63,780 bases of DNA from Alistipes sp. (GTDB lineage Bacteria > Bacteroidota > Bacteroidia > Bacteroidales > Rikenellaceae): assembly GCA_017398555.1 (NCBI GenBank), contig JAFQFV010000016.1, forward strand, positions 1-63,780, given 5' to 3'. The translations under genes were made by a program, and so were the position numbers. The notes beneath the pieces are model-generated. The model saw only the letters and a list, made by a program, of their open reading frames with translations. It was not told the origin of the DNA and searched no databases. This document shows positions 1 through 63,780 of this stretch, one piece after another (the stretch's first letter is position 1; each line of letters opens with the position of its first letter).

Positions 1-158
1 ATATTGACAACCCCTCCAAACCTCCCCTTGAGAGGGGAGGCTTAGTCGCAGAGTTCCTCTGCTCCGGGTACAACGATTAAGCGGGTTTTCTGGCTAACGC
101 AGTAAAAAAATAACAGCTAAAAATAAATAAGAGTTTGCACACGCTTATTCTCTGCACT
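1..158. other. Intergenic stretch with two hairpins and a family II fragment
   Basis: No gene is supported here. Positions 21-40 form a perfect hairpin with arms CCTCCCCT and AGGGGAGG around TTGAG-type loop bases. Positions 48-62 form a second small hairpin (GCAGAG/CTCTGC). Around 90-107 the string GGCTAACGCAGTAAAA matches the right arm of the family II repeat seen at 39433-39523, so this is probably a remnant. Whatever gene lies upstream is outside the window. Confidence 0.5.
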
Positions 159-297
159 CATTTGTCGTCAAAAGGTAGTAGTAATTGTGCATCGTGCAAA
201 AAAGCAACGGCGGATAGTACTAAAACGTACAGCCGCCGTTGGTTTTTAAGGGATGTGCAATTAATGCTGCCTTTTCACGGCAAATTCACGGCAAATG
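159..297. repeat. Family I nested-hairpin repeat, copy A
   Basis: Outer arms are an imperfect inverted repeat of about 33 bp: the left arm begins TTTGTCGTCAAAAGG and the right arm ends CCTTTTCACGGCAAA. Inside is a hairpin with arms CAACGGC/GCCGTTG and an apex containing GTACTAAAACGTAC. The last 11 bp of the right end (TTCACGGCAAA) are repeated once in tandem. The element ends about 7 bp from the mqnC stop codon, on its 3' side. Copies B and C carry an identical apex with different inner arms. Confidence 0.85.
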
Positions 298-303
298 CCA
301 TTT

Positions 304-1395
304 TTACAATAAATTATAAAGTTGGTCGCGGAGTTTTGGGGTGAAGCCTGCCTCTCGAATAGCCTTCTGAATGCCATTGGCATCGAAGTGGTTATTAGCA
401 CCGGCGGAGCTGACGACATTCTCCTCAATCATTATGGAGCCGAAGTCGTTGGCACCGCTATGGAGTGCCACTTGGGCGGTCTGTTTACCGACGGTGAGCC
501 ACGAGGCTTGGATATTGCGGATATTATTCAGCACAAGGCGTGCGGTGGCGATGATGCGGATATACTCAAGTGGCGAGAAGTGCGACACGACGCCTCTCTT
601 TTCGAGTTGTGTGCCCGTAGAGCAGAATATCCACGGGATGAAGGCGATAAAGCCGTAGTTCCCCTCCGGCACTTGCGCCTGCAGGTCGCGGATACGGATA
701 AGGTGCTCTACCCTCTCCTGCGGGGTCTCGATATGGCCATACATCATCGTTGCCGAGGTTGGCAGGTTCATCATATGTGCCTGATGCATAACCTCTAACC
801 ACTGCTCGACGCTCGGCTTAGCGGGCGATATTATCTTTCTTACGCGTGGCACAAGAATCTCGGCACCTGCTCCGGGCAGAGAGTCTAAACCCGCTGCAAC
901 GAGGCGTTCAAGGGTCTGCTGTGTAGTAAGGCCGCTAATCTTTGCGATATGTGCCACCTCTGGTGCTCCGAGGGCGTGCAGACGTAGAGTCGGGTAGCGA
1001 TGTTTCAGCTCACGGAAGAGCTCTTCATAGAACTCAATACCCAACTGCGGGTGCATACCGCCCTGCAGCAGAAGCTGGTTTCCACCAAGGGCTATCATCG
1101 TATCTATCTTGCTGCAATACTGCTCGATAGTGGTTATAAAGTGCTTCTCTGTCTGGTGCGGCTTGCAGTGGAAGTTACAGAAGAGGCAGCCCGAGGTGCA
1201 GACGTTGGTTGTATTGACATTGCGGTCTATCTGCCAAGTGACAACACTCGGATCGGGCACCAACTTTTGGCGTAACATATCTGCCTGTGCAGCAAGTTCT
1301 GCAAGCGGAGCTTCGCTATAGAGTCGCCACGCCTCATCTTGTGTCAGCAGTTCGCCATTGTGCGACTTAAGGTATATATCCGTCAGAGTAAGCAT
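304..1395 (-). CDS. mqnC: Cyclic dehypoxanthinyl futalosine synthase MqnC
   Basis: This radical SAM enzyme cyclises dehypoxanthinyl futalosine in the futalosine route to menaquinone; it acts in the cytoplasm. The 363-residue length is normal for MqnC. The iron-sulfur motif CxxxCxxC is at C66, C70 and C73, followed by the family strings LLLQGGMHP, HALGAPE, GAGAEIL, ATMMYGH and the C-terminal GANDFGSIMIEENVVSSAG, which separates MqnC from its paralogue MqnE. It starts 1 nt after the rnr stop and is the last gene of the gct-M20-rnr-mqnC operon. No other mqn gene is in the window. Copy A of the family I repeat lies directly behind its stop. Confidence 0.95.
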   Translation of the reverse strand: MLTLTDIYLKSHNGELLTQDEAWRLYSEAPLAELAAQADMLRQKLVPDPSVVTWQIDRNVNTTNVCTSGCLFCNFHCKPHQTEKHFITTIEQYCSKIDTMIALGGNQLLLQGGMHPQLGIEFYEELFRELKHRYPTLRLHALGAPEVAHIAKISGLTTQQTLERLVAAGLDSLPGAGAEILVPRVRKIISPAKPSVEQWLEVMHQAHMMNLPTSATMMYGHIETPQERVEHLIRIRDLQAQVPEGNYGFIAFIPWIFCSTGTQLEKRGVVSHFSPLEYIRIIATARLVLNNIRNIQASWLTVGKQTAQVALHSGANDFGSIMIEENVVSSAGANNHFDANGIQKAIREAGFTPKLRDQLYNLL

Positions 1396-1396
1396 A

Positions 1397-3595
1397 CTAT
1401 CGTCTGCGTTTTTTCACTTTTTCGTTGAATGTTATTGTCGGCGCCTCGATAACCTCACCATCGACCTCGGTAAATGTAAAGTCGAGCATACGGCGGCGCA
1501 AATCGGCACTCTTAACCTTCACGCGCACCTTATCGCCAAGGGTAAAGACGTTGCCCGTAGCGTGTCCATAGACCTCATAGCGAGCCTCATCAAAGCGGTA
1601 GTAGTCGCCAACAATATCTCGCATAGCCACCATACCCTCGACAATCGAGTCCTCAAGCTCCACGAAGATACCCCACTCGGACATTCCCGATATATGGCCG
1701 TCAAACTCCTGCCCAATCTTATCTGCCATATACTCCACCATCTTATACTTAATAGATGCGCGCTCCGCCTCGGCAGCGATAACCTCACGCTCGGAAGAGT
1801 GCTCACACAGAGCCTCCAAAGCGTCACGATCGGCACTCTTTCCGCCATCAAGATAGCGCTGCAACAGTCGGTGCACCATCATATCTGGATAGCGACGGAT
1901 TGGCGAAGTGAAGTGGGTATAGTATGGAAATGCAAGGCCGTAGTGACCTATATTTGCAGTAGTATAGACCGCCTTTGCCATCGAACGGATAGCCAACAGA
2001 CCAACAACATTCTCCTCTGCCTTGCCACGAATATCGGACATAAGTTGATTCAGCTCCTTTGCCACCGCAAGGCCCTTCTGCGCCTTAAAGAGGTGACCGA
2101 AGCGGAGGATAAATGTACGGAAACGCTCGAACTTCTCACTATTTGGCTCATCGTGCACACGGAAGACCATCGTTCTTGGCTTGCCGTTTCGCTTTGCGCA
2201 GAATGTAGCCACGCGGCGATTGGCGAGCAACATAAACTCCTCGATAAGTTGATTTGCCTCCTTCTGCACCTTAAAATAGACACCCGTAGGCTTGCCCGAC
2301 TCGTCAAGGTGGAACTTTGCCTCGCGGCGGTTGAAGGCTATAGCACCCTTGCGGTAGCGCTCCTTGCGCATACCCTGTGCCAAACGATGGAGGGTCAAAA
2401 TCTCATCCTTCATATCGCCCTCGCTACCCTCGATAATCGCCTGCGCCTCCTCGTAAGTAAAGCGGCGGTTAGAGTATATCACCGTGCGACCAAACCACTC
2501 GCTGACAATCTTCAGTTTCTCGTCAATCACAAAGACGGCAGAGAAACATAGTTTCTCCTCATTTGGGCGCAGTGAGCAGAGCTCATTCGAGAGGCGCTCC
2601 GGCAACATCGGAATTGTTCTATCGACAAGATATACAGATGTTCCGCGCTCCACAGCCTCATCGTCAATAACGCTGCCCGGGCGGACATAATGGGTCACAT
2701 CGGCAATATGCACACCGACCTCCCATTGACCATTACCCAACGACTTTATAGAGAGTGCATCATCAAAATCCTTCGCATCGGCAGGGTCTATTGTAAGTGT
2801 CGGCACATCACGCATATCACGACGCTCGGCATAATCTTTTGCCGTAATTGTACCATCTATCTCGGCAGCAGCCTTTTCGACATGCTCCTCGAACTTATAT
2901 GGCAGGTCATACTCAAGCAGTATTGCGTGCATCTCGGCATCATTATCGCCCGTAGTACCCAGAATATCAACAAGTTCGCCAATCGGCATCTGGTCGCCAT
3001 CGTACCACTGTGCAATACGTACAGCTACCTTATCGCCACTCTTAACTTTTGGATATTTTTTACGCGAAAGATATATATCCACAGGCAGTCGTCGGGAGTC
3101 GGGAGCGACGATAATTGCGCTCTTCGACACCACCTCCGCCTCGCCGACGTAGCAGTGGTTGCTACGCTCGATAACCTTTACAATCTCGCCCTCCAAAGCA
3201 CCTGTGCGGGCAGTATGGGTTACGACAAACTCCACCTTATCGCCATTTAGAGCGTGCTTGGAGTTTCGCGAATGGATAAATACATCCGATGGCAGCTCGT
3301 CTGACTGGACATAGAGGTTACCGCTATTACTCATATCGGCAACGCCCTGATAATGAGGCAATTTACTCTTTGACAATTTATAACTTCCTCGCCCCTCGCA
3401 CTCGATATAACCCTGCTCAAGCAGAGTGTCAAGGATACTCTTTGTCATATCCCTACCCACCTTATCGGCTCCACCCGATGCTGCGGCCAGAGCCTTGAGG
3501 GTAAATTTGCGTTCCGGCTGTTCGCGGAACATCCCCACAATAAAACTCGCGCGGTCACTGAACGACTCGCGTCTGTTCTTTCCTTTTCTTCCCAT
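1397..3595 (-). CDS. rnr: Ribonuclease R
   Basis: A 3'-5' exoribonuclease of the RNase II/R family that degrades structured RNA. The 732 residues give an N-terminal winged-helix and cold-shock region (about 1-225), the RNB catalytic domain (about 260-590) and a C-terminal S1 domain (about 635-715). The metal-binding acidic cluster is visible in DPADAKDFDDA as D270, D276, D278 and D279, the spacing known from RNase II. Other family strings are HIADVTHYV, RTIPMLPERLSNELCSL and HFTSPIRRYPD. It starts 9 nt after the M20 gene and runs into mqnC with a 1-nt gap. The C-terminus ends in a basic KKRRR tail. Confidence 0.96.
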   Translation of the reverse strand: MGRKGKNRRESFSDRASFIVGMFREQPERKFTLKALAAASGGADKVGRDMTKSILDTLLEQGYIECEGRGSYKLSKSKLPHYQGVADMSNSGNLYVQSDELPSDVFIHSRNSKHALNGDKVEFVVTHTARTGALEGEIVKVIERSNHCYVGEAEVVSKSAIIVAPDSRRLPVDIYLSRKKYPKVKSGDKVAVRIAQWYDGDQMPIGELVDILGTTGDNDAEMHAILLEYDLPYKFEEHVEKAAAEIDGTITAKDYAERRDMRDVPTLTIDPADAKDFDDALSIKSLGNGQWEVGVHIADVTHYVRPGSVIDDEAVERGTSVYLVDRTIPMLPERLSNELCSLRPNEEKLCFSAVFVIDEKLKIVSEWFGRTVIYSNRRFTYEEAQAIIEGSEGDMKDEILTLHRLAQGMRKERYRKGAIAFNRREAKFHLDESGKPTGVYFKVQKEANQLIEEFMLLANRRVATFCAKRNGKPRTMVFRVHDEPNSEKFERFRTFILRFGHLFKAQKGLAVAKELNQLMSDIRGKAEENVVGLLAIRSMAKAVYTTANIGHYGLAFPYYTHFTSPIRRYPDMMVHRLLQRYLDGGKSADRDALEALCEHSSEREVIAAEAERASIKYKMVEYMADKIGQEFDGHISGMSEWGIFVELEDSIVEGMVAMRDIVGDYYRFDEARYEVYGHATGNVFTLGDKVRVKVKSADLRRRMLDFTFTEVDGEVIEAPTITFNEKVKKRRR

Positions 3596-3604
3596 AATAG
3601 ACCT

Positions 3605-4696
3605 TTATAACCTAACGGCAAGTGTAGCCATAAAGTCCACACCCACCTCTATTGCATCCTCATTCGGAGCAAATGTCGATGTATGGCTGCGACCCGCTGC
3701 CGCACCCACACCCAAACGGTAAAATACGGATGGATACTTGACCGTATAGAAGCCGAAATCCTCAGCCGTATATCGCCTTGACAGCTCCACAGCCTCATAC
3801 CTCTCCGCCGCCAAACTGCGCACCGCATCGGCAAGCACCCCGTCATTGATAACACTCGGATAGCCGTGGCCGATAACCACCTCGGTTGTAGTACCGAAGT
3901 GTCTATCCACATCCGCTGCGACAGCCTCAACCTCTGCCCAAATGCTCTCACGGAGCCTCTGGTCAAAGGTACGCATTGTACCCTCCATATAGACAGTATC
4001 GGGGATAATATTTGTTGCGCCATCCGCCTGAACCTTTCCGATAGAGAGGACTAAATCGATATCATTAAGGCAATTAACCCTTGTGACAATATTTGCAGCA
4101 GCAGCTACCGTATCATCAATTTTATCACGCATCGCTCCGTGGCCACCACGACCACGAACATAGAATCTCAGCTCGTCATTCGACGCCATAAATGGCCCCT
4201 CGCACACACCAATCTGACCCACTTCAAGGGTTGAGTCGGTATGATTTCCAATAACAGCGACCACATCGTAGCCCTTAAACGGCTCCTCGGCAAGCACCTT
4301 CGAGGCACCACCCGGAGTGCACTCCTCACCAGGTTGGAAGAGTCCGAAAATTGTCCCCTCAAAGTCACGCTCACGAGCAAGTCGCTGCAACGCGCCAAAG
4401 AGCACTGCAGCGTGCATATCATGGCCGCAAGCGTGCATAACACCCTCATTCTCAGAGGCGTACTCAAGACCCGTTGCCTCCGCAATCGGCAGAGCATCAA
4501 TATCTGCACGCAGGACAATAGCGCGCTTCAGGTTGCCACGACCCTCAAGCGTAGCCAACACGCCCGTATCTGCCACCCTGCGGCAGGCGATACCCTCGGC
4601 AGCAAGTGCAGCCTCTATAAACTCCGCCGTGCGATACTCTGCAAAAGAGAGTTCGGGATGACGATGTAGCTCTCTGCGAAACTCTATTGGACTCAT
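3605..4696 (-). CDS. M20 family amidohydrolase (N-acyl-amino-acid/hippurate hydrolase type)
   Basis: A zinc-dependent M20D peptidase-like amidohydrolase that probably removes acyl groups from amino acids or small peptides; the exact substrate cannot be read from sequence. The 363 residues contain LRADIDALP with D66, the metal pair in HACGHDMH (C90 and H92), QPGEECTPGG with the catalytic glutamate near 124-125, and GNHTDS with H152. The C-terminal metal histidine is in RSHTSTFAPNED. A lid domain fills about 160-290. Its ATG overlaps the gct stop by 4 nt, so translation is probably coupled. Being downstream of a glutaminyl cyclase suggests a shared role in peptide processing (inference). Confidence 0.9.
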   Translation of the reverse strand: MSPIEFRRELHRHPELSFAEYRTAEFIEAALAAEGIACRRVADTGVLATLEGRGNLKRAIVLRADIDALPIAEATGLEYASENEGVMHACGHDMHAAVLFGALQRLARERDFEGTIFGLFQPGEECTPGGASKVLAEEPFKGYDVVAVIGNHTDSTLEVGQIGVCEGPFMASNDELRFYVRGRGGHGAMRDKIDDTVAAAANIVTRVNCLNDIDLVLSIGKVQADGATNIIPDTVYMEGTMRTFDQRLRESIWAEVEAVAADVDRHFGTTTEVVIGHGYPSVINDGVLADAVRSLAAERYEAVELSRRYTAEDFGFYTVKYPSVFYRLGVGAAAGRSHTSTFAPNEDAIEVGVDFMATLAVRL

Positions 4697-5478
4697 AACA
4701 ATCTGATTTCAAACATTTTACTCCAATTCTTACCCGTAACGAATATACGCTTATTCTCGCTATCGTAAGCAATACCGTTCAACACATCGGTCTTGGCGGT
4801 CTGCTCACTTGCGGGTAAAATTCCCTCCAAATTTACAAATTTCTCGACAATACCGCTCTCAGGGTCGATAATAACTATCTGGTCGAGTGTATAGACATTT
4901 GCCCAAATCTTGCCGTCAATCCACTCCAACTCGTTGATATACGGCAGGGAAGAGCCGTTGCATATCACCCCTATTCGGCGCTTAACCTCAAGAGTTACAG
5001 GGTCAAGCACACGAATATCGGGCGTACCGTCCGACATATAGAGCCACTGCCCATCTGTGGTAAGGCCCCAGCCCTCGCCCTTGTATTGTCGCTGCTCCAA
5101 CCTCTTGTAGCTCTTACGGTCGTAGATGTGCATCACACCATTTTGCCAAGTGAGCTGATAAATCTTATCTCCCAGCAGGGTAATTCCCTCGCCAAAGTGC
5201 TCTTTCGGAAGAGTGGCAACAACTATACTGCGGCCCGTAGCCATATCGGTATATTGCAGGCGTGAGCTGCCATACTCACCCGTTCCCTCCCACATAAGTC
5301 CATCGACAAACTGTAGGCCCTGAGTGTATGCATCTGTCTGGTGGTCAAAGGTATTAACCACCTCAATATCTACCTGTTGCGGAGCGACAACAACGCTCTG
5401 ACTCTTCGACTTTGAGCGCGCGCCACCACACGAAACAACCATCATACAGGCTGTAAGAGTATAAAATATCGCCTTCAT
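4693..5478 (-). CDS. Glutaminyl-peptide cyclotransferase (glutamine cyclotransferase), lipoprotein
   Basis: Plant/bacterial-type glutaminyl cyclase, a beta-propeller enzyme that forms N-terminal pyroglutamate on proteins or peptides outside the cytoplasm. The N-terminus MKAIFYTLTACMMVVSC is a lipoprotein signal with lipidated C17. Family strings include DAYTQGL, EGTGEYGSS, FGEGIT, GEGWGLT and NELEWIDG. I chose the ATG at 5478 rather than a TTG nine bases upstream, because that TTG lies within the promoter -7 box; this gives 261 residues. The first gene of a four-gene operon, it overlaps the next gene by 4 nt. Confidence 0.9.
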   Translation of the reverse strand: MKAIFYTLTACMMVVSCGGARSKSKSQSVVVAPQQVDIEVVNTFDHQTDAYTQGLQFVDGLMWEGTGEYGSSRLQYTDMATGRSIVVATLPKEHFGEGITLLGDKIYQLTWQNGVMHIYDRKSYKRLEQRQYKGEGWGLTTDGQWLYMSDGTPDIRVLDPVTLEVKRRIGVICNGSSLPYINELEWIDGKIWANVYTLDQIVIIDPESGIVEKFVNLEGILPASEQTAKTDVLNGIAYDSENKRIFVTGKNWSKMFEIRLL

Positions 5479-5484
5479 ATAGTG

Positions 5485-5492
5485 CAAAGGTA
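5485..5492 (-). promoter_or_regulatory. -7 box of the gct operon promoter
   Basis: On the minus strand this reads TACCTTTG, a match to the Bacteroidota -7 consensus TAnnTTTG. Only 6 nt separate it from the gct ATG at 5478, so the transcript should have almost no leader. The -33 element is weak. It is divergent from the tig promoter 43 bp away. Confidence 0.7.
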
Positions 5493-5534
5493 CGAAATAT
5501 TAGGTGAAGTTATGTAATATCAGAAAAAAATTTG

Positions 5535-5542
5535 TATCTTTG
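5535..5542 (+). promoter_or_regulatory. -7 box of the tig promoter
   Basis: TATCTTTG, a full match to TAnnTTTG, 46 nt before the tig ATG, preceded by an A/T-rich run. The expected leader is about 40 nt. Confidence 0.75.
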
Positions 5543-5588
5543 CGCGCTACTTTGGCATAGAAAATTAGACAATTAAAGATATACAACT

Positions 5589-6914
5589 ATGGAAATTACA
5601 AGAGTTCAGAAAGAGCAGGGCGTATCACTGCTCAAGGTTGTAGTTGGCGAGGCTGACTACAAGGAGGCAGTAGAGAAGATGCTGCACGACTACAAGCGCA
5701 AGGCAAACATCCCTGGTTTCCGTCCGGGTATGGTACCTATGGGCATCGTTCGTAAGATGTACGGCAAGGGTATTGTTGCCGAGCAGTCTTACCGCACAGC
5801 TTCAAACGCTGTATTTGAGTATCTGCAGAAGGAGCAGATCGACTACATCGGCGATGTTATTCCGGCAGAGGAGCAGGGCGCTTTCGACTTTGACAACTCT
5901 ACCGAGTTCGAGTTTATGTTCGAGATTGGCGAGGCTCCAAAGTACGACGTTACCCTCTCAACAAAGGATAAGCTTGTTTATCACAAGATTAAGATTAACA
6001 AGGAGATGCACAAGAACTTCCTTGACAACTTCCTCCGCCGTTTCGGTAAGTTGGTAGAGGTTGATAAGGTTAAGAAGGATGAGGCTCTGACCGTAACTCT
6101 TGACAATGGCGAGCTTCGTGTAGAGGATGCATACGTTGGCCTTATCTCTATGTCTGACGAGGAGCGCAAGCCTTGGATTGGCAAGAAGGTTGGTTACAAG
6201 ACCACTATCAACATCAACGAGATGTACTCTACCCCTGCACAGCGTGCTGCTATGCTCCACGTAAAGGAGGAGGAGCTTGCTGCTATCAAGCCTGAGTTCG
6301 AGCTCGAGATTACAATGATTCGCCAGTTTGCAAATCCTGAGATTAACGAGGAGTTCTTCAAGACTGCATTCCCAGAGGGTAATGTTACCGACAAGGCTGG
6401 TCTTGACGCTTATATCGACGCTCAGATTGAGGGCGAGATGGTTCGTGAGTGCGACTATATGTTCGCTGCAACCGTTCGTAACTTCATGCTCGAGAAGGCT
6501 GCTCTGGCTATGCCTACTCAGTTCCTCAAGCGTTGGCTCTACACTATCAACGAGGGTAAGTTCACTATGGAGGATATTGAGAAGGACTTCGACGGCTTTA
6601 TCAAGATGTTCTCTTGGAACTACATCCAGCGTCAGATTATCACTGCAGAGCAGATTACCGTAACCGACGAGGAGGCAGCTGCTGAGGCTAAGGATCTTGC
6701 AGCTATGCAGTTTGCACAGTACGGTATGCCTAACGCTCCGGAGGAGATGGTTGCTTCCTTCGCTAAGAACATCCTTGAGAACAAGGAGCAGAAGAACCAC
6801 ATCTACGAGAAGCTCTACGAGCAGAAGGTTATCGCCTCTATCCGCGCTAAGGTTAAGGTTACCGAGAAGGCTGTATCTGCTGACGAGTTTGCCGAGATTG
6901 CTCGCAGCTTGTAG
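5589..6914 (+). CDS. tig: Trigger factor
   Basis: Ribosome-associated chaperone that meets nascent chains at the exit tunnel. The 441 residues begin with the ribosome-binding domain; the signature IPGFRPGMVPMGIVRKMYG near residues 42-60 is the equivalent of the E. coli GFRxGKxP loop. The central PPIase-like region (about 150-245) is divergent, as is usual in Bacteroidota, and the C-terminal helical chaperone region follows. The gene is in the classic tig-clpP-clpX order, but a strong terminator separates it from clpP. Codons are strongly biased to common ones, which suggests high expression. Confidence 0.95.
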   Translation: MEITRVQKEQGVSLLKVVVGEADYKEAVEKMLHDYKRKANIPGFRPGMVPMGIVRKMYGKGIVAEQSYRTASNAVFEYLQKEQIDYIGDVIPAEEQGAFDFDNSTEFEFMFEIGEAPKYDVTLSTKDKLVYHKIKINKEMHKNFLDNFLRRFGKLVEVDKVKKDEALTVTLDNGELRVEDAYVGLISMSDEERKPWIGKKVGYKTTININEMYSTPAQRAAMLHVKEEELAAIKPEFELEITMIRQFANPEINEEFFKTAFPEGNVTDKAGLDAYIDAQIEGEMVRECDYMFAATVRNFMLEKAALAMPTQFLKRWLYTINEGKFTMEDIEKDFDGFIKMFSWNYIQRQIITAEQITVTDEEAAAEAKDLAAMQFAQYGMPNAPEEMVASFAKNILENKEQKNHIYEKLYEQKVIASIRAKVKVTEKAVSADEFAEIARSL

Positions 6915-6933
6915 TAGATAGGCAATACAACAA

Positions 6934-6970
6934 GGCTCTGCGAGGAGACAATCCTTGCAGAGTCTTTTTT
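6934..6970 (+). terminator. Intrinsic terminator after tig
   Basis: A 13-bp stem (6934-6946 with 6952-6964, two G-U pairs) and a 5-nt loop are followed by T6. An upstream in-frame TTG at 6955 for clpP falls inside this hairpin, which argues for the later clpP start. Confidence 0.9.
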
Positions 6971-6996
6971 ATCAACAGAAAAAGGCTATAAAGAGC

Positions 6997-7647
6997 ATGA
7001 AAGAGTTTGAAAAATTCGCAGTAAAGGGTTGCGGTATCACCTCAACTACGCTGCACGACTATCGCTCATATATCAACCCGACAATCCTTGAGGAGCGTCA
7101 GCTCAACGTTACACAGATGGATGTATTCAGCCGTCTGATGATGGAGCGCATCCTCTTCCTCGGCACACCGATTAATGACGATATTGCCAACATTATCCAG
7201 GCGCAGATTCTCTTCCTCGAATCTACCGACCCGACAAAGGATATTCAGATATATGTAAACTCTCCGGGCGGAAGCGTATCGGCAGGTCTTGGTATCTATG
7301 ACACTATGCAACTCTCGCAGTGCGACATCTCTACAACCTGTACAGGTATGGCTGCATCTATGGGTGCTGTACTGCTCACAGCGGGCACAGCGGGTAAGCG
7401 TAGCGCACTTCCACACTCTCGCGTGATGATTCATCAACCGCTGGGTGGTGTGCAGGGTCAGGCATCCGATATTGAGATTACTGCACGTGAAATTCTCCGC
7501 CTCAAAAAGGAGCTTTACGATATTTTGGCATACCACACAGGCAAGGATTACGCTACAATCGAGCGCGATGCAGACCGCGACTATTGGCTCTCGGCAGAGG
7601 AGGCGAAGAGCTACGGACTTATTGATAGTGTTGTTACAAAACGATAA
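6997..7647 (+). CDS. clpP: ATP-dependent Clp protease proteolytic subunit
   Basis: Serine protease core of ClpXP. With the ATG at 6997 the protein has 216 residues. The catalytic triad sits at S121 ([11 protein letters not shown]), H146 (RVMIHQPLG) and D195, with the same 25- and 49-residue spacing as E. coli S97/H122/D171. [12 protein letters not shown] marks the substrate-binding strand. A longer reading from 6955 would begin inside the tig terminator and is rejected. clpX follows after 2 nt, so the two form one unit. No clear -7 box lies between the terminator and the start, so some expression may come from read-through. Confidence 0.95.
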
Positions 7648-7649
7648 TT

Positions 7650-8915
7650 ATGGCAAAAAATAGCGGTAAAAACTCACCAAAGCACGAGCACTGCTCATTC
7701 TGTGGTCGTGGCAGAGATAGCGTCAAGGTGCTCTTTCAGGGTGCTGACGGCTCGAATATCTGCAACGACTGTATAGAGATGGGCTACAAATCTTTGGAGA
7801 GTAGCGAGCTTACATCAAAGCAGGAGAAGAGAGGTGCCAAAAGCAGCAGCTTTAAGGCTGAAGATATCCTCAAACCTCAACAGATACACGACTTCCTTGA
7901 CAGCTATGTCGTTGGTCAGAATAGCGCAAAACGCTCTATCGCTGTGGCTGTTTACAACCACTACAAGCGTCTTGTAGCAGCGGATAGTGCAGGTGATGAT
8001 GTCGAGTTGGACAAGTCTAACATCGTTCTTGTCGGCCCGACAGGAACGGGCAAGACCCTTATTGCTCGTACTATTGCCCGACTGCTCGGCGTACCATTTA
8101 CCATCGTAGATGCTACCGTACTGACACAGGCGGGATATGTAGGCGAGGATGTGGAGAGTATCCTCTCGCGCCTTTATCAGGCATCGGGTTATGATGTCGA
8201 GGCTACAGAGCGAGGCATTATCTTTATCGACGAGATTGACAAGATTGCCCGCAAGGGCGACAACCCGAGCATCACCCGTGACGTATCGGGCGAGGGTGTG
8301 CAGCAGGCGTTGCTCAAGATTCTTGAGGGAACGGTTGTAAATGTTGCTCCGGAGGGTGGCAGAAAGCACCCAGAGCAGAAGTTTGTGCAGATTAACACCA
8401 AGAACATCCTCTTTATCTGCGGTGGTGCATTTGACGGCATTGAACGACGTATCGCACAGCGCCTCGGCTCGAATGCCATCGGTTATGGCAAGGTAAATGT
8501 AGCGCAGTTTGACCGTAAAAATACCCTCAAATATATACAGCCACAGGATATTAAGGGTTACGGACTTATACCTGAGCTGGTAGGTCGTCTGCCTGTTATC
8601 ACATACCTTGAGCCATTGAGCCGTCAGGTATTGCGCAGCATACTTACAGAGCCTAAAAATGCAATTATCCGCCAATACAACCGTCTCTTTGAGATGGACG
8701 GCATTGAGCTTACCTTCGAGGAGCAGGCTTTAGACTACATCGTCGATAAGGCGATAGAGTTCAACCTCGGTGCGCGCGGTCTGCGCTCTATCTGCGAGGC
8801 GATAATGAAGGATTTGATGTTCGAAGCACCTTCGGCAGATATCAAGTCATTTACCATTACCAAGCAGTATGCAGAGCAGAAATTGGAGCAATCGGATAGC
8901 ACACTGCTCAAATAG
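7650..8915 (+). CDS. clpX: ATP-dependent Clp protease ATP-binding subunit ClpX
   Basis: AAA+ unfoldase that delivers substrates to ClpP. The N-terminal zinc-binding domain has four cysteines at C15, C18, C38 and C41. The Walker A motif GPTGTGKT is at 129-136, Walker B is IIFIDEID, and sensor and arginine-finger regions follow to about 320. The ClpP-docking loop, usually IGF, reads NAIGYGK here, a conservative variant. At 421 residues the length is normal. It starts 2 nt after clpP. Confidence 0.96.
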
Positions 8916-8950
8916 GAGATTGAGAGGCTGTTAAAAAAAGTGCAACCAGA

Positions 8951-8981
8951 TTGTCGTTAATCAAAAAATTTGCTATATTTG
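8951..8981 (+). promoter_or_regulatory. Transketolase promoter
   Basis: TTG at 8951-8953 and TATATTTG at 8974-8981 are separated by 20 nt, the spacing typical of the Bacteroidota housekeeping sigma factor. The leader to the ATG at 9032 would be about 45 nt. Confidence 0.8.
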
Positions 8982-9031
8982 TAGTTGGAACTTTAACGTG
9001 CGCATAAAATTTATATAAAAACCAAAATATT

Positions 9032-11059
9032 ATGAAAGAGATTAAACTTGCCAAGGCTGCGAATAATATCCGTGTCCTTGCTGCTTCGATGGTTGAGAAG
9101 GCGAAGTCTGGTCACCCCGGCGGTGCTATGGGTGGTGCAGATTTCGTAAATGTACTCTTCAGCGAGTTCTTACGTTACGATCCGGACAATATGCTCTATC
9201 CTTATCGTGACCGTTTCTTCCTCGATCCGGGACACATGTCTCCAATGCTCTACTCCGTTCTTGCACTTGCAGGTCACTACACTATGGAGGATCTGCAGCA
9301 GTTCCGTCAGTGGGGCAGCATCACCCCTGGTCACCCAGAGGTTGATTTTCTGCGTGGTGTAGAGAATACTTCAGGCCCACTCGGTCAGGGTCATGCAATG
9401 GGTCTTGGTGCAGCGATTGCCGAGCGCTTTATGGTTGCTCGTTTTGGCGAGTGGATGGCACACAAGACATATATCTACATCTCTGACGGTGCCGTTCAGG
9501 AGGAGGTATCACAGGGCGTTGGTCGTATTGCCGGCAACCTCGGCCTCTCTAATATCATCATGTACTACGACTCTAACAACATCCAGCTCTCAACAAAGGT
9601 TGATGAGGTAGATACTGAGGATGTTGCTATGAAGTATCGTGCATGGGGTTGGAATGTTATCGAGATTGACGGTACAAGCATCCCTGAGATTCGCGCTGCA
9701 CTCACAAAGGCAAATGAGCCTACAGATAAGCCGACAATTATTATCGGTACAACCGTTATGGGTCGTGGTGCCGTTACTGCTGAGGGCGAGAGCTTTGAGC
9801 ACAAGGTATCTACACACGGTCAGCCACTCTCTGCTGCTGGTGCAGACTATGCTGCAACTATTACAAACCTCGGTGGCGACCCTGAGAATCCATTCCAGAT
9901 TTTCGAGGAGAGTAAGGAGATTTACGAGCAGCGTGCTGTAGCTCTGCGTGCCGAGATGGTTGAGCGCAAGGCTGTTGAGGCTGAGTGGCGTGCTGCCAAC
10001 TCTGCACTTGCTCGCAAGCTCGATATGTTCCTCTCTGGCAAGTTGCCACAGATTGACTACCGCGCTATCGAGATGAAGCCGGATGTAGCTACCCGCGCAG
10101 CATCTGCAACTGTTCTTGGTGTATATGCCGAGAAGGTTGAGAATATGGTTGTCGCATCTGCCGACCTCTCAAATTCAGACAAGACTGACGGTTTCCTCAA
10201 GAAGACTACAGCATTTAAGAAGGGTGACTTCAGCGGTCAGTTCTTCCAGGCGGGTGTCTCTGAGTTTACTATGGCTTGTATTATGAACGGTATGGCACTG
10301 CACGGCGGTATTATCCCTGCTTGCGGTACATTCTTCGTATTCTCTGACTATATGAAGCCTGTAGTTCGCCTCTCTGCACTGATGCGTCTGCATGTTATCT
10401 ATATCTGGACACACGACTCATTCCGCGTGGGTGAGGATGGCCCTACACACCAGCCAATCGAGCAGGAGGCTCAGATTCGTCTGATGGAGCACCTGCACAA
10501 CCACAGCGGCGAGCGTTCTATGGTCGTTCTCCGTCCTGCAGATGGTGAGGATACTATCGCTGCTTGGAAGATTGCTCTTGAGGAGCAGCGTCCTGTAGCA
10601 CTCATCCTCTCTCGTCAGAATATCAAGAACCTCCCTACTCTGAGCGCATCACGTCGTGAGGAGGCTATGCAGTCATCAAAGGGTGCCTATATCGTTATGG
10701 ACTCTGCAAAGCCAAAGGTGGTTATGATTGCTTCAGGTTCTGAGGTCTCTACACTCGTTGAGGGTGCTGAGCTGCTGAAGAAGGAGGGTATCAGCGTTCG
10801 CGTGGTAGATGTTCCAAGTGAGGGTCTGTTCCGCGACCAGCCAAAGTCTTATCAGGAGGCTGTAATTCCTTCAGATGCTATCCGCTACGGTATGACATCG
10901 GGTCTGCCTGTAACCCTGCTCGGTCTTGTTGGTTCTATGGAGAATATCCACGGTCTGAACCACTTCGGCCACTCTGCACCATACAAGGTGCTTGACAAGC
11001 AGTTCGGCTACAACGGCGAGACTGTATATAATGAGGTTATGAAGTTGCTGGGCAAGTAA
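9032..11059 (+). CDS. tkt: Transketolase
   Basis: Thiamine-diphosphate enzyme that moves two-carbon units between sugar phosphates in the non-oxidative pentose phosphate pathway. The 675 residues are full length: an N-terminal ThDP-binding domain (SGHPGGAMGGADF near 28-40, GPLGQGHAMGLG, and SDGAVQEE in the place of the GDG motif), a middle pyrimidine-binding domain (about 350-520, EDGPTHQPIEQ) and the C-terminal transketolase domain. SDG instead of GDG occurs in many Bacteroidota enzymes and is not a defect. It has its own promoter and terminator and strongly biased codons, which suggest high expression. Confidence 0.95.
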   Translation: MKEIKLAKAANNIRVLAASMVEKAKSGHPGGAMGGADFVNVLFSEFLRYDPDNMLYPYRDRFFLDPGHMSPMLYSVLALAGHYTMEDLQQFRQWGSITPGHPEVDFLRGVENTSGPLGQGHAMGLGAAIAERFMVARFGEWMAHKTYIYISDGAVQEEVSQGVGRIAGNLGLSNIIMYYDSNNIQLSTKVDEVDTEDVAMKYRAWGWNVIEIDGTSIPEIRAALTKANEPTDKPTIIIGTTVMGRGAVTAEGESFEHKVSTHGQPLSAAGADYAATITNLGGDPENPFQIFEESKEIYEQRAVALRAEMVERKAVEAEWRAANSALARKLDMFLSGKLPQIDYRAIEMKPDVATRAASATVLGVYAEKVENMVVASADLSNSDKTDGFLKKTTAFKKGDFSGQFFQAGVSEFTMACIMNGMALHGGIIPACGTFFVFSDYMKPVVRLSALMRLHVIYIWTHDSFRVGEDGPTHQPIEQEAQIRLMEHLHNHSGERSMVVLRPADGEDTIAAWKIALEEQRPVALILSRQNIKNLPTLSASRREEAMQSSKGAYIVMDSAKPKVVMIASGSEVSTLVEGAELLKKEGISVRVVDVPSEGLFRDQPKSYQEAVIPSDAIRYGMTSGLPVTLLGLVGSMENIHGLNHFGHSAPYKVLDKQFGYNGETVYNEVMKLLGK

Positions 11060-11080
11060 TACGCAACATTCACAATAGAG

Positions 11081-11110
11081 AAAGGGAGATTGCAATAATC
11101 TCCCTTTTTT
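11081..11110 (+). terminator. Intrinsic terminator after transketolase
   Basis: Arms AAAGGGAGATT (11081-11091) and AATCTCCCTTT (11097-11107) enclose a 5-nt loop, with a T-run through 11110. Confidence 0.9.
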
Positions 11111-11133
11111 ATTTGCTATCCTAAAATCAAGCT

Positions 11134-11180
11134 ACAAAAACAACCGAGTGCTCAACATACAAAGATGTTAGCACTCGGTT
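11134..11180 (-). terminator. Intrinsic terminator of the V-ATPase operon
   Basis: A 16-bp stem: AACCGAGTGCT plus AACAT on one side, ATGTT plus AGCACTCGGTT on the other, with one bulged base and a 6-nt loop. On the minus strand it is followed by TTGTTTTTG. It lies 42 bp after the ntpK stop, convergent with the transketolase terminator. Confidence 0.85.
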
Positions 11181-11221
11181 ATCACAGTGTAATGCGGCTA
11201 AATGCCGCCCTTACAACAAAA

Positions 11222-11779
<558 letters not shown>

Positions 11780-11795
11780 TTATTGTTACTATTGT

Positions 11796-13619
11796 CTATT
11801 CATTTTTAAGAGGCTCGAAGGCACGTGTGCTCATCTCGAAGCCTGCATTCTTGAAGAACTCCACAAAGGTCAATCGCATAGGGTGCACAAATGACGAGAT
11901 TGTGGACATAAAGAGGTTGATACCGTGACCAATAAGCAGAATTGCCGATGCACCGATAATCTGGAATACAGTTCCTACTGTAAACTGCTCGATACCTGCA
12001 TCAAGGCCTGTAAGACCCATAGCGAGGCTATTGAATACCAACGCAAGTACACCGCCCGAAAGTCCGATGGCGAACAGACGGATATACGAGAGCAGGTCAG
12101 AGAGCAGGCCTGTTATATTATTATAGGTATCCCACAATCCAACGCCGAAGTTTGCGAAGATATTGAAGCTCGGCTTATTGAGCAACAGCATCAGCACAAG
12201 TGCAACGCCTACGGTAGCCATATATGCCACAGAAGAGAATGAGTACCACTCCGCGCCAACCATACCTGCAACGCCCGCAGCACAAGAGCTGAAGATGAGC
12301 AAGAACCAACCCAGCGAGCCAAGTGCATTCTTAAAGCCGTAGGTAATGGTTGTCATAACGATATTGATAGCCATACCAAAGAGTATCTGGAAAATACCAA
12401 TACCGAGAGATGCGTAGAAGAACTGATTCTGGAAGTCCAGGAACTTCCAATCCTCAAACAGTGGAGCATCAGATATAGTCATTCCGAAGAATGAGTTTGC
12501 TGCAAAACCAAAGGCGACACTTGCAACACCACAAACAGTCGAGAAGAGCGCCGCCTGACGCATCTTCACTCCACCCTTAAGCAGCAGAGCAATACCCGCC
12601 GCAAGGATTACCGAGCCATAGCCCGCATCGCAAAGACAGATTGCGAAGAAGAGCATATAGAACGGTGCGAAGAATGGTGTAAGGTCGATAGTTCCATACT
12701 TTGGCAGTGCATACATATTACCGACAAGCTCGAAGATACGCGCAAAACGGTTATTCTTCAACTTAACCGGTGTATTATCCTCCGGAGTAGGGTTACTCTT
12801 GACATATACCAGATTTGGCGAAGCGTCAAGCAGTGCATCCACCTTTGGAGCATTACTCTGCTCTGCCCAGCCCTCAAGGACAAGCAACAGACCCTCTGCC
12901 GCCTGTGTTGCTGAAGAGCTAATCTTCACATTCTGCAACTCGGTCTTCAGTGCACTAAGCTCCGCCACGATAGCCTCGCGGTGTGCTGCACAAGCGACAA
13001 TAACCTCCTCGGCAGAGTCGATACGCGCCTGAGCCTGCTTAACGGCTGCTGTGAGCTGTGAAAGACTCATCTGAGGGGCCTTAAGCTCCTGTGCATCTAC
13101 ATCAATCTCCTCTGTACCGTTACCGATGACAACAAAGCGGGCGAAGTTGTCGGCCTGGCTGACAAGTGAGAGGTTATACTTCTCACTCCACTCTGCCACA
13201 CCCTTATTGTAGGTACTTGAAGAGGTAACGAAGTAGCGAATTACAACGCCTGCCTTTGCAAGTGCAGCGAGGTGGTCTGTATCGAAGTCACCCCACGGAG
13301 TCCACTCCTCAAGGCTCTTCTCAAGACGAGCAATATCACCCTTAGCAGCAGCGATTGCACTCTGCGCCTCTGAGTAGGTCGTATAGGCATCCTCCGCCTT
13401 AACGGTAACGGGGCTCTTGCGCTCCGCATCCACTGCATCTATAGCAGCCAAAGCCTTTGTGCGAGCCTCAACCTCAAGGAGCAGATTACGATCTGCCTCT
13501 GTTGGCTCCCAATTTGAGGTGGTGATATCTACCATACCTGTCTGGCGCAGTGACTCGATAAAACGGTCACGCTCAGGCGCAAAGAGTACGATATCGTATT
13601 TCATCATTCTAACTATCAT
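11796..13619 (-). CDS. ntpI: V-type ATP synthase subunit I (a subunit)
   Basis: Membrane stator subunit that forms the ion path next to the K ring. The first roughly 300 of 607 residues are cytoplasmic and partly coiled coil; the rest holds about seven or eight membrane helices. The essential arginine is in SYIRLFAIGLSGGVLA. The ATG at 13619 overlaps the subunit D stop by 4 nt; an alternative ATG at 13607 would give MMKYDIVLFAPERDRF, which also fits the family start. The protein is somewhat shorter than many homologues. Confidence 0.92.
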   Translation of the reverse strand: MIVRMMKYDIVLFAPERDRFIESLRQTGMVDITTSNWEPTEADRNLLLEVEARTKALAAIDAVDAERKSPVTVKAEDAYTTYSEAQSAIAAAKGDIARLEKSLEEWTPWGDFDTDHLAALAKAGVVIRYFVTSSSTYNKGVAEWSEKYNLSLVSQADNFARFVVIGNGTEEIDVDAQELKAPQMSLSQLTAAVKQAQARIDSAEEVIVACAAHREAIVAELSALKTELQNVKISSSATQAAEGLLLVLEGWAEQSNAPKVDALLDASPNLVYVKSNPTPEDNTPVKLKNNRFARIFELVGNMYALPKYGTIDLTPFFAPFYMLFFAICLCDAGYGSVILAAGIALLLKGGVKMRQAALFSTVCGVASVAFGFAANSFFGMTISDAPLFEDWKFLDFQNQFFYASLGIGIFQILFGMAINIVMTTITYGFKNALGSLGWFLLIFSSCAAGVAGMVGAEWYSFSSVAYMATVGVALVLMLLLNKPSFNIFANFGVGLWDTYNNITGLLSDLLSYIRLFAIGLSGGVLALVFNSLAMGLTGLDAGIEQFTVGTVFQIIGASAILLIGHGINLFMSTISSFVHPMRLTFVEFFKNAGFEMSTRAFEPLKNE

Positions 13620-14233
13620 ACTGCTCTGCCCTCCTCTGCAGCTGCCTGCTGTTGCTGGCGTGTTTTTACAATTTTCTGTGCCGATTTACTCAGATTCTCC
13701 TCATCCTCCATAAATCGCTTAATTTTACGTATAGCATCCTCATATCCAGGTATTTGCACCTTTTCATAGAGGTTTACTTTCTGAGTAGTCTTGCGGCGTG
13801 CGTAGTCCAAAAGCTCCATCTGGCGGGTATAGACCTGCGACTCGATGCCCAACTTTGCAATGTTCTTGAGCAGATTGAGTCCATCGCTATACCAAGCAGG
13901 AGAGGAGAAGAGGTCGAATGGTTTCTCCTCAAAGATAACCTCTCCGAGCAGCGGAATACGAACTCCCGCGATCTTCTGTGTCGAGAGCTCGACATCAGAG
14001 ATCTTGAGTAGTGTACAATCAAACTCGCCCCACAAAGATACCATATAGTCATACTGGGCAACAAGTGCCTCGTACTGACTACGGAGCTTTGCAGCTGAGT
14101 CCTTCGCTCGCTTTACCTCAAGGCGCAGAGCCGACTCCTTACTCTTAATGGTAGGGAGAGCCTTCTGACGCATCTTGAGTTGCTTTCCCAGCTCGCCAAG
14201 CGAAGTCTTGTTATATTGAAATTTGATTGCCAT
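13616..14233 (-). CDS. ntpD: V-type ATP synthase subunit D
   Basis: Central stalk subunit that transmits rotation between the AB head and the membrane ring. The 205 residues are almost entirely long helices, as expected: an N-terminal helix starting FQYNKTSLGELGKQLKMRQKALPTIKSKE (the ALPxLKxKE hallmark of the family) and a C-terminal helix ending at about 195, with a short central domain. It lies 6 nt after subunit B and overlaps subunit I by 4 nt. Confidence 0.92.
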   Translation of the reverse strand: MAIKFQYNKTSLGELGKQLKMRQKALPTIKSKESALRLEVKRAKDSAAKLRSQYEALVAQYDYMVSLWGEFDCTLLKISDVELSTQKIAGVRIPLLGEVIFEEKPFDLFSSPAWYSDGLNLLKNIAKLGIESQVYTRQMELLDYARRKTTQKVNLYEKVQIPGYEDAIRKIKRFMEDEENLSKSAQKIVKTRQQQQAAAEEGRAV

Positions 14234-14239
14234 CAGTTG

Positions 14240-15559
14240 TTATGCTTTCCAATATTTAGCAATAAGTTCTGCCTTAATTGCAACCTCCTCCTTAGTGAAG
14301 TACTCACCAAACAGTGCCCATGCTGTATCGAGCATCTCGGTAATATCGATATTTACATCGATAGCGAGCAACTTCTCTGAGTAGTCGTGCGCAAACTTGA
14401 GTGCACGCTCGTCGTAGTCCGACAAATCGAAACCATTCTCCAGCTTGGTCTTTGCATTTGCAGCATCAGCGTAAAGACGTACGCAGGCATTCATAACCTG
14501 TGGGTGATCCTCACGGGTCTTCTTACCGATAACAAGCTGCTTGAGTCGTGACAGTGAACGGAATGGGTCGATGATAACCTTACCGGTATCAGAGTCGTTA
14601 CGAAGGAAGAGCTGACCCTCGGTAATATAACCTGTATTATCCGGAATAGCGTGGGTAATATCACCACCAGAGAGGGTTGTAACGGCGATAATTGTGATTG
14701 AACCGCCATTTGGAAGCTGAACCGCCTTCTCGTAAATCTTTGCAAGGTCAGAGTAGAGTGAACCAGGCATAGAGTCCTTAGACGGAATCTGATCCATACG
14801 GTTAGATACGATAGCAAGCGCATCGGCGTAGAGGGTCATATCGGTAAGCAGCACCAGAACCTTCTCGCCCTTATCTACTGCAAAGTACTCGGCAGCAGTA
14901 AGCGCCATATCCGGAACGAGCAGACGCTCTACCGGAGGATTCTCTGTAGTATTTACGAACGATACGATACGGTCGAGGGCTCCCGCATTCTCAAACACCT
15001 GCTTAAAGTAGAGGAAGTCATCATTTGTAAGACCCATACCACCGAGGATAATCTTATCTGCCTTTGCACGCAGAGCCACATTTGCCATAACGGCGTTATA
15101 TGGCTGATCCGGATCGGCGAAGAACGGAATCTTCTGACCGGTTACGATTGTATTGTTAAGGTCGATACCCGCAATACCTGTAGCGATAAGCTCAGATGGC
15201 TGCAGACGCTTGAATGGGTTCACTGTAGGACCACCAATCTCGCGTGCCTCACCCTCAAGCTGCTCACCACCCTCAAGTGGCTCACCGTATGCGTTGAAGA
15301 AACGACCTGCAAGGTTATCAGAAACCTTCAACTTTGGTGGCTCGCCGTGGAATACCACCTCTGAGTTAGTTGCAAGACCCTCAGTGCCGGCAAAGACCTG
15401 AAGGGTTACATTCTCACCCATAATCTTTACTACCTGTGCAAGCTTTCCGCCCACAGTAGCAAGCTCATCATTACCTACGCCTGTTGCACGAAGAGTGACT
15501 GTAGCCTTGGTAATATTGTCGATTTTTGTATAAATCTTCTGAAATGCTCGTGTTGTCAT
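14240..15559 (-). CDS. ntpB: V-type ATP synthase subunit B
   Basis: Non-catalytic, nucleotide-site-regulating subunit of the AB hexamer. The 439 residues contain the B-subunit strings GEPLEGGEQLEG, GIAGIDLNNTIVTGQKIPFFADP and LTDMTLYADAL. The P-loop of subunit A is absent, as it should be. The YIT.GQL.LRND segment (about 310-325) is conserved. It starts 9 nt after subunit A. Confidence 0.94.
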   Translation of the reverse strand: MTTRAFQKIYTKIDNITKATVTLRATGVGNDELATVGGKLAQVVKIMGENVTLQVFAGTEGLATNSEVVFHGEPPKLKVSDNLAGRFFNAYGEPLEGGEQLEGEAREIGGPTVNPFKRLQPSELIATGIAGIDLNNTIVTGQKIPFFADPDQPYNAVMANVALRAKADKIILGGMGLTNDDFLYFKQVFENAGALDRIVSFVNTTENPPVERLLVPDMALTAAEYFAVDKGEKVLVLLTDMTLYADALAIVSNRMDQIPSKDSMPGSLYSDLAKIYEKAVQLPNGGSITIIAVTTLSGGDITHAIPDNTGYITEGQLFLRNDSDTGKVIIDPFRSLSRLKQLVIGKKTREDHPQVMNACVRLYADAANAKTKLENGFDLSDYDERALKFAHDYSEKLLAIDVNIDITEMLDTAWALFGEYFTKEEVAIKAELIAKYWKA

Positions 15560-15568
15560 AGTACCAAA

Positions 15569-17320
15569 TTATTTTGCGGAGGCAACATACTCCTCGATTT
15601 GCTTTTGATAGTCGTAGAATTTCTCGCTCTTCCACTCTGAGTAGTTCATCTGACGGAAGAGGTTGATAAGGCCCTTGAAGAACTTAGAGCAAGCCTCGAA
15701 GTCTGCAAAGTCAAAGTCGTACTCGCAGATATCGAGTACCATCTTATACATCATCTGCTGACGCTCCATAGGACAGTTTGCATCGATATCATCGAAGGCA
15801 TCCTGCTGCAGAACAACGAAGTCGATAAGTTCGCTCTTCCAGAAACGCTCATGGTAATCTACAGGTACACCGTCATCACCAAGGATGTTAATCTGGTCGT
15901 TAGCCTCCTTACCACGCTGAACGATGGTCTTACCCTTACGAACGAGTGAAACCCAGCCCTTCTCAATCTTCTCACCGAGGTACTCCTCAACCTCCGGATA
16001 CTCCAGATACTTTGAGTATGACTCCAGCGGGTCGATAGCTGGATAACGCTTTGAGTCTGCACGACCCTGTGAGAGGGCGTAGAAACAACGAGCAGCCTTC
16101 TTTGTTGACTCGGTTACAGGCTCCTTAAGGTTACCACCCGCAGGAGATACGGTACCGAGGAAGGTTACTGAACCTGTCTGACCATTTGTCAGCTTTACAA
16201 GACCTGCGCGAGCGTAGAAGTTTGAGATAATAGCCGAGAGGTCCATAGGGAACGCATCCTGACCAGGAAGCTCCTCCAGACGGTTTGACATCTCACGCAG
16301 AGCCTGTGCCCAACGAGAGGTTGAGTCCGCCATAACCAGCACTCGCAGACCCATAGAGCGGTAGTACTCACCGATAGTCATACCGGTATATACTGATGCC
16401 TCACGAGCTGCAACCGGCATGTTTGAGGTATTACAGATAATAATGGTACGCTCCATAAGTTTGTGACCTGTACGAGGATCGACAAGCTCAGGGAACTCCT
16501 TAAAGATCTCCACAACCTCATTTGCACGCTCACCGCAAGCTACGATGATAATTACATCAGCCTCTGCCTGCTTTGAAATTGCGTGCTGAAGCACGGTCTT
16601 ACCTGCACCGAATGGGCCAGGGATAAAGCCTGTACCACCCTCAGCAAGCGGGTTGAAGGTATCGATAGCACGAACACCTGTCTCCATAACCTTTGAAGGA
16701 CGTGGCTTCTCGGTGTAGCAGCGTACAGCCTGCTTTACAGGCCACTTCTGCACCATAGTAACGTTGTACTCGTTACCATCCACATCTGCAAGCACTGCGA
16801 TAGTGTCGGTAATCTTATAGCTACCCGCAGCTGCAACGCTCTTTACAGTATAGTTACCGGTCATGATGAACGGAACCATAATCTTATGCGCAATCCACTG
16901 CTCCTGAACCTCACCGAGCCAAGAAGCGGCAGATACCTTATCGCCTACCTGTGCAAGTGGCTTGAACTCCCAAACGCTATCAAAATCGAGCGGCTCGGTA
17001 ATTGAGCCGCGGTCGATAAACAGACCATCCATCTTTGCAAGGTCGTTCTGCAGACCGTCATAGTTCTTTGACAGCAGACCCGGAGCGAGTGTAGCCTCGA
17101 GCATATGTCCCTCAAAATCCACGCGGTCACCAATCTTCAGACCACGGGTAGAGTCGTAAACCTGTACATAGGCATCGTCGCCTATTACCTTGATGACCTC
17201 AGCCATCATACGGGTATCACCACAATAAACGTAGCAAATCTCATTCTGCGCAACCGCACCGTCTGCACGAACGATAACGATGTTGGAGATGATACCACTA
17301 ACTTTTCCTGTTGTTTTCAT
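15569..17320 (-). CDS. ntpA: V-type ATP synthase subunit A (catalytic)
   Basis: Catalytic ATPase subunit. The 583 residues hold an N-terminal barrel, the non-homologous insert typical of A subunits (about 110-190) and the nucleotide domain with P-loop GPFGAGKT at about 237-244. CGERANEVVE carries the catalytic glutamate (GER), and MADSTSRWAQALRE is the Walker B region. Length and motif order are standard. It is preceded by the DUF2764 gene (13-nt gap) and followed by subunit B (9 nt). Confidence 0.95.
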   Translation of the reverse strand: MKTTGKVSGIISNIVIVRADGAVAQNEICYVYCGDTRMMAEVIKVIGDDAYVQVYDSTRGLKIGDRVDFEGHMLEATLAPGLLSKNYDGLQNDLAKMDGLFIDRGSITEPLDFDSVWEFKPLAQVGDKVSAASWLGEVQEQWIAHKIMVPFIMTGNYTVKSVAAAGSYKITDTIAVLADVDGNEYNVTMVQKWPVKQAVRCYTEKPRPSKVMETGVRAIDTFNPLAEGGTGFIPGPFGAGKTVLQHAISKQAEADVIIIVACGERANEVVEIFKEFPELVDPRTGHKLMERTIIICNTSNMPVAAREASVYTGMTIGEYYRSMGLRVLVMADSTSRWAQALREMSNRLEELPGQDAFPMDLSAIISNFYARAGLVKLTNGQTGSVTFLGTVSPAGGNLKEPVTESTKKAARCFYALSQGRADSKRYPAIDPLESYSKYLEYPEVEEYLGEKIEKGWVSLVRKGKTIVQRGKEANDQINILGDDGVPVDYHERFWKSELIDFVVLQQDAFDDIDANCPMERQQMMYKMVLDICEYDFDFADFEACSKFFKGLINLFRQMNYSEWKSEKFYDYQKQIEEYVASAK

Positions 17321-17333
17321 TTATAGATTAGAT

Positions 17334-18164
17334 TTATATTTCCTCGATGTATTGTTTTCCGTCCAGCTCTGCCATAAGCTTATCAAGCATACTGCGACCC
17401 ATCTTGGCATCCAGCAGAGTCCAACGAGCCACAAGATTAACCTTAACAAGATATGCCAGCACAGCATCAAGACTGAAATAGTCGAATGTAGAGAGCTCCG
17501 ATGCCACAGACCAACGGATAAGGTCGATTTTACGCTCCTTCTCGAGCATATTCTGCTCATCCATTGCACCAATCAGCGCATCGATATAGCTCAACTCGCC
17601 ACGCAGACCAAAATCGGCAGCCGAACTGCGATGGAGCTGTTCAACAACATTTCCACCACCAACAGTCACCTGATCTACAGCCATATTGCGCTCACGAGCA
17701 ACAAGAGCCGAGATAACATTTCGCAGAGCGCGATCAGACTCCGACCACTCCTTAAGGAAGCGAGAGCCGGACGCAGCACACTCCTCATAGTAGGCAGCAA
17801 AGAGCGACTGTGCAAATGGAGCCTCGGTATCTACACCCTCAGCATCCTCACCCTCGGTATCAGCGTAGGCACGAACAACCTTTGCGATACGCTCAGGCAG
17901 GCTCACCGGAGAGATAAGCTCCTCTGCAACCTGCTCCGCCGACAAACGACCCAGCGCATTGTGTGCGCTGCTGCCATTGCGACGAGCTACCAAATTCTCG
18001 CAATCGTAGTAGGCGTAGAGCAGACGCACACTCTGCCAATCCTTTGCAGAGAGCACCTCAGCTATCTCCGTCAGAATCTCCTCAATATCGAAACCCTTGG
18101 TCTCGGCATCGAGTGCATACTCACGGAAACCCGCTACAAGTGCATAGTAATTACTACTGAACAT
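17334..18164 (-). CDS. DUF2764 family protein, V-ATPase operon
   Basis: A 276-residue acidic, helical protein of the DUF2764 family, known from V-ATPase operons of Bacteroidota and relatives. The start MFSSNYYALVAGFREYALD and the segment RLLYAYYDCENL fit the family. No membrane segment or catalytic motif is visible. Its slot between E and A is where other bacterial V-ATPase operons carry subunit C and sometimes F, neither of which is recognisable here; a role as the C-type collar subunit is an inference. Gaps are 6 nt to subunit E and 13 nt to subunit A. Confidence 0.8.
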   Translation of the reverse strand: MFSSNYYALVAGFREYALDAETKGFDIEEILTEIAEVLSAKDWQSVRLLYAYYDCENLVARRNGSSAHNALGRLSAEQVAEELISPVSLPERIAKVVRAYADTEGEDAEGVDTEAPFAQSLFAAYYEECAASGSRFLKEWSESDRALRNVISALVARERNMAVDQVTVGGGNVVEQLHRSSAADFGLRGELSYIDALIGAMDEQNMLEKERKIDLIRWSVASELSTFDYFSLDAVLAYLVKVNLVARWTLLDAKMGRSMLDKLMAELDGKQYIEEI

Positions 18165-18170
18165 AAGCCC

Positions 18171-18776
18171 TTAGAAAAGCAGTTTAGAGACCTTCTCACG
18201 CAGATACTCCTGCATAAGTGCAGCAAATGACTCGTCTGTAAAGGCGATGTAGTAACCACCATCCTTCTGACCAACCTTAAAGCCGTTACGAACATCCTTT
18301 GAGTAACCAACCTCAATGCCGGCAGCAAGAAGCTCCTTTGCAGATGCCTCAAACACCTTTGAGAACTCAGCCTCAAGAGCAGCAGGAAGCATAGCCTTCA
18401 ACTCCACCTTTGCACCAGAATTCCAAGCAGCAGCAACTGCGAGCAACAGCTGCTTAACAAAAGCTGCATCAACTACAGCCTCTGCAACGCCTGCATTTAC
18501 ACTCTTTGCGATAATTGCATCGGCAATCTCGTTCTTAATCTTTGCAAGCGCCTGCTTACCTGCAAGAGAGATCTCGGTCATCGAGTTCTTAGCAGTGTCG
18601 GCAGCCTTGTCCTCAGCCTGCTTTACAATCTTTGCAGCCTCAGCCTTAGCCTCAGCCAAAATCTTTGCAGCAGAAGCCTGAGCCTCAGCAACCAGACGAT
18701 CAGCCTCGGCACGGCCCTTCTCCAGACCCTCACCATAGAGGCGCTCGGTCAACTCCTTTAATTTTGCGTTTTCCAT
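18171..18776 (-). CDS. ntpE: V-type ATP synthase subunit E
   Basis: Peripheral stalk subunit. The ATG at 18776 gives 201 residues beginning MENAKLKELTERLYGEGLEKGRAEADRL; an extension to 18821 would run into the -7 box, so it is rejected. The first half is an alanine-, lysine- and glutamate-rich coiled coil, and the C-terminal globular part includes GYSKDVRNGFKVGQKDGGYYIAFTDESF, typical of E subunits. First gene of the operon. Confidence 0.9.
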   Translation of the reverse strand: MENAKLKELTERLYGEGLEKGRAEADRLVAEAQASAAKILAEAKAEAAKIVKQAEDKAADTAKNSMTEISLAGKQALAKIKNEIADAIIAKSVNAGVAEAVVDAAFVKQLLLAVAAAWNSGAKVELKAMLPAALEAEFSKVFEASAKELLAAGIEVGYSKDVRNGFKVGQKDGGYYIAFTDESFAALMQEYLREKVSKLLF

Positions 18777-18818
18777 AAGATTTGTATATAAATTATTTAA
18801 GATTTTTTCAAAACGCCA

Positions 18819-18826
18819 CAAATTTA
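18819..18826 (-). promoter_or_regulatory. -7 box of the V-ATPase operon promoter
   Basis: Minus-strand TAAATTTG, matching TAnnTTTG. The predicted leader to the ATG at 18776 is about 35 nt. No other promoter-like site is evident in the operon, so it probably drives all seven genes. Confidence 0.7.
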
Positions 18827-18839
18827 CAAAATTTCCTAC

Positions 18840-19005
18840 GGAAAACCAAGCGTTTTACTTAAAATCTGTCATAACTTTTATAAATCCGGAGATATAGAAC
18901 AAAATGCCCCAAATCACCAATGTTCGATTTAGGACATTTTAAGTCTGTTGGCTTTTCCCAGCATCTGCTCTACGGATAGAAATAACGACGGTTAATCAGA
19001 GCTCC
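18840..19005. other. Intergenic stretch upstream of the V-ATPase promoter
   Basis: No open frame or clear hairpin is supported. It separates the V-ATPase promoter from two family I repeats. Together with them it forms a gene-free gap of 491 bp from 18777 to 19267. Confidence 0.4.
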
Positions 19006-19129
19006 ATTTTGTTGTCAGAGCGCGTTAGAGATGGTGCATCGTAAAAAAAGTAGCGACGGATAGTACTAAAACGTACAGCCGTTGCTACTTTTTAAGGGAT
19101 GTGCCATATATAATATCACAACAAAACCT
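19006..19129. repeat. Family I nested-hairpin repeat, copy B
   Basis: The ends are TTTTGTTGTCAG on the left and CACAACAAAACC on the right, with GGTGCATC paired to GATGTGCC nearer the centre. The inner hairpin has arms GTAGCGAC/GTTGCTAC and the same apex (GTACTAAAACGTAC flanked by GGATA and AGCC) as copies A and C. The middle of the outer arms has lost most pairing. It lies about 19 bp from copy C. Confidence 0.85.
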
Positions 19130-19147
19130 CCCCGCGACGCCAAGAAA

Positions 19148-19266
19148 TTGCATTTTAGACGAGTAATTTCAACGCTCGGCAAAAAGCCTCGGCAATGGAT
19201 AGTACTAAAACGTACAGCCATTGCCGAGGCCTTTTGTTAGCGGAAGAAATTACCGCCTAAAATCAA
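19148..19266. repeat. Family I nested-hairpin repeat, copy C
   Basis: The outer arms run from TTTTAGACGAGTAATTTC to the complementary GAAATTACCGCCTAAAA. The inner stem is a perfect 11-bp pair, GCCTCGGCAAT/ATTGCCGAGGC, around the same apex as copies A and B. The inner arms share no sequence with A or B yet remain paired. The right end abuts the DUF4301 stop codon at 19268. Confidence 0.85.
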
Positions 19267-19267
19267 T

Positions 19268-20701
19268 TTATTGGTGTTGTACTCTCAATAGGTCTTGCAC
19301 AACCTTCACCGGCGAGAAGGTCGAGATTGGCACATCAACGAAGATGGTATTCCAATCGGCCATAGCGCCATTCCAGAGACCCGGGAGCTCCTGTGCACGC
19401 AGGTCGCGGCCACCGCTTGACTTTGAAGAGATAAAGCCGGTTGCAGGGTCGGTATAATCTAAAAGATTATATTTTGTACCATCGGCAGCATATACACCGC
19501 ACACCAAATCGACAGGATTGAAGTGGGTTGCATCCTTCATAAGGTGCATATCTTCGGCAGCAATCTGGCTTGACTCGGCAATCTGCAGGGTCTGTGTACC
19601 ATCACCATTTGCCACCCAGAACGGACCACCACCAGGCTCACCCTCGTTGCGCACCATACCGCAGACGCGAATTGGACGAGAGAGGAGCTTCTCGAGCAGT
19701 GCTGCATCGTAATTCTCAGGCAGTTTTACGCACAACTTATTCTGAACAAAGTCAGCAACTGCAGCCAAATCTGCGTTCCCACTCTTAAGCGCTGCCAGCT
19801 GAGCGAAGGTCTGAGCCTGAAGCTCCAAAAGCAGACCTGCAAGGGCCTTTTTATAGAGGACTGTATCGGCACGCAGAGCGTCGGTAGTTACGTTATCGAT
19901 ATTCTTAACGAAGATTATTGATGCGTCGATATCATTCAGATTTTCGAGCAGTGCACCGTGGCCTGCAGGGCGGAAAAGCAGCTCCCCGGAATCTGTTCTA
20001 AATGGCGTATTATCCGGATTTACAGCAATAGTATCGGTAGATGATTTCTGCTGTGAGAATGAGATGTCATACTTCACGCCAAACAGAGCCTCATATTTTG
20101 CAGTTCTCTCGGCAAGCAGAGCACGGAAAGCGCCCTCATGCTCAGGCGATACAGTAAAGTGGAGGCGCACCACGCCATCAGCAGCTCCATAGAGTGCACC
20201 CTCAACAAGGTGCTCTTCCACAGCCTTACGAGCGCCATTCTCGTATGCGTGGAAGGTTACCAGACCCTTTGGAAGTGAACCATAACCCAGACCCTGCTTG
20301 ATAATTGCGCTGACCACAGCCTTTTCGTCAGTAAAGTCGGCAACCACCTGCTTCAGCTCTGGATAGAAGGCGAACTTCTCGATATTCTGGAGCAGAGTAT
20401 CGATACCCTTACCGCGCTTATCCTCATTAACGAACTCAAAGAGCTCCTTGAACATACGGGTAGCAGCACCCGATGCAGGGACAAACTTAGCTACGGTAAC
20501 TGAGGCATCTCTACCCTCATACTTTGCGGCATACTCTGCAGCCTGCTCGGCTGTAAGGACTACAATACCGTCAGCAGGAGAGGCAGCGCTCACCACCTGA
20601 AGTGATGGAAATCCGCGACGGAAGTTCTCAATTTGGCGCTCCACAGCCTCAACTGTAAGGCCATGAGCAGCGATCTGTTTAAGGTCTTGTTCTGTAAACA
20701 T
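19268..20701 (-). CDS. DUF4301 family protein
   Basis: A 477-residue cytoplasmic protein of the DUF4301 family, found mainly in Bacteroidota, with no established function. No signal peptide or membrane segment is seen. Conspicuous conserved strings are KFVPASGAATRMFKELF (near 90-106), GLGYGSLPKGLVTFH, SFSQQKSSTDTIAV and RPAGHGALLENLNDIDASIIFVKNIDN; the last resembles the sugar-nucleotide/phosphate sites of nucleotidyltransferase-like folds, but this is only an impression. It is monocistronic, with its own promoter and family I repeats behind its stop. Confidence 0.8.
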   Translation of the reverse strand: MFTEQDLKQIAAHGLTVEAVERQIENFRRGFPSLQVVSAASPADGIVVLTAEQAAEYAAKYEGRDASVTVAKFVPASGAATRMFKELFEFVNEDKRGKGIDTLLQNIEKFAFYPELKQVVADFTDEKAVVSAIIKQGLGYGSLPKGLVTFHAYENGARKAVEEHLVEGALYGAADGVVRLHFTVSPEHEGAFRALLAERTAKYEALFGVKYDISFSQQKSSTDTIAVNPDNTPFRTDSGELLFRPAGHGALLENLNDIDASIIFVKNIDNVTTDALRADTVLYKKALAGLLLELQAQTFAQLAALKSGNADLAAVADFVQNKLCVKLPENYDAALLEKLLSRPIRVCGMVRNEGEPGGGPFWVANGDGTQTLQIAESSQIAAEDMHLMKDATHFNPVDLVCGVYAADGTKYNLLDYTDPATGFISSKSSGGRDLRAQELPGLWNGAMADWNTIFVDVPISTFSPVKVVQDLLRVQHQ

Positions 20702-20729
20702 ATTTTGCAGTTTTTAGGTTTCAATAGCT

Positions 20730-20737
20730 CAAAGTTA
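20730..20737 (-). promoter_or_regulatory. -7 box of the DUF4301 gene
   Basis: Minus-strand TAACTTTG, 28 nt before the ATG at 20701. It is divergent from the murB promoter within the same 108-bp gap. Confidence 0.6.
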
Positions 20738-20754
20738 AACATTTTTTCCCGAAC

Positions 20755-20787
20755 TTGTCTAATTCTGAACATTTATTTTTATCTTTA
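20755..20787 (+). promoter_or_regulatory. Probable murB operon promoter
   Basis: TTG at 20755-20757 and TATCTTTA at 20780-20787 (one mismatch to TAnnTTTG) are 22 nt apart. The ATG follows at 20810, so an upstream in-frame extension to 20633 would lie before the transcription start and is rejected. Confidence 0.55.
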
Positions 20788-20809
20788 CAGCGTAAAAATA
20801 TATATTTTT

Positions 20810-21823
20810 ATGGTACAGATTTTCGAAAACATAGATATATCCTCTCGCAACAGCTTCGGAGTACACCAGCAGGCTGCAAAGATTATCGAGTTTGACAACA
20901 ACGCCGAGTTGTCGGATATTTTCCGCAACCATATAGACGGGCAGTGGCTGGTAATGGGCGGAGGAAACAACATACTCTTTACCAAAGATATCGAGCAGAC
21001 GATTATTCACCCACGCAACTGCGATATTACCATCGTGGCAGATGATAGCATCGGCACCACCATCCGCGTCGGTGCAGGTCTTGAGTGGGACGAGCTGGTC
21101 GAGTGGGCCGTAGAGCGCAATCTGTGGGGGTTAGAGAACCTATCTCTCATACCCGGCAAGGTTGGCGCTGCGCCCGTGCAGAATATCGGAGCATACGGTG
21201 CCGAGGCGAAGGATTGCATTACAAATGTGGAGATGTACTCGCCTCAGAGCGACAACTTTATAACACTTGCTGCCGAGCACTGCAGTTTCGGGTATCGCGA
21301 GAGCGTATTCAAGCACTCGCTCAAGGGTCGTGTGATTATCACTGCCGTTGAGTTTAGGTTGTCGAAAATCGAGAGTCCGAAGCTCAACTATGGCGACCTC
21401 TGTCAGGAGGTTGAGAAGCGAGGCGGTGCAACTCTGCGCAATATTCGCGAGGCGATATGCGCCATTCGTCGTTCCAAGTTGCCTGACCCTGCCCAGACAG
21501 GAAATGCGGGCAGTTTTTTCAAGAATCCGATTGTTGAGCGTGCAGTTGCCGAGGCGTTGCTCGCCCAATATCCAAATATGCCGCACTACCCTGCTGCCGA
21601 CCCTGAGAAGGTGAAGCTTGCGGCGGGTTGGCTGATTGACCAATGCGGTCTGAAGGGCTACTCAGAGGGCAATGTCGGCGTACACAGTCGTCAGGCACTT
21701 GTATTGATTAACACCACCGGCAAGGCGAGTGGTGCTGAGGTTATCGCCTTTGCACGAAAGGTGCAGAGCACCGTAGCCGAGAAGTTCAGCATTGAGATAG
21801 ATACAGAGGTTAATATTTTATGA
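20810..21823 (+). CDS. murB: UDP-N-acetylmuramate dehydrogenase
   Basis: FAD-dependent reductase that makes UDP-N-acetylmuramate for peptidoglycan. The start at 20810 gives 337 residues (MVQIFENIDISSRNSFGV). The FAD-binding signature WLVMGGGNNILF is near 44-55, SLIPGKVGAAPVQNIGAYG near 115-133, and the active-site serine is in GNAGSFFKNP. The C-terminal domain lacks the long insert of some forms but has SGAEVIAFARKVQ. It overlaps tilS by 4 nt. Confidence 0.94.
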   Translation: MVQIFENIDISSRNSFGVHQQAAKIIEFDNNAELSDIFRNHIDGQWLVMGGGNNILFTKDIEQTIIHPRNCDITIVADDSIGTTIRVGAGLEWDELVEWAVERNLWGLENLSLIPGKVGAAPVQNIGAYGAEAKDCITNVEMYSPQSDNFITLAAEHCSFGYRESVFKHSLKGRVIITAVEFRLSKIESPKLNYGDLCQEVEKRGGATLRNIREAICAIRRSKLPDPAQTGNAGSFFKNPIVERAVAEALLAQYPNMPHYPAADPEKVKLAAGWLIDQCGLKGYSEGNVGVHSRQALVLINTTGKASGAEVIAFARKVQSTVAEKFSIEIDTEVNIL

Positions 21824-23178
21824 GAAAAACCCTGCTTTTAGAGCATTTTGAACAATATAACGCTCGCCACTCCCTCTTTACGCACGAGGATAAGATACTG
21901 CTTACCGTATCGGGAGGTGTCGATTCGATGGTTATGCTTGCACTCTTTGTCGAGGCGGGCTACAATATCGGCGTGGCACACTGCAACTTCTCTCTGCGTG
22001 GCGAGGAGAGCGATCAAGACGAGGCAACCGTCGAGGCTGTTGCCAAGAGTTACAACATCCCATTCTACAACAAGCGTTTCGACACGCAGGGGGAGATGGA
22101 GCGCACGGGTGAGTCGATGGAGATGGCGGCACGCAGACTGCGCTATGAGTGGTTTGACCAACTGAGCGCCGAGCACGGCTACACAGCTATCGCCATTGCC
22201 CACCACGTGGACGACTCAATAGAGACCTTCTTTATCAATCTGCTGCGAGGAACGGGTTTAAGGGGTCTTACAGGCATTACCCGTCAGCGCGGAAATATCA
22301 TCCGCCCGCTGCTCTTTGCCGAGCGTAAGGAGATTTTGGAGTATGCCATTCTGCACAAGATACCTTTCCGCGAGGACTCCTCAAATAGGAGCAAAAAGTA
22401 TCTGCGAAATAAAATCCGTCTCGGACTTATCCCGATGGTGCGCGAGATAAATCCGCGATTTACATCTATGATGCGCGGAAATCTCTACCGTCTTGCCGAT
22501 GCACAGCGATTTATCGAGGCGGGCATTGTAAAGATTAAGGAGCAGATTTTGGAGAGCAACAACGGTATTGACCGCATACACACATCGCTCATTGAGCCGC
22601 ACTTTCCGAAGGAGTTTGTTATATACGAGATTCTCAACTCGATGTACGGTTTCAAGGGCGATATTGTCGATGAACTCTACAAAGCCCTCACCACAGGCGC
22701 TACGGGCAAGCGATTTTACGCCCGCGAGCATGTGGCCTGCATCGACCGCACAGATATAGTTATCTCGGCAATTCCGACGGATGACAGTTGCGAGATGAAG
22801 GTTGAAAAGAGCGCCATACGCAGCTACTGCGGCAACTCTGTGCTCTACTACGAGCATACAGACATAGACAACATCTCGGAGTACAACACTCCGCAGGAGG
22901 TTGCCCTGCTTGACGAGGATAAGCTGGTCTATCCGCTCACCCTGCGCCGTTGGCAGGAGGGCGACAGCTTTATACCGTTCGGAATGATTGGCAGAAAGAA
23001 GGTGAGCGACCTGCTGACCGACCGCAAGATGTCGGTAATAGAGAAGAGTCGCCAATTTATACTACTCTCTGGCGAAGATATTGTCTGGGTGGTCGGCTGT
23101 CGTATTGATGACCGCTACCGCATAACAGACCGCACCGAAAATATACTCAAGATTACAAAACAGACCCTCAATGGCTAA
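21820..23178 (+). CDS. tilS: tRNA(Ile)-lysidine synthase
   Basis: Attaches lysine to C34 of tRNA-Ile(CAU) so it reads AUA. The 452 residues begin with the ATP-pyrophosphatase domain: SGGVDS at 31-36, and AHHVDDSIETFFINLLRGTGLRGL with the usual H-D-D. The C-terminal TilS domain ends near LRRWQEGDSFIPFGMIGRKKVSDLLTDRK. It overlaps murB by 4 nt and holA by 8 nt, so translation of the three is probably coupled. Confidence 0.94.
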   Translation: MRKTLLLEHFEQYNARHSLFTHEDKILLTVSGGVDSMVMLALFVEAGYNIGVAHCNFSLRGEESDQDEATVEAVAKSYNIPFYNKRFDTQGEMERTGESMEMAARRLRYEWFDQLSAEHGYTAIAIAHHVDDSIETFFINLLRGTGLRGLTGITRQRGNIIRPLLFAERKEILEYAILHKIPFREDSSNRSKKYLRNKIRLGLIPMVREINPRFTSMMRGNLYRLADAQRFIEAGIVKIKEQILESNNGIDRIHTSLIEPHFPKEFVIYEILNSMYGFKGDIVDELYKALTTGATGKRFYAREHVACIDRTDIVISAIPTDDSCEMKVEKSAIRSYCGNSVLYYEHTDIDNISEYNTPQEVALLDEDKLVYPLTLRRWQEGDSFIPFGMIGRKKVSDLLTDRKMSVIEKSRQFILLSGEDIVWVVGCRIDDRYRITDRTENILKITKQTLNG

Positions 23179-24241
23179 GAGTACAAAGAAATTCAAGGAT
23201 AGCGAGGCCGATTTTCGAAAGATATGTTCCGACATAGCCGCTCGAAAGTTCGCCCCTATATACCTGCTTGCCGGCGAAGAGCCCTACTTTATAGATGTTA
23301 TATCGGACAAGCTCTCAACCTCTATCCTCAACGAGGCGGAGAGAGCCTTCAACCAGACGACCGTCTATGGCAGAGATACCGATGGTGCGACTATCGCCAG
23401 CCACTGCCGTCAGATGCCGATGATGGGCGGATATACGGTAATCATCGTCAAAGAGGCACAGGCACTGCCACAACTTGAGCAGTTGGCTGCATATACAGCC
23501 AATCCGCTTCCATCGACAATACTTGTCATCTGCCACAAGGAGAAGAACCCCGACAAGCGTCAGGCGCTCTACAAGAGTTGCCTTGCAAATGGTGTGGTAT
23601 TTGAGTCCGTGCGTCCACGAGAGTACGAGATAAAGGATTGGCTCGGCGGGTTTGTGTCGCAGCACGGACTACAGATTGACCCGAACTGTATTGAGCTGAT
23701 GATTAACCACTTAGGTACCGATATTTCGCGTATCAGCAATGAGCTTAACAAGCTTATCGTCTCTATGCCGGAGGGCAATAAACGCATCACCGCTGTAGAG
23801 ATTGAGAACTATATCGGCATATCGAAAGAGTTTAACAATTTCGAGCTCTGCCGTGCCGTTGCCACCCGAGATATGAAGCGTGCGATGACCATCGCCGAGC
23901 ATCTGTCGAAGAACCCGAAGCAGTATCCGTTGTTGCTGACAATTATGGCACTTTTCGGCACCTTCCGCGAGATATTTATCGTCAATTATCTGACCTGGAT
24001 GCAGCAGCGAAAGGGTGTTCCTTTTCCGACTGACCAAGAGCTGCTCGGCCATCTGAAATCGAGCAATATCTACGCTCTGCGCGACATAAAGCAGTATGCA
24101 CGCGGTTGGCAGAACTCTAAGGTTTTCAATATCTTAGGGCTTTTGCGAGAGTATGACGGAAAGAGCAAGGGCATCGACACGGGAGGCAAGAGCGAGGCTG
24201 AGTTGTTACGCGAACTGCTGCTCAAAATTTTTCTTGAGTAA
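23171..24241 (+). CDS. holA: DNA polymerase III subunit delta
   Basis: Clamp-loader subunit that opens the sliding clamp. The 356 residues show the family start KFAPIYLLAGEEPYFIDVISDKL, the DExx-like region VVIVKEAQALPQLEQL, and the C-terminal helical collar ending FLE. Domain order is normal. Its stop shares one base with the next start. Confidence 0.9.
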   Translation: MAKSTKKFKDSEADFRKICSDIAARKFAPIYLLAGEEPYFIDVISDKLSTSILNEAERAFNQTTVYGRDTDGATIASHCRQMPMMGGYTVIIVKEAQALPQLEQLAAYTANPLPSTILVICHKEKNPDKRQALYKSCLANGVVFESVRPREYEIKDWLGGFVSQHGLQIDPNCIELMINHLGTDISRISNELNKLIVSMPEGNKRITAVEIENYIGISKEFNNFELCRAVATRDMKRAMTIAEHLSKNPKQYPLLLTIMALFGTFREIFIVNYLTWMQQRKGVPFPTDQELLGHLKSSNIYALRDIKQYARGWQNSKVFNILGLLREYDGKSKGIDTGGKSEAELLRELLLKIFLE

Positions 24242-24999
24242 TGGGACAGTGGCTCATAAATAACGGGGTTGTATCGAGGTGCGATAGCGAGGAGCAGGGG
24301 CTGTTCCTCTACCAACATATGCGCGCCCAAAATGGCAAGATTTTCAACCTCAAGGAGCACCTTGAGCTACTCAATTCCACCTCCGTATCACTCTTTGGAG
24401 AGCCTATATCCCTAACCGAGAAGGTCGTAGTAAAATCGTGCGAGGAGCTACTCTATCGTGGCGGCTACTCATCATCCGCAATACACATCCTCGAACTGCG
24501 AGTATGGCAGAGTGGCAAATATCAACTCCGCGTAGCCGAAACCTCTCTATATAAGGGTTTTGCGCTGCGAGTTATGCGTCCGAAGGCTCTGCTTGCAGAG
24601 GGGTGCAACTACCCATTCTCACAACCCACATCAGTAGCTGCCGCTATGGTCGATTTTCTCCGTCTTTCGGCCCTGCAACAGCAGTGTCAAATTGCCATCT
24701 GCACGGACAACAACGGGTTTGTTACATCGGTTGATGGCGCAACCCCGATAGTAGTTCACGGCACAGATATAACTATCAGTAATTCAGCTGTTTCAGTATA
24801 TAGCAACATCGTTCTGTCCGCGCTTAAACAGCTACAAAATCAGCACGTAAAAGTTGCCCCAATAACCCTCGCTGACCTGCGCTCGGCAGATGAGCTCTTC
24901 TATGCCGATGCTCGAGGCATTACCGCTGTGGGTTCTTTTGAGAATTGCCACTACTCGGACAGCATCGCTTACGCCGTTTCAAAGCTATTGAACAGATAA
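24241..24999 (+). CDS. Degenerate class IV aminotransferase-fold protein
   Basis: A 252-residue protein of the PLP-dependent class IV fold (branched-chain aminotransferase / aminodeoxychorismate lyase group). The fold is traceable through ICTDNNGFVTSVDGATPIVV (normally DxxGxVTEGxxxNIF) and ADELFYADARGITAVGSF (normally the AdEvFltgT.xGI.PV strand). The catalytic lysine, normally in a KTxNY string just before the middle of the protein, falls at PFSQPTSVA and is not there, and the VTEG glutamate is also lost. It is probably not a working PLP enzyme, or it is a very divergent one. Fourth gene of the murB operon. Confidence 0.7.
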   Translation: MGQWLINNGVVSRCDSEEQGLFLYQHMRAQNGKIFNLKEHLELLNSTSVSLFGEPISLTEKVVVKSCEELLYRGGYSSSAIHILELRVWQSGKYQLRVAETSLYKGFALRVMRPKALLAEGCNYPFSQPTSVAAAMVDFLRLSALQQQCQIAICTDNNGFVTSVDGATPIVVHGTDITISNSAVSVYSNIVLSALKQLQNQHVKVAPITLADLRSADELFYADARGITAVGSFENCHYSDSIAYAVSKLLNR

Positions 25000-25031
25000 T
25001 ACCGAAAATATAGGTAATAGTACTCAAATAG

Positions 25032-25063
25032 TTGTTCAAATTCAAAAAATTTGACTACCTTTG
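25032..25063 (+). promoter_or_regulatory. Promoter of the nadE-rseC-rnf operon
   Basis: TTG at 25032-25034 and TACCTTTG at 25056-25063 are 21 nt apart. The expected leader is about 25 nt. No terminator is seen between it and 32143, so it probably serves eight genes. Confidence 0.75.
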
Positions 25064-25094
25064 CGCAGTATTATTATAAACTAAGGTATAAGAG

Positions 25095-26681
25095 ATGAAA
25101 ATAGCTCTTGCGCAACTTAATTACACTATCGGAGATATCGACGGCAACACCGCCAAAATCATTGACGCCGTAGAGCGTGCAAAGTCTGAAGGAGCCGACG
25201 TTGTTATCTTTGCAGAGCAGGCAGTAAGCGGTACTCCCGCATTCGATTTGCTTCGCAAAACAACCTTCCTTGAGCTTTGTGAAGAGTCCCTTGAGAGCAT
25301 CGCAACACACTGCGACTCTATCGTTGCCATTGTAGGTTCACCGCTGCTCTCTATCGACGGCCCGATGAGTGCTGCCGTAGTGATGCAGGATGGAAGAATC
25401 AGCCACTGCGTAACCAAGAAGCACATTACAGCACGTCGTGAGATGGGTTTTCTCAACTCCGGAACAGGTATTGAGACCATATTTATCGCCGGCGAGAAGG
25501 TGGCACTTGTTGTAGGTGACGACTTCCGTCGTATCCGCAACTTCCCTCGCACAGCGCAGATTGTTATCAACATAAATGCTCGTCGTTATGGCAAGGGCGT
25601 ACTTTCACGCCGTTATTCGTCTATTCACGATGTAGCCTATGTTCAGTCAAAGACCGTTGTCTTTGTAAATCAGGTCGGTGGCTCAGGCGAGATTGTCTAT
25701 GACGGTACTTCGGGTGTGATGGACAATAAGGGCAACCTTACCCTTATGATGAAGGACTTTGCCGAGGACTTTGCCATCTACGATACCGACACTGAGCACG
25801 TTCCGTGCGTTCTGCCGGAGGCTCTCTATAGCCACGACCGCACTCCGTTTAACTATCGTGCTGCCGTGTTGGGTCTTCGTGACTACTTCCACAAAAACGG
25901 CTACACCAAGGCGTGCGTAGGTCTGTCGGGCGGTATCGACTCTGCCATTGTGGCCTGCATAGCTGCCGCAGCGTTGGGCAAGCAGAATGTTCGCGGTCTG
26001 CTGATGCCTTCGCCATTCTCTCCTGACCAATCGGTAGAGGATGCAACGGCTTTAGCAGAGCGTTTAGGCATCGAGTACAGCGTACTGCCTATTACTGAGG
26101 TCTATACATCAATGCTCAATACCCTTAAGCCTGTTATCGGTGGTCGTGACTTCGACCTTACTGAGGAGAATATTCAGGCGCGTATCCGTACCGTAATGCT
26201 TATGGCATTGCAGAACAAGACCGGCTATGTGTTGCTCAACTCATCAAACAAGAGTGAGAATGCGCTGGGTCTTTGCACCCTCTATGGCGATACAGCAGGT
26301 GCATTCAGCGTAACGGGCGACCTCTACAAGAGCGAGATGTACGACCTTGCTCGTTATATCAACCGCACATTTAACAACCCTATTCCTGACTCGATTATCG
26401 AGAAGGAGCCATCTTCAGAGCTTCGTCCGGATCAGAAGGATAGCGATATTCTGCCGCCATACGAGGTTGTGGATGCTATTCTCAACCGTATGATTGAGCA
26501 GGGTCAGCACCGCGAGGAGATTATCAACGCAGGTTTTGACTCTGAGGTGGTCGAGAAGATTCACGCAATGATTATGAAGAATGAGAAGAAGCGCTACCAA
26601 TTCCCACCTGTGCTTCGTCTCTCTGCGTGCGCATTTGGTCACGAGCGTTTGATGCCTCTGATTAACAAGTATGGCGACTAA
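25095..26681 (+). CDS. nadE: NAD+ synthase with degenerate glutaminase domain
   Basis: Last step of NAD+ synthesis: amidation of nicotinate adenine dinucleotide. The 528 residues give an N-terminal nitrilase-like glutaminase domain (about 1-240) and a C-terminal synthetase domain with P-loop SGGIDS near 279-284 and NKSENALGLCTLYGD. Of the glutaminase triad, E41 (VIFAEQAVSG) and a lysine at 108 or 109 (VTKKHI) remain, but the nucleophile position of the usual ICEDLW reads VVGDDFRR, glycine at 141. The enzyme should therefore use free ammonia (inference). It overlaps rseC by 11 nt and leads the rnf operon. Confidence 0.9.
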   Translation: MKIALAQLNYTIGDIDGNTAKIIDAVERAKSEGADVVIFAEQAVSGTPAFDLLRKTTFLELCEESLESIATHCDSIVAIVGSPLLSIDGPMSAAVVMQDGRISHCVTKKHITARREMGFLNSGTGIETIFIAGEKVALVVGDDFRRIRNFPRTAQIVININARRYGKGVLSRRYSSIHDVAYVQSKTVVFVNQVGGSGEIVYDGTSGVMDNKGNLTLMMKDFAEDFAIYDTDTEHVPCVLPEALYSHDRTPFNYRAAVLGLRDYFHKNGYTKACVGLSGGIDSAIVACIAAAALGKQNVRGLLMPSPFSPDQSVEDATALAERLGIEYSVLPITEVYTSMLNTLKPVIGGRDFDLTEENIQARIRTVMLMALQNKTGYVLLNSSNKSENALGLCTLYGDTAGAFSVTGDLYKSEMYDLARYINRTFNNPIPDSIIEKEPSSELRPDQKDSDILPPYEVVDAILNRMIEQGQHREEIINAGFDSEVVEKIHAMIMKNEKKRYQFPPVLRLSACAFGHERLMPLINKYGD

Positions 26682-27093
26682 TAATGTCACACACTCAGGC
26701 AAGGTTATCGGTCTCTTCCGCGATACCGTAACCGTAGCCGTTGAGAGCAGCGAGGCTTGTGGCAGTTGCGCCTCACGCAGTGCCTGCTCGCTGGGTGTGC
26801 AGAGCAATACCCGAAATATCCTTATCACCACCCCCGACGCAAGTTCCTTCAGCGTGGGAGAGATTGTCAGAGTTGCAACACGCACACAGATGGGCCTTAT
26901 GGCCGTTGCGCTCTGCTATGCCATGCCGGCAGTAGTTCTTGTAGCGGTGCTTGCAGCAGCAGTGCTCTGTGGAGTTTCAGAGGGCGTAGCAGCGCTTATC
27001 TCGCTTGGCTCGGTGGCGATATATTTCGGTATATTGTGGCTTGTGAGGGATAAGCTGGCACAAAAGATAAGTTTTACGATAGAGAAACTATAG
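26671..27093 (+). CDS. rseC: RseC/MucC family membrane protein
   Basis: Small inner-membrane protein of the SoxR-reducing system / RseC family, often encoded with rnf genes. The 140 residues start with a cytoplasmic part holding three cysteines, C30, C33 and C39 (EACGSCASRSAC), that could bind an iron-sulfur centre; two membrane helices follow at about 73-95 and 99-118. It overlaps nadE by 11 nt and precedes rnfB by 18 nt, which supports a role in Rnf assembly or electron transfer. Confidence 0.88.
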   Translation: MATNNVTHSGKVIGLFRDTVTVAVESSEACGSCASRSACSLGVQSNTRNILITTPDASSFSVGEIVRVATRTQMGLMAVALCYAMPAVVLVAVLAAAVLCGVSEGVAALISLGSVAIYFGILWLVRDKLAQKISFTIEKL

Positions 27094-27111
27094 ACAAAAA
27101 ATAATATAATA

Positions 27112-27963
27112 ATGAACACATTAATCTACACTATCCTTACGCTCTGCATTATCGGCGTAGTAGCAGCAGTTGTGCTCTACTTCGTTGCGCAGAAGTTTAA
27201 GGTTGAGGAGGACCCGCGCATCGACGAGACAGAGAAGATGCTTCCGGGTGCAAATTGCGGTGGTTGTGGTTTCCCAGGCTGCCGAGGTCTTGCCACAGCG
27301 CTTGTAGAGAGCGACGACATCTCTGCCCTCTACTGTTCTGTAGGCGGTGACGAATGTATGGGCAAAATTGCTGCCTATTTGGGCAAGGAGGCACCGAAGA
27401 AGGAGCCTGCTGTAGCTACCGTTCGTTGCGGTGGCACCTGCGAGAAGCGCCCGAGAACAAACAGCTACGATGGTGCTACTTCGTGCGCCATTGCATCGGC
27501 TCTCTACGTTGGTGAGACCGGCTGTGCATACGGTTGTTTGGGCTACGGTGACTGCGTTGCTGCCTGCGCATTCGATGCTATTCACATCAACCCTCAGACA
27601 GGTCTTGCCGAGGTAGATGCCGACAAGTGTACCGCTTGTGGTGCCTGCGTAGCGGCTTGTCCAAAGGGCATTATCGAGCTTCGCAAGCGTTGGCCAAAGA
27701 ATCGTGCAATCTACGTATCGTGCGTATCCAAGGACAAGGGCGCAGTGACTATGAAGGCTTGTAAGGCGGGCTGTATCGGTTGCCGCAAGTGCGAGAAGGT
27801 GTGTGAGTTCGGTGCTATCACCGTTGAGAACAACCTCGCCTTTATCGACAGCACAAAGTGCCGTCTGTGCCGCAAGTGCGTAGCAGAGTGTCCAACAGGT
27901 GCCATCAAGATGATTGGCTTGGCTCCATTGGTTAAAAAAGAAGAAGTAAAGGAGGAGAAGTAG
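27112..27963 (+). CDS. rnfB: Rnf complex subunit RnfB
   Basis: Polyferredoxin entry subunit of the ferredoxin:NAD+ oxidoreductase. The 283 residues have one N-terminal membrane helix (about 5-26), then the four-cysteine cluster around CGGCGFPGC (C49, C52, C57 plus a later cysteine), and further [4Fe-4S] motifs: CLGYGDCVAAC, CTACGACVAACP, CIGCRKCEKVC and CRLCRKCVAECP. This cysteine-rich architecture matches Rnf complexes of anaerobes. rnfC follows after 1 nt. Confidence 0.94.
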   Translation: MNTLIYTILTLCIIGVVAAVVLYFVAQKFKVEEDPRIDETEKMLPGANCGGCGFPGCRGLATALVESDDISALYCSVGGDECMGKIAAYLGKEAPKKEPAVATVRCGGTCEKRPRTNSYDGATSCAIASALYVGETGCAYGCLGYGDCVAACAFDAIHINPQTGLAEVDADKCTACGACVAACPKGIIELRKRWPKNRAIYVSCVSKDKGAVTMKACKAGCIGCRKCEKVCEFGAITVENNLAFIDSTKCRLCRKCVAECPTGAIKMIGLAPLVKKEEVKEEK

Positions 27964-27964
27964 T

Positions 27965-29305
27965 ATGAAGACATTTCCTATAGGCGGAGTACATCCGTCA
28001 GACAATAAGCAGTGGAGCAAAGGCAGCGCAATAGAGGTTATGGAGCTGCCCGATGTAGTCAATATTCCACTTGCACAGCATATCGGCGCCCCTGCAACTG
28101 CTATCGTTAAGAAGGGCGATACCGTTGTCGTTGGTCAGAAGATTGCCGAGGCTACAGGCTTTATGTCGGCAAATATTCACGCGCCAATCTCAGGTACCGT
28201 TACCGCTGTAGATATGCAGCCAAATGGTCAAGGTCTGCGCCAGATGATGATTACAATCAAGCGCGAGGGCGACGAGTGGAGCGAGGCTATCGACCGCACC
28301 GACACCCTTGTAACCGAGTGCAACCTTGAGCCAAAGGCTATTATCGAGAAGATTAAGGAGGCCGGCATCGTAGGTATGGGTGGTGCAACATTCCCAACAC
28401 ACGTAAAGCTCTCTATCCCGGATGGAAAGAAGGCTGAGATACTGATTATCAACGGTGTAGAGTGCGAGCCTTACCTTACATCCGACTACCGAACTATGCT
28501 TGAGCGCGGTGAGCAGCTGGTTGCAGGTACACGTATCCTGATGCGTGCTATCGGCGTTACCAATGCCGTTATCGGTGTTGAGGCAAACAAGCCTGATGCT
28601 GTAAAGCACCTTAAGAGTATTATCGGTTCAGCGGCAGACATCAAGGTTCAGATGCTCAAGACCCAATATCCACAGGGCGGTGAGAAGCAGCTCATTGCAG
28701 CCGTTACAGGTCGTCAGGTTCCTGCACCACCGGCTCTGCCGATTGATGTAGGCGCTGTGGTTTGCAACGCATCTACCGCTGTTGCTGTCTATGAGGCGGT
28801 ACAGAAGAATAAGCCGCTTATCGAGCGCGTTATCACCGTTACAGGCTCTGCAGTTGCTCAGCCAAAGAACCTACTGACCCGCTTTGGCACCCCTATCGAG
28901 GCACTTATAGCGAAGTGCGGCGGTCTTGCGGAGGGCGATGTAAAGGTTATCAATGGTGGCCCGATGATGGGTCGCGCACTCTCAAATATCGCTATGCCTG
29001 CGATGAAGGGCTGTTCAGGTATTACCATCATGGTTGGCGATGCTGCAAAGCGAGGCGTTGAGAGCGCTTGTATCAAGTGCGCAAAGTGCGTTGAGGCGTG
29101 TCCTATGGGTCTGGAGCCTTATCTACTCTCAAAGCAGGCGCGCAAGAAGGCGTGGGATGCTATGGAGGCAAACGACATTACAAGCTGCATCGAGTGTGGC
29201 TGCTGTCAGTTTACCTGCCCTGCGAATATTCCGCTGCTCGACTATGTTCGCCTCGGTAAGCAGACCGTTATGGGTATTATCCGTGCAAGAAATATGAAGA
29301 AATAA
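27965..29305 (+). CDS. rnfC: Rnf complex subunit RnfC
   Basis: NADH/FMN-binding subunit of Rnf. The 446 residues start with the RnfC N-terminal region GGVHPSDNKQWSKG, include the nucleotide-binding GIVGMGGATFPTHVKL (near 135-150) and NGVECEPYLTSDYR, and end with two [4Fe-4S] motifs, CIKCAKCVEACP and CIECGCCQFTCP. The alanine-rich C-terminal extension of proteobacterial RnfC is missing, as in other Bacteroidota. Confidence 0.95.
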   Translation: MKTFPIGGVHPSDNKQWSKGSAIEVMELPDVVNIPLAQHIGAPATAIVKKGDTVVVGQKIAEATGFMSANIHAPISGTVTAVDMQPNGQGLRQMMITIKREGDEWSEAIDRTDTLVTECNLEPKAIIEKIKEAGIVGMGGATFPTHVKLSIPDGKKAEILIINGVECEPYLTSDYRTMLERGEQLVAGTRILMRAIGVTNAVIGVEANKPDAVKHLKSIIGSAADIKVQMLKTQYPQGGEKQLIAAVTGRQVPAPPALPIDVGAVVCNASTAVAVYEAVQKNKPLIERVITVTGSAVAQPKNLLTRFGTPIEALIAKCGGLAEGDVKVINGGPMMGRALSNIAMPAMKGCSGITIMVGDAAKRGVESACIKCAKCVEACPMGLEPYLLSKQARKKAWDAMEANDITSCIECGCCQFTCPANIPLLDYVRLGKQTVMGIIRARNMKK

Positions 29306-29316
29306 AAGTAAGATAT

Positions 29317-30291
29317 ATGGCTAATAAATTTTTCGTTTCACCCGCACCTCACGTGCATAGCGACTACTCGACAGCTCGCCTGATGGGCGATGTTGTCATT
29401 GCGTTGCTGCCTGCGCTGATGGTATCAATAAGGGTGTTTGGTTGGAATGTGCTTGCAATTACTGCCGTAAGTATTGCCAGCTGCGTTCTGCTTGAGTTTT
29501 TGGTACAGAAGTACCTTGTTAAGGGGCCTGTAACCGTCAATAACCTCTCGGCTGTAGTTACCGGTCTGCTGCTTGCAATGAACCTGCCGGCAAATATTCC
29601 GCTCTGGATTGTTGTTATCGGTGCTGTGGTAGCTATCTGCGTGGCAAAGATGCCGTTTGGTGGCCTTGGCAAGAATATCTTTAACCCTGCACTCGCTGCA
29701 CGTGTATTCCTGCTCATCGCCTACCCTGTTCAGATGACCTCATTCCCTGCCCCTACTATGGATGGCTTTGTAGATGCATACTCAGGTGCAACTCCGCTCG
29801 GTGCTGCAAAGGCGGGTTTGGTGGATTTCGCAAGTTTTGATGCTCCAGGAATGTTTGTAGGTGCTATGGGCGGCTCTTTCGGTGAGATTTCGGCTCTGGC
29901 TCTGCTTTTGGGCTTTGTATATCTGCTGATGCGTCGTGTTATCAGCTGGCACACTCCTGTTGCAATTTTGGGTACTATGGCTCTGTTTGCAACTATCTTT
30001 GCAGGTATCCACTTCGAGGAGCCTTCGATGCATCTGCTCTTCCCACTCTTCCATATCCTTGCCGGTGGTGCTCTGCTCGGTGCTATCTTTATGGCTACCG
30101 ACTATGTAACCTCGCCAATGACTACAAAGGGTATGGTTATCTACGGTATCGGAATCGGTGCAATTACGATGTGCATCCGTCTGTGGGGTGCTTATCCGGA
30201 GGGTATGTCATTCGCTATTCTGATTATGAACAGCGTGGTGCCTCTTATCAACAAGTATGTTAAACCAAAGCGTTTCGGCGCGAGAAAGTAG
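29317..30291 (+). CDS. rnfD: Rnf complex subunit RnfD
   Basis: Membrane subunit with covalently bound FMN. The 324 residues hold about eight to ten membrane helices. The flavinylation motif SGAT is intact at 156-159 in DAYSGATPLG, with T159 the expected FMN attachment site. NNLSAVVTGLLLAMNLP and KMPFGGLGKNIFNPALAARVFLL are family strings. It sits 11 nt after rnfC and 8 nt before rnfG. Confidence 0.95.
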   Translation: MANKFFVSPAPHVHSDYSTARLMGDVVIALLPALMVSIRVFGWNVLAITAVSIASCVLLEFLVQKYLVKGPVTVNNLSAVVTGLLLAMNLPANIPLWIVVIGAVVAICVAKMPFGGLGKNIFNPALAARVFLLIAYPVQMTSFPAPTMDGFVDAYSGATPLGAAKAGLVDFASFDAPGMFVGAMGGSFGEISALALLLGFVYLLMRRVISWHTPVAILGTMALFATIFAGIHFEEPSMHLLFPLFHILAGGALLGAIFMATDYVTSPMTTKGMVIYGIGIGAITMCIRLWGAYPEGMSFAILIMNSVVPLINKYVKPKRFGARK

Positions 30292-30299
30292 GAGGGGGT

Positions 30300-30926
30300 A
30301 TGGAGAGTTCATTGAAAAATATGGTTTTGGTACTCTTTACCATTACCCTTCTCTCATCAGCAGCCGTAGGTGGTGTATATATGCTCACCGAGGAGCCTAT
30401 TGCTCAGGCAAAGGTGGCTGCGGTAAATGATGCGCTCAAGCAGGTGCTGCCTGAGTATGAGGCTACAACAAGTCAGGATATTGAGGTTAATGCTCTGCCC
30501 GTTAAGGTTCACACAGCAACCGTAGCAGATAAGGCTGTAGGTTATGCTGTAGAGAGCACCTCTAAGAATGGCTTTGGCGGTGCTGTTCGTCTGATGGTCG
30601 GATTTGATGCAGAGGGAACAATCCTCAACATCAACGTTCTTGAGCAGAAGGAGACCCCCGGTCTTGGTACAAAGATGACCGACGAGGGTAATGTACTTCT
30701 CGCATCGCTCAAGGGCAAGGATGCTGCACAGGTCAAGATGACCGTAAAGAAAGATGGTGGTGATATTGATGCCCTCACAGCGGCTACAATCTCTTCACGT
30801 GCATACGCCGAGGCTGTAGCTATAGCATACGAGGCATACAAAGTGGCAAGCGGCAAGCAGGCAACTGCGGGCGATGTAGCAACAGGCGCCACTAAACAAG
30901 CAGAGAAAGGAGGAGAGAATGAGTAA
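30300..30926 (+). CDS. rnfG: Rnf complex subunit RnfG
   Basis: Periplasmic-facing flavoprotein subunit anchored by one N-terminal helix (about 8-28). The 208 residues contain ETPGLGTKM and the flavinylation region DALTAATISSRA. The usual (S/T)GAT motif reads TAAT at 160-163: T163 is kept but the glycine is alanine. Flavin attachment may still work, because the threonine and the following ISSRA are intact. The tail after about 185 is low-complexity, rich in A, T and K. It overlaps rnfE by 8 nt. Confidence 0.93.
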   Translation: MESSLKNMVLVLFTITLLSSAAVGGVYMLTEEPIAQAKVAAVNDALKQVLPEYEATTSQDIEVNALPVKVHTATVADKAVGYAVESTSKNGFGGAVRLMVGFDAEGTILNINVLEQKETPGLGTKMTDEGNVLLASLKGKDAAQVKMTVKKDGGDIDALTAATISSRAYAEAVAIAYEAYKVASGKQATAGDVATGATKQAEKGGENE

Positions 30927-31509
30927 CAATAAGTTATCCCTTGTACTGAAGGGACTGATTAAGGAGAACCCTACCTTTGTGCTGGTTCTCGGTATGTGCC
31001 CTACTCTGGGTACAACTACAAGCGCAATCAACGGTCTTGGTATGGGCGTGGCTACTATGGCGGTGCTCATTATGTCAAATATCGTTATTGCGATGATTAA
31101 GAACCTTATCCCTGACAAGGTGCGTATCCCTGCATTTATCGTTGTCATCGCGTCATTTGTGACCGTTATCGATATGCTTATGCAGGCCTATGTTCCGTCA
31201 CTCTACTCGGCGCTGGGTGTATTTATTCCGCTGATTGTGGTAAACTGTATCATCCTCGGTCGTGCTGAGGCGTTTGCCTCAAAGAATGGCGTGCTCGACT
31301 CTGCTCTCGACGGCGTAGGTATCGGACTTGGTTTTACCCTCTCACTGACCACTATCGGTGCTGTACGTGAGATTTTGGGTAGCGGCTCTATCTTCGGCCT
31401 TAGCCTCGGCATTGCAGACTATATGCCGCTCGTATTCGTCCTTGCCCCTGGAGCATTCCTTGTGTTGGGATTCTTAATGGTGTTGTTTAACAAATATCTG
31501 AAGAAGTAA
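30919..31509 (+). CDS. rnfE: Rnf complex subunit RnfE
   Basis: Integral membrane subunit of Rnf/Nqr, paralogous to RnfA. The 196 residues contain six predicted membrane helices and the strings LVLGMCPTLGTTT and FIPLIVVNCIILGRAEAFASKN. Such half-channel pairs bind a [2Fe-2S] cluster in Nqr/Rnf, with the cysteines in GMCPTLG and VNCIILGRAE as the candidate ligands. One base overlaps rnfA. Confidence 0.94.
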   Translation: MSNNKLSLVLKGLIKENPTFVLVLGMCPTLGTTTSAINGLGMGVATMAVLIMSNIVIAMIKNLIPDKVRIPAFIVVIASFVTVIDMLMQAYVPSLYSALGVFIPLIVVNCIILGRAEAFASKNGVLDSALDGVGIGLGFTLSLTTIGAVREILGSGSIFGLSLGIADYMPLVFVLAPGAFLVLGFLMVLFNKYLKK

Positions 31510-32081
31510 TGGAGTATTTTGCAATAATTATCGGTGCGATATTTGTCAATAATGTCGTTCTGGCACAGTTCCTCGGTATCTGTCCATTCCTCGGCGTATC
31601 AAGTAAGGTTGAGACAAGTATGGGTATGGGTGCTGCCGTGACATTCGTTATGGCACTCTCTTCAGTGGTTGTATGGCTTATTCAGACCTATATCCTCGTG
31701 CCACTTGGTATCGAGTTTATGCAGACTATCGTCTTTATCCTCGTTATCGCAGCCCTTGTGCAGATGGTTGAGATTGTACTGAAGAAGGTCTCTCCATCGC
31801 TTTACCAGGCACTTGGTATCTTCCTGCCACTTATCACCACAAACTGCGCCGTGCTCGGTGTAGCTATTCTGATGGTGCAGAAGGAGTATGGTCTGCTTGA
31901 GGGTCTTGTATATAGCGTATCTACCGCTCTGGGCTTTGCTGTTGCGCTTGTTCTGTTTGCAGGTATGCGCGAGCGCCTTGAGTTCGAGGAGGTTCCAAAG
32001 GCGTTCCAGGGTGTACCTATCGCCCTTATCACTGCTGCTCTGCTCGCTATGGCATTTATGGGCTTCAGCGGTCTGGTGTAG
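31509..32081 (+). CDS. rnfA: Rnf complex subunit RnfA
   Basis: Integral membrane subunit that pairs with RnfE in opposite topology. The 190 residues have six membrane helices, with NNVVLAQFLGICPFLGVS near 13-30 and FLPLITTNCAVLGVAIL near 97-113; cysteines in both match the RnfE cluster positions. It ends the operon in B-C-D-G-E-A order, 62 bp before a strong terminator. Confidence 0.95.
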   Translation: MEYFAIIIGAIFVNNVVLAQFLGICPFLGVSSKVETSMGMGAAVTFVMALSSVVVWLIQTYILVPLGIEFMQTIVFILVIAALVQMVEIVLKKVSPSLYQALGIFLPLITTNCAVLGVAILMVQKEYGLLEGLVYSVSTALGFAVALVLFAGMRERLEFEEVPKAFQGVPIALITAALLAMAFMGFSGLV

Positions 32082-32142
32082 GCACTCATTAGCACCTAAT
32101 TGCGCAATCAGGTACTAAAGAGTACCTTATAAAATAATATAG

Positions 32143-32175
32143 AATATCCGTAGTTTGTACTGCGGATATTTTTTT
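32143..32175 (+). terminator. Terminator of the rnf operon
   Basis: An 11-bp stem, AATATCCGTAG with CTGCGGATATT, is followed by a T-run. A small perfect hairpin (GGTACT/AGTACC) precedes it at 32111-32126. The same stem sequence recurs as the terminator at 32740. Confidence 0.9.
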
Positions 32176-32176
32176 G

Positions 32177-32184
32177 TATATTTG
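32177..32184 (+). promoter_or_regulatory. -7 box for the MORN-like gene
   Basis: TATATTTG starts just after the T-run of the rnf terminator, 21 nt before the ATG at 32206. Confidence 0.65.
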
Positions 32185-32205
32185 TGTAACTAAAACCTAT
32201 GACCT

Positions 32206-32721
32206 ATGGCAGACAAAATTTTGAAGCAATTCGGAACACAGCTATTCAGCAACTCGTGCCGCGTAATGAGTGACCTGTACGAGTATCACGACTACATCGT
32301 CTATGGAGTAATTAAGGATGATAAGATAACGGGCTTTTGCCAAATCGTCTGGGATATAGAGTTTTCGTCTGTCTATCTGCCACTTTCTCATATTATCATC
32401 GGCATTGCAGACGAGGAGTACCAAACTAACAAAGACCTTGAGAGCGATGTGCCAACGGTAAAATATGGAGTGGATTTGCTCTACCGCAGCGACAAAATCG
32501 AGCGCGCATATCTCTACCCCGATACCGAGAATATTCTGCTTATTGAGCGTAATAATGAGGAGCGCGTAACCTTCGTTGGCGAACATAGCTCTGGCACCCG
32601 CCACGGCTTCGGCGTCGAGATTACCTACACCGAGACCAAAGACGCCCTTCTCTACGGCATCTGGCATAACGGCACACTAAAATACCAATACAAAGATAAA
32701 AATTGGGTGGAAGTGAAATAG
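32206..32721 (+). CDS. Hypothetical protein with C-terminal MORN-like repeat
   Basis: I do not recognise a named family. The 171-residue acidic protein lacks a signal peptide and membrane helix. The C-terminal part (about 125-165: GTRHGFGVEITYTETKDALLYGIWHNGTLKYQ) follows the MORN pattern of aromatic-glycine repeats; the N-terminal part is mixed alpha/beta. It is a single-gene unit enclosed by two near-identical terminators and has its own promoter. Confidence 0.7.
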   Translation: MADKILKQFGTQLFSNSCRVMSDLYEYHDYIVYGVIKDDKITGFCQIVWDIEFSSVYLPLSHIIIGIADEEYQTNKDLESDVPTVKYGVDLLYRSDKIERAYLYPDTENILLIERNNEERVTFVGEHSSGTRHGFGVEITYTETKDALLYGIWHNGTLKYQYKDKNWVEVK

Positions 32722-32739
32722 TCCCCAACGATAGAATTG

Positions 32740-32770
32740 AATATCCGTAGCTTAAGCTGCGGATATTTTT
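32740..32770 (+). terminator. Terminator after the MORN-like gene
   Basis: Stem AATATCCGTAG/CTGCGGATATT with loop CTTAAG, then T5. The stem is identical to that of the rnf terminator at 32143. Confidence 0.88.
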
Positions 32771-32780
32771 GTATTCTATG

Positions 32781-32808
32781 CGAACAATGCTCCACAGAGT
32801 GTTGTTCG
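32781..32808. repeat. Inverted repeat overlapping a -33 element
   Basis: CGAACAA and TTGTTCG, with an inner CTC/GAG pair around loop CACA, form a 28-bp near-palindrome. Its right arm contains the -33 TTG at 32802-32804 of the promoter ending at 32832, so it could be an operator. Confidence 0.55.
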
Positions 32809-32832
32809 TTTCGGAAAATCTTCTTAAATTTG
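32802..32832 (+). promoter_or_regulatory. Promoter upstream of the AT-rich secreted protein gene
   Basis: TTG at 32802-32804 and TAAATTTG at 32825-32832 are 20 nt apart. It lies about 290 nt before the ATG at 33125, so it implies either a long leader or an unrecognised small gene in between. Confidence 0.6.
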
Positions 32833-33124
32833 TAGTGCTATTGGATAAATAGCAGACATATTGAAAGTGTTTTCGCGCTCCTTAATCGAAAATGTGGAAG
32901 TTTTCAGAACTGAAGGAAAAACGAATGACACTCATTTCTTGTATAGCTATGTGACTATGCCTCTCTTGGCATATATCCCATACTATTCAAGTGTGGGGCA
33001 TTGTATCGTTTATTTCAGTTCGGGTCATTCCACAACCTTCGATTAAATAGACGAAATCAACTCCACACTTTCTTTTTATATAACCCACCGCATAGGAGTT
33101 GCTACGGTATAAACTTATTGTGTT
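32833..33124. other. Leader or gene-free stretch before the secreted protein gene
   Basis: A frame from 32861 to 33046 starts with TTG and has no family features. A 20-codon frame starts at ATG 32892 and ends at TGA after CIAM. Neither has convincing support. I see no strong hairpin or terminator. The stretch is AT-rich like the gene that follows. Confidence 0.4.
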
Positions 33125-34882
33125 ATGAAAAAAACATTTTTGTTAATCTTAGTGTTTATTTTGGGTGAGATTGGAACTTCATTTGCACAACGCCAAAAGA
33201 TGACAGAGTCTGATGCTAAAGAAACTGGTTATGGCATTGTTTTACCAGGAAATAAGACCTACTACTACATTGTGGGCGAAGATGGTTCGCAACAATTGGA
33301 TGGTCCTTATTCAGTCAATTGTCCACAATCAACTTATAGTGTATCAATCTGGCCATATACCTATAAAATCACAGGCTCATATAGTATGACCGCAAACCAC
33401 TCAAAAGGGAAACTGCACGGAGCTATTAACTCAGATTATAAAATTGCTGTTTCAAGATCTGATGGGCAGTCGGAAAATGAGTTTGAGAAAATGTCGGGTA
33501 ACTTCACTAATGGCATACCTAATGGTCAATTTGTTGTAAATTCAAAGTGTACGTTAAATGCCACTTATGCAAACGGCATATTAGTAGGAGCTTTTTCTTG
33601 CAAAGTGGTCGGTGATGAAGGTCTACCTCATAACTGGAAAGGAAACCTTACTTCAAAAGGTGCGTTGAATGGCACTTGGACCTATCAAGATGGCACTTCG
33701 CAGGGTACTATGCAATTTCAGAACGGAGTGCTAATAAGTAATAATGTTGCCAGCAGTGGTAAGTCAACGCCTCCTGCAATATCTGCTTTGGCTAAACAAT
33801 ATGCGACTGGAGCTATTACGAAAGAGTCTTTAAGCATGAAGGGGTATGAGGTATTCCAAAGTGAGATCAAGTTAGGTGAGTATGCATATATTTGTATTGT
33901 GGTCGATTCAGGTGTTGATTTTGGAAGATTGGGTTCCTACTCTTTTAAGCAAAATGCTGTTGTGTATGAATATATAGAACAAGTATGCTACCTCAATAAG
34001 AAAGGTGTAGAAAAATTGGTTGCAGATCTTGTAGATAAAGGAGAGAGTAATTTAGCATCACGTAGCGGTGATAAATATGGGTGCATACAAACTGACAATA
34101 ACGGTAAACCATACATTGTTATCCATTCTGCAAACAAGCAATATGTTTCAGGCTTTTTTGACGACTATCTTCATAATGTATATATCAAGGATGAGGATAT
34201 GGCTTATATAGATGCTAAAATTGCAGAAAATGCAAAACCACTAATGAACTTCGTTGACGATATAGCTAGATATAGTAGTGTAACGAGCAAGATTGCCGAA
34301 GAAAAGAGACTTGATAAATTACAACAAACTTTAGAAACGTTTAATGATAAAAAAGTTGAAGTGACAGAGGGAGTATATCGACTCCACACAACGTATACAG
34401 GTTGGATATTCATCTCTGCAAGTTCTGTCAAAGAGGTCGAAGATGCTATTGCAGAGTTGGAAGTAGTAGTTAAACGGAAAAAAGAAGAACAGAAAATAGC
34501 TGCAGAGCAGGCTCGTCTGGAAAGAGAAGAGGCTGTGAGACAGGAAGCCATGGCAAGATTAAAACCCGCATTTAACTTTATACAATCTAATAGCAAAGCA
34601 TTTACGATTGTATATGACGAAAATTTTAGTAGATACATGATTTATAACAAAGAAAATGTTGAATATTGGAAGCTGGAAGCTGAGAAGATAATGAAGCCTT
34701 TCTGCCCAATGGTTGCCTATGAGATTATAAATATAGACCAAGAATATGTCACTTGTAAATGGAGTGTACAAGGCAAAAAGAAGATTGTTAGCACATATGA
34801 ACTTAAATTAAAGCACAAAGATGGTAAATTGGTGATTGACGAAGAAACCTTTAACATCAACACTGCAAAAAAAGTAGAATAA
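33125..34882 (+). CDS. Secreted protein with MORN/YwqK-like repeats and coiled coil, unknown function
   Basis: The 585 residues begin with a signal peptide (MKKTFLLILVFILGEIGTSFA, cleavage before QRQ). About 95-210 holds repeats of the type GNFTNGIPNGQF and GNLTSKGALNGTW, resembling MORN/YwqK repeats. A charged coiled coil lies near 448-482, followed by a C-terminal globular part. I do not recognise a function. Base composition is clearly AT-richer than its neighbours, with many AAA, AAT, TAT and TTA codons, which suggests acquisition from elsewhere. Confidence 0.75.
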   Translation: MKKTFLLILVFILGEIGTSFAQRQKMTESDAKETGYGIVLPGNKTYYYIVGEDGSQQLDGPYSVNCPQSTYSVSIWPYTYKITGSYSMTANHSKGKLHGAINSDYKIAVSRSDGQSENEFEKMSGNFTNGIPNGQFVVNSKCTLNATYANGILVGAFSCKVVGDEGLPHNWKGNLTSKGALNGTWTYQDGTSQGTMQFQNGVLISNNVASSGKSTPPAISALAKQYATGAITKESLSMKGYEVFQSEIKLGEYAYICIVVDSGVDFGRLGSYSFKQNAVVYEYIEQVCYLNKKGVEKLVADLVDKGESNLASRSGDKYGCIQTDNNGKPYIVIHSANKQYVSGFFDDYLHNVYIKDEDMAYIDAKIAENAKPLMNFVDDIARYSSVTSKIAEEKRLDKLQQTLETFNDKKVEVTEGVYRLHTTYTGWIFISASSVKEVEDAIAELEVVVKRKKEEQKIAAEQARLEREEAVRQEAMARLKPAFNFIQSNSKAFTIVYDENFSRYMIYNKENVEYWKLEAEKIMKPFCPMVAYEIINIDQEYVTCKWSVQGKKKIVSTYELKLKHKDGKLVIDEETFNINTAKKVE

Positions 34883-34938
34883 ATTATTAAGGATACCATT
34901 TTGAGTAATCTGTAAGAACTTTTATGTGGGGAATTACT

Positions 34939-34966
34939 AATGGGAGGTTGCGGCCTCCCATTTTTT
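34939..34966 (+). terminator. Terminator after the AT-rich secreted protein gene
   Basis: AATGGGAGG and CCTCCCATT form a 9-bp stem with loop TTGCGG, then T4-6. Confidence 0.88.
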
Positions 34967-34975
34967 GCAATTTAT

Positions 34976-35006
34976 TTGCATTTTGTTAAAATTATCTTTA
35001 ACTTTG
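34976..35006 (+). promoter_or_regulatory. Promoter of the PH/DUF2089/Yip1 trio
   Basis: TTG at 34976-34978 and TAACTTTG at 34999-35006 are 20 nt apart; the ATG follows at 35028. Confidence 0.75.
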
Positions 35007-35027
35007 TTGAAGAAATAATTTAATAAT

Positions 35028-35489
35028 ATGAAAATACATTGTGAAAAGTTTGCTATTGGCAGGTTAGGAACGGTGACATCTATTCTGTTGATGGCGTTGC
35101 TTGTTTATGGTGCGATTGCTGTATGGAGTGCGGGGATGACCGCCGTGATTGTTACCTATATTATATTTGGCATCGTGGCGGTTTGGGTGCTCCTGACTAT
35201 GCCGCGCTATCTGCTTCTTGACGACAAGTCGATAGTAATCACGCATCCGATTGGGCAGAGTGTAATTCTCAAGAGTGATATTATCGAGGTTAGGGCGATA
35301 GAGAGGAGTGATATTCGTGGCTCGATACGTCTCTTTGGCAGTGGCGGATTTTTCGGTTGGTTTGGCATCTTCCGCAACAGTAAGTTCGGCACATACCGAC
35401 TATACTGCGGGCAATTAGAAAACCTCTATCTCGTAAAAACCACAACAAAAAAGTACATAATCAGTTCATCAAAACCTATTGAGCGATGA
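35028..35489 (+). CDS. PH-domain-like membrane protein
   Basis: A 153-residue protein with two membrane helices (about 15-34 and 38-58) followed by a bacterial PH-like beta domain (RYLLLDDKSIVITHPIGQSVILKSDIIEVRAIE ... RLFGSGGFFGWFGIF). This arrangement is common in small Bacteroidota membrane proteins; the ligand is unknown. It overlaps the next gene by 4 nt. Confidence 0.7.
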   Translation: MKIHCEKFAIGRLGTVTSILLMALLVYGAIAVWSAGMTAVIVTYIIFGIVAVWVLLTMPRYLLLDDKSIVITHPIGQSVILKSDIIEVRAIERSDIRGSIRLFGSGGFFGWFGIFRNSKFGTYRLYCGQLENLYLVKTTTKKYIISSSKPIER

Positions 35490-35770
35490 GTTCTACGAAG
35501 AGATTTCCCACCATTTGTCCCTCTTGTGGCGGTGTGCTTGCGGTGAAGAGTCTGCACTGCGCTGAGTGTGATACCACGATTAGTGGGCAGTTTGAGGTGC
35601 ACCCTATATTGCGTCTTACAACGGAGGAGCAGCAGTTTGTCATGGCCTTTATCCGTTGCAGTGGCTCGCTAAAGCAGATGGCGGCGGATATGGGGCTGAG
35701 TTACCCTACCGTGCGCAACATCCTTGATGATATTATCTCTAAACTACAAAGTTATGAAAGCACTCTTTAA
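35486..35770 (+). CDS. DUF2089 family zinc-ribbon/HTH protein
   Basis: A 94-residue probable DNA-binding protein. The zinc ribbon has CPSCGG (17-22 region) and CAEC, and the C-terminal helix-turn-helix includes SGSLKQMAADMGLSYPTVRN and ILDDIISKL. DUF2089 proteins have this layout. It probably regulates its own operon (inference). It overlaps the upstream gene by 4 nt and the downstream gene by 17 nt. Confidence 0.85.
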   Translation: MSSTKRFPTICPSCGGVLAVKSLHCAECDTTISGQFEVHPILRLTTEEQQFVMAFIRCSGSLKQMAADMGLSYPTVRNILDDIISKLQSYESTL

Positions 35771-36311
35771 CCCCTTCCGTTACATTGCGGGCGCAAAGGC
35801 TCTGATTTTTGGTCTTGTATTTATCGTTGCCTTGGCTCTGCTGCTCTATAGTGGCGGATTTATTCAGGACAGCTATATACATATAGGTATGGCGAAGGCT
35901 TCGCTGTGGTATGTGGGTGCGATGCAGATTGTGTGGTGGTTGCTACCTGCTCTGCTGCTCTATCTCTGCGGCGTGCTACTCTCAAAGTCGAAAATCCGCA
36001 TCATCGACATCCTCGGCACAACAGCCTTTGCACAGCTTATTCTGCTGCTGATGATTGCCCCGATGCTTCTGCCAGCGGTTATGAACAACTCTATGGAGCT
36101 TATAGCCACACTGCAAAGTGGAGTTACACCTCAGACCGCATCACTAATGCCGATAATAATTTACAGCATCTGGAGTCTAATTTGCCTTGTCGTCTTCTAC
36201 ATCTGGAACTACAACGCCTTTGCTGTAAGCTGCAACGTGAGCGGCTGGAAGGCCGTAGTGGCATTTATCGCCGTGCAGGTGGTTGTGACAATCGTCGGTA
36301 CTATTATATAG
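35754..36311 (+). CDS. Yip1-type integral membrane protein
   Basis: A 185-residue membrane protein with about five helices, from MKALFNPFRYIAGAKALIFG to VVTIVGTII; it resembles the YIP1 family of small membrane proteins found beside DUF2089 genes. The ATG at 35754 is preferred over an upstream frame at 35724, because homologues begin with the phrase FNPFRYI. It overlaps the DUF2089 gene by 17 nt in another frame. Function unknown. Confidence 0.7.
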   Translation: MKALFNPFRYIAGAKALIFGLVFIVALALLLYSGGFIQDSYIHIGMAKASLWYVGAMQIVWWLLPALLLYLCGVLLSKSKIRIIDILGTTAFAQLILLLMIAPMLLPAVMNNSMELIATLQSGVTPQTASLMPIIIYSIWSLICLVVFYIWNYNAFAVSCNVSGWKAVVAFIAVQVVVTIVGTII

Positions 36312-36320
36312 TCTTCCGCC

Positions 36321-36446
36321 GTTTTGGTGTCAGAACACGGTAGTAGGTGTGCATCGTGAAAAATCCCCGGATGGGTTGTACTAAGCGTACCACCCATTCG
36401 GGGATTTAAGGGATGTGCAGCTAATGCCGCGTTATCACGCCAAAAC
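36321..36446. repeat. Family I nested-hairpin repeat, copy D
   Basis: The outer arms are about 35 bp: left GTTTTGGTGTCAGAACACGG, right ending CGTTATCACGCCAAAAC. The inner stem is AAATCCCCG/CGGGGATTT, then ATGGG/CCCAT, with apex TTGTACTAAGCGTACCA. It lies between two convergent genes. Its right end overlaps the last codons and stop of galM at 36435. Confidence 0.88.
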
Positions 36447-37490
36447 TCTTAGGCGGAAGACTATCTTCTGACAATACAACTCTCCCTCGTGGAGCAAAAT
36501 TGACGGAAAATCCGGTTGATTGACCGCATCGGGATAGCCCTGGCACTCGATAGCCACGCCTGCGTAGTCGCAGTAGCGGGTATCGGACTTAGTCAGAGGA
36601 CAACCGCCAGAGAGCCAATTACCTGTATAGACCATACAGCCGGGCTGTGAGGAGAGAATCTCCACTTTTCGACCCGACTTAGGGTCTGAGAGTGTGCCGA
36701 CCTCGCCAAGGATATTCTTCTGCCAGCCATCGACAACAAAGAAGTGGTCGTAGCCCTTAAAGTCGCGGATATGGTTGAACTCCGAGTCGATATCATCGCC
36801 TAAACGGCGCGCAGATGTAAAGTCCTGCGGTGTTCCTGCCACATCAATCAGCTTACCTGTGGGTATCTGCACAGCGTTCATCTCAAGAGCCTTTGAGCAG
36901 TTGAGCTGCAGATTGTGGTCGAGGATTGTTCCCGAATTTTCGCCCGAGAGGTTCCAATAGGTGTGGTTTGTCATATTGACAGGCGTTGTGCCGTCAGACT
37001 TGGCGTAGATAGTGATTTCGAGGTTATTCTCGTCATCAAAATCATAGACCACCTGCGTTGTCACCTCGGCAGGATAGCCACAGTCGCCATCCTCCGATAT
37101 AAGGGTGAATATCACACGGTTATACTCCACGCAGCTCTCCCAAAGACGGTTTGAGAAGTTCTTTGTGCCGCCGTGCAGGTGGTTAGGGCCATTATTTACC
37201 TCAAGGTGGTAATCCTTACCCTCAACTCTCATCTTTCCACCGGCAATACGGTTTGCCACGCGACCGACGGTTTTACCTGCGCAAGGGCCATCACCGAAGT
37301 AGCTCATCGGGGCTTTATAACCCAACACCACATCCTCAATCTTACCCTCGCGGTCAGCAAACTTAACGCTCACAATGCCCGCACCGATATTACTCAGCTG
37401 CACCTCAGAGCCAAGGCTGTTTTTGAGTGTGTAGATGACAATAGCCTCGCCCTCGGGTGTTGCGCCCCAGATATGTTGCAGAATCTCCAT
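36435..37490 (-). CDS. galM: Aldose 1-epimerase (galactose mutarotase)
   Basis: Interconverts alpha and beta anomers of galactose and other aldoses. The 351 residues show NRIAGGKM and the conserved NGPNHLHGG, MTNHTYWNLSGE (catalytic histidine) and, near the C-terminus, GVAIECQGYPDAVNQPDFPS with the catalytic glutamate. The start shares one base with the gltX stop. The final residues VLA and the TGA stop are part of family I repeat D. No terminator other than that element is evident behind it. Confidence 0.93.
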   Translation of the reverse strand: MEILQHIWGATPEGEAIVIYTLKNSLGSEVQLSNIGAGIVSVKFADREGKIEDVVLGYKAPMSYFGDGPCAGKTVGRVANRIAGGKMRVEGKDYHLEVNNGPNHLHGGTKNFSNRLWESCVEYNRVIFTLISEDGDCGYPAEVTTQVVYDFDDENNLEITIYAKSDGTTPVNMTNHTYWNLSGENSGTILDHNLQLNCSKALEMNAVQIPTGKLIDVAGTPQDFTSARRLGDDIDSEFNHIRDFKGYDHFFVVDGWQKNILGEVGTLSDPKSGRKVEILSSQPGCMVYTGNWLSGGCPLTKSDTRYCDYAGVAIECQGYPDAVNQPDFPSILLHEGELYCQKIVFRLRVLA

Positions 37491-39022
37491 TATGCATCAA
37501 TAGGTTTTACATTGGCAATAAGGGCATCAATACGCTTCAAACACTCCTCCTTACCGAGGAAAGCGGTAACATCGTACATACCCGGGCCCTTACCTGCACC
37601 CACAAGTGCAAGACGCAGTGAGTTCATCACCTGACCCACGCCGTAGCCCTTCTCGCCAATCCAGCCGTGAACAATAGTCTCGGTATTCTCCTTGCTAAAG
37701 TCGTCGATAGATGCAAGCACCTCGCGTACCTCAGAGAGGATTCGCGGATTCTCGCCCTTCCAATACTTCTTAACCTGCTTCTCGTCATACTCTGTAGGGG
37801 CAACGAAGAAGTATGAGGTCAAATCCCACAACTCGGATGCAAATGTTGCACGCTCCTTCATAATGCCGGCAACAAAGCCCGCAGTTTCATCTGAAACCTC
37901 AATGCCGTGCTCGCGAAGAATTGGCTGATAGATCTCTGCAAGTTCTGCATCGCTCTTGTGGTGCATATACTGGGCATTAAACCACTTCGCCTTATCCGGC
38001 TGGAAGCGTGCGCCCGACTTTGATACGCGCTCCAAAGAGAAGGCGTCAATAAGCTCCTGCATAGAGAAAATCTCCTGCTCGGTACCCGGGTTCCAACCCA
38101 ACAGAGCGAGCATATTGATAAATGCCTCAGCAAAGTAGCCATCCTCACGATAGCCGTGCGCAGTGTCGCCTGTAGGAGATACCCAATAGAGCGGGAATAC
38201 AGGGAAGCCCATCTTATCGCCATCACGCTTTGAGAGCTTACCGCCACCTGTAGGCTTAAGAAGCAGTGGCAGGTGCGCAAACTCCGGCTGGGTATCTGTC
38301 CAACCAAAGGCACGATAGAGCAGATAGTGAAGCGGAAGTGATGGCAACCACTCCTCACCACGGATAACGTGTGAAATCTCCATCAAATGGTCATCCACGA
38401 TATTTGCAAGGTGGTATGTTGGCAGTGCATCAACACTCTTGTAGAGTACCTTGTCGTCAAGGGTAGAGGTATTTACCTCCACATCGCCGCGAATAAGGTC
38501 GTGCATCTTAACCACCTCATTCTCAGGCATCTTGAAACGTACTACCCAGATATCGCCACGTGCAATACGAGCCTCTACCTCCTCCTTTGTTAGAGAGAGG
38601 GATGTTGGAAGGGTTGTACGTACCTTGTAGTTATAAGCGAATGTCTCACCTCGCTCCTCGTACTCTTTACGCAGAGCCTCAAGCTCCTCGGCAGTATCGA
38701 AGGCGTAGTATGCCCAACCAGCCTCAACAAGCTGCTTTGCATACTTGAGATATATCTCACGACGCTCACTCTGACGATATGGAGCGTGTGGGCCACCATA
38801 ACCTACACCCTCATCAATCTCGATGCCGCACCAGCGGAGCGACTCGATAATATACTCCTCGGCACCGGGCACAAAACGCTGCGAGTCGGTATCCTCGATA
38901 CGCAGAATCATCTTACCGCCGTGGTGACGGGCAAACAGATAGTTATACAGCGCCGTGCGTACGCCGCCAATGTGCAGCGGGCCTGTTGGAGATGGCGCAA
39001 AACGAACTCTTACTTCTCTCAT
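37490..39022 (-). CDS. gltX: Glutamyl-tRNA synthetase
   Basis: Class I synthetase that charges tRNA-Glu. The 510 residues have the HIGH-type motif in [12 protein letters not shown] (17-20), LRIEDTD, and the KMSKS-type motif KLSKRDG near 258. The anticodon-binding helical region is about 340-505. A DEWLPS-like string appears as [20 protein letters not shown]. Length is normal for Bacteroidota. No clear -7 box precedes it; the upstream gap is filled with repeats. Confidence 0.95.
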
Positions 39023-39115
39023 TTCTTTATAAACTTTTGGCTGTTGGCTATTGCGTTAGCCACTCAGCCCGATTTATTATTCTATTTCCTCTAAAATTAC
39101 GTTTGGACGAGGAGG
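39023..39115. other. Intergenic, start of a 513-bp gene-free gap
   Basis: No gene. On the minus strand GGCTAACGCAATAGCC echoes the family II right arm (GGCTAACGCA also occurs near position 92). An open frame from 38986 to 39231 runs across the repeats and has no family features. Confidence 0.4.
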
Positions 39116-39309
39116 CTCGCCGTGGGCAATGTAAATACCTCGCAAATGCAGAGGTGTTGGTGTTTTACAAGGCTTGCTCCCTAAAATTGCTTTTAGGTGA
39201 GGATTTACAACGCTCGCCGTGGGCAATGTAAATACCTCGTAAATGCAGAGGTGTTGGTGTTTTACAAGGCTTGCTCCCTAAAATTGCTTTTAGGTGAGGA
39301 TTTACAACG
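39116..39309. repeat. Two 97-bp tandem repeats
   Basis: Units 39116-39212 and 39213-39309 are almost identical; the first differs from the second by a C/T in ACCTCGCAAATG. Each contains CTCGCCGTGGGCAATGTAAA, GTGTTTTACAAGGCTTGC, a small CTAAAATTGCTTTTAG hairpin and GTGAGGATTTACAACG. A third, partial unit begins at 39390. The unit shares its GTGTTTTACAAGGCTTGC segment with the left arm of the family II element at 39433. Confidence 0.9.
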
Positions 39310-39389
39310 CTGCGATTAAGTCGAACGCAATCAAACTTGTTTGAATTGCTGAGACGAAGCAGCGAAAAGACTCCAACGGAGTATTAACG

Positions 39390-39451
39390 CTCGCCGTGAG
39401 CAATGTAAATACCTCGCAAATGCAGAGGTGTTGGTGTTTTACAAGGCTTGC
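39390..39451. repeat. Third partial copy of the 97-bp repeat
   Basis: Matches the first 62 bp of the tandem unit, with one change (GTGAGC for GTGGGC), then continues into the family II hairpin. It is separated from unit 2 by 80 bp of unrelated sequence containing CTCCAACGGAG. Confidence 0.85.
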
Positions 39452-39523
39452 GAAGCCTGAAAAACCGCAGCATACTTAGCGTATGTGAGGATTTTGAGGG
39501 CGGGTGTAACGCAGTAAAACGCC
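39433..39523. repeat. Family II nested-hairpin repeat, copy a
   Basis: Outer arms GGTGTTTTAC and GTAAAACGCC close a long imperfect hairpin whose apex is GCATACTTAGCGTATGTG, a CATAC/GTATG stem. It lies 12 bp behind the stop of the nucleotidyltransferase gene at 39536. Architecture and apex (TAC...GTA) resemble family I. Confidence 0.75.
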
Positions 39524-39535
39524 AACAGAATGCAT

Positions 39536-40453
39536 TTACTTCCAGAGGTTATGCGGATATACTCCGCCAGCAATCAACGCCTCAATCTTTGCCATCAACT
39601 GCGGCTTATCCTCCTTATAGGTTACACCAAACCACTGTGCGGTGGTTGAGAGTACCTTCATCTTGGCTGTACCGTTGCCAATAAGGCGGTTTACCATCAG
39701 TGGAATGAAGAACTCAGCCTTGAGGTTGCTCTTTGTACTCTCGGCAGCAAGGAACTCTTTGAATGCCTCGACAGAGTGTGCGAAGTAGTCAGGGGTAAAG
39801 CCGAAGAGGTTCATCGATACAGGAGTATTCTCCTCAAGGGCCACATCCTCACCAAGGTCGTGGAAGACGATAACGCCCTCTGCATTGCGCTCAATCTTTG
39901 TGCGCTCAACCATAGATGTAAGGAGGTGGTTATCATCCACTGTGCAGACACCGCGCGATACTGTTCCATTCTCCGAGAGGGTCTTATTGACCTCATAGCC
40001 GACCATGCAGTAGCTGCCTGTGCTATTACCCAGAGCGCTCAGATACTCGCCGATAACCTGGTATGCGTTCTGACCATAGAAGTCATCGGCATTGATAACG
40101 GCAAATGGAGTGTTGATAGCCTCTGCTGCCATCATCACCGCGTGGTTGGTACCCCACGGCTTCTCACGACCCTCCGGCACAGCAAAGCCCTCCGGCAGAT
40201 AGTCGAGCTCCTGATATACATACTCAACCTCAATCTTGCCACCGAAACGGTCAGCGTTGAATACCGAGATAAAATCCTCGGCAAATGAGTGGCGGATAAC
40301 AAACACCACCTTACCAAAGCCTGCACGGATAGCGTCATAGACAGAGTAGTCGATAATCGCCTCGCCATTAGGGCCTACACCATCCATCTGCTTGAGTGAG
40401 CCATAGCGTGAGCCCATACCCGCCGCAAGTACTAAAAGTGTTGGTTTAACCAT
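39536..40453 (-). CDS. Sugar-phosphate nucleotidyltransferase family protein
   Basis: GT-A-fold nucleotidyltransferase that presumably makes an NDP-sugar; the sugar and nucleotide are not predictable. The start at 40453 gives 305 residues beginning VKPTLLVLAAGMGSRYGSLKQ, the signature G-x-G-x-R loop. GPNGEAIIDYSVYDAI and NADDFYGQNAY (metal and nucleotide binding) follow. A longer frame up to 40498 runs into the -7 box and is rejected. It stands alone with its own promoter. Confidence 0.85.
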   Translation of the reverse strand: MVKPTLLVLAAGMGSRYGSLKQMDGVGPNGEAIIDYSVYDAIRAGFGKVVFVIRHSFAEDFISVFNADRFGGKIEVEYVYQELDYLPEGFAVPEGREKPWGTNHAVMMAAEAINTPFAVINADDFYGQNAYQVIGEYLSALGNSTGSYCMVGYEVNKTLSENGTVSRGVCTVDDNHLLTSMVERTKIERNAEGVIVFHDLGEDVALEENTPVSMNLFGFTPDYFAHSVEAFKEFLAAESTKSNLKAEFFIPLMVNRLIGNGTAKMKVLSTTAQWFGVTYKEDKPQLMAKIEALIAGGVYPHNLWK

Positions 40454-40495
40454 AGTCTTATTCTGTTTTTGTTTATGTTCTACTACAAAATCCCA

Positions 40496-40526
40496 CAAAG
40501 TTAGGAATTATTTACATAATTCCCAA
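40496..40526 (-). promoter_or_regulatory. Promoter with palindromic spacer
   Basis: On the minus strand TTG (40524-40526) and TAACTTTG (40496-40503) are separated by exactly 20 bp, and those 20 bp (40504-40523) are an inverted repeat with arms GGAATTA and TAATTCC. A repressor bound there would block the promoter. Confidence 0.75.
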
Positions 40527-40563
40527 ACTATTAATTTGGAGTAACTATAATTACCATATTTTT

Positions 40564-40616
40564 TTGAACTTTTGATATTTTTATCTAACTTTACAAACGA
40601 ATCACTAAAATCTTTG
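40564..40616 (+). promoter_or_regulatory. Promoter region of the barrel-GDPD unit
   Basis: Two candidates: TTG at 40564-40566 with TAACTTTA at 40586-40593 (19-nt spacing), and AATCTTTG ending at 40616, only 4 nt before the ATG. The second would give a leaderless transcript. Confidence 0.5.
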
Positions 40617-40620
40617 TACT

Positions 40621-41226
40621 ATGAAGAGATTTTTAACCCTATTTATCGCATTGGCAGTGGCAATTTCTGCACATGCAAGCAGTTTTGAGGTATCGAGCAA
40701 CGAAAAGGGTGCCGTTAAGCCTAAAAAGGAGTACAGATACGGAAAGAAGGGCTACTTTGGCAACGCCTCATTTACCTTTACCGACTTTAGTGCATTTCTC
40801 GATGACGAGGGTTGGCTGATTGACAAACCACACTACGGCGTGGATATAATCAACGGCTATTCGTTCAACCCATACCTCGACCTTGGCGTGGGTTTGGGTG
40901 CACATTTTCAGCCAAGCAAGGATAAGACCGAGCAGTTTATTATGATGCCGCTCTATCTCTATTTCCGCTACAACATTTTAGACCGCAAAGTGAGCCCATA
41001 TCTTGCTCTGAAGGCCGGCTGGGCAGGCGTTGTCTATCGCGAGAAGGATGGCGATTATGTCGGCAAATTCAACCAATGGGGCGGCTCGACATATACCAGC
41101 TTTGAGGCGGGAGCTATGGTGCGTTTCAAGGGTGGAAAGTCACTTAACGTGGGCGTAGGTATGCCGTGGTACTTTATACCGTTGCTTGCAACAGGCATAA
41201 GCGTCAATGTCGGTTTTACTTGGTAA
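40621..41226 (+). CDS. Small outer-membrane beta-barrel protein
   Basis: A 201-residue protein with a signal peptide (MKRFLTLFIALAVAISAHA) and alternating aromatic/polar strands (for example SFTFTDFSAF, LDLGVGLGAHF, LYLYFRYNIL, YTSFEAGAMVRF) ending in VNVGFTW, a typical barrel C-terminus. Probably an eight-stranded porin-like barrel. Substrate unknown. It precedes a glycerophosphodiesterase by 23 nt, and both end at one terminator. Confidence 0.75.
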   Translation: MKRFLTLFIALAVAISAHASSFEVSSNEKGAVKPKKEYRYGKKGYFGNASFTFTDFSAFLDDEGWLIDKPHYGVDIINGYSFNPYLDLGVGLGAHFQPSKDKTEQFIMMPLYLYFRYNILDRKVSPYLALKAGWAGVVYREKDGDYVGKFNQWGGSTYTSFEAGAMVRFKGGKSLNVGVGMPWYFIPLLATGISVNVGFTW

Positions 41227-41249
41227 ATTTAACTTAAACAAGTAATAAT

Positions 41250-42086
41250 ATGAAGAAGATTTTTTACATCCTTTCAGCAGCCCTTTTTATCGGTTGCTGC
41301 TCTGCTCCTGTGGAGCAAACCGCAGAGATTCAGGTTATCGGTCACCGTGGCGGTCGCTATGAGGTGGATGAGAACACCCTCTCTGCCTTTGTCGAGTCGT
41401 ACAACAATGGCGTTCGCGCATACGAGACCGACCTGCGTCTTACTGCCGACAATGAGTTGGTAATCACCCACGACGCATCACTCAAGCGCACATTTGGCGT
41501 CGATGTAGATACAGAGAAACTCACTCGCGCCGAACTTGCTCAGTACAAGAGCCTCAAGGGCAACCCTGTGCTGTTTGTGGATGAGCTTGCCAAGTTCTTC
41601 AGCGACAAGGAGATACTCTACGTCGAGTGGGAGATGAAGTCCAACAACTACACCCCTGAGCAGCTGAAGCTCTATTGCGACAAACTCTACAATACCGTTA
41701 TGCCGCTCAAGCCTGAGGGTGCGCTCTACATCTTCTCATCTTTCGACGAGCGCGCAATTCTTACAATGCTTGAGCTTCACCCGGATGCAGAGTGTATGTA
41801 CATCACTGCTAAGCCTGTATGCGACGAGGTTCTTGCTAAGCTTGCCGAGCTGGGTGTTCGCCGCGTAGGCTGTACTATCCACGCAACATCTCGCGACGCT
41901 ATGAAGAAGGCTCACGAGGCGGGCATTATCGTAAACCTCTGGCCGGGTAAGTGCGTAGAGGACTTCCAGCTCGCTTATGCCCTTGGTGCAGATATCGCTT
42001 GCTCGGATGTCCCTGTGGCTGTGCTCAACTTCGCAAAGGAGAATATGAAGTGGATAAAGACCTCGAAAGATTTGACACTCAAATAG
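41250..42086 (+). CDS. Glycerophosphodiester phosphodiesterase, lipoprotein
   Basis: Hydrolyses glycerophosphodiesters to glycerol-3-phosphate and an alcohol. The 278 residues start with a lipoprotein signal, FIGC with lipidated C16. The catalytic HRGG at 32-35, ENT (41-43), the ETDLRLTADNELVITHD segment (second histidine and metal acidic residues) and LWPGK near the end match the GDPD TIM barrel. It is followed by a strong terminator at 42110. Confidence 0.9.
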   Translation: MKKIFYILSAALFIGCCSAPVEQTAEIQVIGHRGGRYEVDENTLSAFVESYNNGVRAYETDLRLTADNELVITHDASLKRTFGVDVDTEKLTRAELAQYKSLKGNPVLFVDELAKFFSDKEILYVEWEMKSNNYTPEQLKLYCDKLYNTVMPLKPEGALYIFSSFDERAILTMLELHPDAECMYITAKPVCDEVLAKLAELGVRRVGCTIHATSRDAMKKAHEAGIIVNLWPGKCVEDFQLAYALGADIACSDVPVAVLNFAKENMKWIKTSKDLTLK

Positions 42087-42109
42087 CCACTATATACTCT
42101 AAAATAGGA

Positions 42110-42141
42110 GCGTGTCCAAAGATTTTGGGCACGCTTTTTTT
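42110..42141 (+). terminator. Terminator after the glycerophosphodiesterase gene
   Basis: An 11-bp stem GCGTGTCCAAA/TTTGGGCACGC with a 3-nt loop, then T7. Confidence 0.9.
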
Positions 42142-42165
42142 GCAATAATTTGACCCCGTAATCGT

Positions 42166-42173
42166 TATATTTG
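42166..42173 (+). promoter_or_regulatory. -7 box for the Clp_N-like gene
   Basis: TATATTTG, 12 nt before the ATG at 42186. An alternative TTG start at 42171 lies inside this box and is excluded. Confidence 0.65.
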
Positions 42174-42185
42174 CAAACGATTGTT

Positions 42186-42572
42186 ATGATTAGAGTTTCA
42201 AAAATTTTAGAGTCAATAATTGCTCAGGTGACATTCGATACGATGCACAGCGGCAAAAACTATATGCTTAAAGATCAACTTATGCTCGCCATATTGCGCT
42301 ACGACGGCACTTTTGCCCAAAATATACTGCGCGAGTCGATAGACGATTGGCAACTGTTTCAGATAGCACTGCGCATCGAAAATTCGCTGGAGAGCAGGGT
42401 CAAGGGAGAGGTCGATATCCCCGAGATATTCTTCCAAAACTATATCCATAACCTGCATAACAGCCAAAATACCGAGAATATCTCCACCCTCAACGCACTG
42501 ATAGATATCCTCGCGGATGACAACACCGCCAGCAGCGAAATCTTTAAGATGTACGGCGTGAAGGTCGCGTAG
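42186..42572 (+). CDS. Stand-alone Clp N-terminal (Clp_N)-like domain protein
   Basis: A 128-residue protein that looks like a lone Clp N-domain. LKDQLMLAILRYDGTFAQNILRES fits the first half-repeat (usually ...LLLALLR..g.A..iL...g), and STLNALIDILADDNTASSEIFKMYGVKVA fits the second. No AAA+ module follows. It could be an adaptor-type or N-domain decoy protein (inference). The family match is by pattern only. Confidence 0.55.
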   Translation: MIRVSKILESIIAQVTFDTMHSGKNYMLKDQLMLAILRYDGTFAQNILRESIDDWQLFQIALRIENSLESRVKGEVDIPEIFFQNYIHNLHNSQNTENISTLNALIDILADDNTASSEIFKMYGVKVA

Positions 42573-42590
42573 GAGTGTTACGGAGCTACG

Positions 42591-42617
42591 CAGTATTGCC
42601 CGCACAGTACTGCCCGC
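42591..42617. repeat. 13-bp direct repeat CAGTAyTGCCCGC
   Basis: Copies at 42591-42603 and 42605-42617, one base apart, differing at one position. They lie at the left edge of the hairpin cluster. Confidence 0.7.
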
Positions 42618-42818
42618 TTTTTCGAGAAAAAGCAGGGCGTGCAAAAAGCTTTCTGCGAAACTCCGTTTCGCTCGCATCTGTTGCGAGAATAACGTTGTCT
42701 GCGACAATAGAAAACAGCAAGAGCAGTAGTTTGTAAGCAAGCTTACACTACCGCTCTTTCTATTTTACTATCCTTGCGGATAGCTGTTATTCTCGAAAAA
42801 ATCAAAACCAAAGTTTTG
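42602..42818. other. Cluster of seven hairpins, candidate structured RNA
   Basis: In order: GCCCGCTTTTTC/GAAAAAGCAGGGC (42612-42638, extended by GCAC/GTGC), GCGAAAC/GTTTCGC (42655-42671), CTCGCA/TGCGAG (42671-42687), TTGTC/GACAA (42695-42707), a 15-bp imperfect stem GAGC...GCTC (42721-42756) followed by a T-rich run, CTATCC/GGATAG (42768-42783) and CAAAAC/GTTTTG (42803-42818). CGAGAATAAC (42684-42693) is the exact complement of GTTATTCTCG (42786-42795), a long-range pairing that encloses hairpins 4-6 and excludes hairpin 3. No gene is supported here; strand unknown. Confidence 0.5.
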
Positions 42819-42840
42819 CACTCCGTTCAATCTTCGCACT

Positions 42841-42988
42841 CATTTGTCGTCAGAGTGGTGTAGTTACCACGCTCGGCGCGATTGGAGGCGATGGGCTGTA
42901 CAAGACGTACTGCCCATTGTGGGCATATTTCGTTAGCGGAAGCTAATGCTACCTTTTCACGGCAAATGCTGCCTTTTCACGACAAAAC
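42841..42988. repeat. Family I nested-hairpin repeat, copy E
   Basis: The left arm begins CATTTGTCGTCAGAG and the right arm contains CCTTTTCACGGCAAATG; the terminal module CCTTTTCACGrCAAA occurs twice. The inner stem is GATGGGC/GCCCATT, with apex TGTACAAGACGTACTG. The last bases overlap the 3' end of the DUF5723 gene (stop at 42957). Confidence 0.85.
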
Positions 42989-44318
42989 TCTTGCCGAGGT
43001 TAAACCCTAAACCTGTATAAAAATTAAACGACTTCTGATACTTCGGAGCGACAAATTTACCGGCGAGGACGTATGAGGTATCGAGGTAGTCGAAGCCGAA
43101 GAAGAGGTTTGCTCCAGGTGGGTGGAGATTGAGGGCAAAGCCGAGGACTCCGGGGCGATTACGGCCGCAGAATGTATGGCTGAAGGTTGCCGAGAAGAGT
43201 TTTGCCAGGCGGAAGTTCACAGAGGCGGTGAGCTCTGACGAGGTATAGAGCTGGCGGAACTCTGTATGCGAGAGCAGTCCGAAAGCTATACGGTCGTTGA
43301 GAATATTATACTCCACGCCGACATTGAGCGTAGTATTCAGACGGCGTGTATAGCCTGCAGGGGTTGCTGTGGTGATATTGCCCTCGGAGGTCATATCCAA
43401 CTCGCCCGTATTGAAGTTGTAGCCTCGATATTTGAGGTCATAGTTCACTGATGCTGCAGCAGAACTCTTTGCCGACCAGCTGATAAATCCCAGGTCTGTC
43501 ACGCCGACACTTACACGCAATCTATCGCCCAGCAGGCGAGCCTCTGCGCCGAAGTCGAGTGCAGCACCACCACTATTGATACCATTCTCAAGCGGTTCCC
43601 CTATCATCTGTTCCAAATCGACCTGCTCGCCAATCGGGTAGTTAGGATTTACCACTATGCCGCTTGCACGGAGTGTGCCACTGATATTGGCAGCAACCTC
43701 ACTTCGTGTAACAGAGAAGTAGCTATCGGCAAGCTGTCCGTTAAGGTTCACAATACCGACAAGACCCTTCGCCTTTGCACCGACATTGAGCCACTCTGTA
43801 ACAGGTATGCAGGCTCCAAAATAGAGCTCTGCATAGGCCGAAGCATCCACCCCGACTGTAGAGAGGTCGTAGGTGCCGTTTCCGATGTTCTTGAGGGCAT
43901 AAAAGAGCGTTCTATCGGTCGCCACATCGGCATTTACACGCAGATTTGCGCCGAAGTTCCAAAAGGCCTTCTTGGTCGAAAATCCGACAGCCAGCAAACG
44001 AATATCAGCATTGAGATTCAGGTGGCTATTTTGTGGCAGTTTATCGATAAAGTCCGAGGTCGATACGCGGCTATCAAGCGCTGTAACGGTTTGACCGTCA
44101 CGGTTATAGATAAAGTTATCGACCGACAAAAAGTTATTATTAAGGCCCAATCCCGTACCGCTCAAAACAGGCAAAACGATATAGCCTCGGCTTGGAATAA
44201 GGGCGGGATTCATATCATTTCTGAAGTACGAGCCATCCATAAAGTAGGCTGTGCGCATCTGTGCAAAAGATGTAAAGGCAAGCAGCAGCGCTGCAACGAA
44301 TATTATCACTCTTCTCAT
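42957..44318 (-). CDS. DUF5723 family outer-membrane barrel protein
   Basis: A 453-residue protein with a signal peptide (MRRVIIFVAALLLAFTSFA) and the DUF5723 start MRTAYFMDGSYFRNDMNPALIP, a conserved asparagine/proline-rich N-terminus of barrel proteins in Bacteroidota. The rest alternates beta strands of a large barrel. The C-terminal residues VVKRQHLP and the stop are encoded within family I repeat E, so the native end may have been replaced. It starts 2 nt after the stop of the upstream lipoprotein gene. Confidence 0.82.
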   Translation of the reverse strand: MRRVIIFVAALLLAFTSFAQMRTAYFMDGSYFRNDMNPALIPSRGYIVLPVLSGTGLGLNNNFLSVDNFIYNRDGQTVTALDSRVSTSDFIDKLPQNSHLNLNADIRLLAVGFSTKKAFWNFGANLRVNADVATDRTLFYALKNIGNGTYDLSTVGVDASAYAELYFGACIPVTEWLNVGAKAKGLVGIVNLNGQLADSYFSVTRSEVAANISGTLRASGIVVNPNYPIGEQVDLEQMIGEPLENGINSGGAALDFGAEARLLGDRLRVSVGVTDLGFISWSAKSSAAASVNYDLKYRGYNFNTGELDMTSEGNITTATPAGYTRRLNTTLNVGVEYNILNDRIAFGLLSHTEFRQLYTSSELTASVNFRLAKLFSATFSHTFCGRNRPGVLGFALNLHPPGANLFFGFDYLDTSYVLAGKFVAPKYQKSFNFYTGLGFNLGKSFVVKRQHLP

Positions 44319-44320
44319 AG

Positions 44321-46666
44321 CTACTCCTCCTCTGTCAAATCGATATTTACACTAATATTTCCATCCACCTCCAACGACACTGCCGCCGAGACGGTTTGGT
44401 TGCGGTTAAGAGCCACTCCGGCAGCTGCACTTGTCGCGCTGAGGGTATAGCGGATATCCTCCACGCTATTCAAATCGGCGAGCAGATTATCGCCACTCTC
44501 CGACTGTAGGCGGAAACGAACAGCGCTCTTGCACGGAGTCTTACCATCTTTCGACCCCTCAATAACAGCCTTGCCGACAGGTACTGCCTGCAGAGCCGTC
44601 AGCTCTCCGGCAGCATCAACTATCTGAAGGTCGAGAGCAAGATTTAGTGGCGTGGTATTCTCCACCTCGCAAAGCAACTCAATCCTACCCGATGCCGAGA
44701 GGTCGAGCTCCAAGTCGCGGATGGTCTGACCGATATCTGCAAGGGTGCCCGTATAGACCAAATCGAGCGCATCACTAAATGCAAGCGGCATATAGAAGCT
44801 GTAGCTGTACTCAATCGGATAGCGGACAGCAATTGCAAGCGACACATCCTCCGTAGGGTTTGTAGCCACCGAGAGATTAATCTGTAGTGACTCCGGCATC
44901 TCCCCGCTCAGCAGCTTCTCAAGGTCACAATTGATTGCCAAAACGCCCTCTGTCGGCTCAACATTCTTACCCAAACGCACAGCCGTTATAGTTGGTATTA
45001 TATCAGCAAAGTGTTCGCCCAGAGTCGCCGGCTGAATAACAAACTGCTCCACGGCAACACCCTCTCGATCTACTGCAACACCACCACGAACAGGGACGAT
45101 AGTTGCTAAGACATAGAGCGGCATGGTAAATGGGTTTGAGATATTAAAATCCACCGTAGGATTTACGCCGAGGCCATTTATCTCAAAATTACCATCCCCC
45201 ACAATAGAGGCAAGGTCGATAGTGTTGCTCTGCTTGTGATTAAAATCTACTCGTCCTGTAACCGAGGAGACAATCATCGTCTCTTGTTCATACCCGACTT
45301 TTATAGTAAGTCCGTCCTGTTGCAGATACTTCATGCGGATAGTCGCCCCCTGCTTAAGCGATGCACGCACGCCGAGGGTCATATCGACAGATAAATCGCC
45401 ATTTTCATCAGGCACAACGCCCTCCGCACCAAAGTCTATCTGATTAACTCCAACAGAGATACCGTGACGCAGTGCCGACAGCGTGGTATGGATTGTATTG
45501 GTCGCACTATCCAACTGCGCGCCATCGCTATAGAGCGACACTTTGAGGTAGTTAGGCAGAGTAACATCAATCAAAATATCCTCCAACGCGCCCGCCATAA
45601 CTGCATCGTAGTCCCAATTCAGACCATCCTCAAGGGTCAATCGGATAGTTGTGTTTGCAAACTCGATACTCTTAACACTCTTAACACTCTTATTGAGTGC
45701 CTTGACAGCGATAGTGCTCTTATACTCACTATACTCCAAAAGTTCCATCGCTTTAAGCACTATCTCCGCATCCTCGCAGACGAGCGTTGAGTTTAGCTTA
45801 AGCGTTGGCAGCTCCTCGGCAACGATGCGGCCACTCTTACTCTGCAACTCGTACGATAGCGAGTAGTCTATCGCGCCGGAGATATTGAGCACCCCATTTT
45901 CAGGCTTCTTGTCATTTGATATGCTGCGCACATATATTCTGAACAAAACACTCTTCTCGCCCGCTGCAATAGGATGATTTTCAACGCGATAAGTACTACC
46001 CTCGACAAGATTTCCATTCTGATCATATATCTGACAACCCTCAGGCATAGTTATCGAGAAGGATATTTTACCGCCGCCATTCAGCTCGGCAAGAGTTCCC
46101 AAATCAAAAATCGCATCCACAGGCGCACCGGGCAGCGAGGCATCGTACTTGGGGTATATCTTTGTGATATTTTCAACATATTGCGGCAGATTCACCTCAA
46201 AAGCATAGTCAGATGTTCCCTGCTCTGTTCCAGAGAGCAAAAGCCCCTCCACCGGGCAATATACCTCCTGACCGAGCAGTAGCTCCTCTCCCTCAAAACG
46301 ACCCTCGATATAGCAGATATCATCGAGAAGATACTCTGCCTGCTCAAGTTTGAACGACGGATAGTCCACCACAGACTCATAGGAAACTGCAGGAAGGGTA
46401 AAACTATTTCCCGAGCCGTCAATTATAAGACTCTGCTGCTCAGCATTATACGTTAGCGCATAGTCGCCTGTCACAGGGTCTGCCACAAGGTTATCGACCT
46501 TATCAGAGAGCATCTGTCCCAACGTTTTATCAGTCAAATAACCCAACGGTATAGCCAAATTATCGGCTCCAATGCCGACATTTCCCTCAAGCTGAGCAAG
46601 GTCGATACTCTTATCGACACAGCCGACAGCCAGAAGGCAGATTAGAATAGAGAGATATTTTCTCAT
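44321..46666 (-). CDS. Large surface lipoprotein, unknown function
   Basis: With the ATG at 46666 this is 781 residues, starting MRKYLSILICLLAVGC with lipidated C16. The rest is beta-rich, with repeated strand-turn patterns (for example VDYPSFKLEQAEYLL and ITAVRLGKNVEPTEGVLAINCDLEKLL) and no enzyme motif. I do not recognise the family. It is transcribed with the DUF5723 barrel gene 2 nt downstream, so the two probably form a cell-envelope pair. Confidence 0.75.
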   Translation of the reverse strand: MRKYLSILICLLAVGCVDKSIDLAQLEGNVGIGADNLAIPLGYLTDKTLGQMLSDKVDNLVADPVTGDYALTYNAEQQSLIIDGSGNSFTLPAVSYESVVDYPSFKLEQAEYLLDDICYIEGRFEGEELLLGQEVYCPVEGLLLSGTEQGTSDYAFEVNLPQYVENITKIYPKYDASLPGAPVDAIFDLGTLAELNGGGKISFSITMPEGCQIYDQNGNLVEGSTYRVENHPIAAGEKSVLFRIYVRSISNDKKPENGVLNISGAIDYSLSYELQSKSGRIVAEELPTLKLNSTLVCEDAEIVLKAMELLEYSEYKSTIAVKALNKSVKSVKSIEFANTTIRLTLEDGLNWDYDAVMAGALEDILIDVTLPNYLKVSLYSDGAQLDSATNTIHTTLSALRHGISVGVNQIDFGAEGVVPDENGDLSVDMTLGVRASLKQGATIRMKYLQQDGLTIKVGYEQETMIVSSVTGRVDFNHKQSNTIDLASIVGDGNFEINGLGVNPTVDFNISNPFTMPLYVLATIVPVRGGVAVDREGVAVEQFVIQPATLGEHFADIIPTITAVRLGKNVEPTEGVLAINCDLEKLLSGEMPESLQINLSVATNPTEDVSLAIAVRYPIEYSYSFYMPLAFSDALDLVYTGTLADIGQTIRDLELDLSASGRIELLCEVENTTPLNLALDLQIVDAAGELTALQAVPVGKAVIEGSKDGKTPCKSAVRFRLQSESGDNLLADLNSVEDIRYTLSATSAAAGVALNRNQTVSAAVSLEVDGNISVNIDLTEEE

Positions 46667-46693
46667 AGGGCAAGTAGATTTTGTAGTGTAGCA

Positions 46694-46724
46694 CAAAATT
46701 AGCATTTATAGCTAAATTTTACAA
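46694..46724 (-). promoter_or_regulatory. Promoter of the lipoprotein-DUF5723 unit
   Basis: Minus-strand TTG (46722-46724) and TAATTTTG (46694-46701) with exactly 20 nt between. It is divergent from and interleaved with the uvrC promoter. Confidence 0.75.
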
Positions 46725-46733
46725 AAAAAACGC

Positions 46734-46741
46734 TATTTTTG
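46734..46741 (+). promoter_or_regulatory. -7 box of the uvrC promoter
   Basis: TATTTTTG followed by only TACT before the ATG at 46746; the message should be leaderless. Confidence 0.7.
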
Positions 46742-46745
46742 TACT

Positions 46746-48566
46746 ATGAGCGACAAGCAAAATATCGCAACACTCAAAGAGCAGGTTGTCCTGCTTCCCC
46801 ACTTGCCCGGCTGTTATCTCTTCTCGGACAAGAGCGGGGAGGTCATATATGTAGGTAAGGCGAAGAGTCTGAAAAAGAGGGTCAGCAGCTACTTTGTCGA
46901 TAGTCGTGACCACAGCCCCAAAGTGAGGGTTATGGTGCGACAGATTGCCTCGCTGCGACACATCGTTGTCGATAGTGAGACCGATGCCCTACTGCTCGAA
47001 AATTCGCTTATCAAGAGCCTCAAACCGCGTTACAACATACTTCTCAAGGATGATAAATCCTATCCGTGGATAGCCCTTACAGCGCCACCTTTTGAGCGTG
47101 TCATATCCACACGCCGCGTAGTGAAGGATGGCTCACGTTACTTCGGCCCCTACGCCTCGGTATCGGCACAGAAGGCGATGTTGGAGTTTATCGGCGAGGT
47201 TATTCCCTTACGCACCTGCCGCCTAAATCTCTCGCAGGAGCAGATTGACAAGGGCAAGTATGCTCCGTGCCTACAGTACCATATCGGCAACTGCAAGGCT
47301 CCTTGTTGTGGTCGTCAGAGTGCAGCCGAGTATGCCGAGCTGGTGGAGATGGCTGTATCGGCACTCAAGGGCGATTTACGCCCCGTGAAGAGCTATCTTG
47401 AGGGCGAGATGAACCGCGCCGCTGCCGAGCTACGCTTCGAGGCGGCACAACGCTTCAAAACAAGGCTCGATGCGTTGGAGAAGTATCGAGCAAAGTCGGT
47501 CATTGTCAGCGCAAATATCATCGATGCTGACATCTTCTCGCTCTATACTGAGGGGGAGGAGGCGTACTGTAACTTCCTCAGAGTCAAGGGTGGCTCGATT
47601 ATCGCCGTGCAGACCCTTGCCCTATCTACGGGTATTGAGTCTGACGAGCGACAGATGCTCACAATCGGTATTCAGCACGTGGTCGAGAATATTACGGGCG
47701 ATCTGCAGAGTGAGGTTATAGTCCCATTTCTACCCGAAGTGGAGCTCTTTGAGGAGGTACATTTCACAACGCCACAGAGGGGCGAGAAGCGCGAGTTATT
47801 AGAGTTCTCGCTGCGCACTGCAAGACTCTACCGTGCCGAGCTGATGAAGAATCTGGAGATAAAGAATCCTGAGCGCCACACCGAGCGACTGATGGAGGCG
47901 ATGCAGCGCGAACTGCGTCTTGACCGCCAGCCTCGACATATCGAGTGTTTCGATAACTCCAACACACAAGGCACATACCCCGTTGCCTCGTGCGTGGTCT
48001 TCCGCAATGGCAAGCCCTCAAAGCGCGAATATCGCCACTTCAACGTCAAAACCGTCGTCGGGGCGGATGACTTCGCCTCGATGCGTGAGATACTTACACG
48101 CCGATATACTCGCCTTGTCGAGGAGGGGGCAGAGCTGCCTGACCTTATCGTTGTGGATGGTGGTAAAGGCCAGCTCTCAAGCGCATACGCGGTGCTGTGC
48201 GAGTTGGGGTTGGAGAGTAAGATTCCGATTGTCGGACTTGCCAAACGACTTGAGGAGGTCTATTACCCCAACGACCCGATGCCTTACTACTTATCGCGCA
48301 CTGGCGAGCCGCTGAAGGTGATGTGCCATATCCGCGACGAAGCACACCGTTTCGGCATCACGTTCCACCGCAATAAGCGCACAGGGGCTATGATACACAG
48401 CAAGTTAGAGGAGATTGAGGGCATTGGCAGCAAGACAATAGAGCAACTGTTCAAACGCTTCAAGACCCTATCAAAGATAAAGGCGGCAAGAGTCGAAAAC
48501 CTTGCAGAGGTTGTCGGCAAAGCCAAGGCGCAGAAGATTTTTGACTATTTCAACAACAGCAGATGA
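46746..48566 (+). CDS. uvrC: UvrABC system protein C
   Basis: Endonuclease subunit that makes both incisions in nucleotide excision repair. The 606 residues have the N-terminal GIY-YIG domain (LPGCYLFSDKSGEVIYVGKAKSLKKRVSSYF, about 18-50), a UVR motif near 200-235, the RNase H-like C-terminal nuclease domain (IECFDNSNTQG, VVDGGKGQLSSA) and the helix-hairpin-helix tail (EEIEGIGSKTIEQLF). It overlaps nth by 4 nt, so the two repair genes form one unit. Confidence 0.96.
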   Translation: MSDKQNIATLKEQVVLLPHLPGCYLFSDKSGEVIYVGKAKSLKKRVSSYFVDSRDHSPKVRVMVRQIASLRHIVVDSETDALLLENSLIKSLKPRYNILLKDDKSYPWIALTAPPFERVISTRRVVKDGSRYFGPYASVSAQKAMLEFIGEVIPLRTCRLNLSQEQIDKGKYAPCLQYHIGNCKAPCCGRQSAAEYAELVEMAVSALKGDLRPVKSYLEGEMNRAAAELRFEAAQRFKTRLDALEKYRAKSVIVSANIIDADIFSLYTEGEEAYCNFLRVKGGSIIAVQTLALSTGIESDERQMLTIGIQHVVENITGDLQSEVIVPFLPEVELFEEVHFTTPQRGEKRELLEFSLRTARLYRAELMKNLEIKNPERHTERLMEAMQRELRLDRQPRHIECFDNSNTQGTYPVASCVVFRNGKPSKREYRHFNVKTVVGADDFASMREILTRRYTRLVEEGAELPDLIVVDGGKGQLSSAYAVLCELGLESKIPIVGLAKRLEEVYYPNDPMPYYLSRTGEPLKVMCHIRDEAHRFGITFHRNKRTGAMIHSKLEEIEGIGSKTIEQLFKRFKTLSKIKAARVENLAEVVGKAKAQKIFDYFNNSR

Positions 48567-49195
48567 GAACAAAAGAGAGATATGAGGGTATAATTGCCTG
48601 GTTTTCAGAGAATATGCCCGTAGCCGAGAGCGAGCTGAACTACGAAAATCCGTTTCAGCTGCTCGTTGCGGTGATACTTTCGGCGCAGTGCACCGACAAG
48701 CGTGTCAATATGACTACGCCCGCACTCTTTGAGGCCTTCCCCACCCCACAGGCACTTGCGGCAGCGAGTGTGGAGGAGGTATTTTCATATATCCGCTCTA
48801 TCTCCTACCCAAACAATAAGGCGAAGAATATCGTAGCTATGGCGCGTATGCTCTGCAGCGAGTTTGGGGGCGAGGTGCCGGCAGATATCGACAGTATGAT
48901 GCGCCTGCCGGGCGTGGGTCGCAAGACGGCAAATGTTGTGGGGGCGGTCATCTGGGGCAAGGAGGTTATGCCTGTCGATACACACGTCTTCCGCGTATCG
49001 GCACGTATCGGACTGACAAAAGATGCCAAGACTCCGCGCCAAACCGAACTGCAACTTGAGAAGAATATCCCCAGCCACCTGCTCCCAATTGCCCACCATT
49101 GGCTCATTCTGCACGGTCGCTATGTCTGCACCGCCCGCAAACCAAAATGTGCGGAGTGTGGCATAACAAAGTGGTGTAAGAGTTATTCCGAGTAG
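48563..49195 (+). CDS. nth: Endonuclease III
   Basis: DNA glycosylase/AP lyase for oxidised pyrimidines. The 210 residues carry the helix-hairpin-helix LPGVGRKTANVV with catalytic K121, D139 in MPVDTHVFRVSARIGL, and the [4Fe-4S] cysteines CX6CX2CX5C at the C-terminus (CTARKPKCAECGITKWC). K121 and D139 equal E. coli K120 and D138. Translationally coupled to uvrC. Confidence 0.96.
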   Translation: MRTKERYEGIIAWFSENMPVAESELNYENPFQLLVAVILSAQCTDKRVNMTTPALFEAFPTPQALAAASVEEVFSYIRSISYPNNKAKNIVAMARMLCSEFGGEVPADIDSMMRLPGVGRKTANVVGAVIWGKEVMPVDTHVFRVSARIGLTKDAKTPRQTELQLEKNIPSHLLPIAHHWLILHGRYVCTARKPKCAECGITKWCKSYSE

Positions 49196-49215
49196 GTTTT
49201 TTCGCGTAAAATTAC

Positions 49216-49223
49216 TATCTTTG
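49216..49223 (+). promoter_or_regulatory. -7 box of the PEGA/DUF1566 gene
   Basis: TATCTTTG ends 6 nt before the ATG at 49230. An upstream in-frame TTG at 49221 is part of this box and is not the start. Confidence 0.7.
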
Positions 49224-49229
49224 TACTCT

Positions 49230-51644
49230 ATGAAGAGATTTGTCGCCATACTGACTCTGCTTTTTGTCGCCTTTGCAGCATCTGCGCAGAGCGAAAACTC
49301 GATAATTATCGACCAAAATTCGTTTAGGCCATTGCAGTCTGACGCGCTGACGGGCGTTAATATCGACCCTATCGGCGTGGACTCTTCACGCCGTCCTTGC
49401 GCCCGTATCAAGATGAAAATCAACAGAATGAGCCGCGAGGATATTGACAAACTCGATGTCAAAATCGTCACAAATAACCAGCTGACCAAGTGCAAAACGG
49501 CAGACTACGAAAACGGACTTATCCTCGAAATGACCGCCAAGCCTGCCACCCGTTTCTACCTCGACCACCCCGAATTTGGACAATCGAACGAAGTTACTCT
49601 CAACCTTGAGCCCAATAAGGAGTACTACATGGAGGCGAGCCTCAATCAGACCTACTCGATTGTCGTAAACTCAAATGTGACTGATGCAGAGGTCTATTTG
49701 GATGGCGAGTACAAGGGTCGCACAGATAACTCTAATAGCCTGACTATCAAGGAGGTATTCATTGGCGAGCACACACTAAAACTGACTTATGGCAATATCA
49801 GCCACGAGCAGAAAATTGAGGTCAATAGTGGCAAAATCTCTTTCCGTCAGAATGTCGATACAGCCGCCTCCGAGCCGCAGTTTGTGGTCTTTACGGTTGA
49901 GCCGCAGAGTGCAGTGGTAATTATCAACAATCAGCACTACACCCTAACTGACGGAGCGATGAACGTGGTGCTCGACAGCGGAACCTACAACTACACCGTA
50001 ACTGCTGCGGGCTACCATCCACAGAGTGGAACATTCTCTGTTGCAGGTAGCAAGGTTTCAAAAAATATCACCCTTTCTGCCGACTCCGCAACCGTCACCC
50101 TCACCGCACCTGACAATGCCGAGATTTGGGTCAATGGAGTGATGAAGGGTACAAGTCATTGGAGCGGCACACTCAACTCGGGCACATATATCTTTGAGGC
50201 ACGCAAGGCGGGGCATAAGAGTTCAACCCTCTCAAAGCACATAACATCTGCAGAGCCACGCCAGAGCTACACCCTGCCCGCACCTACCCCAATTGTCGGC
50301 TCGCTGATTATCTCTGGTACACCGATTAATGCCGATGTTACGCTTGACAACAAGGCGGTGGGTCAGATGCCACTCAAACTGAACGATATCCTTGTGGGCG
50401 AGCATACTATTGTGGTCTCTAAATCGGGATATGAGACTTATACACAGAGTATTGCTATTTCCGAGGGCAAAACTGTAACGGTCAATGCAACGCTTGCAAA
50501 AATTACATCCACCAATCCACAAACTGCATCAGTGCCACCAAGAAGAGCTATTCCCGCAGGAGTTACCTCTGCTTCATATAAAGTCGGCGACTACTACAAT
50601 GACGGCACAAAAGAGGGAGTTGTCTTTGAGGTTTCAGACAATGGTCGAAGTGGTAAGATTGTAAGCATGATACAATCTACCGAAAAAATCCGATGGGCAT
50701 CAGATGATGTCAAGTACAAACAAATAGGAACGAATAGTCAAAACAATGGCGTTGTGAATATGAACATTGTAAAGGCTATCGATGGTTGGGAGAGTAAGTA
50801 TCCAGCTTTTAAGTGGTGTACAGACCTTGGAGAGGGGTGGTATCTGCCAGCAAAAGATGAGCTTGACTTGTTGTCATTTAATACAGCCGTTCACGATGCT
50901 GTAGATAAGACCCTAATAGCCAAAGGCGGCATAAAATTGTATAGTAAAGGTATCAACACTGACAACTATTGGTCATCAACAGAGTGGGATAATAGTTGTG
51001 CATATCGCGCTGACTTTTGGGCATCGTTGGCTATGGTTTGGCGTGATGATAAGCAATTTGGTCATACCGTTCGTGCAGTGGCTGTTTTTGGAACTGAAAT
51101 CACCTCTGCTCCATACAAGGTTGGTGACTACTATAACGACGGCACGAAGGAGGGTGTTGTCTTTGAGGTTTCAGCCGACGGCAAACACGGTAAAATTGTG
51201 AGTATGACGCAGTCTGCAACTGCTATGCAATGGACATCAAATGAAAAGGAACAAAAACGCCTAATCGGTGCTGATAGTGAAACGGACGGAGCAGCCAATA
51301 TGGCAAAGGTTAAGGCAAGACCTGATTGGCAGAGTAAGTATCCTGCCTTTAAGTGGTGCACTGATTTGGGTGATGGTTGGTATCTACCTGCTATTGAGGA
51401 ATTTAAGAAGTTTATCCTTGACGATACTATCCATGATGTAGTAAACCGTACCCTTGCAGCAAAGGGTGGTAAGAAACTCTATAATAAGGGTGAGCGTGGT
51501 GGTTGGTATTGGTCATCAACGGAGCGTGATTATCGAGCACGTAGTGGTGAGTTTTGCGCGTGGCTTGTCAGTATGCTCAGTGGCGACACCAACTTCAGCA
51601 GTAAGCACTACGACTACTATGTGCGCGCCGTTGCAAAATTTTAA
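49230..51644 (+). CDS. Secreted PEGA-repeat protein with two tandem DUF1566-type domains
   Basis: The 804 residues start with a signal peptide (MKRFVAILTLLFVAFAASAQ). About 130-435 holds at least three PEGA-type repeats, such as DAEVYLDGEYKGRTDN, NAEIWVNGVMKGTS and NADVTLDNKAVGQMP. Two tandem C-type-lectin-like DUF1566 domains follow (about 447-624 and 625-804), both starting YKVGDYYNDGTKEGVVFEVS, with FKWCTDLG(E/D)GWYLPA and YWSSTE, and ending VRAVA.F. The two copies differ most in the 25-30 residues between YWSSTE and VRAVA. It is secreted or surface-exposed; the ligand is unknown. Confidence 0.85.
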   Translation: MKRFVAILTLLFVAFAASAQSENSIIIDQNSFRPLQSDALTGVNIDPIGVDSSRRPCARIKMKINRMSREDIDKLDVKIVTNNQLTKCKTADYENGLILEMTAKPATRFYLDHPEFGQSNEVTLNLEPNKEYYMEASLNQTYSIVVNSNVTDAEVYLDGEYKGRTDNSNSLTIKEVFIGEHTLKLTYGNISHEQKIEVNSGKISFRQNVDTAASEPQFVVFTVEPQSAVVIINNQHYTLTDGAMNVVLDSGTYNYTVTAAGYHPQSGTFSVAGSKVSKNITLSADSATVTLTAPDNAEIWVNGVMKGTSHWSGTLNSGTYIFEARKAGHKSSTLSKHITSAEPRQSYTLPAPTPIVGSLIISGTPINADVTLDNKAVGQMPLKLNDILVGEHTIVVSKSGYETYTQSIAISEGKTVTVNATLAKITSTNPQTASVPPRRAIPAGVTSASYKVGDYYNDGTKEGVVFEVSDNGRSGKIVSMIQSTEKIRWASDDVKYKQIGTNSQNNGVVNMNIVKAIDGWESKYPAFKWCTDLGEGWYLPAKDELDLLSFNTAVHDAVDKTLIAKGGIKLYSKGINTDNYWSSTEWDNSCAYRADFWASLAMVWRDDKQFGHTVRAVAVFGTEITSAPYKVGDYYNDGTKEGVVFEVSADGKHGKIVSMTQSATAMQWTSNEKEQKRLIGADSETDGAANMAKVKARPDWQSKYPAFKWCTDLGDGWYLPAIEEFKKFILDDTIHDVVNRTLAAKGGKKLYNKGERGGWYWSSTERDYRARSGEFCAWLVSMLSGDTNFSSKHYDYYVRAVAKF

Positions 51645-51654
51645 CAGATTGATT

Positions 51655-52125
51655 ATGAGCAAAATAGATATAGAACAGCGTGTGGCGAAGGCGAAGGAGT
51701 ACTTCAACAGCGGGTACAACTGTTGCCAGTCTGTGGTGCTTGCATACGCAGATATTATTGGTCTTGAGCCGACGCTGGCAGCGACCATTTCGGCACCGTT
51801 TGGGGGTGGTATGGGCAGACTTCGCGAGGTGTGCGGAGCGGTAAGCGGAATGACGATGGTAGCGGGATTTTTATCCCCTTGTCCTACGGCCGACGACCCC
51901 GTAGCGAAAAAGGCGAACTACGCCCTTGTGCAGCGATTTGCTGAGGCATTTCGAGAGCAGAACGGAGCAATAGTCTGTCGCACGCTTCTCGGTCTTGACC
52001 ACGCGAAGGATGAGCCGACACCATCGCCACGCACAGCCGAGTACTACAAAAAGCGCCCGTGCGCCGAGCTTGTTGGCGATGCAGCACGAATTATTGGAGA
52101 ATATCTTCAGCAGAGTCCGGAATAG
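51655..52125 (+). CDS. C_GCAxxG_C_C family protein
   Basis: A 156-residue cytoplasmic protein of the family named for its cysteine pattern, likely redox- or metal-related; no activity is established. The cysteines appear in SGYNCCQSV, EVCGAVSGM, SPCPTADD, IVCRTLLG and RPCAELV. The ATG at 51655 is 10 nt after the preceding stop, so it is probably co-transcribed with the PEGA/DUF1566 gene. Confidence 0.85.
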   Translation: MSKIDIEQRVAKAKEYFNSGYNCCQSVVLAYADIIGLEPTLAATISAPFGGGMGRLREVCGAVSGMTMVAGFLSPCPTADDPVAKKANYALVQRFAEAFREQNGAIVCRTLLGLDHAKDEPTPSPRTAEYYKKRPCAELVGDAARIIGEYLQQSPE

Positions 52126-52159
52126 GTTTATCAAAAACCATATTTTGGATTTTAGATGA

Positions 52160-52249
52160 GGATTTTCAAGGCTTGCATAATCGGCGAAGCAGGAGCATAC
52201 TTGAGGTATGTGACTGTTGAAGGCGGTTATGCGTAACGTAGAAAATACC
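52160..52249. repeat. Family II nested-hairpin repeat, copy b
   Basis: Arms GGATTTTC...AAGCAGG and GTAGAAAATACC form a long imperfect hairpin with apex GCATACTTGAGGTATGTG. It lies 34 bp behind a stop codon and 23 bp before ridA. The preceding ATTTTGGATTTTAGAT recurs at 52684-52699, so ridA is bracketed by a 16-bp direct repeat. Confidence 0.75.
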
Positions 52250-52272
52250 ATATAAAAACAAAATATAATATT

Positions 52273-52647
52273 ATGAACAAAGTAATCGCAAGTCCACACG
52301 CACCAAAGGCGGTAGGACCTTATTCACAGGCAATTCAGGCAGAGGGTACCCTCTATCTTTCAGGTCAGCTCCCAATTGATGGAGCAACAGGCACAATGCC
52401 TCAGTCTATCGAGGAGCAGACAGAGCAGAGTCTTAAAAATGTTGGTCACATCCTCCGCGAGGCAGGTTATGACTACACAGATGTTGTAAAGACAACAGTT
52501 CTGCTTGCAGACATCAAGGATTTTGCGGCGATGAATGCTGTATATGCAAAGTTCTTCAGCGGTGCATTCCCTGCACGCGTTTGCTACCAGGTTGCAGCCC
52601 TGCCTATGGGTGCAAAGGTAGAGATTGACGCAGTAGCAGTTAAGTAG
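52273..52647 (+). CDS. ridA: RidA family reactive intermediate deaminase
   Basis: Hydrolyses reactive enamines/imines such as 2-aminoacrylate. The 124 residues are full length for the YjgF/RidA family: PHAPKAVGPYSQAIQAEG at the start, SGQLPIDGATG near 30-41, and the active-site region FPARVCYQVAALPMGAKVEIDAVAV with the carboxylate-binding arginine and the C-terminal glutamate. Codon use indicates good expression. Confidence 0.94.
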   Translation: MNKVIASPHAPKAVGPYSQAIQAEGTLYLSGQLPIDGATGTMPQSIEEQTEQSLKNVGHILREAGYDYTDVVKTTVLLADIKDFAAMNAVYAKFFSGAFPARVCYQVAALPMGAKVEIDAVAVK

Positions 52648-52666
52648 AAGCTATTGGTTTCCCCTG

Positions 52667-52689
52667 AATTGGGTATTAAGCCCAATTTT
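52667..52689 (+). terminator. Weak terminator after ridA
   Basis: AATTGGG and CCCAATT around a 7-nt loop, followed by a short T4. Confidence 0.55.
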
Positions 52690-52718
52690 GGATTTTAGAT
52701 TTCAACAAGTTGCTCTAC

Positions 52719-52849
52719 CATTTTGTTGTCAAAAGGTGGTAGTTGCAATGCTCGGCGCGATTGGAGCCGATGGGTTGTACTTACTCGTACTGCCCATTGG
52801 TGACATATCGCGTTAGCGGCAGTAAATGCCGCCTTTTCACAACAAAATT
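52719..52849. repeat. Family I nested-hairpin repeat, copy F
   Basis: The left arm starts CATTTTGTTGTCAAAAGG and the right arm ends GCCTTTTCACAACAAAA. Inside are ATGCTCGGCGCGAT paired loosely with ATCGCGTTAGCGGCA, and the inner stem GATGGG/CCCATT with apex TTGTACTTACTCGTACTG. It ends directly at the start codon (52850) of the next gene, so it forms that gene's 5' region. Confidence 0.88.
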
Positions 52850-55804
52850 ATGGATACGCAGCAAAACGAAAAGGGTAAAGACTACTCGCAGTTGATGAGT
52901 CGAAGGATTCGTCGAATACTGTTGGTGTGCAATAGTTATGACAGCTACACATTAGAGGAGGATGGCAGGCTTGAGGTGCAGATTACGCAGGAGTACTCCG
53001 AACTCAACCTGAGTAACCCGCCATCTATTACACGTGTAGAGTCCACTATCGAGGCGTTAGAGTTGATTGAGCGTTGCGAGCAGTTTGATCTTGTGATTAC
53101 GATGTACAACGTCGGCCAGATGGATGTATATACATTCTCGCACAAGATGAAGCAGCTCAGCCCGAATACCCCTGTTGTATTGCTGACAAACTTCTCGAAG
53201 GAGATATATCGCCAGATTGAGCAGGCAGACACCTCCGATTTGGACTATATCTTCTGCTGGAACAACTCTACCGACCTGATTATCGCCATAATCAAGCTCA
53301 TAGAGGATAGTATGAATGCCGACCACGACATTCTGGAGTTCGGCGTGCAGACAATTCTGCTTGTAGAGGACTCTATACGTTACTATTCGACCTATCTGCC
53401 GGCGATATACAAGTTGGTACTTCAGCAGAACAGAGCCTCGATACGCGATGCGCTCAACGAGCAGCAGCAGATTGCCCGAAAGCGTGCCCGTCCGAAGATT
53501 TTGATGGCGACAAACTACGACGATGCCGTGCGGATGTATCAGCGATACAAGAACAATATGCTCGGCGTAATATCCGACGTAGGCTTTGTAATTCATAAAA
53601 ACGATGACCCTGCAACCGAGAAGCTCGATGCCGGTATCGACTTGTGCAACCTCATTCGCAAGGACAACCCTACGATGCCATTCTTGATGCAGTCCTCGCA
53701 GGAGAGCATGAGAGAGGTTGCCGAGCAGTTGGGTGTAGGCTTTGTAGTCAAGCACTCCAAGACCCTTATTCACGAGATTGGCGAGTATATCGGCAGAGAG
53801 TTTGCCTTCGGTGACTTTGTGCTCACCGACCCACAAAGTGGTGAGCAGATTGCCCGCGCAGAGGATTTGTTGGAGCTCGAACGACTATTAAATACCATAT
53901 CCGACTCCGTACTCTACGACGTTGTCACAACGACATATCTATCCAAATGGTTACTATCGCGAGGTATCTTCTCGTTGGGAAATTCCTTCCGCGAGCTTAC
54001 CCTCAAGGAGTTTAATGACGATATTGCTGCTGTACGACAGTTCCTCACAGACTCGCTGCGTGACTACCGCATCAAGCAGGGATTGGGTGTAGTCGCCCGA
54101 TTCTCTCCTGAGAGTTACAATGACGCCATTTGGTTCTCGCGTCTTGGTAATGGTTCTATAGGCGGTAAGGCTCGCGGTCTTGCCTTTATGAATCACATTC
54201 TGCAACAATACAGCCTATACAATGAGTGGGAGAATGTTCGCGTAATGGTCCCAAGAACACTTGTGATTACAACCGAATATTTTGACAGATTTATTATCGA
54301 AAATGGTCTGCAATACGTTGTCAATGCCGACTTGAGTGATGCTGAAATTCTCTCCGAGTTTGTTGCCTCATCGCTACCGCAAGAGTTGATGGAGTCGCTG
54401 AGAGTCTTTATTCGTCACGTCAAAAAACCACTTGCCGTACGTTCGTCATCTAAGTTGGAAGACTCTTACTATCAGCCATTTGCGGGAATATACTCAACCT
54501 ATATGATTCCTCATACAGAGAATGAGGATCAGGAGTTGCGTCTGCTCTCAAAGGCGATTAAGAGTGTCTATGCCTCGGTATATTTTGCCTCATCGCGTGC
54601 CTATATTACCGCCACAGCAAATGTAATTTCGGAGGAGAAGATGGCCATCGTATTGCAGGAGATTTGCGGTTCAGAGGATCAGGGATACTTCTTCCCGACG
54701 CTCTCAGGTGTAGCCCGTTCACTTAACTTCTACCCTATCGGCTATGAGCGTGCCGAGGAGGGCATTGCAAAGGTTGCCTTCGGATTGGGAAAGGCGGTTG
54801 TCGATGGCGAGCAGGTACTGCGTTTCAGCCCTAAATATCCGCAACACGTGCTGCAAACATCCACTCCGGAGCTCACTATGAGGGAGACACAGCAGACAAT
54901 GTACGCTCTCAACCTGCAACCTGACAAGTTTAAGACATCTATCGACGATGCCGTAAACCTTGAGAAGATAAAGATTGCCGACTCTACATCTTTCCGTAAT
55001 ATTAAGCATGTCGCTTCAACGTGGGATATGCAGAGTATGCGCCTTACGGACTCCCCTCTTGCCGAGGGTATCAAGGTGATAACTTTTGCGCGAATACTCA
55101 AGTACAACACCTTCCCTCTTGCAGAGATACTCTGTCGTCTGCTTGAGATTGGCCAGAACGAGATGAAGACCTGTGTAGAGATTGAGTTTGCGGCAAATCT
55201 TGACCGAGGAAAGCGTCTTGCTATATTCAATGTGCTGCAAATTCGCCCTATAGCCTCTGCGGCTGCCGAAACAAATATGGATTGGGATACGGTAGATAGC
55301 AACAAGTCGCTAATCTACTCCGAGAGTGCATTGGGAACAGGCTTTGTAGAGGGGATACGCGATGTGATATATCTGCGTAGTGAGAACTTTGACCCATCAA
55401 AGACACAAATTATAGCAGACGAGGTAACACAACTCAACAACAAGATGCGCGAAGAGGGTTTTGGATACCTTCTGTCGGGATTTGGGCGTTGGGGCTCGAG
55501 CAATCCGTGGCTCGGTGTACCTATAAAGTGGAGCGATATATCGGAGGCAAAGGTGATTGTAGAGTGTGGCTTGGATAACTTCCGCATTGAGCCGAGTCAG
55601 GGCACACACTTCTTCCAGAATATGACCTCCTTTGGTGTGGGATATATTACGGTCAATCCGTATGCAGGCGAGGGTCGCCTTGATTTTGAGAGGCTGGATG
55701 CAATGCCGGCACTATATGAGAGTGAGTTTATTCGACACGTACGATTTGAAGAGCCACTCGAAATTTGCATCGATGGCGTGAAAAACAAAGCGATAGTCCG
55801 ATAA
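52850..55804 (+). CDS. Tandem receiver - PEP-synthase-type ATP-grasp protein
   Basis: A 984-residue cytoplasmic protein. Residues 20-150 are a receiver-like domain without phosphoacceptor (the usual Asp position reads VITMYNVGQ). Residues 165-320 form a second receiver with E173/D174, D243, S282/S283 and K301 all in place. From about 420 the ATP-grasp domain of PEP synthase/pyruvate phosphate dikinase begins (LGNGSIGGKARGLAFM, LAVRSSSKLEDSYYQPFAG). The phospho-histidine and PEP domains are missing, so it cannot perform the normal reaction alone. The start at 52850 is preferred because an upstream extension runs into repeat F. Confidence 0.8.
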   Translation: MDTQQNEKGKDYSQLMSRRIRRILLVCNSYDSYTLEEDGRLEVQITQEYSELNLSNPPSITRVESTIEALELIERCEQFDLVITMYNVGQMDVYTFSHKMKQLSPNTPVVLLTNFSKEIYRQIEQADTSDLDYIFCWNNSTDLIIAIIKLIEDSMNADHDILEFGVQTILLVEDSIRYYSTYLPAIYKLVLQQNRASIRDALNEQQQIARKRARPKILMATNYDDAVRMYQRYKNNMLGVISDVGFVIHKNDDPATEKLDAGIDLCNLIRKDNPTMPFLMQSSQESMREVAEQLGVGFVVKHSKTLIHEIGEYIGREFAFGDFVLTDPQSGEQIARAEDLLELERLLNTISDSVLYDVVTTTYLSKWLLSRGIFSLGNSFRELTLKEFNDDIAAVRQFLTDSLRDYRIKQGLGVVARFSPESYNDAIWFSRLGNGSIGGKARGLAFMNHILQQYSLYNEWENVRVMVPRTLVITTEYFDRFIIENGLQYVVNADLSDAEILSEFVASSLPQELMESLRVFIRHVKKPLAVRSSSKLEDSYYQPFAGIYSTYMIPHTENEDQELRLLSKAIKSVYASVYFASSRAYITATANVISEEKMAIVLQEICGSEDQGYFFPTLSGVARSLNFYPIGYERAEEGIAKVAFGLGKAVVDGEQVLRFSPKYPQHVLQTSTPELTMRETQQTMYALNLQPDKFKTSIDDAVNLEKIKIADSTSFRNIKHVASTWDMQSMRLTDSPLAEGIKVITFARILKYNTFPLAEILCRLLEIGQNEMKTCVEIEFAANLDRGKRLAIFNVLQIRPIASAAAETNMDWDTVDSNKSLIYSESALGTGFVEGIRDVIYLRSENFDPSKTQIIADEVTQLNNKMREEGFGYLLSGFGRWGSSNPWLGVPIKWSDISEAKVIVECGLDNFRIEPSQGTHFFQNMTSFGVGYITVNPYAGEGRLDFERLDAMPALYESEFIRHVRFEEPLEICIDGVKNKAIVR

Positions 55805-55838
55805 AAAAATAGGCGTCAAATTGACGCCTATTTTTTTA
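55803..55838. terminator. Bidirectional terminator
   Basis: AATAGGCGTC and GACGCCTATT with a short AAATT centre, an A-run on the left and a T-run on the right. It serves the plus-strand ATP-grasp gene and the convergent DUF2812 gene, whose stop it touches. Confidence 0.88.
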
Positions 55839-56426
55839 TCGTTTGATACCAATCTCGGCAATCAAACTATTCATCTTCTTTCTTAGGGAGTTTATCAGTG
55901 GCACCCAAATAAGGGTAATGGCGATAATGGCACCAATACCAATGCCCATAATCACGCCCTCAAACAGATCATTAATATACGGATGGCTAATCACACACAG
56001 AGCAATGCCAAAGATGGCAATCATTACGGCAAAGCATCTGAGCAACATCGAGAGTGTGCGAATGGCATAGCTGTACGCCTTGTTGGTCATCTGCAGCTTT
56101 GCAAACAGATCATCCTTCTCGGCAAATGGGCCGTCTGTCGCCTTCTTGCGCAGATAGAGCCACTGCTTCTGCTTGCAGACCACATCTATACCGCACTCGG
56201 CAAGGAAGCTGCAGTATGCCTGCTCATCCATTCCGTGCTCCAAATTATCGGGCAAATCGAGTTTGTAGATATACTCGCCCGGAGTCCCCTTCTCAAATAC
56301 ATATCGCAACAAGCAGTTGATACGCACCAAGTGCCAACCATTGCGAGCCATATCGTTGAGCCACTGCTCCTCCTCTTCCCACTGTGCGATGGTGAAGAAG
56401 TTCCATACCTTTTTTGTAGTTCCCAT
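55836..56426 (-). CDS. DUF2812 family membrane protein
   Basis: A 196-residue protein; DUF2812 proteins are commonly encoded beside PadR regulators. The N-terminal part (WNFFTIAQWEEEEQWLNDMARNGWHLV, about 8-35) is the family core, and two membrane helices follow at about 124-145 and 152-175. Function unknown. It starts 4 nt after the padR stop and is probably controlled by it. Confidence 0.85.
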   Translation of the reverse strand: MGTTKKVWNFFTIAQWEEEEQWLNDMARNGWHLVRINCLLRYVFEKGTPGEYIYKLDLPDNLEHGMDEQAYCSFLAECGIDVVCKQKQWLYLRKKATDGPFAEKDDLFAKLQMTNKAYSYAIRTLSMLLRCFAVMIAIFGIALCVISHPYINDLFEGVIMGIGIGAIIAITLIWVPLINSLRKKMNSLIAEIGIKR

Positions 56427-56430
56427 AGTA

Positions 56431-56745
56431 TTACATTTTTAAGATTCTTTTACCATTATTTACAAGCTCCTCAAGGCGGGCAAACTCCTGCTCAAGCACC
56501 TCTCTGCCCGCAGCTGTTATCTGATACTCCTTGCGACGAGAGTCCGCCACAACCTCCAACTGCTCTATCCACCCCTTATCCATCAGATTTGAGAGCGCAC
56601 CATAGAGCGTTCCTGCCGAGATTAGCAGTCTCCCGCCACTCAACTCCGCCGTACGCTGCATAATTCCATAGCCGTGGAGCGGCGAGAGCAGCGCCAGCAG
56701 AATGTAATATACCGCCTCGGTCAGTGCATTGTTAGAATTATTCAT
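56431..56745 (-). CDS. PadR family transcriptional regulator
   Basis: A 104-residue winged-helix regulator. AVYYILLALLSPLHGYGIMQRT and LISAGTLYGALSNLMDKGWIEQL form the DNA-binding domain; RRKEYQITAAGREVLEQEFARLEELV is the wing and dimerisation helix. It is the first gene of a two-gene unit with the DUF2812 protein, and likely represses its own promoter, which carries a palindrome at 56789-56803. Confidence 0.92.
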   Translation of the reverse strand: MNNSNNALTEAVYYILLALLSPLHGYGIMQRTAELSGGRLLISAGTLYGALSNLMDKGWIEQLEVVADSRRKEYQITAAGREVLEQEFARLEELVNNGKRILKM

Positions 56746-56756
56746 ACCCTATCTAT

Positions 56757-56831
56757 TATATTGTTAGCCGCTATATTGTCCTCCGTTATATCGGTTGCCG
56801 ATACAAAGGTAAGCGATATATTTTTAATATG
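56757..56831. repeat. Phased 15-bp repeats over the padR promoter
   Basis: Five consecutive 15-bp units begin at 56757, 56772, 56787, 56802 and 56817: TATATTGTTAGCCGC, TATATTGTCCTCCGT, TATATCGGTTGCCGA, TACAAAGGTAAGCGA, TATATTTTTAATATG. Units 3 and 4 contain the palindrome TATCGG-TTG-CCGATA (56789-56803), and unit 4 contains the -7 box. Confidence 0.6.
56804..56811 (-). promoter_or_regulatory. -7 box of the padR promoter
   Basis: Minus-strand TACCTTTG, directly adjoining the TATCGGTTGCCGATA palindrome on its downstream side, where the transcription start is expected. The leader is about 55 nt. Confidence 0.7.
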
Positions 56832-56843
56832 CAAACATTTTGA

Positions 56844-56880
56844 CAAAAAAAATGGCTGCCAACTCGAAATTGGCAGCCAT
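56844..56880 (-). terminator. Terminator after the LRR lipoprotein gene
   Basis: A perfect 11-bp stem ATGGCTGCCAA/TTGGCAGCCAT with a 7-nt loop; on the minus strand it is followed by T8. It lies 22 bp after the stop at 56902. Confidence 0.92.
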
Positions 56881-56901
56881 ATCTATCTGTAGCAACGACC
56901 T

Positions 56902-59031
56902 TTAGAACACCTTACCCTCTATACTGCTTGCATATTTACTCCAACCAGGTGCGGTCTGATAGCTCTCAACCGCAAGTGGATGTACGTAGATTTTACGGTC
57001 AGCAGCATTTTGATTAAATATATTATTACCTGCAGCAGGTGGAGTTTGCGAGTGACTATAGACGCTCTTGAGGGCAGAGCAATCACTAAACGCACTACTC
57101 TGGATTGATTCTATTGACACAGGTAAAGAGACCTCAGTCAATTTTGAACAGCCTGTAAACGCCTTTTCGCAAATAGTCGCAACTCCATTTGCAAGTGTCA
57201 GGCTCTCCAGCGAATTACAATTTGCAAAAGCCGAGGCATTGATAGTCGTAACGCTATGTGGTATAAAGAGACTCTGGAGACTGCTCATGCAAAATGCCAG
57301 CTCTCCGATTGTCCTAACACTGCTCGGAATAGTAACACCAGCGAGATTTTTGCACTCATAGAAGACGTATGCCCCAATAGCGGTTACATTATCCGGAATT
57401 GCAAACTCTGTAATATCTGCAGGAGCAAAGCCTTTGAGCTCGCCGTCAATAATAAGGCCACGTTTATCTGCTGTAGCAAGTGGTGTATTAAACTCCTTCA
57501 AACTCTCGCATCCGTGAAATGCTCGTATGCCAACGCTATTTACATACTCGCCCATAGTTACGCTCTGCAGAGCCTTACATCCTACAAAAACACCATCGCC
57601 AAGTGAGACGAGCTTATGTGGCAGTGTGATGCTCTCCAGACGAATATTTTGGTCAAATACCCAGCTACCAATAGACTCAACGTTGCTACCAAACTTTACA
57701 TCCGATAGGCGGTAGCACTCACCAAAGGCAAAGTCCTCAATTGTCTTAACACTATCAGGGATAACAATCTTTGTCAGCTTGAAGCAATCATAGAACATTG
57801 AGCGAGTTATAGCAGGAATGCTATTACCCAAAGATACATTCACAAGAGAGATGCAAGAGTCAAAAATTCCATAGCCAAGTTCAGTCACAGAGTTAGGAAT
57901 TTTAGCTGTTGTAAGGGCATCACAGCCGGCAAAGGCACTATCGCCAATAGATTTAATGGAAATTGGCAGCGTTATGGTCTCCAATGTCTTTATATTTTGA
58001 AACGCACCTTTACCAATCATTGTTATAGGACCGTTAAAGCTAACTATTCCGAGGTCATTTTCATAGGTATGCGAGCTAATATTTGCGTCAAAATCTGCAG
58101 ACTGAATCTCAATAATATTACCGTCTGTTGTAGTGTAGTAGATAGTCTTGGCATCTGCAGTAATTTCGCCACCAGTATTATCATCACCACCTGTATTGTC
58201 GTCACCACTGCCGTCACCTGCGCCAGGGATAACAACGCCCTCTATTGGCAGTTGGATAATCGGGCCTGTGAGTCGTCGAACCTTAATTGTACCTGTAGTG
58301 CCATCGTCATAGGTCAGAGTTACTGTCATACTGCTTGGCAGGGTCTGCTGCGCGATGACAAAGTAGAAATCTGTCGGAGTATCAGACAGTTGCACACCAT
58401 CACCAAGGTCGAGAGTAACCTCACGAACGCACTGCTCTTCGGTAAGCGAGCCGTCTGTAATGAGCGAGAGTGTGTAATCGACATAGTTAATGGCTACCCT
58501 ACCTGCAATCTGCACATCATCATCGCTACGAAGGGTCATCTTCACCACCTTCTTCTCGCCCGTAACCTTCAGGTTGAGTCGGCCACAGACATTTTTAAGG
58601 GTAAATTCATCGCCCTCACCCGATGCAATCAACAATCTATGAATATCCGTATTGCTCTGAATAGCGGGGATTGTGACATAGAGATTCTGCTCGGCTGCAA
58701 CAACCGCATAGTCATCACTATAAGGGTAAGCCACCACCACACAATCGAGTTCTTCTACACCCTCAACAACTCTCTGTTCAACAAAGGTACCTACACCCTC
58801 ATCAATCTCATCAATCTCCCAAAGAGAGTTGCCGCTATTATTGTAAAATACCGACACCTCATCACTATCGCGCCACGCCATCTGATCCACCTCCAAATCC
58901 GAGAATTGCTCAAAGGAGAGGTAAATCATATTATCCGAATGTGAACCCTTCAGCTCATCCACTATCGAGCCGATAAATTCACACGATACAGAACAGAGTG
59001 CCACGACGAGCATCAAAAAGAACTTTTTCAT
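56902..59031 (-). CDS. Fimbrillin-like / BspA-type leucine-rich-repeat lipoprotein
   Basis: The 709 residues begin with a lipoprotein signal (SVSC, lipidated C17). Residues about 30-265 resemble a fimbrillin-type beta domain (VCGRLNLKVTGEKKVVKMTLRSDDDVQIAG). A linker of GGDDNT repeats follows, then about 14 BspA-type LRR_5 repeats with the pattern SITLPxSVxSIGxxAFxxCxxL (about 330-690). It probably sits on the outer surface and binds host or matrix protein (inference from BspA homologues). Confidence 0.88.
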   Translation of the reverse strand: MKKFFLMLVVALCSVSCEFIGSIVDELKGSHSDNMIYLSFEQFSDLEVDQMAWRDSDEVSVFYNNSGNSLWEIDEIDEGVGTFVEQRVVEGVEELDCVVVAYPYSDDYAVVAAEQNLYVTIPAIQSNTDIHRLLIASGEGDEFTLKNVCGRLNLKVTGEKKVVKMTLRSDDDVQIAGRVAINYVDYTLSLITDGSLTEEQCVREVTLDLGDGVQLSDTPTDFYFVIAQQTLPSSMTVTLTYDDGTTGTIKVRRLTGPIIQLPIEGVVIPGAGDGSGDDNTGGDDNTGGEITADAKTIYYTTTDGNIIEIQSADFDANISSHTYENDLGIVSFNGPITMIGKGAFQNIKTLETITLPISIKSIGDSAFAGCDALTTAKIPNSVTELGYGIFDSCISLVNVSLGNSIPAITRSMFYDCFKLTKIVIPDSVKTIEDFAFGECYRLSDVKFGSNVESIGSWVFDQNIRLESITLPHKLVSLGDGVFVGCKALQSVTMGEYVNSVGIRAFHGCESLKEFNTPLATADKRGLIIDGELKGFAPADITEFAIPDNVTAIGAYVFYECKNLAGVTIPSSVRTIGELAFCMSSLQSLFIPHSVTTINASAFANCNSLESLTLANGVATICEKAFTGCSKLTEVSLPVSIESIQSSAFSDCSALKSVYSHSQTPPAAGNNIFNQNAADRKIYVHPLAVESYQTAPGWSKYASSIEGKVF

Positions 59032-59052
59032 ATTTACAGTTGATTAGTTACA

Positions 59053-59060
59053 CAAAGGTA
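59053..59060 (-). promoter_or_regulatory. -7 box of the LRR lipoprotein gene
   Basis: Minus-strand TACCTTTG, 21 nt before the ATG. An inverted repeat TTCTC/GAGAA (59068-59083) lies just upstream, and ACAAAAGAGAA from it recurs at 59143-59153. Confidence 0.65.
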
Positions 59061-59113
59061 TAAAAAATTCTCACAAAAGAGAACGGCAACATAGTTTTGA
59101 TAATAAATTTTCA

Positions 59114-59121
59114 TATATTTG
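59114..59121 (+). promoter_or_regulatory. -7 box of the flippase gene
   Basis: TATATTTG, leader about 60 nt to the ATG at 59190. No well-spaced TTG is seen upstream. Confidence 0.5.
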
Positions 59122-59189
59122 CAAAAAGTTTCATAAAGGGTAACAAAAGAGAATACCTCGGCTTGAAAGTTATTTAATTACACACAGCA

Positions 59190-60590
59190 ATGTCATCTAT
59201 TCGTAACAACTTTTTCTACAAGACATTACTTACCATTTCGTCGTATATAATCGGATTTGTGACCTTCCCTTATATATCACGAATATTGGGTGTTGATGGC
59301 ATTGGTATTGTCAATTTTGTCGATAATAGTGTAGGTTACTTCATTCTCTTTGCCTCTATGGGTATATCTATCCTCGGTACCAGAGAGATAGCCTCGACAA
59401 AGGCTGACCAAACGCGACGCAATCGCGTATTCTCCAATCTGTTAGGTCTCAATATACTCTTCACCATAATAACGCTCATTATCTATCTTGGGCTCATTTC
59501 GCTTGTGCCGCGATTTAGCCAAAATGTAGAGATGTTCTATATCGGTGCCGCAAAGATTGTAGCAACAGTATTTCTTGTAGAATGGTTCTTTACCGGTTTG
59601 GAGAATTTCCGCTATATCACCATCCGAAGCATTACCATAAAAATACTCTACGTTATAGCTATATTCCTGTTTATCAAGGAGAAAGATGACTATATGCTTT
59701 ACTTTGCGCTCTCTGTCGGCTCGGTCATAATAAATGCATTGGTAAACATCATATATGCAAGCAAGTTTGTAAAGATAAATCCTCAGGCGCTATTCTCCAT
59801 GCGCTACCTAAAGGAGAATGTCACCTTGGGTCTGTATAGCATAATGACCTCTATGTACATAACCTTCAATGTAATGTTTTTAGGTTTGCACACAGACAAT
59901 ACTCAAGTCGGTTATTACACTACAGCCTTCAAACTATACATCATTATGCTCGGTATATTCTCGGCATTTACCTCTGTTACAATGCCGAGAATCAGTTCGA
60001 TGCTTGCGCAAGGCAAACACAAGGATTTCTCTCAGATAGTAGCCAAATCTTTTGAGGGTATTATAAAGTTTATCTTCCCGCTAATCCTCTGCGGAACTAT
60101 TCTTGCTCCACAAATCATATTTGTCATCTCAGGCGCCGGATTTGAGGGAGCAATAGTGCCAATGCGTATCATCTTCCCGGCAGCTCTCCCCGTAGGCATA
60201 GCCCAAGTTTTTGCCATACAGGTTCTTATACCAATGAAGCGTGACAAGATACTGCTTACAGCCTCTATTGTCGGTGCATCTGTAAGTCTTATCGCCAATA
60301 TAGTTCTAGTACCACACCTTGAGGCAGTCGGCTCCGCAATAGTTACTCTTATGGCCGAGAGCATCGTCACACTCACCTATCTGCTATATATCCTCCGCAA
60401 GAGAATTGTCAAAATACCATTTAGAACTATAGGCACAAGTCTATTGCACTCTATTCCGCCTATTTTAGTCTGCATAGCGTGTTCGTATGGCATCTCAAAC
60501 CCATTTATCTGCATTGCCACTGCTATAGTCATTGGTGGCGGAATATGGATTGCCACAAACTTTAAGACTCTGCGAGAGTATCTGAGTTAA
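59190..60590 (+). CDS. Oligosaccharide flippase (Wzx/PST type)
   Basis: A 466-residue inner-membrane protein of the MOP superfamily with about 12-14 helices. The start SSIRNNFFYKTLLTISSYIIGFVTFPYISRILGVDGIGIVNFVDN is the typical polysaccharide-transporter signature. It probably flips lipid-linked glycans. No glycosyltransferases or polymerase are nearby, so its substrate is unknown. mnmA follows 28 nt later with its own -7 box. Confidence 0.9.
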   Translation: MSSIRNNFFYKTLLTISSYIIGFVTFPYISRILGVDGIGIVNFVDNSVGYFILFASMGISILGTREIASTKADQTRRNRVFSNLLGLNILFTIITLIIYLGLISLVPRFSQNVEMFYIGAAKIVATVFLVEWFFTGLENFRYITIRSITIKILYVIAIFLFIKEKDDYMLYFALSVGSVIINALVNIIYASKFVKINPQALFSMRYLKENVTLGLYSIMTSMYITFNVMFLGLHTDNTQVGYYTTAFKLYIIMLGIFSAFTSVTMPRISSMLAQGKHKDFSQIVAKSFEGIIKFIFPLILCGTILAPQIIFVISGAGFEGAIVPMRIIFPAALPVGIAQVFAIQVLIPMKRDKILLTASIVGASVSLIANIVLVPHLEAVGSAIVTLMAESIVTLTYLLYILRKRIVKIPFRTIGTSLLHSIPPILVCIACSYGISNPFICIATAIVIGGGIWIATNFKTLREYLS

Positions 60591-60602
60591 CTTTTTTTTT
60601 AC

Positions 60603-60610
60603 TATTTTTG
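60603..60610 (+). promoter_or_regulatory. -7 box of the mnmA promoter
   Basis: TATTTTTG, 8 nt before the ATG at 60619 and preceded by a T9 run behind the flippase stop. The leader is a few bases at most. Confidence 0.6.
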
Positions 60611-60618
60611 TCCCCGTT

Positions 60619-61794
60619 ATGGCAAAAGTTGTTGTAGGTCTATCCGGCGGTGTCGATTCATCGGTAGCTGCGTGGCTGCTCAAAGAGCAGGGTCACGAGG
60701 TTATCGGGCTCTTTATGCGCAATTGGCACGACACGACAGGAACGCTTGAGGGCGACTGTCCGTGGCACGACGACCAAGTATTTGCCGAGCTTGTGGCAAA
60801 GCGACTCGATATTCCGTTCCGTGTTGTAGATTTGTCGGAGCAGTACAAGCAGCGCGTGGTGGACTATATGTTTGCCGAGTATGAGAGGGGCAGAACGCCC
60901 AATCCCGATGTGCTGTGCAACCGTGAGATAAAGTTCGATGTCTTTCTTGAGGAGGCACTCAAACTCGGTGCCGATTTTGTCGCTACGGGGCACTACTGCC
61001 AAAAGAGTGAGAGCGTTGTGGATGGCGAGGTGGTCTATTCGCTTTTAGCGGGTGCTGATGGCAACAAAGACCAGAGCTATTTCCTCTGCCAGCTCACTCA
61101 GCAGCAGCTCAAATATGCGCTCTTCCCTATCGGTCATCTGACAAAGCCTGAGGTTAGAGAGATAGCTGTATCTCAACGACTTGCAACTGCCAAGCGTAAA
61201 GATTCTCAAGGCATCTGCTTTGTGGGCAAGGTCGATTTACCCGTATTTTTACAGCAAAAACTCGCTGCACGAAAAGGCAATATTCACGAGATACTCCCCA
61301 CCTGGCCAAAGTATGAGCGATATGCCGCCGACACCTCACTTGAGGGCATGGCAAGACCATACAGCTATACCGTTCGCGACGGCAAGAAGATTGGCGAACA
61401 CAATGGTGCCCACTTCTACACTATCGGTCAGCGCAAGGGGCTCGGCATAGGTGGCCGTAAGCAGTCGCTATTTATCATCGGCACAGATGTTGCGACAAAT
61501 ACAATCTATGTCGGCGAGGGGGATGACCATCCGGGACTCTATCGCCGTGCGCTGAAAATTGAACATAGCCAGATGCATTGGGTCAATCCTGCCGAGGCTC
61601 TTGCAGTTGGAGAGAGTCGCCGTTTTGAGCTTCGCATTCGCTACCGCCAGCCACTTCAAGGGGCTACAATGCACGTGGAGCAGGATGGGGTTTATATCCT
61701 CTTCGACACTCCGCAACGAGGTATTGCCGCAGGTCAGTTTGCTGCTTGGTATGATGGCGACAAAGTTGTCGGTTCTGGTGTGATTTCGGCATAA
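60619..61794 (+). CDS. mnmA: tRNA-specific 2-thiouridylase MnmA
   Basis: Makes 2-thiouridine at wobble position 34 of tRNA-Lys, -Glu and -Gln. The 391 residues contain the P-loop SGGVDSS (9-15), the active-site cysteines C100 (TPNPDVLCN) and C200 (SQGICFVGK), and the C-terminal beta domain (GQRKGLGIGG, near 275-285). The length is slightly more than typical, with an insertion near residues 215-240. Confidence 0.95.
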   Translation: MAKVVVGLSGGVDSSVAAWLLKEQGHEVIGLFMRNWHDTTGTLEGDCPWHDDQVFAELVAKRLDIPFRVVDLSEQYKQRVVDYMFAEYERGRTPNPDVLCNREIKFDVFLEEALKLGADFVATGHYCQKSESVVDGEVVYSLLAGADGNKDQSYFLCQLTQQQLKYALFPIGHLTKPEVREIAVSQRLATAKRKDSQGICFVGKVDLPVFLQQKLAARKGNIHEILPTWPKYERYAADTSLEGMARPYSYTVRDGKKIGEHNGAHFYTIGQRKGLGIGGRKQSLFIIGTDVATNTIYVGEGDDHPGLYRRALKIEHSQMHWVNPAEALAVGESRRFELRIRYRQPLQGATMHVEQDGVYILFDTPQRGIAAGQFAAWYDGDKVVGSGVISA

Positions 61795-61822
61795 AACAGT
61801 ACGTTTTTGAAAGAGAACAAGG

Positions 61823-61849
61823 ACTATCGACCAAAAATCGATAGTTTTT
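61823..61849 (+). terminator. Terminator after mnmA
   Basis: ACTATCGA and TCGATAGT pair perfectly over 8 bp around a 7-nt loop, with T5 after. Confidence 0.8.
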
Positions 61850-61883
61850 GCGCTTTTTATTTAGGTATTTGCGAAAATATTAC

Positions 61884-61891
61884 TATATTTG
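61884..61891 (+). promoter_or_regulatory. -7 box of the ppdK promoter
   Basis: TATATTTG with an AT-rich leader of about 65 nt, A-rich just before the ATG at 61961, as is usual for well-translated Bacteroidota genes. Confidence 0.65.
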
Positions 61892-61960
61892 CTGTTCGGA
61901 ACACATGCAATTGAAAATTCAAACAAAATTTATAGTTAATTAACAAAAAATTAAAGAGTT

Positions 61961-63780
61961 ATGACAAACGTTAAGCGCGTCTATACCTTCGGTAACAAAG
62001 AGGCTGAGGGTAATGGCAAAATGAGAGAGTTGCTCGGTGGTAAGGGTGCAAACCTCGCCGAGATGAACCTGATCGGTATTCCGGTTCCTCCGGGCTTTAC
62101 CATCACCACTGATGTTTGTGCTGAGTACTACAAGCACGGCCAGCAGGCAATTATCGACATCCTCCGTCCTGACGTAGAGGCTGCTATCGCAAAGGTAGAG
62201 GCTCTGACAGGTCGCAAGTTCGGTGATGCTAAGCTTCCACTTCTCGTTTCAGTTCGTTCAGGTGCTCGTGCATCTATGCCTGGTATGATGGATACTATCC
62301 TCAACCTCGGTATGAATGATGAGGCTGTTGAGGCTGTTGCACAGCTCTCTGGCAACCCTCGTTTCGCTTGGGACTCTTACCGTCGTTTCGTACAGATGTA
62401 CGGTGATGTAGTTCTCGGCATGAAGCCTGTTTCTAAGGAGGATCAGGATCCATTCGAGGTAATTATCGACGAGATGAAGGAGTCAAGAGGCGTTGCTCTC
62501 GATACAGATCTCTCTACTGAGGACCTTAAGGAGTTGGTTGCAAAGTTCAAGGCTGCAGTTAAGGCTCAGACAGGTTCTGACTTCCCTGTAAATCCTTGGG
62601 ATCAGCTTTGGGGTGCAGTTTGCGCTGTATTCGGTTCTTGGATGAACGAGCGTGCTATCCTCTATCGTAAGCTCAACAATATCCCTGCAGAGTGGGGTAC
62701 TGCAGTAAACGTTCAGGCAATGGTATTCGGTAACATGGGTGACAACTCAGCTACCGGTGTTGCTTTCTCTCGTGACGCTGCAACAGGTGAGAACATCTTC
62801 AACGGTGAGTACCTTATCAACGCACAGGGTGAGGACGTTGTGGCAGGTATCCGTACACCACAGCAGATTACTATCGAGGGTTCTAAGCGTTGGGCTGCTG
62901 CTCAGAACATCTCTGAGGAGGAGCGTGCTTCTAAGTACCCTTCACTTGAGGAGGTTATGCCAGAGGTTTATAAGGAGCTCAACGAGATTCAGCACCACCT
63001 TGAGGAGTACTTTACAGATATGCAGGATATCGAGTTCACTATCCAGGACGGTAAGCTCTGGATGCTCCAGTGCCGTAACGGTAAGCGTACCGGTGCTGCG
63101 ATGGTGAAGATCGCTATGGATATGCTCCGCGAGGGTCTTATTGACGAGAAGACCGCAGTTCTCCGTTGTGAGCCTGAGAAGCTCGACGAGCTGCTCCACC
63201 CTGTATTCGACAAGAAGGCTATCAAGAGTGCAAAGGTTGTTGTTAAGGGTCTGCCAGCATCTCCAGGTGCAGCTACAGGTCCTGTTGTATTCTTCGCTGA
63301 TGACGCTGAGAAGGTATATGCTCAGACTGGTCAGAAGGCTATCCTCGTTCGTATCGAGACCTCTCCAGAGGATTTGAAGGGTATGCTCGATGCAGCAGGT
63401 ATCCTTACTGCTCGCGGTGGTATGACATCTCACGCAGCTGTAGTTGCTCGTGGTATGGGTAAGTGCTGCGTATCAGGTGCAGGTGAGCTTGAGATTGACT
63501 ACAAGGCTCGTACAATCAAGATTGGTGGCCTTACTATCAAGGAGGGCGACTGGATCTCTCTCAACGGTTCTACCGGTGAGGTTTACCTCGGTCAGGTAGC
63601 TACTCAGGCTGCTGATTTGAGTGGTGACTTCGGTCAGTTGATGGATTTGGCAGGTAAGTATGCCAAGATGAAGGTTCGTGCTAATGCCGACACTCCGCGT
63701 GATGCAGAGCAGGCATTCGCATTCGGTGCCGAGGGTATCGGTCTTTGCCGTACCGAGCACATGTTCTTCGAGGGCGAGCG
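61961..63780 (+). CDS. ppdK: Pyruvate, phosphate dikinase (5' part, cut by window end)
   Basis: Interconverts pyruvate, ATP and phosphate with PEP, AMP and pyrophosphate. The first 606 codons are present and open to the window end, so the stop is missing. Visible are the ATP-grasp start [12 protein letters not shown] (24-35), [43 protein letters not shown], the phospho-histidine loop [15 protein letters not shown] with the histidine at about residue 491, and the beginning of the PEP domain ([14 protein letters not shown]). Codons are strongly biased, which suggests high expression. Confidence 0.95.

Follow-up and report, generated by a model that had tools for sequence, protein, structure and literature searches.

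A dispersed hairpin family with a maintained structure at gene ends in Alistipes and other Rikenellaceae

INTRODUCTION

What kind of element keeps its fold while its sequence changes, and what is it doing at the ends of genes? The question is raised by the window analyzed here, a 63,780-nucleotide stretch of DNA that makes up contig C10 of an Alistipes sp. genome (2.03 Mb in 38 contigs). A first-pass annotation, made from the letters alone, had marked six copies of an inverted repeat in it (A to F) and proposed that stems that change yet remain paired point to a maintained structure. All six copies were found where it had placed them, both on inspection of the sequence and as covariance model (CM) matches (Table 1), and the repeat is real. 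It is a dispersed single hairpin of about 114 to 133 nt found in Alistipes/Rikenellaceae MAGs.

THE COPIES IN THE WINDOW

Table 1. Hairpin copies in the window, parts of copies B and C, and two genes whose stops adjoin or lie inside a copy
Feature	Position	Strand	Description	Score
Copy A	159..286	+	Type 1 hairpin	CM 126.9 bits; RNA z -11.3
Copy B	19006..19127	+	Type 1, right arm shortened	CM 104.3 bits; RNA z -7.3
Copy B inner stem, left arm	19050..19059	+	GTAGCGACGG, read from sequence	
Copy B apex	19063..19076	+	GTACTAAAACGTAC, exact match	
Copy B inner stem, right arm	19079..19088	+	CCGTTGCTAC, read from sequence	
Copy C	19151..19264	+	Type 2 hairpin	CM 53.8 bits; RNA z -10.6
Copy C inner stem, left arm	19186..19198	+	GCCTCGGCAATGG, read from sequence	
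Copy C apex	19202..19215	+	GTACTAAAACGTAC, exact match	
Copy C inner stem, right arm	19218..19230	+	CCATTGCCGAGGC, read from sequence	
DUF4301 gene	19268..20701	-	Stop adjoins copy C	Pfam PF14134, 4.4e-197
Copy D	36321..36446	+		CM 90.1 bits; RNA z -10.8
Aldose 1-epimerase family gene	36435..37490	-	Stop inside copy D	Pfam PF01263, 7.6e-80
Copy E	42841..42968	+	Type 2, diverged	CM 26.9 bits; RNA z -4.4
Copy F	52720..52848	+	Type 2	CM 57 bits; RNA z -11.2

Copies B and C each fold as one single hairpin. The inner arm pairs originally quoted for B, C, and A do pair, and GTACTAAAACGTAC is common to all three. The middle stem of copy C, CGCTCGGC/GTTAGCGG, differs from that of B, and its outer arms are ATTTTAG/CTAAAAT. 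Copy E carries an additional right-arm remnant reaching 42986 (repeat family D2).

What do the copies lie next to? The right ends of A and C are 18 nt and 4 nt, respectively, from the stops of minus-strand genes (304-1395 for A, the DUF4301 gene for C). Copy D, as judged by comparison of orthologues, provides both the stop codon and the final residues of the aldose 1-epimerase family gene. With the element in place of the last codons, that protein ends RVLA, and those of element-free relatives end differently. Copy F is one of the exceptions in placement; its right end adjoins the ATG (52850) of a plus-strand gene (ORF 52826-55804). The listed start of this ORF lies within the right arm of copy F, in frame with the later ATG, and its protein has PPDK_N and response regulator domain matches in Pfam. 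Five of seven window proteins encoded near copies match ordinary Pfam families (CofH/MqnC-like, DUF4301, aldose epimerase, DUF5723, and PPDK_N), and the other two have no Pfam match. Elsewhere, the window holds a 97-nt direct repeat in three copies (39115-39485), the third just 69% alike, and a 114-nt direct repeat, 78% alike (50565-50678 and 51102-51215), within ORF 49221-51644.

FAMILY SIZE AND HOSTS

The exact core GTACTAAAACGTAC occurs 28 times in the genome, where a reversed-pattern control gave 0. A BLAST search with B and C returned at least 48 matches (40 of 96 candidates scored), and the covariance model returned at least 139, at 137 or more distinct places (150 of 862 candidates scored). 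The model was built from 24 seeds taken from 30, and because these were picked by the exact apex and by eye, it favors type 1. In other genomes, where part of the candidates was likewise scored but under filters stricter than in the own-genome scan, it matched 23 of 61 relatives, every one in the same genus, and, across the family, 36 of 150 genomes, belonging to 3 of the 22 genera. A scan for the exact core gave 87 loci, all in MAGs titled Alistipes sp. or Rikenellaceae; the hosts, where named, were goat, sheep, deer, cow, yak, and buffalo.

STRUCTURE AND ITS MAINTENANCE

The element comprises five helices in one long hairpin with mismatched internal loops retained: an outer helix, a two-part middle helix, a short A/T helix, an inner helix that varies among copies, and an apical stem of four pairs. 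Is this structure kept as its sequence changes? Among the 24 nonredundant seed copies, pairing is well beyond chance: 97.7% of cells are paired versus 77.1% in shuffled alignments and at most 49.8% in slid ones. Cells changed on both sides number 216, versus 64.7 shuffled and 29 to 41 slid. A tree-aware test, the null of which redistributes substitutions over a tree relating the copies (a tree that is only approximate because copies exchange sequence), was applied to two alignments, each restricted to the best strand and to rows of at least 112 nt with identical rows merged. The cross-species alignment (150 of 176 matches, out of 66 of the 87 exact-core loci; 94 of the 150 aligned rows kept) had 19 of 47 pairs significant, above the null, and no significant pairs outside the structure. 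The own-genome alignment (70 of 128 aligned rows kept) had 9 of 47, and 3 of its 12 significant pairs were outside. The structure search of the genome and its relatives thus produced neither mostly unpaired inner arms nor covariation at the level of the control, and the reading of changed-but-paired stems as a maintained structure is supported.

The first-pass annotation needs some amending. Inner arms do change yet pair, as it said, but the outer and middle arms covary as well, and covariation extends to all helices. Its invariant apex holds in one sub-type only: other copies have apical stems ATAC/GTAT and GTAG/CTAC with varied loops. Among the 70 own-genome copies, which were not selected by apex, pair changes occur in every helix; even in the apical stem, one pair is G-C in 53 and A-T in 17, and another is C-G in 64 and G-C in 6. 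Might these be chance palindromes or an assembly artifact? The origin of all 87 exact-core loci in MAGs would suit that idea, but the matches in 36 of 150 separate genomes, the covariation, and the controls refute it, leaving it next to no probability.

Pairing by itself is no proof of selection, because one arm is at times copied onto the other, as at L063 and in genome G029 at site 3 of the L207 stretch (described below). The pairing is more than this, however. Of 164 copies, 149 keep one or more mismatches in the first internal loop, where 8 are fully paired and 7 have gaps; for the second loop, the corresponding numbers are 157, 2, and 5. In addition, paired positions hold far more G.T than A.C: 119 versus 7 in the 24 seeds (40 versus 7 when G.T-majority pairs are left out), 352 versus 45 in one wider set (with 204 other mismatches and 2,627 Watson-Crick pairs), and 411 versus 67 in another (166 and 3,685). 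Arm correction alone is ruled out by the retained mismatches and this asymmetry, which together argue for selection on the plus strand; folding of one strand seems to be what is selected. The plus strand has the more stable fold in 65 of 70 copies, and the opposite strand folds better in 5, as it also does for copy C. Deamination on an exposed strand would push in the opposite direction, if the plus strand is the leading-strand template.

PLACEMENT AT GENE ENDS

A home-made finder was used to call genes in the window and in 20 stretches (440 kb). Of the 70 hits with a called right-hand gene, 66 have that gene pointing at the element, while the direction of the left-hand gene is mixed, 35 versus 24, with 24 of 59 pointing away. 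When duplicates are collapsed, 50 distinct gene ends remain, 47 of them directed at the element and 3 belonging to genes that run the opposite way; the right end of the element is -11 to +21 nt from the stop in 44 of the 50 and further off in 3. The right end thus lies against the stop codon of a gene on the other strand, relative to which the plus strand is antisense. Does the element target a fixed TTA? This is doubtful: next to the right end, TTA occurs in 46, CTA in 16, and TCA in 7 of 93 copies (21, 8, and 8 of 69 in a second set). Since TAA is found there too (20 of 93 and 7 of 69) and, in part because of the AATT ends themselves, also at the left mirror position (26 of 93 copies and 5 of 69), stop-triplet counts are a weak guide, and the gene-end claim rests on the 50 gene ends.

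An A-run and a T-run flank the inner stem in both senses. When read in the direction of the abutting gene, 43 of 70 and 81 of 94 copies have a T-run of at least 4 within 12 nt after this stem. Three copies, B, C, and D, were within range of a simple terminator scan, which flagged none of them. The simple promoter and terminator scan was uninformative (33 and 17 found versus 25.7 and 15.6 in shuffled sequence).

ORIENTATION AND REPLICATION

Copies on a contig tend to face the same way. At 127 of the 137 places in the genome, the element faces the way that most copies on its contig do (maximum in 20,000 random draws, 107), and on contigs with at least 5 copies the count is 83 of 85 (random maximum, 66). 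Among the matches listed for relatives, contigs with at least 2 copies gave 61 of 68 in one set (random maximum, 58) and 51 of 56 in a second (random maximum, 50). Among those same matches, two contigs of G003 are uniform (8 of 8 and 7 of 7), and contig C17 of G017 is mixed, two and two. The sign of the GC skew agrees with orientation in 17 of 21 sources on 11 contigs, although some values are near zero; it disagrees in L203, L209, L210, and L216. Among relatives it agrees in all 4 stretches with both matches and a computed skew; a further relative stretch, L257, had no element match. Genes number 190 on the abutted strand and 133 on the other, so that gene direction alone is insufficient to account for the orientation bias. 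As judged by GC skew and gene density, the copies appear mostly oriented with the leading strand.

Does this polarity say how the copies spread? It would be uninformative if they inserted both ways and those whose stably folding strand lay on the lagging-strand template were later deleted. Hairpins are unstable on lagging templates, and the better-folding strand does lie on the inferred leading template. Such a filter leaves unexplained why the copies adjoin stop codons on one strand only, and we consider it very improbable.

RNA OR SINGLE-STRANDED DNA?

If one strand is selected to fold, in which molecule does it do so? The transcribed plus strand could be an RNA, be it a terminator, a small RNA, or an element in the processing or stability of the left-hand transcript, its spread being incidental. 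RNA commonly contains G.T wobbles and internal loops of the G.A type, the covariation resembles that of structured RNAs, and the A- and T-runs around the inner stem are there in both senses. Yet a plus-strand RNA would be antisense to the abutting gene, and a role in RNA at gene ends gives no reason for replication polarity. No Rfam family matched at the gathering threshold in the window, and at a lax threshold seven loci gave one weak match (E 0.47), which places the hairpins outside the known Rfam RNAs. The left flanks look species specific by eye, and together with the left-hand genes that point away, these lead us to lean toward single-stranded DNA as the selected form. An RNA element we regard as unlikely.

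TURNOVER BETWEEN RELATED SPECIES

Are the copies old residents of their sites? In the L207 stretch, four gene ends were compared, and at each of them the sub-type beside the stop codon differs among carriers. (i) At site 1, G000, G003, and G006 have the element, and G028, G029, and G030 are without it. (ii) At site 2, the same three genomes carry it, and G005, G028, G029, and G030 do not. (iii) At site 3, it is in G000, G003, G028, and G029 and not in G006. (iv) At site 4, it is in G000, G006, and G030 (the last by eye only) and not in G003, G028, or G029. By eye, the element-free genomes at sites 2 to 4 have an ordinary-looking terminator beside the stop. Likewise, the place of the element in L121 is taken in G000 (L131) by a terminator-like hairpin. 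At the D locus, for which 41 genomes were searched, 38 had a match, and the loci of 30 were compared, the model matched in 3 of the 30 (G000, G006, and G028), the element of G028 being of another type. The elements seem, from such comparisons, to stand in for the ordinary transcription terminators of genes.

The copies also bear marks of rearrangement. Left-half relics with linker lie to the left of several, in tandem and slippage-like; some copies are chimeric (e.g., L018 and L024); and an inverted copy of the gene end lies to the left of copy D. Among the loci read, no insertion had intact flanks on both sides; the left side differs. A second repeat (CCTCTGCYCTCACGAGCAGCGTCGGTCGG plus neighbors) breaks into the left arm, or takes its place, in several hairpins (L226, the D locus of G006; L201:221; L214:10452; L198:7368; and L207:15592). 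Species-specific simple repeats (GACTACGAGACC.., GGCGTTCTCA.., and CCCTATCTT..) occupy the region left of elements at L038, L041, L042, L050, L092, and other RGIG1643 loci and at L053, L069, and L098 (RGIG9436).

Could the family have spread with no dedicated enzyme, by template switching or recombination between hairpins where terminators of codirectional genes stall the fork, with hairpin-templated correction matching the arms? The tandem relics, the chimeras, the inverted gene end, the orientation polarity, and the arms copied onto each other (the two examples above and the 8 fully paired first loops) would all fit. So would the inverted extension of sequence beyond the arms, seen for 4 7-mers (control mean 0.9, maximum 3) and 3 8-mers (control mean 0.2, maximum 2), though for words of 5 and 6 it is within the control. 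Correction, on the other hand, should have removed conserved mismatches and equalized G.T and A.C, neither of which is seen, and we think this route improbable.

THE SEARCH FOR A MOBILIZER

What might move such hairpins? The Y1 (IS200-like/RAYT) transposase PF01797 is in none of the 37 genomes of the genus, which sets the family apart from REP/RAYT systems; it is present in 19 of 24 other genomes searched. Integron integrase (TIGR02249) gave no match over the cutoff in the 37; sub-threshold matches occur in all 37 and also in 14 of 14 control genomes. Reverse transcriptase (RT; PF00078) is absent from G000, G011, G017, G021, G022, G028, and G035, all with at least 36 element matches, and found in G003, G006, G025, and G029, an inconsistency across carriers that speaks against group II or retron membership. 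Target site duplications in 163 copies were not above the swapped-flank control: for lengths of 4 to 9, the counts were 39, 14, 4, 4, 3, and 2, with control means of 32.4, 11.9, 4.4, 2.1, 1.4, and 0.8 and maxima of 45, 17, 10, 5, 5, and 2. Nor was an autonomous parent with its halves flanking a gene found; in loci of at least 5 kb, the sole candidate pair (L254) straddles another copy. Phage carriage was rejected, the exact core having 0 matches in viral contigs.

COMPARISON WITH KNOWN SYSTEMS

Integron attC sites are kept by structure over sequence, fold from one strand, and are placed right after a gene, and the hairpins are like them in all three. They are not attC sites: RYYYAAC/GTTRRRY boxes are within 22 nt of the ends, on either strand, in 0 of 164 copies, no integrase exceeds the cutoff, and of the seven neighboring window proteins, five are of ordinary families and two match none. 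Group IIC introns insert at terminators and attC sites in an orientation-specific manner. The hairpins share the gene-end hairpin sites and the orientation specificity but are much shorter, and their own genome has no RT match.

REPs and BIMEs, which go with RAYT (Y1), are 20 to 40 bp long and tagged by an unpaired GTAG or CGTC tetranucleotide, and the GTAG end can provide a stop codon (PMC3733652, in its available text). Like the hairpins, they are dispersed palindromes, mostly downstream of genes and thought to be nonautonomous (PMC3733652, same text). Unlike REPs, the hairpins measure some 114 to 133 nt and have five helices with covarying arms and no Y1 gene in 37 genus genomes. As for the tags, the first 15 nt contain CGTC in 76 of 164 copies and GTAG in 2; CGTC there overlaps a paired, covarying arm. 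ERIC/IRU, Correia/NEMIS, and RUP elements resemble the hairpins in being stable intergenic stem-loops of about 100 to 200 bp whose mobilizer is often unproven; these MITEs mostly have terminal repeats and target duplications (PMC2229807, in its available text). The outer arms of the hairpins pair but vary, with no target duplication above the control, and they are not DDE MITEs. Replication polarity and terminator exchange are not described for those MITEs in the available text of PMC2229807. In short, the family works like REP/ERIC, as a dispersed gene-end palindrome, yet falls outside REP/RAYT, DDE MITEs, and attC.

HMP2_4205, a 132-bp palindromic candidate RNA of human gut Bacteroidetes, is similar by description in length, palindromic form, and host phylum, and such candidates are predicted terminators (PMC8040213, in its available text). 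On description alone, these Bacteroidetes candidates could be related to the hairpins; dispersal, polarity, and turnover are not mentioned for them in the available text of PMC8040213. Full-text literature searches found no description of the family, and its novelty rests on those searches.

WHAT THE HAIRPINS MAY BE

We give an even chance to the reading that these are a nonautonomous, structure-maintained family of mobile hairpins that takes over the terminators of leading-strand genes, with mobility as such, the single-stranded DNA form, and terminator function being what we infer from sequence comparison. The folded plus strand, as leading-strand template or nascent lagging strand, would be recognized at the replication fork during spread. 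Copies would settle at former intrinsic terminator sites, where the A-run, inner stem, and T-run would then act as a terminator, and they may be tolerated at gene ends because they serve in this way. Slippage, exchange between copies, and arm-on-arm copying would then reshape them. A bolder proposal, which we hold to be doubtful, is a new mobile class: a folded single strand that would move at the fork, recognized by its shape rather than its sequence, independently of known single-strand transposases, integron integrase, and RT, and that would replace leading-strand gene terminators.

Dispersed palindromes are common; it is whole-length covariation, replication polarity, and terminator swapping that would set these apart. 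Such an element would link the direction of the fork with mobility and with where transcription ends. Natural replicate experiments are offered by orthologous gene ends with and without it, and the missing mobilizer is a concrete target. If replacement of leading-strand terminators is true, the 3' ends of genes would have been rewritten repeatedly across a genus.
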